A DNA stretch of 64,000 nucleotides from Arachis hypogaea (Eukaryota; Streptophyta; Magnoliopsida; Fabales; Fabaceae), in contig NC_092043.1 of NCBI RefSeq assembly GCF_003086295.3, positions 47,582,598-47,646,597 on the forward strand, read 5' to 3'. The notes under the pieces were generated by a model, which saw only the letters and a program-made list of their open reading frames with translations, was not told the DNA's origin and ran no database searches. Below, piece by piece: positions 1 through 64,000 of the stretch. The translations under genes and the position numbers were made by a program. How positions within the stretch are numbered: the stretch's first letter is position 1; each line of letters begins with the position of its first letter.

Positions 1-106
1 GCAACCGCTCTGCCGCCACCACCTCCGGCGCCAGATCGTGGCCTAAGAAAACGTAGCAGGATCATAAACAGCAACATCAACGAACCTGTAAAAGAAAACT
101 TGAAAA

Positions 107-748
107 TCAAATATCCTCAGCCTTGGACATGACGGAGAGCCGACTCGGTCTAGGTTCAAATCCCGCTCTCCTCCTCTGTTGGTGCGACGACGGACGAATA
201 AGCGCCGTGAGAGCACGTTTCACCCACTCGCCTTCAACTCCTCCGATCCGAACCAACGAGTTCTTCATAGCAGATCTGCGCATGTTAAGGTGATGATTTC
301 CTCCTCCGTGATGATGATTCCCTCCGCCGTTCGCGGCGGCGTTCTTGTGCAAACTACACCGGAATGATCCAGGATGTGACGTCGGCGAGCACATACATGA
401 TTTCTTCTGGATCGAGATCGGACGGTTACTCTTCGTTATTATTTGATTCGATATCGACCGGTTCGGTGAAATAGAACGCGCATCGATGGAGAACCGGACT
501 CCGGAAGACAACGGACCTGGACCGCACAAATTGACACGTGTTGGAGAAGCAGAACGGTGATGACTATGATGGTGGAAACTGGACGAAGGCGTTGAAAAGC
601 TAGAGCTAGTAGAAGACGCAAAAGCCGAAGAAGGCGTGGAGAACGGGGTCTTGGATGTGGTATATGAACAGAACCTACTAGAAGATGACGGTGAGAGCGA
701 CCGAAGAACTGGTCCACTCGATTTGGTTCTTGAAGATGTGTGAGCCAT
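107..748 (-). CDS. Serine-rich plant protein (single exon, 213 aa)
   Basis: Intronless ORF with ATG at 748-746 and stop at 109-107. The first ~70 residues are dominated by Ser, Thr and Pro with a His run (FHHHSHH). A central Cys-containing block, CMCSPTSHPGSFRCSLHK at about residues 118-135, is the conserved core I associate with small plant 'serine-rich protein-like' proteins such as the Arabidopsis At5g25280 group. It is followed by a Gly/His stretch, NMRRSAMKNSLVRIGG, and a basic C-terminus. No signal peptide or membrane segment is seen, and the biochemical role of the family is unknown to me. The ATG lies just behind an A-rich leader (poly-T at 751-766 on the + strand) and ~176 bases after a TATA box. 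An overlapping 153-aa frame on the same strand (439-900) lacks family motifs and is a shadow. Confidence 0.85.
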   Translation of the reverse strand: MAHTSSRTKSSGPVLRSLSPSSSSRFCSYTTSKTPFSTPSSAFASSTSSSFSTPSSSFHHHSHHRSASPTRVNLCGPGPLSSGVRFSIDARSISPNRSISNQIITKSNRPISIQKKSCMCSPTSHPGSFRCSLHKNAAANGGGNHHHGGGNHHLNMRRSAMKNSLVRIGGVEGEWVKRALTALIRPSSHQQRRRAGFEPRPSRLSVMSKAEDI

Positions 749-920
749 AATTTTTTTTTTTTTTTTGGGTTCAGAACAGAGATAGAACTTTGAAGAAAGA
801 GAAATCGGAATCTATGGAAAAGAAAGAATAGAGAGCGAAGAGAAGGTGTTTTTTCCCCTTTTTTTCTTGCAAGGTCCCCTTTGGGGCGTTGGTTCGGCAA
901 ACCTAGCGAGTCTCTGAGGG

Positions 921-934
921 TGGTTATATAGATG
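921..934 (-). promoter_or_regulatory. TATA box of the serine-rich protein gene
   Basis: Read on the minus strand the site is CTATATAACC, with the core TATATAA at 930-924. It lies ~176 bases before the ATG, leaving a ~145-base leader rich in pyrimidine and purine tracts and ending in an A-run just before the ATG. The start site itself is inferred. Confidence 0.6.
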
Positions 935-2832
935 GGAATGGTGAGAGCCTCTTGACCTAAGTTGGGTTAGTTAACTTAACCATGGTGGAATGTAGGTTAG
1001 GGTTAAGGATTCCAATCGGACGGGTATTACGGGTGCGGGTTGTGGACCTTGTGCGTTGTGGCAAGTGATGGAAAGGTAGAGCTGTTGGTTTAACAGCTTT
1101 ATTTCCTGGGAAACCGTAAAGGCTGCCACGTATGTGGGTTTTTTGGGGAAATGGTAGATTGTGAATGTACAATAATGCCCACTTCGTTTTGTCGGTATTG
1201 AACATGACCCCATGCAAAACCCATTCCCGTTCTGACTTTTTCAGTTTTTCTCTCTTTTGCTTTGTTGTGCCTGGATATTTTCCAAAAATGACTATCATGT
1301 CCCTCCCGCTTGCGGAATAAATACGTGGTAACCTTCCTAGTCCGCGCCGGTAGCTTCCACATAAAGAATTCTGAAATCAGAGTAAGATAAAGAAACTAAA
1401 AATCAGATATAAAAAAAATATAAATAAAAAAATTAATATTTTTATATTTTATTTAATGATAAATTAAAATATTATATTATTTATATTTTTTATTTAAAAA
1501 TATATATTAATAAAAAATATAATTTTAAAAAATTAATAAAATAAATTATATTTTTTGTTAATATTTTTTATTAAAATATCACAAAATATATTAATTTAAT
1601 ATATTTAAATATAATGTATCTCTGTCTATATTAAATATGCCAAATACAATTATATATTTCTGTATTATCTAAGTGTCTTGTGAAAAAACTCAGCCAAAGT
1701 TCTTTTTTGTTTCTTTTTCATTAATGTTTTCTCTAATCTTTGATATAGTATTAAAGATTTGTTTGAGGGAATTTTTAAGAAAATTTTTTTAAAAAATTTT
1801 ATAAAAAATAAAATTAATTTCATATTTATATATTTTATATAATTTTTTTAATTATTAATTATATTTGGATATATTAATATAAAAATATTTTTTATTTATT
1901 ATGTGAAAATATTTTTTTTAGAATAAATATATAAATTATAATTTTTGAAAATATTTTTTAGTGTTTTTATTTTTATTAATAAAAATTTATTAAATATATT
2001 AAAAAATACAAAATGTTTAAAAAATTTATTAAATTTAATGACACTTAAACAAGTATTAATAATATACTAATTAATGATAATAATAGTGATTTTCTGTTTT
2101 AATATTCTTAAATATTAAAATATGAAAATAATATGATTTTGCACCATACTTATGCAGGTAATCTATTGAATACTAATGAATTTGTTCAAATAGAAACATT
2201 TGTATATATCATTTAAAAAACTCAAGGAATATTTATCGATTGACAGAATATAAATAAGATTCTCCATCAAATTATATCCTTACATCAAAATTAACAAAAT
2301 TGTTACTACATATAATATACGTTTTACGTTGAAGGTATACCCATGTATAAGGTATAAGCATCTATAAGTCATTTTAAAATTTAAAAGCATTTAAAGTTTT
2401 AAATGCAAAATGTGTGACATCTGTTATATTATATTTAAGTGACAGGTTGGGTAACTACGACCTCAACCTTTCATATCTTCGAAATAATTGCGTTGCTAAA
2501 TAGTGTTTGGAACTTCTGTATTCAGAAAAGGAAATGGATTTTCATACTGAGTATACAATGTTAATGCTTTTATTGTTCAGGCCAATGGGGTAAATTCCAG
2601 ACCGAAAAATATCTATATTCTATATTATATGGATCATAAATTTGTTTAAAAAATATTTATTCTTCAAACTATTAAAAGATACTAATAAATGAATTGTAAC
2701 ATAAAAATGTTAAAAGCAAAATTAAAACAAATGTAAATACGTTGACCTAAAAATCTAAAACTATATATAAAAAAAAGTCACAAAAATAAAAGAAAATTGG
2801 AGAGTGTGATAAATTGTTGACCAACTTTATAA

Positions 2833-2985
2833 GGTGCATTTGGTACAAAAAATTAATTTGATCTTGTCTATAAAATAAATTCATGAAATTGACAAATAAA
2901 ATTAATTTCTCTTTTATCTATTATGAATAAAAGATTTTATTTCTAAATTAATTCAATTCTAGTTTCAGAGGATTCTAAACACACC
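2833..2985. mobile_element. Short MITE-like element
   Basis: The left end reads ggtgcatttggt and the right end, reverse complemented, reads ggtgtgtttagaatc. The inner arms (aattaatttgat against gaattgaattaattt) are imperfectly complementary. Length is about 150 bp. The 'gtgtttgg'-type ends resemble small hAT-related elements common in legumes. No coding capacity. Confidence 0.4.
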
Positions 2986-3286
2986 CGTTGTTATTAATGG
3001 GCAAAAAAAAAAAAGAATTTGATTGACAAGTGCTTATAATTTACACGGCCATGTATATTTAATTTTGCTTAATTACTTATTGCTTTTATATCAAGAACTA
3101 GCAAACAGAATAATCTTCATTTAGCATGAGTGTTTCAAGCTAAGAGAGAACATGTAAAGCAATATAATCTATTGCTTAACCCAATAGAAAGATACGAGAA
3201 ATAATGCCATAAGGATAAATAATATGCTCTTTCTAAAAATTGAATCTAATTAATCCGGCTTTCCTTGTATAAGAATAAGATCATAT

Positions 3287-3363
3287 ATGTATGTATGTAT
3301 GCGTGTGTGCGTGTGTGTGATAGATGAATAATTTTTTATTATATATATATATATATATATATA
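3287..3363. repeat. Compound microsatellite (TATG)n-(GT)n-(TA)n
   Basis: Four-base tatg units pass into interrupted gtgtgcgtgtgt, and after a short A/T stretch into an uninterrupted TA run of about 24 bases (3339-3363). Confidence 0.85.
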
Positions 3364-5780
3364 GTGACCTAATCTGAATAGTTTGGCCTAAGCTCTTCTT
3401 GAAACCCTTAAAAAGTGGGTAAAAATTAAGTTTGAAAAAATACAAATCAAGAATTGAGTTACCTCTTGAGTGATACCAATATTTATCTTTTACAATAAAT
3501 TTATTTTAATAATTTTTTTTCTCTTTACAACTATAATTGAAAAAAAATTAAGAAGATCTATTTGTTTCTTTATATTTTTGAAGAAGTCTGAGTTTATACG
3601 ATATGATATATTAATAATTATAGTTGTGGTTAATCAATTTGAGTTAATTTAGTGATTAATTCATTTATCTATTTAAATAAATGTTAGAATTTAAATTTTA
3701 TTTTGTATATATAAAAATTTATTGATTAGTGACAAATATTTAAATAGAATTTAGATATGCGATAAATTAAGTTCTTAATCTATCGAAATAGGAGATAGAT
3801 ACCAATACCATGCAGGAAAAAAACTATGCCTATAGGTATTAAAAAAAAGTAGTAGTGGTTAATATTCAGTTAACAATGGCATCAAAATAATAATAAGAGT
3901 TGAAAAAAGATGCAGCAACTTTTTCAGTTTTTAATAGGTTATGTTATTAGCTATACATTAAAAAGTCAGCAACTCAAACAGCGTAGTTTGAATTCAATTG
4001 GAGAATAGTAAAGTGTTGATGATGATTGAATGTATGACCTCAAATTTTAACTACAAGTAAGTGTGGGGGCCATGACCAAAAAAAATGTGTGACGGGTTTA
4101 TATAGTTATATTAGAGAATGATTCAAGGCTAATTCAATTTCGGTAGTCTTGGAATACAATTATTTAGATATTTGTTTTTTTATTTTTATTTTTATTTGTA
4201 TTAAATTTTATTAGTTCGTTATCTTTCACCTTGTCTCTGTTTGGATTTGAAATTTTCATTAGTATATTTGATTGAAAAGAAAATAAAATAGAATAAAAAA
4301 AATCGTTAACATTTCTTTATTGTTATTTGGTTGATGGAAAAAGTTGGAAGAAAATAATTAAGAATCGAGTAATTTTTGTCCTCGTGTCATAAAGATAATT
4401 TATTCTATTTATAGCTTGTATTTGGATGGTATAAATATTAAATTATTTTTAATAAATAAATTTTATTAATTTATGTGTGTGCGTAAATTCTAATAAATAT
4501 AGAGAATAAATTATGTGTTTTATGTGTGAAAATTTTTATAAACATGAGTATAAATTATTATAAATTAAATACTAATTTAGAATAATAATATTTACTTATC
4601 ATATAGTATTGCGATAAAAAAATATTATGAGCTAAATACTGGTTCAGAATAATAATTTTTTATGTATTTTGAAAAGAACTTAGATTGTGAAACCTCAACG
4701 GTAGTATTACACTATTACGTAGTAATGTGTTTCTATACAGCCTCTACGACTACTAGTAATGAACATCGAACAAAACCGCGGCTTTCGTGTTTTCTGTGGG
4801 CCAAATGAAAAAAGAAACAATTAAGTAGAATGAGAAAACATCCCAAACGGGGAAATTATTAATTTAATTTATTGAATTAGGTTGCATTATTTCAAGATTT
4901 TAACCAACAATACCTCAACTCCTTCAAGGTAAAAAGATATATTTTTGTTAAAAACAATGACCTAAAATTGACACCCTAACTTCCTGATCTTCCAAATGAA
5001 GTCTCTAACCAAATTTAAAAGTTTTAGTTCCTGATGAAAGTGTTTATTTAATCACTAAGTTCTAATTGTATTGCATTCAAAGGCTAAACATGATTCGTTG
5101 GGAAATTTTTTCTAGTAAGTAGAAAATCGTTAGAATATCTTTATATAGTTGTTGCCGTAAAATATATAGGCGTGAATCCTTCTTGCCGTAACTGTTTCTG
5201 CAATTGCTCATTAAAATTAAGGACATTCCTCTAATGAGTTTGAACAGTGAAAACCCATTTTCATTTAATTTTCTGCCGTAATTTCTTACTAATAGGGGGT
5301 AATTAAAGAGAAGGGTGGATTGTACATCTCAATAATCTTCTGTTGTCCTTCATGCAATTCATCTTTGTAAATGTATGATATTGGTGCAGTAATGTGGGGG
5401 CATTCTTATCCAAATCTACACCATCCAGGTTGGTTTTTGTATTTAGTATTTACTTTTAGCTCTTTGGTCCCACTGTCCTATACTCCTATAGTCCTATGTA
5501 CCAAATTAAAATAATTTAGATTTGGGCAGTGCCACTGGGCTTTCTATTTAGAAAGGTAGATAGATACATAGATGCAGTTATGTGATTAGTTGAAATATTG
5601 TACGTTCATCTGAACTAAACATCAAGGAAGCACCTAATTAATTACCTAAACCCACCTTTCCTTAAATCATCATCTTCTACGATTTTATGTAAAATATTAA
5701 ACTTGGAGGAAAACTGGATCTCTCTGATAATCTGTGTTCGTGCCACTATTTCGCAAGCCTAGGGGTTGACAAAAAAAAAT

Positions 5781-5932
5781 GTCAGAGATTATCAAAATTT
5801 ATTATTTTTAGTAATCAATATTTAAAAATATAAAATAAAATATATTGTTAGATTATTAAACTAAAAGATTAAACTAAAAAAATTAAATTTAAAATTAAAT
5901 AATAGTCTAAAATAATAAATTTTGATGCTTCC
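5781..5932. mobile_element. MITE, 'atcaaaatttatta' family (copy 1)
   Basis: Inverted ends are gattatcaaaatttattatt and, from the right, gaagcatcaaaatttattatt, with a second complementary pair further in (gttagattattaaac). A related copy sits in intron 8 of the membrane-protein gene (24230-24430). Non-coding, ~150 bp. Confidence 0.55.
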
Positions 5933-6499
5933 CAACACATTTTTGAGAGCTGAAATGCCCATTTCGCGTGCACCTTGAGCGAATTGATAATAGGCGCTAC
6001 AATCTGATATAAAATACTTAACTAAGATTGGGTTCACTTTGGTTTGCTGGAAAATAGAGAGAGTTAGGTTGATTCAATATGATACATAATATAATTAGGA
6101 GTATATTGCTTTTAATTAGTGTGAGTGTGATAATTTTTTGTTTTATTTTAAAATAACATTTTTAGACAAAGCCATACATATTAGAAAAAATAATAATAAA
6201 TAAATTTTTGATAATCCTTAATATTAGATGAGCTAACAATGTAGAAACAAAGAATTAGTCAAAATATCAATCGATTAAACCAAACCAAAATTAGTAGAAA
6301 TCGACAAATTTTTAAAATTTTAGAGATAGTACATTATTAAAATTGGATGTATTTTAAGTAATTTTTATTAAAATAATAAATGAAAATATTAACATTACGA
6401 ATAAAAATGTACAACATTTATACCGAAAAAAAGTGTACCAAATGATACAAAAATAATACTATAAGGGTCTTCATAATTATTTACATCATCTTCTTGGGC

Positions 6500-6835
6500 G
6501 TCTTTTTACTCTTGTACTGGTGTTACCGATGCAAATCACAATGAGCACCCTCTACCTTGCTGAAATGCTCTTTATCTCACAAGATCTTAGCACGAGCCGC
6601 TATGATGGCTTGTCTGGCCTCTTCTACAATTGACTCTCATTCGTCTAAGCAAGTAAACAGGGCTCGCATATGCTCCTCAGACTCATGTAGGTGTTGACAT
6701 TGATCATGTAGGCCTTGTGTGCGTGAGATTGTGGACTCGCTCACACAACTCCGTGATCATCTTTTAGAAAGGTGGAGGTGCATTGGTAGCTAATGTGGGA
6801 GATCCCGTCAAAGGGTTTGAGCTAATAGTGCTGAC
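6500..6835 (-). pseudogene. Degenerate coding-like block, possibly CACTA (En/Spm) ORF remnant
   Basis: This stretch is markedly richer in G+C than its surroundings. Translated on the minus strand it gives pieces rich in Glu, Arg, His and Leu separated by several in-frame stops and frame changes. It abuts the CACTA-like end at 6841, and such Gln/Glu-rich tails are typical of plant En/Spm-type accessory ORFs, which is why I suggest that origin. No catalytic motif is visible, so the assignment is weak. Confidence 0.25.
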
Positions 6836-6840
6836 CAATA

Positions 6841-8972
6841 CTACAAGAAAAATGTTAAATATTGTCGGATTTACTATCAGATTTAACGTCGGAAATTAGT
6901 AGTGAGTTTACTGACAAATTTACCGGCAGATTTGATAATAAATTCGTCAGATAAAAAATTTACTATCGGATTTTAATTTCCTACTTGGCACAATCATTAT
7001 TGTTGGATTTAGGAGGGAATTCGACGGTAAGGTAATTAAATGTGAAATGCACTGTTTTGGTCATAGGCTATGTGTTACCGGCGGATTTTTCCAACAATAA
7101 ATTCAACGGTAAAATTGACCCTAAATTTAAATTTGCGAACATTTTCCTTCCATTTCTATAACATCATTAACCTTCTCTCCCCTTTCTCTTTCTCTCTCGC
7201 CGTCAGTCTCACATTGCCATAATTTGCTGTCGTTTTGCCATCGTTGACAGCTTCCCACGATTTCATCCATTGTCGCTGTTAAGGAGCGTTCACATGGAGC
7301 TTGTTTCTGCCGTGGAGGAGCTTGTTTCTTCCTTGCAAGTTGCTGCCTCCGTTGTTAGCCGCCGCCGCCGCTTGCCTCCGTTAGCTGCGATGCTATCCTT
7401 CCTCCTTCATCCATGTATATTTTCTTAGCTTCCCTTCTTTCTTTTTTTGACATTATTGGAATTTATTAAACCCTAACCCTACACTTCTTTACCCTTTTTT
7501 TATCATGTTAATTAGTTGCTTGGTTTCTTTAGATTGTATTATGATTATGAATTTGTAGATTAATGATAAAATATTGATATTTACTATAGTTATTAGAGTC
7601 GGTGGTTCTTGATTAACAGTTTATTCCCTTGTCTTTTGGCGTGGTTAAATCGTTTTCATTCATAGCTTAGATAACTAGGAATTATGTACTAAAATGTTCT
7701 TTGTTTATTTTTGTCTATAGAATAACATTGTCAAAAAAAAGAACTAGGATCATCAAATGTATCTAATTCTAGCTCATCAAAAGATGAGCCTAATCAGAAA
7801 ATTTCAGGTTTGTGTTTTAGGTTTTTAGCAAGCTGATATACCCATATTACAGTGACTAATCAATCGTTTTGTTGATCAATTCATAAGCACTATGCTGACC
7901 TTATTATTAAGTATTTTATTTGTAGAATTCTCTTGTATAAAAGCTTCCTTATATACATGGCCTGCAATTAAATGAACAGTTAATATAATAAATGGAATCA
8001 TATACCACTAAGGGTAGATATAATGTGAAACAATAATAATAGTAACAAGTTTGTGTGGAGTAAAAATCATTTATTTGTGGGAGTTTTTTATGTTATCTAT
8101 TGACAACGGATTTTTTTTAACTTATTCATTGATAGATGTATATTTTATACTTCGATTTAAAATCCAGCATGTTGAATATTTGTATGAACCTACTATGGAT
8201 TAGTTTTTTTTTTTTTTTAATATTTGTTTTGTGGCTTGCTCTTTTGCCTTTGCATTGTGCTCTTTATTGTTGTGAGATTTGAATTTCTCATTGTGCTCTT
8301 TTTTTTGCTTTTGCATTGTGATTTAAATTTTTAATTGAGTTGCATTACTGAGCTAATGCTCTCTTATGACTGGTTTATTTAACTTATTTTAGTCTTAGTT
8401 TATTATCTTGATTTATATCTATAATTTTAATTTAAATTGATTTTCAAAATACAAGCAACACCTTTCGATTAATAGTCACTTATGCATTTTCTCATTGTCA
8501 TAGTTTATTAAATTTTTTTATTCTAATATGTTTCTTAAACTATATTACTAGGTAGTATACTATCAGAAATTACGTTATGAAGAATAAATAAAGGATCTTT
8601 TGAGGAAGAAAAATTACAAAGGAGCGGTATTCTTAGTGGAAGACCTTGAGACTGAAGATAAAATCCTTATTAGATATATTTAAAATTATATATTAAATTT
8701 TTTATTTTTTTAAAATTAATGTTTAAGTTTACCGTCAATTAAATCCGTCGGTAACTATCAATTTTATTATTAATAATAAATAATATATTACCGTTAAATT
8801 TATCGAAAAAATCCGATAGTAACAAGCTCTAAAAATTCGCCAATTAAAAATTTATATCCGCTAGTAATTAACAACGGACAAAAAAATTCACTGATAAATA
8901 ATTACCAGTGAAATTTATACCGTTTGATTTATTTTGCGCTAAATCTGTTAGTAAATCCGATAATATCTTGTA
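6841..8972. mobile_element. Non-autonomous CACTA-like element
   Basis: The left end is actacaagaaaaatg (6840 on), very close to the CACTA-type terminus CACTACAAGAAAA. The right end reads aatccgataatatcttgta (to ~8972), roughly its inverse. Behind both ends the words 'accgtcggattt', 'accggcggattt' and 'aatccgtcggtaa' recur in both orientations, like the sub-terminal repeats of En/Spm elements. The interior holds a C/T-rich, GC-richer segment (7140-7440) and AT-rich filler but no long ORF. Boundaries are approximate because the terminal CACTA is damaged. Confidence 0.55.
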
Positions 8973-9118
8973 AAACAAGATGGATCATTTACTATAAATG
9001 TTGTTCTTATATATATGGCTTTCCACATGTTTATTCGAGCCATACCATATTTGGATCCACTTGCATAAAAAGGTTCAACTCATGCCCTCCCTTCACACTT
9101 TGCTGGAATTGCTAGGTC

Positions 9119-9480
9119 CTAGCCTAAGTGGTCAACTATACATGTGGAATGCTTCAAAAGGGGATGGGGACAGAGATGACAGAAGAAGAAAATGAAAGGA
9201 TGAAGGAGGTTGCAAATAGTAGAACGATGACGAAATGGGGGCTGGGGTGTGATGGTAACGGGAAATGACGACGAACCAATGGAAGTAGTGGGATGGCAAA
9301 AGGAGTGGAGGAGATCGAGAAAGGAAGATGGTGAGGGAAAGGGGGCGCTGCGCATAAACGAAGGAGGGGCTTCAAATTTGAATTTAGTTAAACATTATGC
9401 CGAATTTAAATAGTTTGTTTTTTATCTGCATTATTGTTGAAAATTCTAACGCAAAATTCAATGGTGATGTTCACACTAAT
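9119..9480. other. GC-richer segment between CACTA-like repeats
   Basis: A G/A-rich block (9150-9370) whose apparent 65-78 aa frames are low-complexity and unlike any family I know. Its flanks carry the same 'caacggtaa/ttcgatggtaa' words as the neighbouring CACTA-like element, so it is probably the interior of another defective element of that class. Confidence 0.35.
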
Positions 9481-9960
9481 TAAGTTTTCGATTGGCGCCA
9501 AATTTTGTTAGGGATTTACCGTTGACTTTTCATATATTTGACGTTAATCAGATCTTAAATTCAATTTTCAAATGGTTACTCATACGTCACCACATACCTC
9601 GACCATCCAAAAACCTCGGAACGTTAATAGATAAGATCGGACCCACTTATTTGAAAATAAGAAACGTGCTCGGCAAATATGATCACCGAAATAGAATACG
9701 ATAATCGACCTACAGACTCGGACTTATCCACAACAAACGGTTAAAACAATGTCTATAAAGCCGAACTAATATCCTCGACTAAAGGGCAGGTTCCATTCTC
9801 AGTCTTCATATTTACTTAATTACTCTCATTCGATATTACCACTAACTTGAGTGTCGGAGTATCTTTTGTAGGTATTTTCGTCGCGGTGTTTGACCACGAC
9901 CGACATATAGCTCTTCCTCTCCGCCTGTAATCTCTTCGGAATTGCTGAAGCTCGGTCACC
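9480..9960. mobile_element. Ty3/gypsy-type LTR fragment
   Basis: Contains acttgagtgtcggagtatct followed by tttgtaggta at 9846-9881. This closely matches a word common to LTRs of legume Ty3/gypsy elements ('cttgagcgtcggagt...tttgcaggt'). The segment sits between CACTA-like repeat words (9960-10076 resumes with 'accatcggaatttttt'), suggesting an old insertion. No internal domain or second LTR is present. Confidence 0.4.
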
Positions 9961-10076
9961 CCAGTACTTGGACGAATCAGTTACCATCGGAATTTTTTAC
10001 AATAAATTCGATGGTAATTATTGTTGGATATTTTTGACAAAAATACGATAATAATAAATACGTTTCTGATATAGTA
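9960..10076. mobile_element. Terminal fragment of a CACTA-like or related TIR element
   Basis: Carries accatcggaattttttaca and cgatggtaattattgttgga, variants of the repeat words in 6841-8972. It ends near ctgatatagta at ~10074. It may be the right end of the element begun upstream. Confidence 0.35.
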
Positions 10077-10718
10077 TCACAAGAAAAAATTATTGTCCAT
10101 ATTACAACTTTAATTGTTAATTCATACAAATAATTTGTAGTTCGAATTTCAAAATTTTTAAGCCGATAAAAGAGTTGTACTTTTTAAATAGAAAAGAAAA
10201 TTATGGGAGAAAAAGGGGGTGAAGATTCACCCATGACCAAAACCCTAATAACAACAGTAATATCTTTCTTCATTTATTGGTGAAATAAGAAATAGTTACA
10301 CCATCGCGATTTCATTATTTATTTGCGTTATCAACAAGTGAAAACCAAAGTTGAAAGCAGCATTCTTTAATTTGTCATACCCTACCATTTGATATTAAGG
10401 TGCTTTAAGCATAATTAGTATTATAAAGGTGGTTGACAGCTTTTACCTTAAATAATTGATAGAAAACCTGATGTTGCAAAGAAGCTATAACATATAAATG
10501 AGTTTTATTGCTCTTTACATTTGTTGTGTCCTCAACCATATTTTCAAAGGCGACATGCATTCTAGACTCAAAAAAAAAAAATTGGATTTTAATTTTTTAT
10601 TCGCAGACATTTAAATTTTCGAAGATTTAAAAATACATCTAAGTGCTTGACCTTTTCAAAACCTAGACATATTAATCCCTCATATTCAGTGACGGATCCA
10701 GAAAATTTTGATAGTGAG

Positions 10719-10723
<5 letters not shown>

Positions 10724-10770
<47 letters not shown>
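10724..10770. repeat. (TA)n microsatellite
   Basis: Uninterrupted TA run of about 47 bases near the left end of the hAT-like element. Confidence 0.95.
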
Positions 10771-10773
<3 letters not shown>

Positions 10774-11000
10774 ATTTTTATAATAAAAATATTATGTGTA
10801 CATAAAAATTAGTAATCAAATTATTTATTAATCATTATGTATTCGTACATAAATATATGTATTGTTTAATTTATTTTTATTGTGTATTTTTTATTTCAAT
10901 ATATATACACAAGTAGTTATTTTCAATGTAAATATAATATGATTAGTTTTTATAATATCTAATTTTATAAATTAAAATACTAAAATAATCATTTATAAAT

Positions 11001-11369
11001 AGGGTAAAGTATATTTTTTGTCCTTAAAGTTTGATAAAAATTTTAAAAATATTCCTAAATTTTATTTTGCTTCAATTTTGTCCTAGAAGTTTTTGATTTG
11101 CAGCAAATATACCCATGACGGTTAATTTTTCAAAAAATTTAAGATCGATTTAACAACAATTTCATAAAAATAACCCCTCAACACAAGCAAATCAAGCATA
11201 ATTTTCATGCATTATTGTTCTATTGGTCTTAAATTTTTTGAAAATTTAGCCTCCAATGGTATATTTGATGCAAATCGAAAACTTTTGGAACAAAATTGAA
11301 ACAAAATAAAATTTTGGAGTATTTTAAAAACTTTTGCCAAACTTTCGAGACAAAAAATATATTTTATCC
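11001..11369. mobile_element. MITE nested in the hAT-like element
   Basis: The left arm agggtaaagtatattttttg continues with high complementarity for about 100 bases. The right end reverse complements to ggataaaatatattttttgt followed by matching words (ttttattttg...tcaattttgt, ttttcgatttgca). The 8-bp ttataaat directly flanks both sides (10993-11000 and 11370-11377). Non-coding fold-back element of ~370 bp. Confidence 0.75.
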
Positions 11370-11398
11370 TTATAAATATCTGTCTTTTTATATAGGAT

Positions 11399-11545
11399 AA
11401 TGCTACATATTCATATTTTTTTGTTAACTAAGTCCAATCAAATTTGTCTAAGACAACAAAAATCAGTTATGACTAATATTATTTTAAGTTTTATTGTTTA
11501 ACTTGGTTAGACTTAGTTCATAAAAAGACTTGGATATGTAGTATT
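11399..11545. mobile_element. Small fold-back MITE
   Basis: Left arm aatgctacatattcatattt and, from the right, aatactacatatccaagtct, followed by aactaagtccaatc against gaactaagtctaacc. About 147 bp, non-coding, within the hAT-like element. Confidence 0.55.
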
Positions 11546-11949
11546 TTTTTTTACATATATATAAGTAAATACTTATTTAAAAATTTACTTTTTATACAAT
11601 TAGAAGTCAATTCTTATTGAGATTCTTAGTTGAAAAAGTTCTTTTAATTAATATAGTTTTAAAAAAAATTAAAACTAATATACAAAAAGATAAATAACAC
11701 TCTTTCGAGTTGATTTCTAAGAAAAAACACAAAGTTCATTTAAATTGAGAATTGATCATTCTAATGACATTTAATATAAAATTTTTAAATTGACAATGAA
11801 GTACCAAAAGTTGAGTAAAAAATTATTGTGGGTCAAATTTAATAATTTAATGGGGCAAATAAATATTATTATCATATACTACTCAAAAAAATTTTAAATC
11901 ATAGTGGGGCGATTGCCCCCACACTCGTATACATACATCCGTCCTTGTT

Positions 11950-12599
11950 CATATTCACTTGAGTTTGTCGAACCCAACAAAAAAATCAAACATGATTCTC
12001 ATTGTACTTACTTGATTGATACGTATGCATACGTGAGAGTGTTTTTAAAATGGAATAAACTAAACTCAAAGATTGATGTGTTCAAATTTTAAAGAGATCA
12101 TAAATTTAAATGTATTTTTAAATTTTTAAGTACTTAAATATTCATAAACCAAAAATCACGGATTGATTTGTTATTCACTACAAAAAATGAAGGAGAAAAT
12201 AATTGTTAATTGTTGATGCGTTTTAGTACATGTATGAGACAAATTTATGTGAACTAAATTTTATTTTTAGAAATTTCCATGCATGTATGTCCACAAAAAT
12301 TGGGGGAATATTGTGATGGATCATAGAATAATGCATTAATAATAAAGAAAGACATACATACAGCTGTGATGATAGTATAAATGGGATTTGAAATACAACA
12401 GGAATTGTCAAATAAAGTCGGCTGTTTTTAGTTTGAAGGGATAATAATTGAGAGTGATTGATTGTTGACCTAATTAACAATAATGATAATAACAACCCAA
12501 CTTTATTATTGGAGCCTTCTTTTTTTATTTAGTTTCGTGTATTATTATTCATTAATAATCTATAGTTCCCAAACAGTTTCATTACACAAGCTATAAACG

Positions 12600-12660
<61 letters not shown>

Positions 12661-13560
12661 AGTAAAAAGACAAATAAATTTATAAAGATATATATTTCAA
12701 ATAAAAGTTTTTTTTAAATATTAATAAAATCTTTTAAGATAATAAATATGGATATATATATTACTTTTAAATTAATTAACTCTTATAATTAGAATAAAAA
12801 ATTTTAATTTAAACTAATTTATTTACGTTTGTTATCATAAAAAATTTTATTAATATTTTTTTAAGTATTAATCGTCTGTCTGAAGTATAAATTTTCAGAA
12901 ATTTATTTATCACTTTACTCGCTTTATATAATTTTTTTTAATTTATACAATTTCTAACAAAATAATATACTACTAATTTAATTTTTCATAATGAAATAGT
13001 TAAACATATCATAATAGAATAATTTAATTTTTTTCAACAATATAATTAACTTTTTTATTTTATAAATACCAAATGTATATCCTTCTATAATTGATAAGAG
13101 AGTAAATTTTGTTATTCATGTAACAGGGTTATTCACGATATAATGATGCATATTCAAGTCCTCTTTAACAAATTATGAACAAATTGATACCAAATTATAT
13201 TACAACGATTCATAGTTTCATACGCATTTTTATTTTATTTGAGTGAAAAAAATCTATATTATATTAGATTGGACTCGATTCATATTCTATCCAAAACATT
13301 AAATTAATTAGCCCTATCTACTATTTAGTATTCGACTTGCTGACAGACACAAAAGGCTATAATTTGGGCATGAAATTAAACAACCAAAACTTTGGAGGTT
13401 TAATTTGTCTTTTCTCTTTAGTTAGTGTGCTTTGGCAAAAACCAAAGGCCAATTTTATTTGGCAACTGTCTCATAACCGTTTCTAGTTGGTAAAAGAAAA
13501 TGAAAATCTATTTTAAATATGTATTCACTGACAATGACTCTACCAATTTAATATAATATA
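11950..13560. other. AT-rich spacer
   Basis: No supported gene. Contains a TA microsatellite at 12606-12658. The 90-aa minus frame at 12223-12495 has no family features, and its codon content matches random AT-rich sequence. Confidence 0.6.
12606..12658. repeat. (TA)n microsatellite
   Basis: Continuous TA run of about 53 bases. Confidence 0.95.
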
Positions 13561-13833
13561 AAATAAATAGTCAAATTAATTTTTAAAAATTCACTTATTT
13601 TTTAAATTAGTTTCTAATTTTTTTTGTTAAATTCGTTCTTCAAACATTTTAAATTATTCATTTTAGTCATTCTATTACTTTTCTTGTTAATGACATCAAA
13701 ATTTGTTGATGTGATACGTTAAGTGACACCATACTACAACACACACCTAGTGTAACACCCTACCACACAGAGCTTTACGCTTAAATCGTAAAATAGAAGT
13801 GGTGTGGTATTACGACATCTAAAGTGAAAGATA

Positions 13834-13834
<1 letters not shown>

Positions 13835-13863
<29 letters not shown>
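13835..13863. repeat. (AAT)n microsatellite
   Basis: About nine AAT/TAA units within the solo LTR. Confidence 0.9.
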
Positions 13864-13865
<2 letters not shown>

Positions 13866-14064
13866 AAAAGAGATATATACAAGGAGTCTTGAAACACGGG
13901 TAAAGCAAATTTGCAAAATGAAAAGCGCAACACTCAGAAAACCGAATTACTTGCGTGCGAAGAAATCTAAAATTCTTAAGTATAACTAAACATAAAGTGA
14001 GAATAGAGGGTCAAAAGTACAAATAACACGCTCCTAACTCAACCTGCGAAACTAAAGCTGGCCG

Positions 14065-14068
<4 letters not shown>

Positions 14069-14141
<73 letters not shown>
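14069..14141. repeat. (AT)n microsatellite
   Basis: Uninterrupted AT run of about 73 bases within the solo LTR. Confidence 0.95.
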
Positions 14142-14142
<1 letters not shown>

Positions 14143-16817
14143 GCCAAAATTCAAAATATAAAGATAAATTATAATTCTCCATAAACCTCTAAGAGGTACA
14201 AAATAAAGTAGCTGTTCGGAGAGTTAAGTACATATATAAACATAAACTATTCATCAAAATAGAACCCAGAAAACTGCTCTGCTACAAAAGTTCATACGCC
14301 TACCGAGGAGCCTCTCGACCTGCATATGAAAAACAACAACACATTATGGAGTGAGAACCGGAGGTTCTCAACATGGTAAATGTGCCACATATATGAGATA
14401 TAGGGTCTTGGGAATGCCAGAGACAATCCTAGAACACTGACACTCAAGATTACAAAGTTTAAAGTACTAAACAGAAACCATAAAAGGGTAGTTGACTAGG
14501 GAAATCTAAAACTTAGTCTTAACACTAAACATGTCCACATTTCCTCTGTTCCTCCATTTCCAATGAGTTAGCAAAGACAGACAATTTCAAGCACAAGTAG
14601 AAGGCAAGTAGTGCAAGTAGCAAATATAACAATTAGCATAATATATTCAGTTACGCATTCCCAAGTAATGCATAGCATACAAAACAAACAAAATGCACAT
14701 GATGTATGCTTGTCCTATGGCTGATGAGACTCATCTGTCGATTATCAAGCCAACCCGACAAGTCCGAAACCATTGGACTGTCTCTCGTCGCGCATCCCCA
14801 TGAGTTTATGCATAGCTTTTTCTCATTCCATTCATAATTCATACATTCATATATAACTTTACTCAACGGGGATTACCATTCCCGAGAATTTATATGTGCC
14901 CGGTCACCTTTATGATGTAGAGTCAACAGAGTATCGAGTTTTAACCTTGAATACATGGTGGCAAGCCACGATACTTAACCCAAGAAAACTCATATCTCAA
15001 ATAACATTAAATGCATAAGCCACATAAGTATTTATGATCATTCATATTCATTACATAATTCTACTCCATAACCATAACATCATATATTCTCCATGCATAT
15101 ACATTCTCCTCATATAACTTATCATTTTTACCTTTACTTCATCCTCAAGTTATCTCTATTTCCTAGTTTCAGCTAATTACTAGACTTACTACTTTGTTTT
15201 AAAACTAAAAGAATGAAAATAGAGACTTAGAAGTTTAGAATTAGATTTTAAATAAAAAAACAGATTTGCTAAAACAGGAGCCACGCGTAGGCGTGAATCC
15301 CAACCCGAAAGGGTTGGTCACGTCGCGAGAAGCTAGACGCGTACGTAAATCCCAGGTCACGCGTATGCGTGGAAGTACGTTTTTCCAAAAATTTTGCTGA
15401 ATCTAAAAAAATATAGAATTTCATTTTGGGACCCTAAACTTTCGACGCTCATAACTTTTTCGTTTCCAATCTTTTTTCTTTTGTTCTTTTAACGGCGTAA
15501 ACTTCAGGGACCCAATTTTCATATAAAATAAATTTGAAATCATTTGGGGGTTCGAAAGCCAAGTTATGCTTAGCCGAAATTTGGCCAAATATCAATTTTA
15601 CACAAAAGCTCCAAACCTCAAGTTTCATTAAACCAAACTCAAGTCACACTTCCATAACATATAATTAGCATAGCCACATACCATTTATTTTACCAAAGTC
15701 ATTCACAACCTCTGTTAATCAATTATATATCAATATGTACCTAATATCATACCTAATTCTCGTGACTTTAGTCACAACATACACCAACATACCACGACAA
15801 ACTCAGTTCATTCCTTTTCCTACTTTACAAGAACCAATAAATCATCATTTAATAGCCCAATTCCAACATCAACAATCAAGCAAAAACTCATCATTTATCA
15901 TTAAGTACTAATCAATTTACATACTCATACATCATTCATATCTTAAAATCAACTAGCCTAAGTCTTCACATAACATTATATATTATATACGTGAAATTTA
16001 AACTATACCTTAGCCGATTTTCACGTATTACCAAGGCAAATCACCAAAGCCACACAAGTCCAAAATCACCAAAACATTGACGCTAATCCTCCTCCAAGCC
16101 TTCCAATGCCCAAAATCAAGTTCCAAAATGTGTATACACACCTAAATTCACATTTGCACACATACATATATCCAAGACTCATTACCCAATCAACAATCTC
16201 AATAAATTGACTAGAGTTAGTGATCCTTACCGTACCCACAAACCAAATGAACCAAATCCAACAAGTTTCACAAGTTAGATTGAACAACCTAGAGAACCAA
16301 AATCAACAAATTCTCATCTTAGATTCTCTTAAATTTTGAAAATTAAGAGATAGAGAGGCTGAAGAGATAGAGTGGCTTACCTATGAAATCGTTTCGATGA
16401 ATTCATAAAGCTCGACGCGATGGTCGCGTGGCCACAAATGATGCGGCAATCGGAGCTCGAATGGAAGAGATACGATGGTTTGTATATGGTGTCAGGGTTT
16501 GAGAAGCTCTTCCTTTCCTCTTTGGCTGTTTCAGCGTTGTGCTTAATGAAGAAGGAGAAGAGTGTTTTCTTCTCTTAATGAATGGGCTGACTTGTTGGTC
16601 TTGGGCCCATTTTTGGGCATTGTTTAATCAATTCGGCCCATTCGACTCAATTTTGGATCAAATTTTTTAAAATTGGTGTCAAAATTATTGTTTTAGTGAG
16701 CTATATCCTAATTTAATATAATATTCACATTTTTAATTTTTCTTATTATAATTTAATTTATTGACTAATTATTTACTAATTTAGCAGGGCTTACACCTAA
16801 TAGTCCTAACTGACGAC

Positions 16818-16936
16818 TAACATGATAAGTTTATGAAATTAGATCAAATCAATTTCAAATTGAGGAATTCTAATGCCTCAAGTTCTCTCCTCAATTAGGT
16901 TTTGGTTTGATCTAATTTCATAAACTTATCATGCTA
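16818..16936. repeat. Long hairpin in the MITE centre
   Basis: The left arm acatgataagtttatgaaat continues through tagatcaaatca. The right arm (16892-16936) is its inverse complement, ending tttcataaacttatcatg. A diverged version of the same hairpin occurs in copy B at about 17420-17535. Confidence 0.85.
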
Positions 16937-17212
16937 ATAATCAATTAAGATTCTTATGTATGTATTGTAGTATCACTTGACATGCATGTCACATTAACAA
17001 ATTTTAGCGTCGTCAACAAAAAAAATAACAGAATAACTTACTCGATTAATTTAAAATCTTTGAAAGATGAATTTGATTAAAAAAATATTTTGGAGATTAA
17101 TTTGGAGAACGATGATCTTTTAAGGGACAAATTTGACCATTACCTTGTATAATATATGATGTACAATGCTCTTATGAATTTTGGTAATTGCATGTTAGTC
17201 AAAATAATAGTA

Positions 17213-18205
17213 AATGGTTAAATTCGTCTATGAAAGATTATTTATTTTTTAAATTAGTTCTTGAAATATTTTTTAAGCAAATTCATTTTTATTTATTTTT
17301 TAAATATTTTAAGTTAGTCACTTTAGTTTTTTCGTACTTCTATTATTAACGATGTCAAAATTTGCTGATGTTATACCTTAAGTGATACTATAACACCACC
17401 TAATATTTTTAATTGGTTACTAATATAATAAATTAATGAAATTAGATCAAATTAACTTCAAATTAAAAGATTTTAATGTCTCAAAATCTTCTTCGAATTG
17501 ATTTGATCTAATTTTATAAGCTTATCATATTATCAACTAATTAAAACTGTCAAGTGTGTATTGCAGTTAGAATAATATCATTTAATATATTATATTAGTA
17601 AATTTTGGAGTTTTTAATTTGAATATGGAACCAAAGGAAGTGTTGAACTCACGTATGGGGAGGAGGGGTGCTTCACCTCGTTGTGGGATCAGAGGAAGCA
17701 GAACTCGGACCATGCGAGTTGTGTCCCTCAGAATGTAAAAAAAATTACCCAGAACAAACAAAACGGAGGGTCCGAATTCCATGTTTCACATTTCAAATTC
17801 CATCAGCTGCAAATCGGACCATGCGATTTGTGAAGCAAAATTTGATGACCAAAGAACTCGCATGGTCCGAGTTGTGTACTCTGAATTTTTTTTAATTTTT
17901 TAACACAAATCAGACCCTCCGATTTGTGTACTCTGAATTTTTTTCAACTTTTTCAACACAAATCGGAGGATCCGATTTGTGTATTCCCACAATTTTAAAA
18001 AACACCAAAAATTACCATGTTAAAATATATCACTTATTTTACTTTCATATCAAAATTTTTTTCCTAAATTTTGATGCTGTCAATAATAAAAATGATAGTA
18101 GAATAATGTGACTAACTTCAAATTTTTTAAAATAAATTAAATTAAAAAATTATTCTCTAACCAATTTAAAGACTAATAATCTTTCGAAAACGAATTTAAC
18201 TATAT
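17213..18205. mobile_element. Fold-back MITE copy B, split by a MULE-type insert
   Basis: The left arm ggttaaattcgtctatgaaa pairs with the right end, which reverse complements to agttaaattcgttttcgaaa. Word order matches copy A, including the gatgtcaaaatttgctgatg segment and a central hairpin (about 17420-17535). It is interrupted by a 457-bp insert at 17608-18064 bounded by 9-bp direct repeats. Confidence 0.6.
17608..18064. mobile_element. MULE-type insert with five short hairpins
   Basis: Flanked by the exact 9-mer taaattttg at 17599-17607 and 18065-18073, the duplication length of Mutator-like elements. The ends are weakly inverted (gagtttttaatttgaatatg against ggaaaaaaattttgatatga). The interior holds five stem-loops. 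Two have stems aactcg/cgagtt (17702-17720 and 17855-17873) and one has caaatcg/cgatttg (17810-17832); all three share the loop gaccatg or its complement. The other two have stems acacaaatcrga/tccgatttgtgt (17903-17929 and 17956-17982). The 75-aa frame here is not a gene. Confidence 0.65.
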
Positions 18206-18239
18206 TATTTGATAAAATAAATTACGTATATATGATAAT

Positions 18240-19030
18240 ATTTAATAAGTTATTTTATCTTAGAAGAGGGGTAAGCTCTGAAATAAGAAATCTTTTACCT
18301 AAAGATAATGAAAGAATTAATTAAAATATTAGCCACATGTTAGAAGAATAGTCTAGATAACCATAGATGGTAATTGATGATAGCCACTCACCAAAAGAAA
18401 AGTAAATTAAATCATAGGTGGCTATAGTTAGTGGAACAACCTATGTGGTTGACAGTTGTGAAGACTAAATTGGTTGGTTGAAAGGGAAACATGGTAGTTC
18501 ATGAGATTGGGGATGACTCAAGTTTTGGGTGCAAAGCTACACAGCATGCGTGTGTGTATAATTCATTCTTGCAGGAATCAATGGTGGGCAAACTTTCATT
18601 ATAATATTAACGAATTTTGTTTACAATTGTTTTAAAAATATTAATTTTCAAGTTTATTTGAATAGTAATAAATTAAATTGCCGCCAAGAAACTATAATTC
18701 ATAATCTATTCATACTCACTTAGAAATTACGGGTTTAAATTTCTCTATCTTTAAAAAAAATTAAATTACCAAAAACTAATTTAATAGATGCATTGTTTTA
18801 TTTTATTTATTTATTTATAAAATCTTCTTTTATAAAAATTTATCAATTTATTGATTAATAGAAAATAAATATTATATACTTTTACTTTGATAATGTCATT
18901 TTTTTAAATAAATTCATGCAAATATATAGTATAAAAATACTATGTATGAAATAATATTATAAAAATATAGAGACAGAATTATTGCCTAATTAATAATCTT
19001 AGTATATAACAAATGCTATTAAGATATTTT
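18240..19030. other. AT-rich spacer
   Basis: No coding, RNA or repeat structure that I can support. Confidence 0.5.
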
Positions 19031-19033
19031 TTA

Positions 19034-20062
19034 GGGTAAGTGTTGTTTTGATCTCTAATGTTAAAAATCAAAATCGAAACCGTTTTTAACATAATTTTTA
19101 ATTTAGAATAGTCCTTAACGTTTCTTTTTATATTAAAATCGTCATTTTTAATAAAATTTATAATTTTATTATTAAATTACCCCTATTCTAATAAAATAAA
19201 AAATTATGAAATTTAAAAAAAAAAGAGAAAAGGACACGAGGATGAAGGGAGAAAGGAAAGGGGAAAGGACGCGCGGGGGGTAGGGGGAGGAAAAGGGGAA
19301 AGGGGGGAGGGGGACGACGCTGGCTGCTCCTTGCTGCTGCTCCTCACCACCTCGTTGCTGCACCTTCCCGCTTCTGCTTCTTGCTTCGACTTCTGTTTCT
19401 ACTTCGGCTTCTGATCTGCTTCTTGCTTCGACTTCTGTTTCTTGCTTCTGATCTGCACCTCGCCGCCTTGCCGCCTAGCCGCTACACCTCCCTGCTTCTA
19501 CTTTTTGTTTTGGTCTGTTTCTGCTTCGACTTTTGATCTGTTTCTTGCTTCTGATCTGCATCTTGCCGCCTCGCCGCTACACCTTCCCGTTTTTGTTTCT
19601 GCTTCTACTTCTTGCTTCTGCTTCTGCTTCTGCTTCTGCTTTTGCTTGAGCTTCTGTTTATGCTTCTTGCGTTTGTTTCTTCTGCTTCTGTGTTTGTTTT
19701 TTATTGTGTTTTTGTTTCTAATTCTAATTTTGATTTGTTATTTTTTATTTTATTGTTGTGTGTTGATTTTGTTGTTGAATTTGATGTTGTTATTTCTTAA
19801 TTTGAATAATGTGTTATTGAATTTGACATTGTTATTGTTGTGTGTTGATTTTATCAATATTTGATGGAGGAAGGGAGGTGGTGGTGGTGGAGTAAGGGAG
19901 GTGCTGGTGGTAGTTAGTGGAGGGTATTTTGTCCGTCAAAAGTTAAAAGGACAATTTTAATATGAAAAAAAAAACGTTAAGGATGATTCTAAATAAAAAA
20001 TTACATTTGGAACGGTTTTGATTCTGATCCTCAATGTTAAGGATCAAAATAATACTTACCCT
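19034..20062. mobile_element. MULE-like element with ~100-bp TIRs and 9-bp TSD
   Basis: The left end gggtaagtgttgttttgatc and the right end, reverse complemented, gggtaagtattattttgatc remain similar for roughly 100 bases (through 'aaaaccgttt', 'atttagaat', 'ccttaacgtttt'). The exact 9-mer tatttttta flanks both sides (19025-19033 and 20063-20071). The centre (19230-19640) is unusually G+C-rich, with C/T-biased low-complexity repeats of cttctgcttctg. The 140-aa frame at 19442-19864 is a Leu/Phe/Cys-rich product of that low-complexity DNA and carries no transposase motif. A truncated relative ends at 42623. Confidence 0.75.
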
Positions 20063-20343
20063 TATTTTTTATTAACATATATTATATTTTAATTGGCTCT
20101 ATAATTGAACTATCTAATCTATTTTAGAGTTTAATTTAATATTTTGATAGTATAAATTTTTTTACACAATTATTTAATTATATTTTTTTAATGACTATAT
20201 ATAAGATAACAGTAAAAAGTTATTTAATTAGTTTTGCTTAAGTACAATACGTAATTGAAGGTATTAAAATTATTATTTTTTATTTTATTCTTATCCTGCC
20301 TTATTACTTTAATGTCCATGTAGATATAAATATAAATATAAGA

Positions 20344-20690
20344 ATAATTAGGACTGGAAGTGAATCAAGTTAGCTTATGAGCAAATTTGAATTCAACTCA
20401 TTAACAGCTCGATAAGATAAATTTATGAATTTATAAGTCAAACTTAGCCTGAATTTAAACTCATATATTAAATAAGTCGAGTTTGAACTTTAATAATGAA
20501 CTAGCTCGAATATATATATTATAGTTTTATAGCTAGTTTGAAAAAAAATTATTTATATTAATATATTTTGTATTTTATATATAATTATGATAGAATCATA
20601 TATTTTTATTTATATAAAATTATAAATTATGTTCTTGTTAGTTGTTAGCGCATGAATTCGAACCGACTCGCGAATTTTTGGTAAGTTATG
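20344..20690. repeat. Diverged repeat fragment
   Basis: Contains gagctcgataag-, agtcgagtttgaac- and aactagctcgaatat-type words typical of a dispersed plant repeat built on 'agctcgaactcga'. No ends or duplication are visible. Confidence 0.3.
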
Positions 20691-20694
20691 TTTA

Positions 20695-21410
20695 CACTAC
20701 AAGAAAAATATTGAGTACCGTCGGATTGTATCCGATTGTATAAAACACCTAACAAAATTCTAAACTAAAAGAATATAAAACAATAAAAAAATTATAACAA
20801 AATTATCTCTAATGGTAGCTGCAGGATGATGGAAGCATGGTGGTGATAGAAAGCAGCAGTGACAGCGACAAAGTGAGGACCTCCGCCAGAAACGGACACC
20901 AACAGTGGCGGCAACAACAACAGGTCCAACAGCAGTGAGGACGACGTGCAGCAATGGCGACTACGAAAACTCTAGGTAATGGTGGTGACGGCGGCAGCTT
21001 CAATGGAGCAGTGAAATAGAGATGAGAAACAAAGAGGCGAGAGATGAGAAGAGAAGAGAGAAAGAGTTCGTAGAAGTGAGGGAAAAGAGTTGTGTTTGAA
21101 TTTTACTCCAATTTAACTGTTGGGTTTACCGACGAAAATATCCGCTGACAAGATATTCGTTGTTGCCTAAACGCCTTGCTTCACTAAAGCCTGTCGTTGT
21201 CAGAAAATTTTGCCGTAAAATTTGACAGTAATATTGGTGCTAATAATTTAAAATTTTGCACGACTATTTACCATCAGTTTTAATAATGGAATTTTTACTC
21301 CGACAGTAAATTTTTTGAGAAACGAAATTTCATTCATAACTGTCAAAAAATTCGACACTATATCTACTGCTATATTTATCACTATATCCATCGGTATCCG
21401 ACACTAAATT
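20695..21410. mobile_element. CACTA-like element fragment
   Basis: Starts with an intact cactacaagaaaaatattga terminus followed by accgtcggattgtatccgat. Related words (ttaccgacgaaaatatccgc, gacggtaaatttttt variants) recur to about 21410. The middle (20810-21060) is G+C-rich with purine-biased short repeats. No matching right terminus is visible, so it is truncated or has a diverged end. Confidence 0.5.
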
Positions 21411-21419
21411 TAATAATAA

Positions 21420-22640
21420 CTCCAACTATATTCAATATCTTTTTTTATAATATTAAACTTTACAAATAGACTCAAATATAAATGAATTGAAACATGAACT
21501 AAACTCAATTTTCGTATACCAAACTTAAATTTTCTTGGCTCGTTTTCAGTTCGGTTTGTTTTCAGTCCCCTCTCTCTATATATATGATGCACTTCCGTGG
21601 TTGCCAATAATAATACATGTGTATGCATGTGAATTTATGTACCTATACATACATATAACATAAGGGCATAATATATTCTCATATTTTTTTATTTTTTATA
21701 TTATAGTGTTAAAAAATTTAAAATTTTTGTAGGGCACGAATCCCACGCTTGTCAATGTGTATTCATTCACGTTTATAACAAATCTAATTTAAAAATTTAT
21801 ATTATTAAAAAAAATAGTAAATTAATAGACTTTTTAGAGTGTCTATTAATTCATTATTTTATTTATTAAATATATACAATACATAGTAATAATTGTGAGA
21901 TTAATCAAAATAAATAGTATTTTAATTTTGTTCTCTTAATGCAAATATATTTTTTTAAATTAAAACTTTAAAAAACTATGTATTATAGATGATGTATACA
22001 TGTGGCAAATTCTGATGGACTGAAAATGTAAAAATATATTTACACTAAAAATTTGATGATTAAAAAAATTAATAAAAAATAATCAAAATTTATTTTATTT
22101 AATATTTATTAATTTTATTAATAATTAATAAATATTAAATAAAATAAGTTTAATTTTTTAAAATTTTCTTAACATTATCGTTTTTTTTTTATTTCTTCTT
22201 CCTTCACACATTATTCAAGCATATGCACATAACAAAGCATTATTACCATTATTGTTGTCTTAATTTTTTTTGAAAAATAAAAAATAAAATGAAACCACAT
22301 TACTATCATAAAATCACATGTAGGATATTATTAAAAAAAAAACTATTAAGTTGACAAAAGTCTCCAGTTAAACAAACAAAAGTAAAATGAAAAAAAAACA
22401 AATTGAAAAAATCAACTGATTTTATCACGAGCGATTAGTTAAAATTGAAAAAAACAAATTGATTCATTTCTTTGACGAGACAAGAAAATTGAAAAAATCA
22501 ATACATTTGCTCTATGACTGTCGTTCATTATTTGAATTGGCAATAATTTGAATTTTTTAAAATTAAATTTTAGTTTAAATTACTATTTAACCCCCTTAAA
22601 ATACATATATCAACTTTTTATACATACGCATAGCTATAGC
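21420..22640. other. AT-rich spacer downstream of the membrane-protein gene
   Basis: No supported gene. Part of 22640-22799 should be the 3' untranslated region of the minus-strand gene that follows. Confidence 0.45.
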
Positions 22641-22799
22641 ATCCTTGAAGACATGTAAAATGATGGCGTTTCATTACAAATTCTTACTAGTGTCAGTGTC
22701 ATACAAAGATGTTACAAAATTACAAACAATACACAAAAAGTAGCTAAAACAAGTTCTTGCACCTAATTCTAGGACATGGCAGTAACATAGTTTTCTTAA

Positions 22800-25700
22800 T
22801 CATCCTTGTCCCCATGCAGGGACTTGAGCAAGCTCAAGCGCATGTACTGATGGTGCCGGTAGTGCAGGTCGCTGTGGTGGTGCTGGCAACGATCTTCGTG
22901 GCGCTGGTGCTGGCAGCGATCTTCTAGCCGGTCGTGGTGGTGGCGGAGGTGGTGGTTGTGCTCGTCCTGGTATCCATCCCCGTGCTGGTGTTCGCGGAGG
23001 AGTATATCCTTTAGATTCTTTTGCATACAAACGGTGTCTTCGCTCTCTTACATATACAAACCAAAAGATCAAAGAGAACATAACGGAGAAAGAGATCATA
23101 ACCAATCCAATGTAGATCCATTTGGAGTAACGGCTTAGATCAGGACAATGGTTGGTTGATATCTCGGTAAGAGTTTCGAGAACGAAGGTGCAGTCTTGTA
23201 GCTGAACAAGGGAAGGAGCATTGTTGTTCAAGGCGTTTGCGACGGTTATTGCAGAGGTAACTTGGTTGGAGAATGTAGGGGTTAATCGTCCTTGGGTTAT
23301 GCATATCTCAGATGGTGAAACTTGGCACACAAAGTTGCTATATACCTGCATCATAATACAAACTTCAACACAATATGTCTCGAATTTGGATCCTCTAAAG
23401 TGAGGAAGTTGATAAAGTGGTAAAGTGAACGGTTAATCATCATTAATTTTGTAACTTTTATGAAATGTATGCCTTATTATCTTAATTTAAAAGTGATTAA
23501 TTACTCGTCTAATTATTTTACCAACTTCTTCACTTTAGAGGATCTTGATCCATATGTCTTATTATCTTGATTCATGAGATAGTCTTAATTAGTCATTTCT
23601 CATATGTACAACTATAGTCTTAATTAGTCATTTGAACATGGAAGAAGAAGAGTTGAGAAAGAAAATGAACATATTAGAAATATAACCAAAAAGTTGATAT
23701 ATGTATTCGACTATTCATACTATATACGGAATTAATATTATGTCTACATAGTATCAGAATTTTTATGACCAAAAAGTGGAAAGTTTGATCCTTGTTAAAC
23801 CCAAAAAAAAAAAGAATTTCATCATAAAGCAAAAACAAATAGAGAAAGAAAGTCTATGAAAAAAATTCACGCAAACACAAAAAAGACGTGTTAAAGATGT
23901 AATCATTCATGTCTATCCTCTTATCAGCTTAAACTTTTGAAAAAATAATATCGTGACAGTACAAAATCCTCTTATCAGCTTACACTTTTGGAGCTTGACA
24001 CTGCTTTTTGGAGGTTGGGTGAAACTCATTATGACCACTTTCTAGATTTTGAGAGGTTTTTAATGTTATATTTTATAAACAATTTTTTTAAGGAACCAAA
24101 GTTTTTTAACCAACAATCAGCTAATAAAATAGTGAATGAGCAAAGATTAAGAATTTGAGTTGTTAGTGCTGAGAAAAAAAAAGAAAAATACTAGCTGATT
24201 GTTGACTGAAAAATGTTAATGTGTTCCCTTTTACAAAAGAGAAACGTTAAAGAGTCATCAGAATTTATTGTTTTGTCCATCAGTTAGTCATCAATGTTTA
24301 AAAGTATGGGATAAAGTATGTTGTTGGATCACTAGACTAAAATAACTAGACTAAAAGAATTGAGTTGATGGCTAAATAATAGGCAAAAACAATAAATTTT
24401 GATGGCCCCTTAAGATTTCTCTTTACAAAATTCAATAGTAGTGAGTTCAGTGAAGGTTCTGTTAATGTACCTCTGTAGCATTGCTTACGCTCACTTCACG
24501 AGGATCACACTGTCTATCAGTCAGATCAGGCCGGAACGGATCGCAAAGGAGCGGCATCAACGGACCGGATTGATTATAGTACAGAGGCGTGAAATTTGGG
24601 GCGAAATTTATGTTGGAAACATTTGTGATGATCTGGTTGACCAAATTGACTAGCTCAGAAGTTACTTCTTTGCTTCTTAGCAATGTTTCTTTTCCCGTGG
24701 CTTTGTCCAAGCATGGCATAATCTCATCCATGGCTGTGCTTTCAGTGGCACTGGGAAGCATGTTCCACTGATTTATCGCTACACAAGTGTCTGTTGTCAC
24801 ACTATCAAATGCAAGATATTTAAAGGTTAGAATTTAAATAAGCTTCACACTGTTAATATGAATATCACATGTAGATTACACTGATCTCCGTTAAGTATCT
24901 AAGGAAAGTGGAAACCACAGATTAAAAGCTAGCTATTAAGGGGGAAGAACCGCTCTCCTTAAATACAATACTAAGCGTCCATACTACCTGATGTGAGACT
25001 TTAGGCACCCATAATAACCAAGTCCCTAACATTCTCCTTTGAAGTTAGGTAATATTACACATGATACTTCCCCATTTGTACTGCATTTGGTTTTGAGAAC
25101 AAGTCATTTAGAACCGGACACAAAAGACAGAGACACAAAAATGAGTGTTTTTATATTTTGTTTGGTGGTAAACCGAATATAAGATAGAAAAAATAAAAAA
25201 AAGTCTAATTCACCTTATTTTTTTCACACAAAAGTTAGAATAAAAAATAAAATAATAAAAATATAATTATAAAAATTTGATAGTGATAATAAAATATAAA
25301 ATAAAAAAATAAATTGTATTTCCGTTTAGTATCTCTGTCTTTTTTCTGTCAGAAATGACACAAAATACATTAATTCAGTCTGTCCATGTCTCTTTTGACG
25401 ATTTTATGGAGGGAGAATGAGACTTACGTGTGGAGAGCGAGGGACAAGCCACATAATATAAAGGTAAAGGTAACAAGAATCCATCCTGCGATGATCAAGC
25501 TGCAATTATTTATGTCAAAGAATTTCATGAGAATAAAATATGATGCAAGAAGTGGAAGTTTAAGTTTGCTAGAACATAAATCACAGAACTGATATGATAT
25601 GATAGTATATCTTACTTACATATACACAAGGAGCTGTTGGCCAAATATTGAGAACACTGAAGTAGAAACAACAAATCAGAACATCAATTTAATACCACTA

Positions 25701-27955
25701 GGAATCAAGAAACTCTCCATCTAAATTGAATGATAGAAAGGGACTCACAAAATCCAAGAAATGTCAAGACTATCATAACAGCAGCTATGATGATAAGTGC
25801 CATCCTCCTGTATCAATTTCAAGGAATTAGGGGCATGTCTGTTTCAGTTTTTATGTAAAAGTGATTACACAAAAAATTTCAGACAAAGTCCTAATACTAA
25901 AATCATTACACAGAATCTAAGAGATCTTGTATGTTGTCGGAGTTCTCCTTTGTTTGCTCAGCAAGTGTGCCAGCTGCAGCATTGATCTTTGTTTGCGCTG
26001 CATCAATATCTGTTTGAACATTAGCCGGGAGAAAAACTCTATCAATTCCAACCTGCTTTGCTTGAACAAGATTATCCGAGACACTCCTGAGTTTGTCCTG
26101 GGCAGAATTGGCTTGATCTACGACATATTGCAACGTTTTTGTTGTACTACGATGAAAACTCCCCTGTCCAATGTAGAGGACTGCACATCCGATCCTGTAA
26201 ACACATCGAGACAAGTAAGTAACTTGTAATACACGTCAAAATAAACCTGAAACCAGAAAACCAAATGAGAAAGAGGGGGAGAGATTTGTACATTGCTATA
26301 ATTGTGAATAATATCAGGAGAATAAGGGAGAGAACATAGCATGTTGAAGAGTAACCATAAGGCTCACGCTTACGACACAAGTAAGAAGAGACGAAGAGCA
26401 ACAAGCACAAGCCAAATCCCAAGAACCAGATTGCTGCAATGACGAATATCGGAACTGCAGTATATGTTGCTGACTGCATTTTATGGTGAAAAAAGAGTAG
26501 TGAGTAGAATTGGTTTGTAAAGTACTAAAGACAGAAAGAAACAAAAATTTAAAATAACCATAAAAGAGAAGCTAACCAGTCATAAATTAACAATTATAAC
26601 TAAAGAATGATACAAACAACTAAATTTGAAGTATCATAATACAGGGTTCTTCAAAAAAAGTGAAAATGAAGGTGGACAAAGTTCAGTACTCACTTAATTG
26701 TGTTTCCCTTTCATAGTAATTGACTTGCATTGCCATCTTGCTTTCTTATGTGACATGCATATGTTTGAAATTATGTACAAAGCAAATTATATAAGGATTG
26801 ATTATCGTTTACTAGAAATCTGAAACCAGATTTTAACACTTTAGAACTTGTTTCTTATCTTCAACTATTGTTAATGAAGATTTTACATAAACCTTCAAAA
26901 ACACTACCATGTCTATGAGAAATGATTTTTAGTGTGAGTGATTTTGTTATGAGTAGAGTTAATCTCACCTCTCCTTGTGATTTTCCTTCTCTGCCTCTTG
27001 TGAATTCTATGGAATGCTATAATTATATTTTAGCCTTGTCCCAAATAGGGAGCTTAAGGCGATATAAACATAAAATTACAGTTCTATCCTTGCTAAAATA
27101 CTGAAATGAAATTTTATTTCTCCCTTTACCTTTCTTTCCTAGCTCACAAAAAAATAATTTTAATGTTCATTCTTTTGATAAAAGCTTATCTAGGCATTCA
27201 CATTTTGCATAAAGCTACAAAAGGCCCCAAAGAAAACACGGTTATCATCATAACATGTAACACTTTCAAAGACAAGAATGATCCTTTCTTACTCACTTTA
27301 CCTAAAAAGCTCCACCCTTTTGACAAATAATCCAAAACTGAAAACTCATATGCAAGTCCAAGAACAAGAAATTTAAGTAGCAATGCTTAACAAAAACTAC
27401 TAGTAAGGGTTTTGATGAACTTACAGCCCAATAATGGTGGTCAGTGATATTCCATCCATTTGTATAGACTTTGAAGCCATCAAGAGGGTCTTTTCTTCTT
27501 GTTCTCTCTGCAGCTAAGGGAAATGGAGGGCTCTCAAATGGTTCTGCTGCAATTTCAAACCCAATATACCTCTCTGGCTTTAACCCCTTAGAAGAAAGCC
27601 TTACAGCATTTCCTCCATTTTCTTGCCCTACAAAAACTAAACAAAGCTTCCATAAGTACAACCAAGTGAACTAACTCACTCACCCCTTCACCTTAGCAAG
27701 AAAATTAACAGCCTTTTAGGTTTGAGTGAGTATATCACCCTACATTGTGATAGTTGTAAGCAAAAACGTTCGTTCTTTACTTTTGGTTAGGTTCCAAAGA
27801 GTAAAGAGAGTATGAAAAAGGAAACAATATATACCTGAAGTTGGAAAGTAAAGGCCTTTTTGCGAGAGAACAAAGGAAGTAGAAGAGTGGAAAATGAAGA
27901 ATGTGAGGAGAACACAACAATGCAGGTGGTGGTTGTGGTAGCTTGATGACATCAT
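22800..27955 (-). CDS. Multipass membrane protein, plant tweety/Prm1-like family (9 exons, 611 aa)
   Basis: My reading gives exons 27955-27835, 27627-27425, 26473-26292, 26194-25910, 25807-25749, 25656-25620, 25499-25428, 24801-24471 and 23345-22800. All introns are GT-AG and the 1,836-base total stays in frame. The product starts with a hydrophobic signal-like segment (residues ~12-30). Exon 2 carries YIGFEIAAEPFESPPFPLA and GWNITDHHYWA. Membrane segments lie near residues 113-138, 153-177, 266-290, 294-318 and 505-529. A coiled loop (~180-262) follows the second segment, and a Cys-rich loop with N-glycosylation motifs (NVS, NFT, NQS, NAT) lies between the fourth and fifth. This matches the Arabidopsis At2g12400/At2g25270 group, annotated as transmembrane or plasma-membrane-fusion-like proteins; I know of no proven function. 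Odd feature: after the last membrane segment, an ~80-residue Pro/Ala/Arg tail with PPPPPPP. Confidence 0.85.
23381..23551. mobile_element. hAT-type MITE in intron 8
   Basis: Flanked by the exact 8-mer atatgtct at 23373-23380 and 23552-23559. The inverted ends share gatcctctaaagtgargaag followed by ttg.taaa. About 171 bp, non-coding, located just upstream (in gene sense) of exon 9. It is related to the 103-bp element that ends the flotillin genes. Confidence 0.8.
24230..24430. mobile_element. MITE in intron 8, 'atcaaaatttatt' family (copy 2)
   Basis: The ends tttacaaaagagaaacgtta and, from the right, ttttgtaaagagaaatctta are inverted. They are followed by catcagaatttattgtttt against catcaaaatttattgtttt. 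About 200 bp, and its edge lies only 40 bases from the exon 8 splice donor. Confidence 0.7.
25115..25397. mobile_element. MITE in intron 7
   Basis: The left end ggacacaaaagacagagaca and the right side, reverse complemented (caaaagagacatggacagac, aaaagacagagatac), share the 'gacacagagacacaaa' words of a common legume MITE. Its right edge is ~30 bases from exon 7. Confidence 0.5.
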
Positions 27956-28108
27956 GTGTGTTAGTGAGTGAGATCAAGGAAGAAAACAACAACAAAGTGG
28001 CTTGTGAGTTGAAGAGAGCTAAGAAGAGTTTGTGTGTAGTTGGTACTCACTTCAGTGCCACTGGGAAATGGCAATGTGTGCCTGTGAGTGTGGGAGTGGG
28101 ACACAGTT

Positions 28109-28134
28109 GAGAGAGAGAGAGAGAGAGAGAGAGA
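28109..28134. repeat. (GA)13 microsatellite in the upstream region
   Basis: On the gene's strand this is a CT run ~155 bases before the ATG of the membrane-protein gene. Such pyrimidine runs are frequent in plant core promoters and 5' leaders; a regulatory role here is only inferred. Confidence 0.85.
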
Positions 28135-28139
28135 TTAAT

Positions 28140-29331
28140 GCAATGGTGGGAAAATAGGAAAATCTTGGGTTGGGAAACATGTTCTACATTAAACCTCGTT
28201 ACTGTTAAGTGTTAAGGCTACCTCACCTTTATTATGCCGAAAAAACCAATTAAAACCATATTAGGTTAAAGATTAATATTTTAATATTGTGGCTTTGTCC
28301 TTAGCAGGGTACATATAATAATGAAAAGAGAAATGATTGCAAGCTGTTTACTATATATCATCGTTATATTATTTTATAACGAATTACATTCAAACACCAA
28401 ATCTGTTTACGTTATATATTCTGATATCAGTTTACATACATTTTCTTTCTCAATTATCTTTTAAAAAAATATTATATAATCAATCGTATATAAATTAATA
28501 TTTAATAATTATTTATGTTAAGATAATTCTTTATTATCATTATTATAATTTCTTTTTTTATATTTCAGTGAATCAATTATTAATCAATGATTCAATAATT
28601 TTAATTCTATAAGAAGTTACATTCTATGTCAAATATATTAATGTGACATATTTTAGTGCCAATTTAAATATCTTTTTTTCTCAACTATTTTATAAAAAAA
28701 TATTATGTAATCAATTATAAATAAATTAACATTATATGATTAGTTATGTTAAGATTTATTAATAATTTTAATATTTTATTTCATTTTTTTTTAAATTATC
28801 ATTATTTTTGTATATTTCGGTGATCAATAATTCTAATATTTATTTTATAATTTTTAAAAATTATCATGATTCTTTCGTATATTTATATGCATGTTATATA
28901 TAGTGTCTCTTTTTATCATTTATAAGTGTAGGTTTTAGAGTCAAGTGTGCTATCGTGGCGCATTCTAGTACCCCTCTACAAGTTGATGTTATTTAAAAAA
29001 AATATTATGTATTAAATAATTAGATTTGTTAACATTTAATAATTAATTATTATGAGATTTGTCAATAATTATAATATTTTATATCATATCTTTTTAATAA
29101 TTATATTTATTTTTTTATAATTTCAAGAATATTATATATTTTTTTAAATAATTTTTATTCTTTCTTATACAATATTTTGAATATAGTATTTTTTTAATTT
29201 TTGTTTATTAAATTTATATTTTGAATATAATATTTTTTATTTTTGTTTATTAAATTTATCTAAATAGTTTGAGAATTATTTATTAATATTTTTTAATAAT
29301 ATATTATTATTTTCTAGTATTCAAATCAATA

Positions 29332-29398
<67 letters not shown>

Positions 29399-29610
29399 AA
29401 TTTAACAACATTTAGTGAATACATAATAAATCAACTTTAAAACATTTTAGTTCATTTTTCTTGCAGATATTGAGTTATTTGTTTACTATATACGACACTT
29501 TTTCTATTTTAAATATAAATACTTTGTGAATTTTTTTATTTTATATAAGGTAAATATATTTATGAATAACTTATTTTAAAAACATATTTCAGACATAAAT
29601 ATAAAAAAAA
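28140..29610. other. AT-rich spacer
   Basis: Upstream region of the minus-strand membrane-protein gene, passing into A/T-rich DNA with a long TTA microsatellite. No gene seen. Confidence 0.5.
29335..29394. repeat. (TTA)n microsatellite
   Basis: About 19-20 TTA/ATT units, nearly uninterrupted. Confidence 0.95.
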
Positions 29611-29611
29611 A

Positions 29612-29784
29612 TAGGATTTGGTTCTTCTAAAATTTGAATTTCACTTTAAAGAGTAAAGTGTGATCTCTCACTATTGATTTCATAGGTGGGACCAATAATA
29701 AATATGAAAGAGAAACTATTCAATGGTAGAAGATCACACTTTACTCTCTAAAGTGAAATTCAAACTTTAGAGGATCTAAATCTA
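29612..29784. mobile_element. MITE related to the 'cctctaaagtg' family
   Basis: The left end taggatttggttcttctaaa and the right end, reverse complemented, tagatttagatcctctaaag are followed on both sides by tttgaatttcactttaragag and taaagtgtgat. About 173 bp, with A-rich sequence on both sides. Confidence 0.7.
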
Positions 29785-29830
29785 AAAAAAAAAAATTTTT
29801 TGTGTATTGTACAAGTATATTAGGACATTT

Positions 29831-30274
29831 AAAATGGGCTAAATCCATCGGACCAGCCCGTTTACCCATTTAAATGAGCGAGCTTTGCCTCTAAAATTAA
29901 GTTCGTTTAAATTTCGGGATAAACGGGTTGAGCACGATTAATCCGAAAAAAAATGACGAGTTAAACGGGATAGTCCGTGGGTAAACGGGTGGCCCATTTT
30001 TTTTTTACATTTAAAAAAAAAAAGTAGTACTTTCAGCCCATTTTTTTAAAAGATTTTTAACCTAAGAGTGGTATTTTTTGTCAAAATATTTTTCAAAAAA
30101 TAAAGTTAAATGATAAACGGGTTGGTCCGTTTAACCCATCGGACTAATCATAAATGGTTTGAGCTAGAAAATTATAGCCCGCGAATAAAATGGACTTAAA
30201 CGAGTCAGCCCATTTAATCCATGAACTTAACGGGTTAGACCTAAATGGACCAGGCTAGTTCGTTTGACAGCTCT
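29831..30274. repeat. Dispersed repeat with 'cccgtttaacccat' words
   Basis: Multiple copies and inversions of acgggt, cccgttta and ggcccattt, ending cgtttgacagctctaaat, a word recurrent in plant repeats. No ORF. The ends are only weakly inverted. Confidence 0.4.
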
Positions 30275-30833
30275 AAATATATACACTATTATAATTAAAA
30301 TTAGATTTTCTCAATTAATACTTAATAATATAGTTGACGTAATATACTTTTAAAGATATTTTTTGATTTATTTGATTTAATTAAGATAAATATCAAATTA
30401 TTTAATAAATTATTTGACTATATTAACTATTAAATTATTTAAATATCAAATATTTTATATATTGTTATCCCGTATATAGTACGAATACATATGCTGATAA
30501 TAATAATAGTATTACAAAGTCATTCTAATTTATTCTTTTTATCAGCATTTAGCTATTAGCTTATTTTCAATTATAATCTTATGTTAAAGAAAAGTTCTAA
30601 AGACATTAATAAAATGTGTATACTAACTAACATTACTAATCAATATAATAAATAAGAATTGCTGCTCTTCTTTCTCTAGTAATAATGGACAAATTGGCAA
30701 ACTAATAAAAATAGGTTTGCATATGAATATCACACTTTCTTAAGGTTTGCTTCATACTCCATATTTTGAGTTCAAATTCTATTAACTGGATAAAGTCTAA
30801 TAAGATTCCGTTGATGCTTGGCAGGATATATAG

Positions 30834-31518
30834 TGTGTGTTTGAATTACAGTTTGTAAATTGAGGTTTGTATAAAATTGATTTTGTAAAATTGATTTTGA
30901 TCAAAAGTGAATTAGTGTTAACGTGGTTTATGTTTGGCAATTTTTATTCAAAATGGATTATAGTAAACTAAATATTGTTTGGATTACATTATTCAAAATC
31001 ACTTTTAGGTGAAAAATTACAGAAAAGGACATGAATTTAAATAATTATTTTATGTTATTTTATAATTTTATTTTAAATATTTAAATAAATTTTAATATTT
31101 TTTTAGTATTTTTAATATTGTTTAGTAGTCTAATAGGATTAATAGAATTATAATACAAAGTAAAAAAATATTCCATGTAAAAAAGAAATAACAATAACAA
31201 TAAAAAAACTCATATAAATAAAAAAAACAAAAATTTTATAAAAAATAATAATATGCATAAGAGAATATTAAAAAAATATTATAAAAAAAATAAACATATG
31301 AATAATGAAGGATATAATTGGTACATACAACATAATTTTTAATCCAACGTGAAAAGCTAAACGGAAAAGCTAAAATTTATAGCTTTTGGTAAACGTGGGT
31401 TTAACATAAAAATCACTCCTACGTTATAAAGGATAAAAATGTTGCTAAACATAAAGATGAAACGTTCAAGAAGTTTAAATGCACTTTTTTCTTCTCCAAC
31501 ACAAATCCAAACATACCC
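30834..31518. mobile_element. hAT-like non-autonomous element (copy 1 of 2)
   Basis: Begins gtgtgtttgaattacagttt and ends aaatccaaacatacc. Its left part (tttgtataaaattgatttt, gtgttaacgtggtttatgtt) and right part (gttgctaaacataaagatga) align with 61578-61955. The imperfect inverted tips 'gtgtttg/caaacat' suit a hAT-related MITE. Confidence 0.5.
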
Positions 31519-31519
31519 A

Positions 31520-32475
31520 TAATCTCGCGTGAAAATATTTATAATTTTACATAGACACCAATATTCCCTAGCTTCACAGGGAAACCATGTTCATATGATC
31601 ATATCCATCGAGAGGGTTAGTGTGACAATAGTCAAAAGTGGAAGATGGTTAAGAGTTTGATGGAAATTGGATACCAAAAGAGATATAAGGAGAGATTGTG
31701 GGACCCAAAAAATGAGTAAATTTTTTTTTTACAATATTCTCCAATCTGTTAAGTAAAGAATTAATTCATGACAAAAAAATTTTATTTAAAAATTTATTAT
31801 TAGTCAATAAATTATTGTATGTATTTAATAAAATTTAAATTTTGCATATTTATATAAGTGAAATAGTAAACTAATTACTAAACTAATCCAAATTATTTAA
31901 CAAGAATAAAAGTTAATCAATAGGGCTCATATCCCAATGTAATTTCCAACACTTACTATGTCGCTTTTGACTTTAATACAAGTATCCAACTGTGGACCAC
32001 TATCACAGCCGGTTTTCCTGCTCTTGCAATTATTTATTAGTGAATGTTATGGTGCCTAAAAGGTAGGGTCTATTTATTAAAAAAATTAAAAAATAATATT
32101 TAATTTAAAAGATATAATAATAAATAATTTTTAAAAAATTAAAATTTATTACAAAAAATAAGTTAGCCAAAATTTAGATATCAACTCATAAACACTATAG
32201 AATTGGCCTTATTTATTTCCCATCACCTATTGAAGGTTTTTGTTTTTTGGACTTGCCTCACCTTTTAAAGCTTACACAGAAACACTCTCTGGCCAGTAAT
32301 AAATAATTGGGTCTGGCCTATTTAGGCCTAAATGGGTGGATTTTAGATTTCAAAAACGTAGGCTCACTAAAATAAGCGACGTAAAAAAAAAAAAAGCGGA
32401 CTAACTTGTAGTAGATTAAACGGATTTACTCAATTTCCGCAGAAAAAACGGATTTACTCGTACGGTCTTTTTTAT
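31520..32475. other. Spacer with possible MITE fragment
   Basis: Contains gttatggtgcctaaaaggta at 32047, a word I associate with another legume MITE family, but no clear partner end. Otherwise AT-rich and without genes. Confidence 0.35.
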
Positions 32476-32544
32476 GAGCATAAGAGGAAGGAAACAGAAT
32501 GGCAATGCAATTACTGAATTACCTCCATTTGAGCATTGTTATGG

Positions 32545-33432
32545 CTGAGGCATGTGATACAGTGGCAAAAGCATTTGCCACAAACTAAAGTCACACTAGT
32601 TTGAATTCTAACAGTAGTGGCTAGTATGTGTGAGTGTATTTGTATGACAAAAAATATATATACTGTTATCACAATTGTTTTTTGTAAAAGGATAAGGAGA
32701 TAATGAGTTTAGTGAATTTTGAAAAAGTGCAGCTACTCATCCGATAATCTTCTTTTTTATTGTAATTTTTGTAGAGGTATAATGTATTTTTACTTTATTA
32801 AAATCAATTTTAAAATTTATTATTCACATTGTTTACGAAATTATTCGCTACCTAGCAAAACGGCCGTTTCTTTCCTCTTCTTTCGTAACTAACACTATGT
32901 TTGGTTTAAAGAAAAATAAAAAAAAATAAATGAAAAAATTTATTTTTTTTGTTTGGATGTTAAAAGAATAGAAAGAAAACAAAATTTTGGTATGGATCAT
33001 ACTAAAAAAAATTTTATCCATTACAAACAAAAAAATAAAAAAATATTATTTTTTGTGTATTTATAATATTATCCATAATTCTATTATTATTAATAATTAT
33101 CAATATAAATTTAGTTTTAATATATTATCATAATAGAGATTTACATTTAAATATTATATATATATTTGATAAATAATTTAAATTAAATATATAAAATTAT
33201 AATATTTTATAATATTTATAAAATGTAATAAAATATAAATAAATACAAATATTATATTTTATTTTATTATAAGAATATTAATATAATTTTATATTATTAT
33301 ATTTTTTTTTCATTCAAAAAAATAATTTTTTTTATTTTTTTATCTATTTTCTCTTCATTCAAATAATACACAAATAATTTTACTTTTTTTTATATATTTT
33401 TTTATTTTCTTTTTTATATCCAAACAAAAAGT
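32545..33432. mobile_element. Insertion(s) in the upstream region of flotillin copy 1
   Basis: The upstream sequence shared with copies 2 and 3 (gcataagaggaaggaaacag, then attacctc.atttga.cattgtta) breaks off near 32545 and resumes at aagtataagctaaaaa (33431). The extra ~890 bp includes a segment bounded by cactatgtttggtttaaaga (32891) and, inverted, cttactttttgtttggatat (33432), with short A/T-rich inverted arms. It looks like a hAT-type MITE plus another fragment. Confidence 0.5.
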
Positions 33433-35923
33433 AAGTATAAGCTAAAAAAGAAAAAAAATAAAAATAAAAAATCTCAAAATAACTCAAGTTTTAAATAAAA
33501 AATATTTTTTTTAAATATAAAGCTAATACAAATATCTTGGAAATCTCAAACAACCCTTTCAAAAAAAAAAAAAAAAAAAACAAAATCAACGATAAAATTG
33601 CTAATGTTAAACGCAATAAATTTGACTATTTCTTCTGTCTTGTACACATTAATCATCCATTCACTCACTCCAATTCTTCTATCTTAATTAAGTCATAGAT
33701 CAGTGCATTACAAGAAAATCCAGAACTGATGAAGTTCAAGGTAGCGAATGCATCGGAATACCTGGTAATAACAGGTGCAGGGATCAAAGACGTGAAGCTT
33801 GCGAAGAAAGCATGGGTGTTGCCATGGCAATCATGCACCACCTTGGACCTTTCTCCGGTAAACTACACGTTCGAGCTCCAAGCCATGAGCGCCGAGAAGC
33901 TCCCTTTCAAGCTTCCTTCGGTGTTCACAATTGGTCCACGTGTCGATGATCACGAGTGTCTCCTAAAGTACGCCAAGCTCCTCTCGTCCCATGATAAGCT
34001 CTCCAACCACGTTAATGATCTCGTCCAAGGAGTCATTGAGGGCGAGACGCGTGTTCTCGCAGCATCTATGACTATGGATCAGATCTTCAGGGGAACCAAG
34101 GAGTTCAAGCAAGGTATGCAATATCAATAACTTCAACTTTTTTTCCCCTTCTCTGCCTTTCAACTTACTTTCTTAAATCAACAATATATTTAAATTTAAA
34201 TTATATTTAGATAGTTAGATATGTATCAATGTATCATAGTATCATACTTCATAGAGTTGATTTATGATTATACTAGAAAAAAAAAGTGGGGTTAAAAGGC
34301 CTTATTAAAAGGTTGTCAATGGTGAAAGTCCTAAAATAATTAGGTATTATCAATTAGAAAGAATGCACCATAAATCCTCTTTAATAGTTTTACAATCAGC
34401 TTTTGTTTTTCTTAGTTGTATGCAAACCTATTTAAAATACGATTGAATTGATTTTTAAAAGTAATGCTAGAGAACTAATGTTTTGGTCAGTATCTAATAC
34501 CTTGGAACTTCTGAAAAATTATGATTGCACCTTATTGTGAACTTCTAAAAAATTATGAGTAATAGAAATAACAGACATCAACTAATTGAAACTAACATAC
34601 ATGTAACCGTTACTTGAAGGTGTGTTCGAGAAGGTTCAGCTGGAACTGAATCAGTTTGGGCTGCTGATCTACAATGCAAATGTGAAGCAACTGGTGGACG
34701 TGCCGGGACATGAGTACTTCTCTTACTTGGGCAAGAAGACTCAGATGGAGGCCGCAAATCAGGCCAAGGTGGACGTTGCTGAGGCCAAGAAGAAGGGTGA
34801 GGTTGGTGCCAAGCTCAGGGAAGGCGAGACGCTCCAGAATGCCGCCAAGATTGATGCTGAGACGAAGATCATTGCCACTCAGAAGAAAGGCGAGGGCGAT
34901 AAGGAGGAGATCAACGTAATTAAATAATGTTGTATTTTCATTATTCTTTAATGAAAGAAATACATAGTTTATATTGATATAGTTTTGAAACATGTTTATT
35001 TGAGTGTTGTAGGTGAGGACATCAGTGAAGGTGTTCGAGAACTTGAAGGATGCAGAGGTGGCAGAGGCAAATGCAGAGCTGGCAAGGAAGAAGGCGGAGT
35101 GGTCGAAGGTGGCGAAGTTGGCAGAAATGGAGACTACAAAGGCAGTGTCTTTGAGGGAGGCAGAGCTGCAGGGGGAGGTTGAGAGGATGAATGCTAAGGC
35201 GAAGACTGAGAAACTTAGAGCTGATTACCTTACCAAGGCAAGCGTTGAGTATGAGACCAAGGTTAGTGCCTTCACAACTTTTTTTTAATTATTTTTTATA
35301 TAAAATTTAAATTCTAACTCTAAAGTCTAAACCCTAAACCTTCTATAAAAAGTAATGATATTAACTAACTAAAAAATAATTATCTATAATTATACTATAC
35401 AACTCGATGAACTCATTAATTAGTATCCTTCCTTATATACTATTTCTACTCACGAAGCTTGTAATCTCACTGAATTTCTAAGATTGGCCATTGGACAAAG
35501 TAAAATAATGCAACTTATTATTAATTCTTGAACTTTGCAATAATAACTGCATGGTAACATTTAGAATTTGTCAGATACTTTTTGTTTTCTGTGAATTTTG
35601 CGATATTAGATAGTTGATTCAAACACTTTTGCTCATAATGTGTCAATATATAAATGCGGAATGAAATCCTAGTTACTTTTACTCTTTATGGATCCACAAC
35701 AAGTAAAATTATTTGATAGGCACAAGAGGCCAACTGGGAACTATACAAGAAACAAAAAGAAGCAGAAGCAGTTCTTTTCCAGAAGGAAAAAGAAGCTGAA
35801 GCACAAAAGAAATTAGCAGAGGCACAGTTTTTCGCTCGCCAACAAGCCGCGGATGCACAGCTATACGCGAAAAAGAAGGAGGCAGAGGGGCTTATGGCAT
35901 TAGGGAAAGCCCAAGGTGCATAT

Positions 35924-36340
35924 TGTTGGGAATAAGACACAATTCCCCCTTGAGAAAACACCTTTGACAGAGAAATAAAATAGACACAATCACAACACAA
36001 GAATTTAACGTGGAAACTCCAATTACCGGAGAAAAAATCACGGCCGTTGTCAAATGACAACCAGAGAATATCACTATGTGAAAATTGTTACAACACATAG
36101 ACTTCTTTCTCTCACCGGCACCCCAGTACACCCACACTCTTTCAAAGCAAATATCTAACTACACCTCACAACACTCTCTAATCAAAGAGTACAGAGGAAA
36201 AGAAAAATCAGATACAAGCTTAAAGTGTTTCTGACTGGTGCAAAAACAAATGGAGAACTTAGCCTCATATTTATAGCCTAGGCCACCCACTCCATTTGCT
36301 ATCCTAAGCAATGTGGGACTAATTCAACCAAATCCTAACA
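35924..36340 (-). repeat. LTR (3' LTR in element sense)
   Basis: 417 bp, TG...CA ends. Contains tatttatagcc (36269-36279) on the + strand, and AT-rich promoter-like words on the minus strand. Identical to the other LTR except at 36038. Confidence 0.95.
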
Positions 36341-36709
36341 ATCTCCACCTTGATTGAAATAGTCACACATCTTCAGCTTCCATTGTCAACACCGACAATT
36401 CTTTGCTGCCATTGTCTATACCGACAATCATAGTTCAGAGAACTATCATACTCCACCATGAAAGTATACTCACTTGGAATTAGACCACTCCAAGCATTTC
36501 GCCTTGGTACAGATCGAAACCTTGCTGAAAATTCATGGTGCAACTTCCAAATTGGCTTTTCCTGGAAGTTCTTCAGCCATCGACCTAACTCCGCCACACA
36601 CCTTGCATCTCAACGCCAACCAATGCCCGTGTGCAATTGTGGACCTGATTGCCACAACTCATCCTTATCCATGGCAGTGCGGTAATACCATGAGGATACT
36701 TCTTGTCTT

Positions 36710-37483
36710 CTAGAGAACATCATCTTCTCTCATAGAGAGAGCAATATTGCAAGTATCAGATTGAGAGTCTTTTTCTGAAACCGCATTACCTGGACAATTT
36801 CTCTTTACATGCCCAGACTTTCCACATTTCCAGCATGTTACACTCCTTCCACGATTTCCTTTTCCATAATTGTCACTTCTAGCTACAAGCGCCAAATCTG
36901 ATGAAGTGCTACCCTCATTTTTCATTCTTCTTTCTTCAGCAATGAGCTTACTGGCAACTTCTTCAAAATTCAGAGTTTCCTTCCCATACATTAAAATAGG
37001 TTTGATATACTCATAGGAAGAAGGAAGAGACAATATGAGCCTCAGTGCCTTATCTTCATCATCAATTTTCACTCCAATTGCCTCTAATTCAGAGACAATA
37101 CCATTGATAGCACTAAGATGGTCGGAGATTTTCACATTGTGATCCATGCGTAGATTATGGAACTGCTCCTTCAATAACAACCGATTTGAGATGCCCTTTG
37201 CCTGATACAACCCTTCGAGTTTATCCCAAAGTTCCTTGGCTGTTTTCATTCCTTGCACATTTGCAAGAACATTCTTAGCCAAACACAGGCGAATAGCACT
37301 TGCAGCTCTCAAATCTAGTTCCTCCCAATCTTCATCCTTCATACCAGAGATCCTCTCCTTCAACGCCTTGTGCAAACCTGATTGTATCAACACATCCTTG
37401 ACTTGTACTTGCCACAAGCCAAAATTGATTCTTCCATCAAATTTCTCTATTTCAAGCTTCACAGCACTTGAATATCCAGACAT
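36710..37483 (-). CDS. Copia-type Gag polyprotein, 257 aa
   Basis: Intact ORF on the minus strand, inside the element and downstream of its primer-binding site. The N-terminal part has KFDGRINFGLWQVQVKDVL, typical of the copia gag/UBN2 family, followed by LWDKLEGLY and the region ending RLILSLPSSYEYI. The C-terminus has a CCHC zinc knuckle: C217, C220, H225, C230 in CWKCGKSGHVKRNC. Gag assembles the virus-like particle and binds element RNA. The ORF ends ~25 residues after the knuckle, without a protease active-site motif; the ~370 bases beyond it to the LTR are non-coding remains. An intact gag with no pol suggests selection on gag or very recent origin. Confidence 0.93.
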   Translation of the reverse strand: MSGYSSAVKLEIEKFDGRINFGLWQVQVKDVLIQSGLHKALKERISGMKDEDWEELDLRAASAIRLCLAKNVLANVQGMKTAKELWDKLEGLYQAKGISNRLLLKEQFHNLRMDHNVKISDHLSAINGIVSELEAIGVKIDDEDKALRLILSLPSSYEYIKPILMYGKETLNFEEVASKLIAEERRMKNEGSTSSDLALVARSDNYGKGNRGRSVTCWKCGKSGHVKRNCPGNAVSEKDSQSDTCNIALSMREDDVL

Positions 37484-37766
37484 TGTTGCAACCGTATACT
37501 GGAATAGTATAACTCAACTGTAGACCGTGCACTAGGAAGGGTCCCCAGGAAAGAGAGGTGGGTCACAATGGACACACTTAAATACCAAGTCTTTCCTTAG
37601 CCAGAACCTTTTCCAAACTGCACTCTCACAGTGTCACACTGCCTTCCAGCAACAACAACAGCAACCAAAGATCAACCTCAAGCCACAGGACAAAATTCTT
37701 TTCTGATGTGGAAGGTCAGACTAGGCTGCAACCACAGAGCATACTAAGAATAAATCCCACCGAACC

Positions 37767-37783
37767 GAAGCTCTGATACCACT
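37767..37783 (-). promoter_or_regulatory. Retroelement primer-binding site
   Basis: On the minus strand TGGTATCAGAGCTTCGG starts right after the LTR (one or two spacer bases). It is complementary to the 3' end of initiator methionine tRNA, the usual primer of plant copia elements. Confidence 0.9.
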
Positions 37784-38200
37784 TGTTGGGAATAAGACAC
37801 AATTCCCCCTTGAGAAAACACCTTTGACAGAGAAATAAAATAGACACAATCACAACACAAGAATTTAACGTGGAAACTCCAATTACCGGAGAAAAAACCA
37901 CGGCCGTTGTCAAATGACAACCAGAGAATATCACTATGTGAAAATTGTTACAACACATAGACTTCTTTCTCTCACCGGCACCCCAGTACACCCACACTCT
38001 TTCAAAGCAAATATCTAACTACACCTCACAACACTCTCTAATCAAAGAGTACAGAGGAAAAGAAAAATCAGATACAAGCTTAAAGTGTTTCTGACTGGTG
38101 CAAAAACAAATGGAGAACTTAGCCTCATATTTATAGCCTAGGCCACCCACTCCATTTGCTATCCTAAGCAATGTGGGACTAATTCAACCAAATCCTAACA
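37784..38200 (-). repeat. LTR (5' LTR in element sense)
   Basis: 417 bp, same ends as the other LTR, with one base difference at 37898. Confidence 0.95.
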
Positions 38201-38834
38201 CATATCTAAAGACACTCCATGAAGCACTTGGAGGAAACTATGCAGCTCTAAGGGACTACTTGATGATAGAGGGTGGAATGTATCAAGAGATTGCTAAGAT
38301 TAATGGCGACGCAGTACGTGGACTCAAGCCGAATATCAGCATTTGGACGAACGGCAATGGCGAAGGCAGTGACGGCGGTAGTGCTTTGAAGGAGGTTGCC
38401 GGTGTGTATAAGATGTTGCCACCTTTGTTTAAGACAGTTGAAGAACAAACTGGTATGCTGCCTCCAGCTTGGATGGGAATCTTGACTCAAAAGAATGCGG
38501 ACCAAACTTCTCTAAAGTGAAAAAGATTAATAAAGTGATAAACCCGAATCAAATATCATTTTAATATTTTACCAATCTCTTTAGTTTGGGAGATTTTCTT
38601 CAAAAGAATGTTTATATTATGTGTTAACTCATCTACCATTAATATGACATGATTAAGTATTAGTTCTACTCAATAAATTTGCTTATTTTCTTTTGTTATT
38701 AGGCTATTTCTACATTCAATATATAGTGTTTTTTTCATAATTTCTTTTTATAGAGTATTAGATCCCTTTTACAATATTGTAATAACAATAAAATCTATAT
38801 ATTTCAGAAAATAATTAATAGGAGGATCGTATCT

Positions 38835-39308
38835 CCAAATAAGAGCATAAGAGGAAGGAAACAGAATCATAACATAATCGCAAAGCAATTATTTACCTCA
38901 ATTTGAAATTTCGAACATTGTTACCACTTACCACAATTGGTCCTTCCCTCTTCTTCAGCACTGAGTATAAGCTAAAAAGAAAAAAAAAATTAAAATAAAA
39001 AATCTCACAATAACTCAAGTTTTAAATAAAAAAATATTTTTTTAAATAGGAAGCGAATACAAATATCTTGTAAATTTCAAAAAATCTTTTAAAAAACAAA
39101 ATCAAAGATTAAATTGCTAATCTAAACGCAACAAATTTGCCTATTTCTTCGTCTATTTGCATCTATATAAGCTTCCAGTCTTCTGTCTTGTACACATTAG
39201 TCATTCATTCACTCACTCCAATTCTTCTATCTTAATTAAGCTTCCTCCATCTCTCTCATACTTTCTCGTAAGTCATAGATCAGTGCATTACAAGAAAATC
39301 CAGAACTG
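38835..39308 (+). promoter_or_regulatory. Upstream region and TATA box of flotillin copy 2
   Basis: Shares long blocks with the upstream regions of copies 1 and 3, from gcataagaggaaggaaa to aagtataagctaaaaa to the CT-rich leader. CTATATAAGC at 39163-39172 is a good TATA box, ~140 bases before the ATG. A 32-base pyrimidine-rich piece of leader (about 39241-39272) is present here and in copy 3 but not copy 1. Confidence 0.7.
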
Positions 39309-41978
39309 ATGAAGTTCAAGGTAGCAAATGCATCGGAATACCTGGTAATAACAGGTGCAGGGATCAAAGACGTGAAGCTTGCGAAGAAAGCATGGGTGTT
39401 TCCATGGCAATCATGCACCACCTTGTACCTTTCTCCGGTAAACTACACGTTCGAGCTCCAAGCCATGAGCGCCGAGAAGCTCCCTTTCGAGCTTCTTTCG
39501 GTGTTAACAATTGGTCCACGTGTCGACGATCACGAGTGTCTCCTAAAGTACGCCAAGCTCCTCTCGTCCCCTGATAAGCTCTCCAACCACGTTAATGATC
39601 TCGTCCAAAGAATCATCGAGGGCGAGACGCGTGTTCTCGCAGGCTCTATGACTATGGACGAGATCTTCAAGGGAACCAAGGAGTTCAAGCAAGGTATGCA
39701 ATAACAATAACTTCACCTTTTTTTCTTCTCTGCCTTTTAACTTACTTTCTTAAATCAACAATATATTTAAATTTAAATTGTACTTAGATAGTTAGATATG
39801 TATCAATGTATCGTAATATCATACTTCTTACCGTTGATTTATGAATATGCTAGAAAAAAAAAAGTGGGGTTAAAAGGCCTTATTAAAAGGTTGTCAATGG
39901 TAAAAGACTAAAGTCCTAAAATATTAGGTATTATCAATTATCAATTAGAAAGAATGCACCATAAATCTTATTAAAAGGTTGTCAATGGTAAAAGTCTTAA
40001 AATATTATGTATTATCAATTATCAATTATCAATTAGAAACAATGCACCATAAATCCTCTTTAATTGTTTTACAATCAACTTTTTTTTTTCTTAGTTGTAT
40101 GCAAACCTATTTAAAATACGATTGAATTGGTTTTTAAAAGTAATGCTAGAGAACTAATGTTTTGGTTAATATCTATTACTTTTTTTAAATTTTTTTTTTT
40201 AATTTTAGATTTTAAATCATAAATTTTTAATCTTATATCCTAAATCTTAAATCTTAAATTTTAAATTTTAAATTTTAAATTCTTCTAAAAAAAATGGAAT
40301 TAGAAAAGAAAAACAACTTAATATTCCCTATACTTTTTTCTTTTTTTTTTCTTTTTCTAATCATATCACCAAAGAAACAAATGATTTTTCTACCAAACAT
40401 TCAAATAACCCTATTTTATTTAGGTTAGAACTTCTAAAAAATTATGATTGCACCTTATTGTAAACCTAATTTGCAAAATGTTGGTAATAATGTTACTCAT
40501 GAGTAACAGAAATCAATTAATTGAAACTAACATGCATGTAACCGTTACTTAAAGGTGTGTTCGAGAAAGTTCAGCTAGAACTGAATCAGTTTGGGCTGCT
40601 GATCTACAATGCGAACTTGAAGCAGCTGGTGGACGTGCCTGGACCTGAGTACTTCTCTTACTTGGGCAAGAAGACTCAGATGGAGGCCGCAAATCAGGCC
40701 AAGGTGAACGTTGCTGAGGCCAAGAAGAAGGGAGAGGTTGGTGCCAAGCTTAGCGAAGGCGAGACGCTCCAGAATGCGGCCAAGATCGATGCGGAGACGA
40801 AGATCATTACCACTCAGAAGAAAGGCGACGGCAATAAGGAGGAGATCGACGTAATTAAATAATGTTTTGTACTTTTATTATTCTTTAATGAAGGAAATGC
40901 ATAGTTTATATTGATATAGTCTTGAAACATGTTTATTTGAGTGTTGTAGGCGAGGACATCAGTGGAGGAGTTTGAGATTTTGAAGGAAGCAAAGGTGGCA
41001 GAGGCAAATGCGGAGCTGGCAAGGAAGAAGGCGGAGTGGTGGAAGTGGTGGAAGGTAGAGAAGTTGACGGCGATCGAGACTAAAAAGGAAGTGTCTTTGA
41101 GGGAGGCACAGCTGCAGGGGGAGGTTGAGAAGATGAATGCTAAGGTGACAACTGAGAAACTTAGAGCTGATTACCTTCCCAAGGTTAGTGCCTTCACAAC
41201 TTTTTTTTAATTATTTTTTATATAATTTTAAATTCTAATTCTAAACCCTAAACCTTTTATAAAAATTAATGATATTAACTTGCTAAACGTTAATTATCTA
41301 TAATTATACTATGCAATTCATTAATTAGTATCCTTCCATGTAAACTATTTCTACTCATGAAGTATGTATTATCACTGAATTTCTAAGATTGGCCATTGGA
41401 CGAAGTAAAATAATGCAACTTATCATCAATTCTTGAATTGTGCAATAATAACTGCATGATAACATTTTGAATTTATCAGATACTTTTTGTTTTCTGTGAA
41501 TTTTGCGATATTAGATAGTTGATTCAAACACTTTTGCTCATGATGTGTCAATATACAAATGCGGAATGAAATCCTAGTTACTTTTACTCTTTATGAATCC
41601 ATAACAAGTAAAATTATTTGATAGGCACAAAAGGTCAACTGGGAACTATACAAGAAACAAAAAGAAGCAGAAGCAGTTCTTTTCCAAAAGGAGAAAGAAG
41701 CTTTAGCACAAATGAAATTAGCAGCTGCGCAGCTATACGCGAAGAAGAAGGAGGCAGAGGGGCTTATGGAATTAGGGAAAGCCCAAGGTGCATATCTAAA
41801 GACACTCCATGAAGCACTTGGAGGAAACTATGCAGCTCTAAGGGACTACTTGATGATAGAACGTGGAATGTATCAAGAGATTGCTAAGATTAATGGCGAC
41901 GCAGTACGTGGACTCAAGCCGGAAATCAGCAAATGGACGAACGGCAATGGCGAAGGCAGTAACAGCGGAGTGCTTTGA
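39309..41978 (+). CDS. Flotillin-like protein, copy 2, truncated and diverged (422 aa)
   Basis: Exons 39309-39693, 40555-40850, 40950-41183 and 41625-41978. The SPFH-domain exons are intact but carry replacements such as TTLYLSPV for TTLDLSPV and [10 protein letters not shown] for [10 protein letters not shown]. Exon 3 has a 9-base insertion ([10 protein letters not shown] for EWSKVAK) and lacks 24 bases (ASVEYETK). Exon 4 lacks 33 bases around [11 protein letters not shown] 2-base loss near 41968 then shifts the frame to an early TGA at 41976-41978. Further on, ~110 bp that would encode the end ([16 protein letters not shown]...) are deleted (junction near 42027). The early indels are in frame, hinting at a period under constraint before the terminal damage. 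Flotillins need the C-terminal part for oligomerisation, so I expect loss of function or altered function. Confidence 0.82.
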
Positions 41979-42279
41979 TGGATGTTGCCGGTGTGTCTAA
42001 GATGTTGCCACCTTTGTTTAAGACAGCCGAATCAAATATCATTTTAATATTTTACCAATCTCTTTAGTTTGGGAGATTTTCTTCAAAAGAATGTTTATAT
42101 TATGTGTTAACTCATCTACCATTAATATGACAAGATTAAGTATTAGTTCTCGATAAATTTGCTTATTTTCTTTTGTTATTAGGCTATTCCTACATTCAAT
42201 ATAGAGTGTTTATTTCATAATTTCAATATATAGAGTATTAGTTCCCTTTTACAAAAGAAAAATGTTAGAGGGTCATCAG

Positions 42280-42623
42280 AGACGACAAGGAAGGAACGAT
42301 GAGGAGCAGCAGCGGCGACAAAGAACAGCGACGACGGCGGTAAGGACCCCTCCCCTTTCCTGCCCCCTCTTGTTCCCGAAACCCCCCACCCTTCTTCATT
42401 CGCGTTTTCCCTTCTCCCTTTTTCCTTTTACACGTTTTCTTTCTTTTTTTATTTTTTTAAATTTTTTATTAAGGGTAACTTGGTAATAAAAATAAAAAAT
42501 TTGGTAAAAATGACGATTTTAAAACAAATTTAAATTTTTGGGACCATTTTGTTATAAAAAAAAGGTCGGAGACGAAATAAATTTTTTACCTCTACGTTAG
42601 GGACCAAAATCGTACTTAACCCT
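42280..42623. mobile_element. Truncated MULE-like element
   Basis: The right end, reverse complemented, reads agggttaagtacgattttgg then tccctaacg, a close relative of the TIR of the element at 19034-20062. The inner part is C/T-rich low-complexity DNA as in that element. The left TIR is missing; the sequence instead joins a fragment of the 'gtcatcagaatttatt' MITE family at ~42250-42280. The 74-aa frame here is not a gene. Confidence 0.5.
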
Positions 42624-42624
42624 A

Positions 42625-44660
42625 AAAAATATTAAGTTTAATAAGAACAAATATATAAATTAAAATAAAATTTAAAAAAATAAGAACTAATAAAATATTG
42701 AAAGAAAGAAATATAAATAGAAGAGAAACAAAATATTAGAAGGAAGAGAAATAATTTAATAAAATTTATGTATATATAAAAGAGGAATAAAAACAAGATA
42801 TATAATACCTAGTTTAATTTAACAAGATTTATGGAATAAACACATAGAATAAGAGAATAAAAAATAATAATAAAAAGAAACTAAATATCTGAATTAATAT
42901 TAAAAATAAAAAATAATAAAATAATGATAATCCATAATCTTAATCTTTTAATATAATTAATTATTAACAATATAATTAGTCTACCATATTTTTAATCTAA
43001 TATTTTAATATAATTAATTCTAATTAAGTAATCAAATAAGTTGAATATAAATATGTCTAATCTAATCGTATAAAAAATAGTAAATTTTTTACAATTAAAC
43101 ATATCATATATATATTGGGAATAAAATGTCACTTTAAAATGAAATTATTATTATTAATGATATATAAATATTAAGATTATATTAATGCATTAATTGAAAT
43201 ACATTATTAGAATAAAAAGTTGCAAGAATTAAAATAACTGAAATTTATTAATTTTTATTGATTAAATTAGCATAAAATAAAAAAGAAATGATTAATCAGA
43301 TTAAATAAATTAAAAAAATATTACTTACCAAAAAAAATGTCACAATAATTATATTACTAATTAAAAAAATCAATTTAATCAATTCAAATTTTTATTTAAA
43401 ATAGACAATTAAAGATCACCAATGAATAAAAATGAATGGGATATAATAAAAAATAATTTTGATAGTATAAAGAATTAAATTAAATTATCATATATAAATA
43501 ATTTTGGTAGTATATTAAAGTTAATATTAATGATAAAAAAAATTAATTTTAAATATCTCCAATTTGTATTTTACAACATAATTAAAGCATTAATCAATAT
43601 TTTTAAAATTTTTTAGTTATGTCTTTGTATTTTATAATTGATAAATTTTTTCTACAAAACACAAATTTGTGAGGAATTATTACAATTATAATTAATTAAA
43701 AGATTATAAAAAATTATAAAAAATAGAATAAAAATTTATTTTGAAACTAAAAATTTGTCAGTTATGCTAGAAATTCTAAAAATTTGTATCTTATTATATA
43801 ATTAATTTTGTTACTCACTTCAACTTTATTATCCTTTTGTATTCAAAAAAGTATATAATGTCACACTTATTTCAAAAAAATAAAATTCTTCAAATATACG
43901 GTATAATATATAATTTAAAAACAATAAAACAAAAAATATATAAAATTTTATAATAGTATTTAAAAATTTCAATGACAATAATACAAAAAATTTAAAATCT
44001 ACCAAATGAGTTCAATGGTTACCCTTTTGCACATCTTATTTAAATTTGAATTTGTATTTTTTTCTCCTAATATAAATTATGTTTGACAAAAAAATAAAAA
44101 AAATCTATTAGACCAAAAAATTATTCTATCAAATAATTATTATAAAGAGATTTATAATTAGAGAAGAAAATAAAAAAAAAATATTAATAATAATAAAAAA
44201 AATAAATCTCATATTAAAAAATGTTAGAAAAGAAATAATAAAATTCATATTAATAATAATACTTAGGAATGATGTTGCTGCTTTAAGCTCTTAGTCTCCG
44301 CTTTTGGCCATTATTTTTTTTTCTTTCTTTGCTTTTTTATTTAAATTATCAAGTCATACAAAATAAAGAACAATTCAAAAAAACAAAAACAACAAGATTA
44401 ATAATAACTATACAAATCAAAATATATAGGGAAAAAAACAAACTATTATACGATATAATTAACATGAGTATATTTCTATTTCATCATTAAATAAACAAAG
44501 TTAACACCAAATAAAATTACACGTAAAGAGAAAAAAAATAAAAACGAGTGAAAATATCCAAAATAATAAAAAAATTATTTTTACAATTTTATTCTGTCAT
44601 GTTTATATATATATAGAAGACTATAAAACAATAAAATTCTAACTAAATTAAATTGTATTT
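42625..44660. other. AT-rich spacer between flotillin copies 2 and 3
   Basis: Very A/T-rich, no long frames, no repeat with clear ends. Nothing I can annotate. Confidence 0.5.
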
Positions 44661-44665
44661 ATTAT

Positions 44666-45692
44666 TATTAGAAAGGGTAAGAGATAGTAGTAGAGAAAAG
44701 ATTTGTGTGTATTTAAGTTGTGTAGAATGATACAATATAGAATGGTATTTATAGGTACTAAGAGAATCGAAATAATAAAGACGTAATATCCTATAATAAA
44801 TTTTCATATATGTTAAATAATGCTAATTGATCTAATTGATCCAAATTATACTCTAACATCCTTCTTAAACTCAAGTGGCAACTTGAGTTTGAAACTTATT
44901 TAAAACAACTAAAGAAAAAAAATGCATAAACTAATAAAACGAGTGCAGACGGAACCGTTGGAAGGAAGCGTAGACAGAACTGTCGAAAGGAAGCGTAGAC
45001 GGAACTGTCGGAAGGAGGCGCAGATGGGACGACCGAAAGGAAGCGTAGACGGAACTGCTACAAGGAAGCACAGACGGAATTGCCACAAGAAAACGCAGAC
45101 GGAAATGTCACAAGGAAACGCAAACAGAACTGTCGGAAGGAAGCGCAGACGAAACTGTCGAAAGAAAACACAGATGGAACTACCAAAAGAGAACGCAGGC
45201 AGAACTGCCGCAAGAGTGGCCAACTGCTGCTGTTGAAAAGATAGCGATCTGCCAAAAATCTGCTGAAAAGTGACAAAGTGCAAAGAGATGACAAACTATT
45301 GGAAGGTGACGAAAAACATATATTCCCTATAAGAATAAGTAAATAGTGGATTAACTAATCGGTGAGGTCAGAAAAGCATCAAAGCATTGACAAAAGAGAA
45401 GGAAAAAAATGGTATGGAAAAATAGTATAAAAAATATGGTGATTTCACGAGAAGAAAATCAACTTATCTTACTCAAAAGAGATACTATGCCTCTGGTACT
45501 ATGTTAGAAAGGGGAGTGGGAGCAATAAAAAAAAGGTTTGTGAGTATTCAAATTGTGTAAATGATACAATATAGAAGGATATTTATATGTGATAAGAGAA
45601 TCGGAATAATAAACACGTAATATCTTATACTAAATATTCAGATATGTTGAATAATGCTAATTAATTTAATTGATTATAATTATACTCTAACA
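44666..45692 (-). mobile_element. TRIM-type LTR element with internal minisatellite, 1,027 bp
   Basis: Two short terminal repeats of about 192 bp (44666-44858 and 45502-45692) both end tatactctaaca and begin t(a/g)ttagaaagggg. The 5-mer attat flanks both sides (44661-44665 and 45693-45697). Just inside the right repeat the sequence is atgcctctggtactatg; its complement resembles a degraded TGGTATCAGAGC primer site, so the element points left. The total length is far too short for coding genes, fitting a terminal-repeat retrotransposon in miniature. The interior is mainly a 25-bp tandem repeat. Confidence 0.8.
44941..45213. repeat. 25-bp minisatellite, ~11 units
   Basis: Ten complete 25-bp units from 44964 plus a 23-bp leading unit; the approximate consensus is ggaagcgcagacggaactgt then cggaa. 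Units differ at several positions. Because 25 is not a multiple of three, all frames stay open, giving chance Arg/Lys-rich (plus) and Phe/Leu/Cys-rich (minus) ORFs of 104-124 aa that I do not regard as genes. Confidence 0.92.
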
Positions 45693-45699
45693 ATTATAT

Positions 45700-47180
45700 T
45701 CAATTAACTGATATACATAATATTGAATTGTGTGATACTTAAATATCTAATTAAATAAATTAGTTGATATAATTAAGTCATTGTAATAAATTGTATTTAA
45801 TGAGTTAAAAGAAATAAACCAGAAAACACTCTCAGAAACATGCCACATCAGCTTTATCATTAAATGCAAAAATTCAATTTTTATATAATAGAATAGATAG
45901 AATAGATAGATAACAAAGTAATGATTTTAGTATTCTATCTAAATTAATTCAAATTTTATTATTCTATACATTAAAAAATTTAAATAACTTATAACATTTT
46001 TATTTTTTATTTATTAATAATTTATTATATATTAATTTTTTATATTTTATCTCAAATTTATAATTTAAAGAACATAAAAATTAATTTTCTAAAAATATTA
46101 AAAAAATAACAATATAGTAATTGCTATGCTGTTTTGAAATTAAATGAAATTTTAATAAAATCTTAAAAGTTTTATTATTTAAAGACATAGAAGTTGATAT
46201 ATTAGATTTAAAAAAAGATTATGAATGATTACAAATAGTGTTGAGAGCAGAGAAAGTACTTAACAATATGAATTTTTTTTATAAGCCAATTGTATATATT
46301 AATAGTCACTAAAATAGTAGTATCCATATAATATGACTCTTTTAAAAAGATATAATATATTTGATATTATTTTTTTATAATTATTGACAAATTTTGATAA
46401 TTTGATTAACAAAAATTTTAAATGCTTGATATTTCAAAAAAAATTTTAAAACAATAAAATATGATTTAATAAGCAAGTGTAAAAAATAATAAGTATTTAT
46501 ATAATTAGTTATACATCTAAATATCTAAATCAAACAAGAAAATAATTCTTTTTGTAAATCTTCAATAACTCAAAAGTTAACACCAATGGTAATTATAGAT
46601 CAAAATGATAAATAAAAATGAGAGTTGTGATAATAGTATGGTGGTAATTAATTGCTATTGGGATGAATAAAAGAAGAAAATAAGGAAGGAAAATAAAATA
46701 AGGCAACATAATAATGACAGTGAGATAATAATAATTATATATTTAAAAAAATGATAAGAGAAAAGGATAATATATAATATGATGAGATAATAATAATTTT
46801 AAAAAATAATAAAACTAAAGATAATTAAAGATATTTAAGAAAGATTAAAAAATATATTTTTTATCTATTAAAATTATAGATGGAGATAAAAAATATTTTA
46901 AATGAATAACTAATTTTTAAATAATATTAATAACTTTTTATATTAATTTTGTTATACATAATAACAACCTATATTTTTTAAATTTTATTTTTGTAATTTA
47001 AATTTATTTATTTTATATTTTTTAGATATTAAATAACTTAAGATATTTTATTTTTTTATAATTTATTTTTAATTATTAATATTATATTTATAATTTTAAA
47101 AATAAAAATATAAAATTAATTTTTTAAATTCAATAAAAAAAGATTAAAGAGGCACGATTCGCTAGAGCTATATACAGAGT
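45700..47180. other. AT-rich spacer
   Basis: No gene, RNA or bounded repeat seen. Confidence 0.5.
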
Positions 47181-47699
47181 TTGATTAATTAAAAAACCAA
47201 ATCATTTTTTGGTTAACTAAAAATTCAATTTTGGTTAATTAACTAAATTTGTTTTATACGATAAAACAGGTTATAAAATTTAAAAACCGATTTAAATCGA
47301 TTATAAAAATAAAACTGATTTAAAAAATTCGGTTTTTGAATAGAAAAATGGATTCTTAAAAAAAAATTGGTTTTTTAAAAAAACTTTTTTTAAATTGAAT
47401 TTTTAATCTAAAAATTAAAATTTTTTAAAATTTGGTTAACCGGTTAAAAATCGATTTTTCTATGATTTTAAAAATGGATCCGACTGGCTAATTGAACCGG
47501 TTTAATCAGAAATTGATGATCAAAATGGTCCTATCCAATGTCTAAAACCGTAAATTTAAAAACCACCTAAAAATGTTGAGCCGGCCAAGAACCGGAACGT
47601 TGGACCGGACAAGAAACCGGCCGGTTCTTTAAAACGACGCACTCGACGCTCTTTGCTTAATTTAAACCAAAAAAAACGAAACCCCACCCCCACCGCCCC

Positions 47700-47930
47700 A
47701 TGCCCCTTCCCCCAGACCCATCCCCTCCTTCGTGTCACTCAGCACAGCAAAGAAAGGGAAAGCAAAGCCATTCTCTTCAAAGTTCAAAACCCAAATCAAA
47801 CCCAGACTCTGTTCTAGCTCGGCACGTCGTCCATCCATTCGTGGCTTCTCTGTTCGAGGCTTCGAGCTGCTCACCGTCGTCTCGCCGCTCGCCTTCGTCC
47901 TCGTCCTGCTCTCCGTTGAAGGTTAGTGGC
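47700..47930 (+). other. Exon-like GC-rich segment ending in a splice donor
   Basis: An open frame from ATG 47700 is rich in Pro, Ser, Arg and Lys and reaches ctgctctccgttgaaggtta, where AG|GTTAGT looks like a donor at about 47922. It could be a 5' untranslated or first coding exon belonging with the GTPase fragment downstream. I recognise no domain in it. Confidence 0.3.
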
Positions 47931-48259
47931 ACTGCTTACTGGGTTTTTCACTCTTTCCTTTCATTGCAGATGATATATACATAAAAGTTGTAGACTGAAT
48001 GTCATGGGTAATTCAGTTTGCTGCATTGCATTATTAAGTATCTTTGTTCTAATGAATAAGAAAAAAATATAAATTGATATGAATCGAATAGGTTTTGCAC
48101 TTGACTATGGAATAGGTAACTGTTGTTGTTTTGAAATTATTGCTAAAAATGGATTTGTTATGCTGCTGCTACTATAAATTAATTTCTTTCTAGCCCTTGA
48201 CCTTTGTGAGGAAGTTTCACATGCCACAGACTTAACTCTGTGTTGTATGTATTGCAAAG

Positions 48260-48881
48260 GGTACAATGAAGCTAGGACGGTTAACAAAGGAATTAGCAGC
48301 CTATTAAACGCAAAGCCAAAGGACTGCATCCGCGTCCAGTGGGTTATGTAACAACTAAGTGTCAATTTTAGCTGTGTCATTCATTTAATAATTATTTGAC
48401 AAAAGAATTTCTCTTATTGCTCAAAAGAATTCCTTTTCAGGCTTTTCTTATCTAATATCTATACCAGGGAAACATAATTCAAACCGTATGGGTAGTAATT
48501 TTGTACTTCTTTCTCTGTTGCAGCATTCTTATTACTCCTAAATGATATAAATACAGTGAAACACATTGTTTGAGTGAAATTTTGGATCAGTAAATTGCAT
48601 AACCAAAATAATCTATCTGATTGCTGTGTATAATCTTTAGGCTATTTCTTGTGTTTTTCATTTTACAAAAATAAGTTATATTTTTCTTAGTTTTACACTA
48701 GTTCTCACTCTTTAGTACTTGAATATAACTAAGTTGAAGTGAATTATTCATGTCACCGTATAAAGGTTCGAGCTGGAATAGTTGGATACCCTAATGTTGG
48801 AAAGTCATCATTGATAAACCGTTTATTAAAGCGAAGAATGTGCCCTGCAGCCTCCAGACCAGGAGTTACAAGAAAATTGAG
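48260..48881 (+). pseudogene. DAR GTPase 3-like (RbgA/YlqF type) gene fragment
   Basis: Two consecutive exons with their intron survive. The first (48260-48338) reads GTMKLGRLTKELAA, then a stop at 48305-48307, and continues one frame over as KRKAKGLHPRPV. A small deletion between these parts caused the frameshift. The second (48766-48881) reads [20 protein letters not shown] and on through [15 protein letters not shown], which contains the P-loop GYPNVGKSS (G1) and the PGVT (G2) region. The order is that of plastid DAR GTPases, circularly permuted GTPases in ribosome assembly. G3 (DSPG), G4 and the transit-peptide exons are absent. Splice sites are still usable (CCA|GTGGGT, AAAG|GTT, TTGAG|GTAAC). 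Clearly non-functional as a GTPase. Confidence 0.82.
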
Positions 48882-49479
48882 GTAACTTATTCATTTTATT
48901 TGTTTCCAAGAGGTTGAAAGTGTTTTGAAAATTGAAACAGTTTCTTAATTGTTCATGAACTATTCTGTTAAAGTTGAAACTAATGGCTTCTAATGTTGAG
49001 GACTTAACAAGTTTTTGCGAATTTTGACTATTGATGACAAATTTTCATGTAGGCATTTAATATTTAGATATTCTTTTTAATATTTAATTTTTGAGTTTGT
49101 ATTTTGACAAGATCATATGGCTTTAGTTGATGACATTTCATGTAGTATTTTAAATTTGAAAGATATTTTAAGATTTATATTAGACTAAAATCATATTTTA
49201 GGATATTTATTTATAATTTATTTATTATTTTATTCTAAAACAGTTTTTTCGGTTGAACGACAATTGGACCGGTGAATCAGTGACTAGAGCGGTTTGATGA
49301 CCGGTCCGGTTCTTAGAACTTTGATTTTTTTTTTTTTAATTTGATTTTGGTAAACCAATTTTGAAAAATATGGATATGATTTTTAAAATTTTGTTAAATT
49401 GGTTAACCAAAATGTGGTTATAGTTTGTTAACCGGTTAACACATTTTGGTTTTTTAATGTACACCTAATAATAAAATCA

Positions 49480-49967
49480 ATATATTTCAGAAAATAATTA
49501 AAAAGGAGGATCGTATCTCCTAATAAGAGCATAAGAGGAAGGAAATAGAATCGCAAAGCAGTTACCTCAATTTGAATATTGTTACCACAATTGTTCCTTC
49601 CCTCTCCTTCCTCACTAAGTATAAGCTAAAAAGGGAAAAAAATCTTTTAAAAATAAAAAATCTCAAAATAACTCAAGTTTTAAATAAAAAATATCCTTTT
49701 TTAAATATAAAGCGAATACAAATATCTTGAAAATTACAAAAATGCTTTTCCAAAAAAATCAAAGATAAAATTGCTAATCTAAACGCAATAAATTTGAATA
49801 TTTCTTCGGATATTTGCATCTATATAGGCTTCTAGTCTTCTGTCTTCTACACACATTAATCATTCATTCACTCACTCCAATTCTTCTATCTTAATTAAGC
49901 TTCTTCCATCTCCCTCATACTCTCTCATAAGTCATAGATCACTGTATTACAAGAAAATATAGAACTG
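49480..49967 (+). promoter_or_regulatory. Upstream region and TATA box of flotillin copy 3
   Basis: Homologous to 38835-39308. TATATAGG at 49821-49828, in the context gcatctatatagg, lies ~147 bases before the ATG. The pyrimidine-rich leader (cttcttccatctccctcata) is retained. Confidence 0.7.
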
Positions 49968-52692
49968 ATGATGTTCAAGGTAGCGAATGCATCGGAATAC
50001 CTGGTAATAACAGGTGCTGGGATCAAAGACGTGAAGCTTGCGAAGAAAGCATGGGTGTTTCCATGGCAATCATGCACCACCTTGGACCTTTCTCCGGTAA
50101 ACTACACGTTCGAGCTCCAAGCCATGAGCGCCGAGAAGCTCCCTTTCAAGCTTCCTTCGGTGTTCACAATTGGTCCACGTGTCGACGATCACGAGTCTCT
50201 CTTAAAGTACGCCAAGCTCCTGTCGACCCATGATAAGCTCTCCAACCACGTTAATGATCTCGTCCAAGGAGTCATTGAGGGTGAGACGCGTGTTCTCGCC
50301 GCCTCTATGACTATGGACGAGATCTTCAAAGGAACCAAGGAGTTCAAGCAAGGTATGCAATAACAATAACTTCACCTTTTTTTCTTCTCTGCCTTTTAAC
50401 TTACTTTCTTAAATCAACAATATATTTAAATTTAAATTGTACTTAGATAGTTAGATATGTATCAATGTATCGTAATATCATACTTCTTACGGTTGATTTA
50501 TGAATATACTAGAAAAAAGGTGGGGTTAAAAGGCCTTATTAAAAGGTTGTCAATGGTAAAAGTCCTAAAATATTAGGTCTTATCAATTAGAAAGAATGCA
50601 CCATAAATCCTCTTTAATTGTTTTACAATCAACTTTTTTCCCTTTAGTTGTATGCAAACCTATTTAAAATACGATTGAATTGATTTTTAAAAGTAATGCT
50701 AGAGAACTAATATTTTGGTAAATATCTATTACTTTTTCAAAAATTTTATTTATTTTAAAATTTTAGATTTTAAATCATAAATCTTTAATCTTAAATCCTA
50801 AATTTTATATTTTAAATTCTTCCAAAAAAATAGAAACAGAAAAGAAAAACGACTTAATATTCCCTATACTTTTTTCATTTTTCTTTTTCTAATCATATCA
50901 CCAAAGAAAAAAAAATGATTTTTCTACTAAACATCCAAATAACCCTATTGGCCTATTTTATTTGATTGCACCTTATTGTGAACTTAATTTGCAAAATGTT
51001 GGTAATAATGTTACTCATGAGTAACAGAAATCAATTAATTGAAACTAACATGCATGTAACCGTTACTTGAAGGTGTGTTCGAGAAAGTTCAGCTAGAACT
51101 GAATCAGTTTGGGCTGCTGATCTACAATGCGAACGTGAAGCAGCTGGTGGATGTGCCGGGACATGAGTACTTCTCTTACTTGGGCAAGAAGACTCAGATG
51201 GAGGCTGCAAATCAGGCCAAGGTGGACGTTGCTGAAGCCAAGAAGAAGGGAGAGGTTGGTGCCAAGCTTAGGGAAGGCGAGACGCTCCAGAATGCGGCCA
51301 AGATCGACGCTGAGACGAAGATCATTGCCACTCAGAAGAAAGGCGAGGGCGATAAGGAGGAGATCAACGTAACTAAATAATGTTTTGTATTTTCATTATT
51401 CTTTAATGAAAGAAATACATAGTTTATAGTGATATAGTCTTGAAACATGTTTATTTGAGTGTTGTAGGTGAGGACATCAGTGAAGGTGTTTGAGAATTCT
51501 AAGGAAGCAGAGGTGGCAGAGGCAAATGCAGAGCTAGCAAGGAAGAAGGCGGAGTGGTCGAAGGTGGCAAAGTTGGCGGAGATGGAGGCTACAAAGGCAG
51601 TGTCTTTGAGGGAGGCAGAGCTGCAGGGGGAGGTTGAGAGGATGAATGCTAAGGCCAGGACTGAGAAACTTAGAGCTGATTACCTTACCCAGGCAAGCGT
51701 TGAGTATGAGACCAAGGTTAGTGCCTTCACAACTTTTTTTTAATTATTTTTTATAGAAATTTTAATTTCTAAATTTTAAATTCTAACTCTAAATCCTAAA
51801 CCTTCTATAAAAATTAATGATATTAACTAAATAAAAATTAATTATCTATAATTATTCTATACAACTCATTAATTAGTATCCTTCCTTGTATACTATTTCT
51901 GCTCATGAAGTATGTAATCTCACTGAATTTCTGAGACTGGCCATTGGACAAAGTAAAATAATGCAACTTATCATCAATTCTTGAATTGTGCAATAATAAC
52001 TGCATGATAACATTTTGAATTTATCAAATACTTTTTGTTTTCTGTGAATTTTGCGATATTAGATAATTGATTCAAACACTTTTGCTCATGATGTGTCAAT
52101 ATATAAAATGCGGAATGAAATCCTAGTTACTTTTACTCTTTATGGATCCATAACAAGTAAAATTATTTGATAGGCACAAGAGGCCAACTGGGAACTATAC
52201 AAGAAACAAAAAGAAGCAGAAGCAGTTCTTTTCCAGAAGGAGAAAGAAGCTGAAGCACAAAAGAAATTGGCAGAGGCAGAGTTTTTCGCTCGCCAACAAG
52301 CCGCCGATGCGCAGCTATATGCGAAGAAGAAGGAGGCAGAGGGGCTTATGGCATTAGGGAAAGCCCAAGGTGCATATCTAAAGACACTCCATGAAGCACT
52401 TGGAGGAAACTATGCAGCTCTAAGGGACTACTTGATGATAGAACGTGGAATGTATCAAGAGATTGCTAGGATTAATGGCGACGCGGTACGTGGACTCAAG
52501 CCGAATATCAGCATTTGGACAAACGGCAATGGCGAAGGTGGTGACGGTGGCAGTGCTTTGAAGGAGGTTGCCGGTGTGTATAAGATGTTGCCACCTTTGT
52601 TTAAGACAGTTGAAGAACAAACTGGTATGCTGCCTCCGGCTTGGATGGGAACCTTGCCTCCAAAGAATGCGGATCAAGCTTCTTTAAAGTGA
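49968..52692 (+). CDS. Flotillin-like protein, copy 3, intact (482 aa)
   Basis: Exons 49968-50352, 51073-51368, 51468-51716 and 52174-52692 join in frame with GT-AG introns (385+296+249+519 bases). The N-terminus ([35 protein letters not shown]) and IGPRVDD mark the SPFH/band-7 domain of plant flotillins. C36 is at the position of a possible acylation site. Exons 2-4 contain the Glu/Ala-rich flotillin coiled coil ([62 protein letters not shown]). They end with a Gly-rich part and [20 protein letters not shown]. Flotillins scaffold plasma-membrane microdomains on the cytosolic side and take part in clathrin-independent endocytosis; in Medicago, FLOT2 and FLOT4 are needed for rhizobial infection. 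Length is normal for plant flotillins. The last codons and stop come from a MITE. Probably the only working copy of the three. Confidence 0.93.
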
Positions 52693-52772
52693 AAAGATTA
52701 GTAAAGTGATAAACATGAATGAAATATCATTTTAATATTTTACCAATTTCTATAGTTTAGGAGATTTCGTCA
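52670..52772. mobile_element. 103-bp MITE that supplies the flotillin stop codon
   Basis: Exact 8-bp repeats aaagaatg flank it (52662-52669 and 52773-52780). The ends, cggatcaagcttctttaaag and inverted tgacgaaatctcctaaac, resemble the hAT-type MITE in intron 8 of the membrane-protein gene (gatcctctaaagtg). The stop TGA (52690-52692) is the tga of aaagtga in the element end. The same element is present in copy 1 (38498-38599) and its right half in copy 2, so insertion preceded the triplication. Confidence 0.75.
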
Positions 52773-52904
52773 AAAGAATGTTTATATTATGTGTTAGCTC
52801 ATCTACCATTAATATGACATGATTAAGTATTAGTTCTCCTCCATAAATTTGTTTATTAGGCTATTTCTACATTCAATAGAGTGTTTATTTGATATTTTTT
52901 TCAA

Positions 52905-53885
52905 AGCGTATGCATTAGCCACTAAACACTATTTTGGACAAAATTAACATCCGCACGTAAATGTAAATATATAATTAGAAATTTCAATTGCATATATATT
53001 TCTTTTATGAGAGTTATTAAGTTTGTATATTAGCCACTAAACACTATTTAAATGGCATTATATTTGGATTGAGTAATACGAGGATGGTGTGATCAAGTAT
53101 TAATTTTGAGGATAAATTATTAATAATTATACTATATATATATATATATATATATATCAAAATCAATCATCAAAATCAGTTACTACATTAAAAATAAATT
53201 AAATTATACATATATTATATAGAATGGTGATCAATTTAGTAGTTGATTTTGATATATGAATAATATTTTGAAACTATTAAAATGGTACCAAAAAATAAAT
53301 AAGTTATTTAAATATTATCTGCAAAAAATTAGAGAAAAAAATTAAAAGTAATACTTATATATTTAAAATTTTTTATAAATTAAATTAAATTAAATTAAAT
53401 AATAAAATTTAAAATAATATTAATTATAATTAATTTTATTATATTAGATCAATTTAATTAAATTTGATAATAAAAGACTTGAATTTACATTATTATTCAA
53501 AAATTAATATTTGATGCCGACGACGTCTTCTTTCAAAGTGACAAAGAGGACTACCGATTGCATGTGATTATCGTTTTGTTAACACGTTCTATGACATTAT
53601 TCACATTTTATATCTGTACATTTCTATTTTACATTATAGTTGTTAAATGTTTTTAGTTATTAGTAATTAATAAATATAAGTGTTATTTATATATATTATA
53701 ATGAGCTTTTTTTATAGACTAGTTTAGCGGCCATTGCTCTAGTGATGAACGCAAGTCTCTTCTTCGTGCGATGAAAGTAGCGTGGCTGCTCTTGCTTCGA
53801 GATGCGTGTGAGTCTGGTTGGGAGAAGCACAGACAATGTATCTGCCATGCTAGAGAAGTCAGTATTTACTTCTCTCTAATTTCAA
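52905..53885. other. AT-rich spacer with (TA)n
   Basis: Downstream of flotillin copy 3. Contains a 25-base TA run (53133-53157). A slightly GC-richer patch at 53730-53860 shows no recognisable gene. Confidence 0.5.
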
Positions 53886-53889
53886 TGAG

Positions 53890-56645
53890 TACTTAACATT
53901 AATGTTACGGTGATAATGATAATTAATTGATTGGGCCGTTTTGGTAGTATTAGCTTCTTGTACCCTTGTCTGATTTTAATGTTAGGTTTAAATTTCAATT
54001 CTTTATTTTAATCCGCCCAGATCAAGATTTTTCGAAAGAAGGCGTAGTTTTAAACCGAACAATATATATTTCGGGCTAGGAAAAGATAATAATTATATTT
54101 ATAGTAAATAAAAAAAATAATATTAATAAGAAGAATACTATTAGCATGAAATGTAAAAAGAAACACTTTTTGTTAGTATTTGAAACAGTGTTGTGAAGAT
54201 CGAAGAGATAGTTTAGCCTTCTAAGCTTTAGGGTATGTTGCGTATCTCTTTTGGCCTGTGAAATACTGAAATCCAAATGCAATTAGCCATCCTTATATTT
54301 TTTTTTGAGTAAACTACTATTTGTATCTACGAAAGTTAAAAATACTGACATATTTATTTATAGAAGAAATTACCATTTGTATTCATGAAACATAAATTTT
54401 TGCTAATAAAACTATCCAAATCCAAAAAATTATTAAAATTTTCAAATTACCCCACCACCACCACCACTTACTCCACACCACCACTTTTTCAATCCCAAAC
54501 CCACCACCAAAATTCTTCCTCACCACCATCCTAAATCCTAATTACCACCATCACTCAATTTAAAGGCACCACCACCTCATTTCCTTCATCACTACCATCA
54601 TCACCACCACCACTATATCTCGATTATCATCTTCTTCACATAAAGCAACAACAACAACAACAACAATAGAAAAAGCAAATTGTCTGAGACCACGGCACCA
54701 CCACCTGCAAACACCAAGTTGTCCTCTCTCACCCGATTTCCACTCTTCTTCCTCTCTCTCGCCCCTTTTTAGCTCCTCTGCGTAGCCACAGCTGCGGCAC
54801 TCAACAGTCGCTGGCGCCGTCAAGTTCCACCCAACCTCCACTCGCCACCGCCGCGTCCTTTCCCCCTTTCTTTCCTCCTCCATCCTTTTCCTCTCTCTTT
54901 CTTCTTCTTCCTCTTGCCTCACCTCCGCGATCTCAGGACCACCGTCGCCTTCTGTTTTCGCCGCCTTTTACAATCCTAGAGCCCCTGCCGCTGTCTGATC
55001 GCTACCACTACCCCAACCCGTTCTAGCTAACCCTCAATCTCTCGCTGACACAGAGCTCCAGCCCCTGTCCAGTCCGCGGTTCCACCGGTCTTTCCCAGTC
55101 TACAAACCCAGAAACCACTAAACCTACATCACGTAACCATTCGAAGAAGTAGAAGAGAGAGAAGCAAAATATATAAGAAAAGATAGAGAAAGAGAGAGAG
55201 GAAGGAGTTGGCAGAGTTGACGGACTCTGGCGGCGGCGACGACCTCAGAAAATGGAAGGAGAGAGAGAGAGAGAATGGGGTTAGGGTTAGTGGTGGTGGT
55301 GGTGGTGGTGGTGGGAAAAAGATAATGCAAATGATGATAAGGGTAATTTGGAGTTTTTATGTGATTTTTTAGTATTTGGATAATTTTGTTATATAAAACT
55401 CATGTTTTATGAGTACAAATGGTAATTTCCTTTTTTATAGGTAGATATGTCAGCGTTTTCAACTTTCGTTGGTAGAAATGATAGTTTACTCTTTTTCTTT
55501 TTTCTAAACCCAAATAAATTAGGGGGTGCTCCCATAAAGACGCATAAAATGCATAGTTGTCAGAACTGAACCGGTGATTGAACCGGTCAAATTACTGGGT
55601 TATTAGGTCATTGGTTTAACTGGTGAGTTACTGGTTGAATCGGTTAACCCGATCCTATGTAAATAAAAAATTAAAAATAGTAAAAAATTTAAAATTAAAA
55701 TTTAAAAAATATATTTTTACTAACATTTTAACAATATATAGTTATTCTAAAATAATATGAAACAGGAATAATAAGTATTTTGTTAATTTTATTCTATCAT
55801 ATATATTTAAGAGAGATAATTAAACGAGAGATTTTGATTAATTTTTCTCAAAATCTCTCTTATTTTTAAGAGAGATTTTGAGAAAGAATTAAAGGAGAGA
55901 GATAATTTTATTGAAAAAAAATTAAAAAGAAAAGATACAATTACTAATTTTTATTTGTCAATTACATTTCTATTAAAATTAGTAGTATCAAAAAATATTT
56001 TAAATTTAATATTATGAAGAAAAAATAAAAAATTTATATAAGGACTAATTTGATTAATTTTTAAAATTTTAGTAATGAAAATGACTTACGTCTGAACTTT
56101 CAAGAACTATTTTGATTATAAATAACTTTTTTACATGTCGCCACGTGTCACCGATCTGACACGTGGCATGACATCTGTCATTGATCTAACACGTCAACCA
56201 ATCATCTTGTAACATGTGGCATTAACCCACCACATTATTATGCCACGTGGCATTTAACGTAACATATCATCATCCAACTGACAGAAGGACTAATGTGACC
56301 AAGTCGTGTATCTTTCAAAGATGATTTTGATTAATTTTGTCTTTCGAAGACTAAAATAAAGATCGAAATATCTTTTAAAGACAATTTTGACTATTAACTA
56401 TTTTATCTTAATAATATTTTTTATTTACTATAAATAAATATAATTATAATTTTTTCCTGTCCCGGAATATATATTGTTCGGCTTAAAACTAAGCCTTCCT
56501 TCCAAAAATTTTGGTCTGAGCAGATTAAAATAAAGAATTGAAATTTAAACCCAACATTAGAATCAGAAGGGTTCAAGTAGTTAATACTATCAAAAACGGC
56601 CCAATTAACTAATTATCATTATTACTATAGCATTAATGTTAAGTA
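53890..56645. mobile_element. Element with ~240-bp terminal inverted repeats
   Basis: The left arm 53890-54130 (tacttaacattaatgttacg, ttgggccgttttggtagtat, aatttcaattctttatttta, ccgaacaatatatatt) is the inverse complement of 56405-56645, with moderate divergence throughout. No transposase frame is seen. The interior contains a separate TIR element (54307-55491), an 'accggtt' repeat fragment (55560-55660) and acgtggcatg words (56130-56260). Class is unclear; a MULE or fold-back element is likely. No convincing target duplication was found. Confidence 0.65.
54307..55491. mobile_element. Nested MULE-like TIR element, 1,185 bp
   Basis: The left end gagtaaactactatttgtat and the right end, reverse complemented, gagtaaactatcatttctac stay similar for about 100 bases (acgaaagttaaaaa, ctgacatat, aaattaccatttgta). 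T-rich sequence on both sides makes the duplication ambiguous. The interior is GC-rich, with (CCA)n at 54452-54620, CT-rich runs, (GA)n and (GGT)n at 55288-55312. The 120-aa minus frame at 54560-54922 is low-complexity and not supported as a gene. Confidence 0.7.
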
Positions 56646-56649
56646 TTGC

Positions 56650-58230
56650 CAATAAATCTTAATTCATATGGCATATTTCTCCTTTTCCACCTTAAAGATC
56701 TCCGCTTCAAATCCTACCAAGCTATGTTACTAAATATTTTTATAACTAAAATTAATTAAGTTGGCAAAAATTTAATAAAAAAATATGTGCATGTGTTAAA
56801 ATTTTTTTGTTGAAAAGTACAAAAGTTGATTGATACATCACAAAAATTTGTACACAATTTATTGACATATAATAGAAATTTTTGTACATATTATAAGAAT
56901 TTTTTTTATATCACATAAATTTTTGTTGTAATAAGCCAATATTTTAAATATGTGGTTTAGAATAAAATTGTGTTGTGTGTATCAAAAATTTATATGTTGT
57001 GTGTCAAAAATTCTTCAGTGAGAACTGAAATTTATGTATTGTTTGTATTTTATTGATTGACGGTCAATGTTTTGATTCTTTAAAAAAAAATTTGTATTAT
57101 ACAACAAAATTTTTATATTATATAGTAAAATTTTTAGGTTGTATGTATTTTATTAGTTAGAGGTTAATATTTTGAACATGTCGTTTTTTAAAAATTTATA
57201 TGTTATATATCATAATTTTTGTAAATCAAAATTTTCATATTTTTATAAAAGATGAAGAAGACAACAACAACAATAATGATGATCATGGATGATGAAAAAA
57301 AAACAGAAAAAGAAATCAAATAAGAGAAGAAGATGAAAAGACCTTGAAAAAAAAGAAGACAACATTTAAAAAGAATAAGAAAAGAAAAAGATGACAAGGA
57401 TAATGATCAAATTGTTGAAGAAAATGATATCGACAAAAAGATAATGAAAGAAAAAAAAAGAGAACGAAAAAAAAAAGCTGAATCGTATATATACGTACGT
57501 TTGAACAAAAAACGCGTTATATAACTTGGTTAAACATTTTATTTAAAAAAGTTTGTGTGTCTAGCTTTAATTTATTGAATATATATATATATATATATCC
57601 CAATTTCTAGTGTTTATAGAGTAATTTTTAAGAATCTAATTAAATACTTAAATCCACGTTTACACCACCAAAACAAAAGAAAATTATGGGTAATAAAAAA
57701 ATTTATTCATGAATAAAGTCTAGCTAACGATACCAGAAAAATTGAAAACTATATATCAAATTCAATTTTAATGAGAAAAACACAATTCATAATCTGAGCA
57801 AACTTCCAAGTTGTATAGTTCGATGATCTACTCCTTGAGTCCTTGCTCAAAGACTCTTAAAGGTTTGTACATCTTTTTTACATGCATGGAAGATCAACAA
57901 GATAAATAATGTAATTTGAAGAATGAATTATGCCTTAAAAAAAAAAAAACAAGTAAATCGCAATACCTTTGTCATCTGTATGTAAGCTAATTGAAATGAA
58001 GTATCTACAAGGAGAGAAATTATGTCCTCATCAAAGTAGAAGAAAAATAACTTCTAAAAAAGAAAGCAACAATAAGACACTTATAACGAGGACAACAGGG
58101 AAAAAATACGATAATAAAAGATGAACAATATTATATGATGAATAAATATTATTATTTTTATTCATATTTAATCAGTAATAATTATATTTATATTTATTAA
58201 AATTTTATATACATAAATTAATACAATTTA
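56650..58230. other. AT-rich spacer
   Basis: Contains short repeated words (ttttgtattata, aatttttatgttgt) around 56900-57200 and a TA run at 57580-57598. No gene seen. Confidence 0.5.
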
Positions 58231-58234
58231 TTAG

Positions 58235-58948
58235 AGGTGTGTATGGGTTGGGTGAAACCATATTTGATATGACCTAGATTCGTCTTGAAATATGTATCGG
58301 GCCTATTTATTAGATTCGAACCTGACCCTAAACCCGATGAAACCTATACACTTTCGGACCACGATTATACCGAGTAAAAACCGAGCCGTTAACATTACAT
58401 TACCTTGATACCTTCTTATAAGTTAGCATGTAAAAATATCCAAATTTTCAAGACTCCAACCATTATTTGACATGGTAAAATTTATTTAGAAAAATATAAC
58501 AAAAATCAACTCTTCTCTAAAATTAAAGTATAATCATAATCAATACTAATATTGTCTAATAATACCAAATATTTAAATCAATACAAATAACACAATATTA
58601 TGCATTAATTAGTCTAAAATCTTATGCATTTTAAATATAAAACATTAACTTATAGTCTTATAATAACTAATAATACAAAATATTAAGGTCTACAGTACTT
58701 AAATTCCATATAAGAATAGCCATCATCCATCACTAATAACACAAGATATTAATTGTGTATGATGATCGGGTCACCGGACCGATTTCGAGCGGTCCGAACC
58801 ATGGCCCGAACTCGACCCGAAGTAATGACTGAATCTATTTTTGAGACCCTTATCCGATCCTAAACCCAATAAAATTATACCAAATTAGTCTCTAAAGTGT
58901 TCGGACCGAAGCGAGTCTTCAGGCTAGGTCGGACCATATACACCCCTA
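58235..58948. mobile_element. TIR repeat with 'ccgaacccgac' words, ~710 bp
   Basis: The left end gaggtgtgtatgggttgggt and the right end, reverse complemented, taggggtgtatatggtccga are inverted. The interior has several gacccgaa, aaaccc(g/a)at and ggtccgaacc words near both ends and an AT-rich middle. No ORF. Confidence 0.5.
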
Positions 58949-58949
58949 T

Positions 58950-60690
58950 ATTTTATACTCATATTTTTTAAAATTTATATATATAAATTAATAAAATTTA
59001 TTTATTAAAAATAATTTAATATTTATATTAATTAAATAATAATAAAAAATAATAAAAATTATTGGTCTCAAAATTTATCATAGGAAAGGGTGAGGGGAGG
59101 GGGGAAGAAATAAAAGAATGACACCCCTTCAATAAAAAACCATACCGACAATAAAAACTAAGAGGGTAAAGATAGAAACAAAATTAGGCAGCCAAATGTT
59201 TAACATAAAACAACTTTCTGATCTATTGCCAAAGGAAATTTCAAAAGTTTACATAAAGTAGGGGTGAGTTATAACTTGCATCTGTCAATATGAGAAGAAG
59301 GATATACCTATCATTTCTGACATAAGTAAATATCTTATTGTCCAATTTTTTATAATTTTTAAAAGATCATTTGATTAGTTTTAAATTATTTAATGTCCTA
59401 TAATAAAAATAATATTTTTATAATTGTCCCGTTTTAGACAGATAGATTTTATTAGCTAATAATTCAATGTGTTTGCTTTCACTAACAAAAAATAGAAATA
59501 AAAAATATTTAAGATAAAATAAAAATTAGAAATTAAAATTACAAAAATTAAAAACATTGAAAACTAAAAACTTTTAAATCAATCCACGACCAATATGTAT
59601 CGGATTCCAATCCTGCAACCACAATGTATTAAAGGCAAGATGTGGGAATAAAAAATATCTAATAAAAACAAATTTTAAAACAATGGAAAAAATTAATAGT
59701 TTAAAAAAATTATTTCATTTTATATAGGTGGCTTTAAGTAATTTATAAGTGGAGTATTTTTTTTTATGTCTCTTTAATTTATGATTTATTATTTATTTAT
59801 AGGAATAAAAGAATAATCAATTACAACTATACAGGTGCAAAAATTAATGCCATTATACATTGCTAAAAAAGATATAATTTTAGTTGTTTTTAGTGAAAGA
59901 TATTACACAGGACTTTACTGAATTGAATTTTTAGAGTAGAAAGTGGTACATGTTGATGAATGAAAATTAAAGTTTACGGATGTTGATAAGTGCATTGAAT
60001 CGCTCAATTAATACTACGGTGAGTGAATATCTTTTTCACAAATATTAAAAAATTGAACAAGTAAATATCATATTAAATGTCTGATTAGATTAAAGGAACC
60101 TGGATTGAAGAGGAAAAGATTGAAAGATTTAGAACTTAAATGCTTGAATGCTTATTGATAGAGAGCTTGAATGCTGATTTAAGAGAAGACAATGATGATG
60201 AGAGTTAAAGATTTTTGGAGATGTTTATTCTTTTAGAGAAATCAAACCTCGTTTATTTATCTTGAAGTTTGCAAAAATTCTTCGCGACAAATCTTTAGTA
60301 ACTAATTTCCAATTCCTTGATTCCTCAGTTTCTCAAGCATTAATTAGTCGTCAATTAATTAATCAAGAGATTAAACGCAAAAATTGATTTAGTTTTCTAA
60401 TAAGATTTAAAGGTGGTCCTTAGGTCGAATTACATGTCACATATTTAAGTTAGTCCTATCCAGTTAAATCTTTAGAAAAAATACAATTTTCAAAAGTTGT
60501 TATAATCTAAATTATATGACATACTAAATTCTTCAACATGACTTACTAAATTTTTCAAGTATTTATTAGAAAAAAAATATTAGTAGATATTATAATCAAA
60601 TTAACTTTTAAGGTTAAGTTAAACCTATTTGATTTATAATCTAGTATTTTTTCAAAAAATAATATTATCAAACCATCTTCCTACATACAC
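58950..60690. other. AT-rich spacer
   Basis: No feature that I can support. Confidence 0.5.
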
Positions 60691-60696
60691 AATTTC

Positions 60697-60817
<121 letters not shown>

Positions 60818-61577
60818 GCTTAATTAAGTTCTTTTTGAAAAAATAGCTCAAAACAAAAAATATTTATATTCAAAGTAGTTTATAAATAAGTTATTTTGTA
60901 TTTAGTTTTTTTAGTTCTAAAAGTGCTTATTTTAAAAGAAATATGATAAAAAAAATTTATTATGAGAAAATTTATTTTTTTAACTTTTTCATAAACACTT
61001 AAATAGTTTCTTAAAAAGTTACAATTTGATTTTAAAAATTGTACCAGACATTAATACTATATATTTTCACAAGTTAAAAATAAAAACAAGTTACTTATGA
61101 ATCTATCCAAACATGCCATAAGTATAATCAAAGTTATTCTTTTATTTTCACTTGAATCTCAACTTGATCACCAAATTATCAATTAGAATCGCTATTTCAT
61201 AATTGGACTAACTTAACACACACACATGTATGTATGTACGTGCAAAAATTATGTTAACAATTTTTTTTTTGTTAAATTTGTAACTTAATTTCATATGCAT
61301 AATGTCAAATTGTCAACAAGAATCTGATAATGTCCTATTTTAAAAAATGTTTGTACTAAAAAAATATTTGAATTTGAATTTTAAAGTATTATTATTCATC
61401 TTGTTTGTTTTCAATGAAAAGAGTGCATATATGCAAGTGTCATCATTCACGTATACAAAGTTAAGTTAATAATAATAAAGGTTGATATATAGTAAAAGTA
61501 AAATGAACAGGACTGTTATGTCTTATATAAAAAAATGTTGGAGATTAATTTGTATATTAAATTTTTGAAAGACTAAG

Positions 61578-61955
61578 TGTGTGTTTGAATTACAGTTTAC
61601 AAATAGGAGTTTGTATAAATTTGATTTTAATAAAAAAAGTAAATATGTGTTAACATGATTTATATTTGACAATTTTTATATCAAAATGACTTTTAGTAAA
61701 ATAAATATTGTTTAGATTATACTATTTAAAATTACTTTTAAATAAAAAATTACTAAAAAAGACATCAATTTAATTTTTTATATTATCTTAATTTAGATAT
61801 TTAAATAGATCTTATTAATTAATTTTATAATTAATAAAAGACATCAATTAATCACTTCTTCAGAGGAATAAAATGTTGCTAATCATAAAGATGAAGCGTT
61901 TAAGAGACTCAAATGCGCTTTTCTCTTTCCCAATGTATTTCTTAAACACATCCTA
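61578..61955. mobile_element. hAT-like non-autonomous element (copy 2 of 2)
   Basis: Begins gtgtgtttgaattacagttt. It aligns with 30834-31518 across both ends (gttaacatgatttatatttg, gttgctaatcataaagatga, agagactcaaatgcgctttt) but is shorter in the middle. Confidence 0.5.
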
Positions 61956-62269
61956 AAATGTTCACTTTTTAAAATTATTAAAAAATAATTTAGATAATTA
62001 CTCTACTAAAAAATAAACAAAAAATTGATTTATCTACTATAATAAAATCTTAAAATTAAATCTGTGTATTAATTTTGTTTAAAACTATTAAAATCTTTAG
62101 AACGGATTTGAATTAATTATTCAAAACGAATTAATCGCCATCACAACAAACGCTTTCTTTCTTGGGCTTGGGTTTTTTTTTTTCGTTCTCGGACGGGGTA
62201 AAGAAGACCCAACCTAAAAACACATCACTCCTAAATTTATTAGATCACTAGTTTCAGAGGCTCACCCTT

Positions 62270-62559
62270 GCATTTCATGGTGGTTGAATCTCCACCATCT
62301 GCAGTTGCTGGCTCCTCCACCTCAATGACTACACAAAGTAGTTGTTGTCAGACGTATCTTCAAACTTTAATGTGACCCGGGCCAACTCAGACCTGAGTTG
62401 TTCTCCATGTAATGAGAATGCGCCCTTATCTTCCTCCTCAATTTGCTCAAGTTGATGAGTCACTATCTTTTCCGGTCCAGTAAATTCAAGTCGGATTGCT
62501 TGGAAATTTTTTTTGTACATAGTAACTAGTAAGGTCAAATAAACCCGACTCAGACTCAC
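62270..62559 (-). other. Unassigned coding-like segment
   Basis: A minus-strand frame from 62559 to 62329 gives 76 aa with ordinary protein-like composition (KNFQAIRLEFTGPEKIVTH, SELARVTLKFEDTSDNNYFV). A second frame further downstream reads VIEVEEPATADGGDSTTMKC. The two would join after a 1-base shift near 62330. I do not recognise the family. It may be the remnant of a captured or degraded gene. Confidence 0.3.
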
Positions 62560-64000
62560 AAGAATTTAGTAACAAACAAACTATGAGATTAATTTTTCTA
62601 TCACTTTTTTTATCTAACTCAATTAAAATAAAAACAGCACTTTAGTTCCTCAGCTGCAACTCCAATCTGCTTCCGCACTGATCTCGATCAAAATAGAAGT
62701 GAACGGAAATACTGAAAAAATCGAACTCATGTTGTTACTGTGCTATTGATTTTAACACAATATAAATCTTAACTGGACCAAATAACTTCGTCAGCCCACC
62801 AAAAAGCCGGTTTCAGCTCCATTCCAAGATTTTTTGCTATTTACAAACCAATCTCTAATGGGGGCCAAATTCAAATTTTACCAATTAACCACTTCCCTCT
62901 TTATCGGTGAACATTGCACCTGACACGTACTATGTTACTGTATCTCATCTACGTGTGACACTCCCTCAAACTAAAGGTGAGTTTTAGGAAGCGCCGGTCA
63001 TAATGAGGCGCAGCATTAGCCTGTCCTCTCTGACACAGGTTACTGCTTTGCTAGTGGGTCTTATTCAAAATTTCATTTTGACCTTAGCTAAGAAGACATA
63101 TTATGTAGTAGTCTTCGATACTTGATATATTTTCATTTTTTCCCTTTTTTTTATGTTAATGGGCCATAAAAGATCCAGGTAAATAAATAAGTGATGAACA
63201 CTCATAAAAAGATGGGCCAAAATTTTGCTTAAATATTTGTTAAATTATGAAAAAAAATTTAAAATTTAACTAATAAATTCACACTGGTTAAAGAATAAAT
63301 ACTATTTTATGAAGTAAAAGTCTGGAAAAATTTAATATAAAAAAAAGTCTGAGAAAAGTTACTACTTCTGTAAATGAGCATGGAGAAACCTTAAAATTTT
63401 TTGGCTTTGAATAAAATTCTCATTTTACAAGAAGAACCGTATGAAAGGTTAGTTTTTATAAATAAAATTCATCATCCTAATCATTATAATAATTAATTTA
63501 TCTTTTTAATATTATTTTATGTGTTATTGGTTTTATTTTGATTTTCTTTTACAGAAAAATATTAAGATATTTTTTAAGTATTGGTGTAGACTAATAAAAT
63601 TTTTTTACCATTTACAATTTTTGAAATTTTAATCTTTCAAATTAAATTCTAAGTAATTATATTTTTCCATATCATTTTAAGAAATTGAATATATCTAATT
63701 ATTAATTTGGTATTATTTTATGATTTGTTAGTTTTCTAATTAATTCTTTTAAAAAATATATATTCAATATTCATGAAATATTATAATTTTTAATATCTAT
63801 CATTTTAAGTATAAAAATTTTAATTTTTGATTTAATTATTAAATATTTATCAAATTTTTTTAGATAATTTTTTAAATTAAAATGTAAGTTTCATATTGTC
63901 AATATATTATTTCATAGAAATTTTTTTTACATAAATATAAATATTTTTTAATTATATATAATTTTTAATTAAATATAATTTATTTAAATAAATATAAATA
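62560..64000. other. Spacer, moderately complex then AT-rich
   Basis: 62640-63060 is more complex in base composition than the surroundings and includes acgtgtgaca and gcgccggtcataatgaggcg, but no frame, splice pattern or RNA fold that I can name. From 63200 the DNA is AT-rich without features. Confidence 0.4.

What the first reader, a model, noticed from the sequence alone, without database searches (positions are those of the whole stretch)
35924..38200. Very young gag-only copia element inserted in a flotillin coding exon
The element is complete: catat target duplication, two 417-bp LTRs differing at one base, intact gag with CCHC knuckle, and an initiator-tRNA-Met primer site. It has no protease, integrase or polymerase. 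It sits inside exon 4 of flotillin copy 1 and truncates the frame three codons in. An intact gag in a non-autonomous element supports the idea that such elements keep gag for packaging in trans. The near-identical LTRs mean the insertion is recent, so other lines or sister species may still have the empty site.
Basis: partly seen in the sequence, partly recalled or inferred. Interest (0 to 1): 0.75.

Follow-up and report, generated by a model that had tools for sequence, protein, structure and literature searches.

The report
Capsid-only jumping gene, old lineage
A recently inserted plant jumping gene that carries only a capsid gene, and so must borrow its copying enzymes, interrupts one of three neighbouring copies of a membrane-protein gene, and its capsid belongs to what looks like an old line of such capsid-only elements in flowering plants.

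Summary
Window 35924-38200 holds a 2,277-bp LTR element on the minus strand: two 417-bp LTRs with one difference, CATAT target duplications, a primer site, a purine tract, one intact 257-aa copia Gag and no recognisable pol. It stops a 482-codon flotillin-like frame three codons in. Two paralogues in the window carry the empty site with a single CATAT.

Structurally this is a known kind, TR-GAG. Stand-alone Gags, mostly of similar length and ending at the matching place, occur in 13 named eudicot genera; 72 of them form one clade. The 20 Gags from autonomous-type proteins that I sampled are 34-47% identical to this Gag, the 71 stand-alone ones 58-93%. Pieces of its leader and post-gag tail recur in other genera. 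The only Gags of this type seen joined to a protease are from Kingdonia (Ranunculales).

So this is probably a young copy of an old helper-dependent lineage that brings its own capsid and borrows pol, not a fresh deletion product. The helper is inferred, not seen. The host-genome search did not complete (22 requests), so copy number, partner element and dN/dS remain open.

The parts
35919..35923 (.). target site duplication, left copy (CATAT)
35924..36340 (-). LTR, 417 bp; 3' LTR in element orientation
   Evidence: one difference to the other LTR
36341..36351 (-). polypurine tract AAGGTGGAGAT next to the 3' LTR
   Evidence: role recalled
36341..36709 (-). post-gag tail, 369 bp, no recognised domain
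   Evidence: matches stretches after Gag in five proteins
36710..37483 (-). gag, 257 aa, copia-type capsid domain and knuckle
36794..36835 (-). CCHC zinc knuckle within gag
37484..37783 (-). 5' leader, 300 bp, from LTR end to gag start
   Evidence: matches stretches before Gag in four proteins
37770..37781 (-). primer binding site TGGTATCAGAGC
   Evidence: tRNA identity recalled
37784..38200 (-). LTR, 417 bp; 5' LTR in element orientation
38130..38135 (-). TATA-like box in the 5' LTR
   Evidence: consensus only
38201..38205 (.). target site duplication, right copy (CATAT)
33729..38520 (+). flotillin-like gene copy 1; coding exons 33729-34113, 34620-34915, 35013-35261 and exon 4 (35720-35923 continued at 38206-38520), interrupted by the element
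   Evidence: longest-frame splice model
41781..41825 (+). empty site in flotillin-like copy 2
52363..52407 (+). empty site in flotillin-like copy 3

Best explanation
The element is a recent copy of an old, helper-dependent Copia lineage that encodes only its own capsid protein. Shown: it is complete at both ends, carries a 5-bp target duplication and has nearly identical LTRs, so it arrived by reverse transcription and integration although it encodes neither enzyme; its Gag has the copia capsid profile and predicted fold plus a knuckle; its nearest Gags are stand-alone ORFs of many eudicots that form one clade. Inferred: the LTR drives one RNA, Gag is translated from it and assembles particles, the conserved leader helps load or prime the RNA, and protease, RT-RNaseH and integrase come from a distantly related autonomous copia element whose Gag-Pol joins the same particles. 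It would be a satellite that brings its own coat and borrows the polymerase, the mirror image of BARE2, which lacks Gag and borrows it.
For: 72 stand-alone rows form one side of a branch (99/92) and 20 autonomous-type rows another (100/100); 100/100 when the two Kingdonia rows are left out. Window Gag is 58-93% identical (median 66) to 71 stand-alone rows and 34-47% (median 41) to the 20 autonomous rows. Of 140 Gag domains that score better with the stand-alone profile, 137 have no protease motif in the next 150 residues. 71 of the 75 listed short hits with a knuckle end within 45 residues after it. Tail matches above the best shuffle in five proteins (Arachis hypogaea, Hibiscus cannabinus twice, Centaurea, one unnamed) and leader matches in four (Taraxacum three, Senna one). 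Copia capsid by profile (E 1.8e-21) and by fold (E 3.4e-9). A TR-GAG transposes in Arabidopsis ddm1 (PMC8704663, abstract and passages).
Against: No helper was seen. No DNA of any relative was read, so LTRs and absence of pol are shown only for the window copy. Several tail and leader matches come from spliced gene models, and three (P0012, P0078, P0224) are only 2-4 bits above the best shuffle. The profiles were built from the same rows they classify. Window Gag is about as close to Centaurea (70%) as to Trifolium (70%), a fellow legume, which simple vertical descent does not predict. The tree program warned of long branches joining Kingdonia. The gene models P0123 and P0189 hold both pol domains and a Gag of this type, with the Gag after the pol.
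Confidence: 0.66

Rival explanations
1. Recent deletion derivative: an autonomous copia family in the same genome lost pol not long ago, and this copy is moved by its own parent family.
For: This is the usual origin of non-autonomous copies. The host genome was not searched (22 unanswered requests, the last). In Arabidopsis the TR-GAG AT5TE33540 has a close autonomous relative in the same subfamily (PMC8704663, passages).
Against: No Gag-Pol protein close to this Gag was listed: the 120 of 131 listed long hits hold no contiguous gag-then-pol protein over about 47% identity to it except the Kingdonia Gag-protease models. Stand-alone Gags of other genera end at the same place, and the same tail follows gag elsewhere.
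Confidence: 0.12
2. The stand-alone Gags of other species belong to autonomous elements whose gag and pol are separate ORFs, so only the window copy is truly gag-only.
For: Protein databases would show such gags as separate proteins; DNA of the relatives was not read.
Against: In five proteins gag is followed by the same tail as in the window element, not by pol. [quoted passage not shown]
Confidence: 0.09
3. An autonomous lineage with this Gag existed, or exists unsampled, and lost pol several times; the gag-only state is repeated and not inherited.
For: Kingdonia keeps Gag joined to protease. Window Gag is as near to Centaurea as to Trifolium, so several old lineages or transfers exist.
Against: Monophyly of the 72 rows and the shared gag-tail order in Arachis, Hibiscus and Centaurea fit one loss better.
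Confidence: 0.13
4. Gag is kept because it interferes with, or regulates, other copia elements, or serves the host, and not to package the element itself.
For: Ty1 p22 and Drt2, Gag-derived restriction factors, are among the weaker fold matches (E 0.16-0.3). Putative Gag domestication is reported in sunflower (PMC9784723, abstract and passages).
Against: This gag sits in a complete, recently moved element with both LTRs and keeps the RNA-binding knuckle; p22 is a capsid C-terminal piece (entry titles).
Confidence: 0.1

Closest known systems
TR-GAG elements (terminal repeat with GAG domain; founding paper Chaparro et al. 2015 not held; AT5TE33540 in PMC8704663)
   Same: Two LTRs around a single gag ORF, no pol, capable of transposition
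   Different: AT5TE33540 encodes a 562-aa GAG and has a close autonomous relative; here Gag is 257 aa and no close Gag-Pol relative was listed
BARE2 of barley (PMC3735527, abstract and passages)
   Same: Non-autonomous copia element that depends on another element's proteins
   Different: Opposite division: BARE2 cannot make Gag, this element makes only Gag
Drosophila Copia VLP protein / copia gag capsid (PDB 8vvw, 8s41; PMC11835246, abstract)
   Same: Same Gag extent (profile over 9-256 of 267 positions) and predicted capsid fold
   Different: Copia is autonomous and makes its Gag from a complete element; spliced Gag-only mRNA of copia is recalled
Kingdonia uniflora Gag-protease models P0122 and P0181
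   Same: Nearest Gag type outside the stand-alone clade
   Different: Gag continues into a protease motif
Old TRIM families such as Cassandra (recalled, no call)
   Same: Widespread non-autonomous LTR family moved in trans
   Different: TRIMs encode no protein

Membership tests
TR-GAG | two LTRs with target site duplication | tested here: met
TR-GAG | single ORF, coding for Gag | tested here: met
TR-GAG | no protease, integrase, RT or RNaseH | tested here: met
   six frames read by eye; no Pfam match of weight in five other ORFs
TR-GAG | short element, under about 4 kb (limit recalled) | tested here: met
   2,277 bp
TR-GAG | present as a repeated family in the host genome | not tested
   The genome search did not answer 22 requests, last; no second copy in the window
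Copia (Ty1) superfamily by Gag | copia-type Gag domain | tested here: met
   PF14223 E 8e-37; Copia VLP protein E 1.8e-21
Copia (Ty1) superfamily by Gag | order protease-integrase-RT-RNaseH in pol | tested here: not met
   no pol in the element; membership rests on Gag and ends only
One gag-only clade of eudicots | stand-alone Gags monophyletic against autonomous Gags | tested here: met
   with rows chosen as told in the report
One gag-only clade of eudicots | relatives have LTRs and lack pol at DNA level | not testable with these tools
   no plant DNA collection; only tails and leaders inside predicted proteins were seen
One gag-only clade of eudicots | purifying selection on gag (dN/dS below 1) | not testable with these tools
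   no DNA of relatives could be fetched

The most novel reading that the evidence does not exclude
A single lineage of gag-only copia elements arose once near the base of the core eudicots and has persisted since as self-coating satellites of distantly related autonomous copia elements, its Gag kept by selection on the element itself and its leader and tail kept as packaging or priming signals, with occasional jumps between species, for example between a daisy-family plant and a parasitic broomrape.
Probability: 0.4. Interest if true: 0.78.

Novelty: new member of a known kind. Interest (0 to 1): 0.58.

Why it matters
Non-autonomous LTR elements are usually read as short-lived wreckage. If a gag-only line has lasted across eudicot orders with its own capsid, then capsid and polymerase can be supplied by different elements for a very long time, as in satellite viruses that encode their own coat (recalled comparison). 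That makes it testable which signals let a foreign Gag-Pol serve it, and why gag and not pol is worth keeping. The window copy is a handy test object: intact, recent, in a defined exon, with two empty-site paralogues beside it.

Tried and rejected
Rejected: chance repeat (end pattern expected 0 times in 100 shuffles); old insertion (one LTR difference); a missed pol.

Led nowhere: a viral-contig scan with the Gag alignment gave 47 pattern matches, none a relative; a protein search with the tail-bearing end of P0047 found only P0047 itself among 2 candidates; the first structure model, from 17 sequences, was poor (pLDDT 44.7); RNA folding of the leader gave z -1.6 against 200 shuffles, not notable; a first tblastn script failed on an option and was rerun.

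Literature on a eudicot-wide gag-only lineage: 'TR-GAG'+'copia'+'eudicot' 0 papers; 'gag-only'+'retrotransposon'+'plant' 2 papers, both off topic by title; 'TR-GAG' 12 papers, all listed. Passages were read in 5 of these 12 (PMC9784723, PMC8704663, PMC6022998, PMC7464718, PMC11728184); the other 7 were seen as listings. Also read in passages: PMC7730604, PMC3735527; PMC6696364, one reference-list passage; PMC11835246, abstract and outline only. The founding TR-GAG paper is not held. I do not claim that the lineage is not in print.

The AU tests on Asteraceae rows and Orobanche rows named the groups after the tree had been seen.

Full report
What is there. The element fills 35924-38200 on the minus strand: 5' LTR 37784-38200, primer site, a 300-bp leader, gag 36710-37483, a 369-bp tail ending in a purine tract, and 3' LTR 35924-36340. 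The LTRs are 417 bp each and differ at one position; CATAT flanks both ends. The only ORF of 200 aa or more in it is a 257-aa Gag with the copia Gag domain and one knuckle. The six frames of the 1,443-bp interior show no protease, integrase or RT by eye, and five other interior ORFs of 74-95 aa have no Pfam match better than E 0.18.

The host gene. Joined flanks read as a 482-codon flotillin-like protein; the insertion adds three codons and a stop at codon 382. Copy 3 (from 49968) has an intact 482-codon frame, and copy 2 (from 39309) gives 422 codons with several changes in the best splice model. Copy 3 carries the Band_7/SPFH domain (E 3.8e-22). Copy 3 probably buffers the loss (inference).

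Age. One difference in 417 bp gives about 0.09, 0.15 or 0.18 My at three recalled rates, with limits from about 2 thousand to 1.0 million years.

Relatives of the Gag. A search of 5.8 billion proteins gave 237 hits, 120 listed. The best named hit is Arachis hypogaea, 93% over 90% of the query, so the host is probably Arachis or near it (inference). Of the 120 listed, 75 have a knuckle, and 71 of these end within 45 residues after it; the exceptions are P0001, P0012, P0082 and P0112. Named genera among the tree's stand-alone rows are Arachis, Trifolium, Senna, Xanthoceras, Citrus, Hibiscus, Capsicum, Orobanche, Abeliophyllum, Helianthus, Tagetes, Centaurea and Taraxacum. Not every one of them is a clean stand-alone ORF: some are gene models with extra host-gene sequence, and some are cut short.

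Autonomous relatives. A second search, with the query lengthened so that polyproteins could be candidates, gave 131 hits, 120 listed. I compared 20 autonomous-type rows, namely 19 of these 120 picked by me for variety and P0112. Window Gag is 34-47% identical to them (median 41) and 58-93% (median 66) to 71 stand-alone rows, over local alignments of differing length. Long proteins with a closer Gag are gene models in which such a Gag is joined to host-gene or other transposon sequence. In P0123, P0124, P0125 and P0126 the protein ends at the Gag end or one residue later. P0123 and P0189 also contain pol domains, but before this Gag, next to another Gag-like stretch.

Tree. 94 rows: the window Gag, 68 of the 111 short hits P0001-P0111 (those covering at least 225 profile positions), the fused models P0123, P0124 and P0126, 20 autonomous-type rows and two Kingdonia rows. 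The 72 stand-alone rows are one side of a branch (99/92), the 20 autonomous rows another (100/100), and Kingdonia lies between. The program warned of long branches joining Kingdonia. Without Kingdonia the split is 100/100. Of 140 Gag domains in all 240 proteins that score better with the stand-alone profile than with the autonomous one, 137 lack a protease motif in the next 150 residues and 3 have one, all in Kingdonia P0122 and P0181; of 123 that score better with the autonomous profile, 76 have it. The profiles were built from some of the same rows, so this describes and does not test independently. Kingdonia is in Ranunculales, Arachis in rosids, Centaurea and Orobanche in asterids.

Leader and tail. 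Predicted proteins that run past gag can be compared with the non-coding parts of the window element. Of 123 stretches after Gag, five match the tail above the best of 20 rounds of shuffling (23.5 bits): P0001 102, P0047 45.1, P0188 39.7, P0078 27.7, P0012 26.2. Of 44 stretches before Gag, four match the leader above 23.1 bits: P0061 67.0, P0090 45.4, P0067 38.5, P0224 25.8. Crossed comparisons (after-Gag against leader, before-Gag against tail) reach at most 20.4 and 17.3 bits. The rest do not match above the control; many of them are pol of autonomous proteins or short ends. Several matching proteins are spliced gene models, P0047 is of unnamed source, and no DNA was seen. The same leader stretch is kept in one reading frame in P0061 and in another in P0067 and P0090, which points to kept nucleotides and not a kept peptide (inference).

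The protein. The 17-row profile matches Drosophila Copia VLP protein over positions 9-256 of 267 (E 1.8e-21). A model from 64 sequences has mean pLDDT 76 and pTM 0.47 and finds the Copia capsid first (E 3.4e-9, TM-score 0.44 by query length). A model from 17 sequences was poor.

How it works. Shown: it moved recently as a complete element, its Gag is intact and of capsid type, and its Gag type is that of a mostly stand-alone clade. Inferred: LTR-driven RNA (a TATA-like box lies in the LTR), own particles, and pol from a distant copia element. BARE2 of barley shows that a defective copia RNA can ride in particles of another element (PMC3735527, abstract and passages). The TR-GAG AT5TE33540 shows that gag-only elements can transpose (PMC8704663, abstract and passages).

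Known or new. By structure it is a TR-GAG, a described kind reported in several plants (PMC9784723 passages; PMC6022998 passages). In the passages read I saw no report of one stand-alone Gag clade across eudicot orders, but the founding paper was not readable, so priority is open.

Limits. The host genome was never searched, because the tool did not answer 22 requests. Many hits are unnamed, and only listed hits were used. Window Gag is as close to Centaurea (70%) as to Trifolium (70%), so several old lineages, saturation or horizontal spread must be part of the history, and a single vertical origin is not shown.

Noticed in passing
proteins P0011 and P0012 (relatives, not in the window): Gag of the parasitic plant Orobanche minor is 92% identical to that of Centaurea (another order), while Centaurea is 82% and 80% to Helianthus and Taraxacum of its own family; trees holding Asteraceae rows or Orobanche rows together are rejected (groups named after seeing the tree). 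Horizontal transfer or old paralogues.
   Followed up: partly
proteins P0122 and P0181 (Kingdonia uniflora): The only Gags of this type seen joined to a protease motif (3 of 140 domains); possibly a remnant of the autonomous ancestor.
   Followed up: partly
window 49968-52709 and 39309-41969: Two further flotillin-like copies in tandem: copy 3 intact (482 codons), copy 2 altered (422 codons in the best splice model).
   Followed up: partly
window 53969-54117 and 56419-56567: A 149-nt inverted repeat, 86% complementary, 2.3 kb apart; may be the ends of a DNA transposon.
   Followed up: no
window 29334-29399 and 60694-60822: A stretch at 29.3 kb is 98-100% complementary to many registers 3 nt apart at 60.7 kb, a simple repeat on opposite strands.
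   Followed up: no
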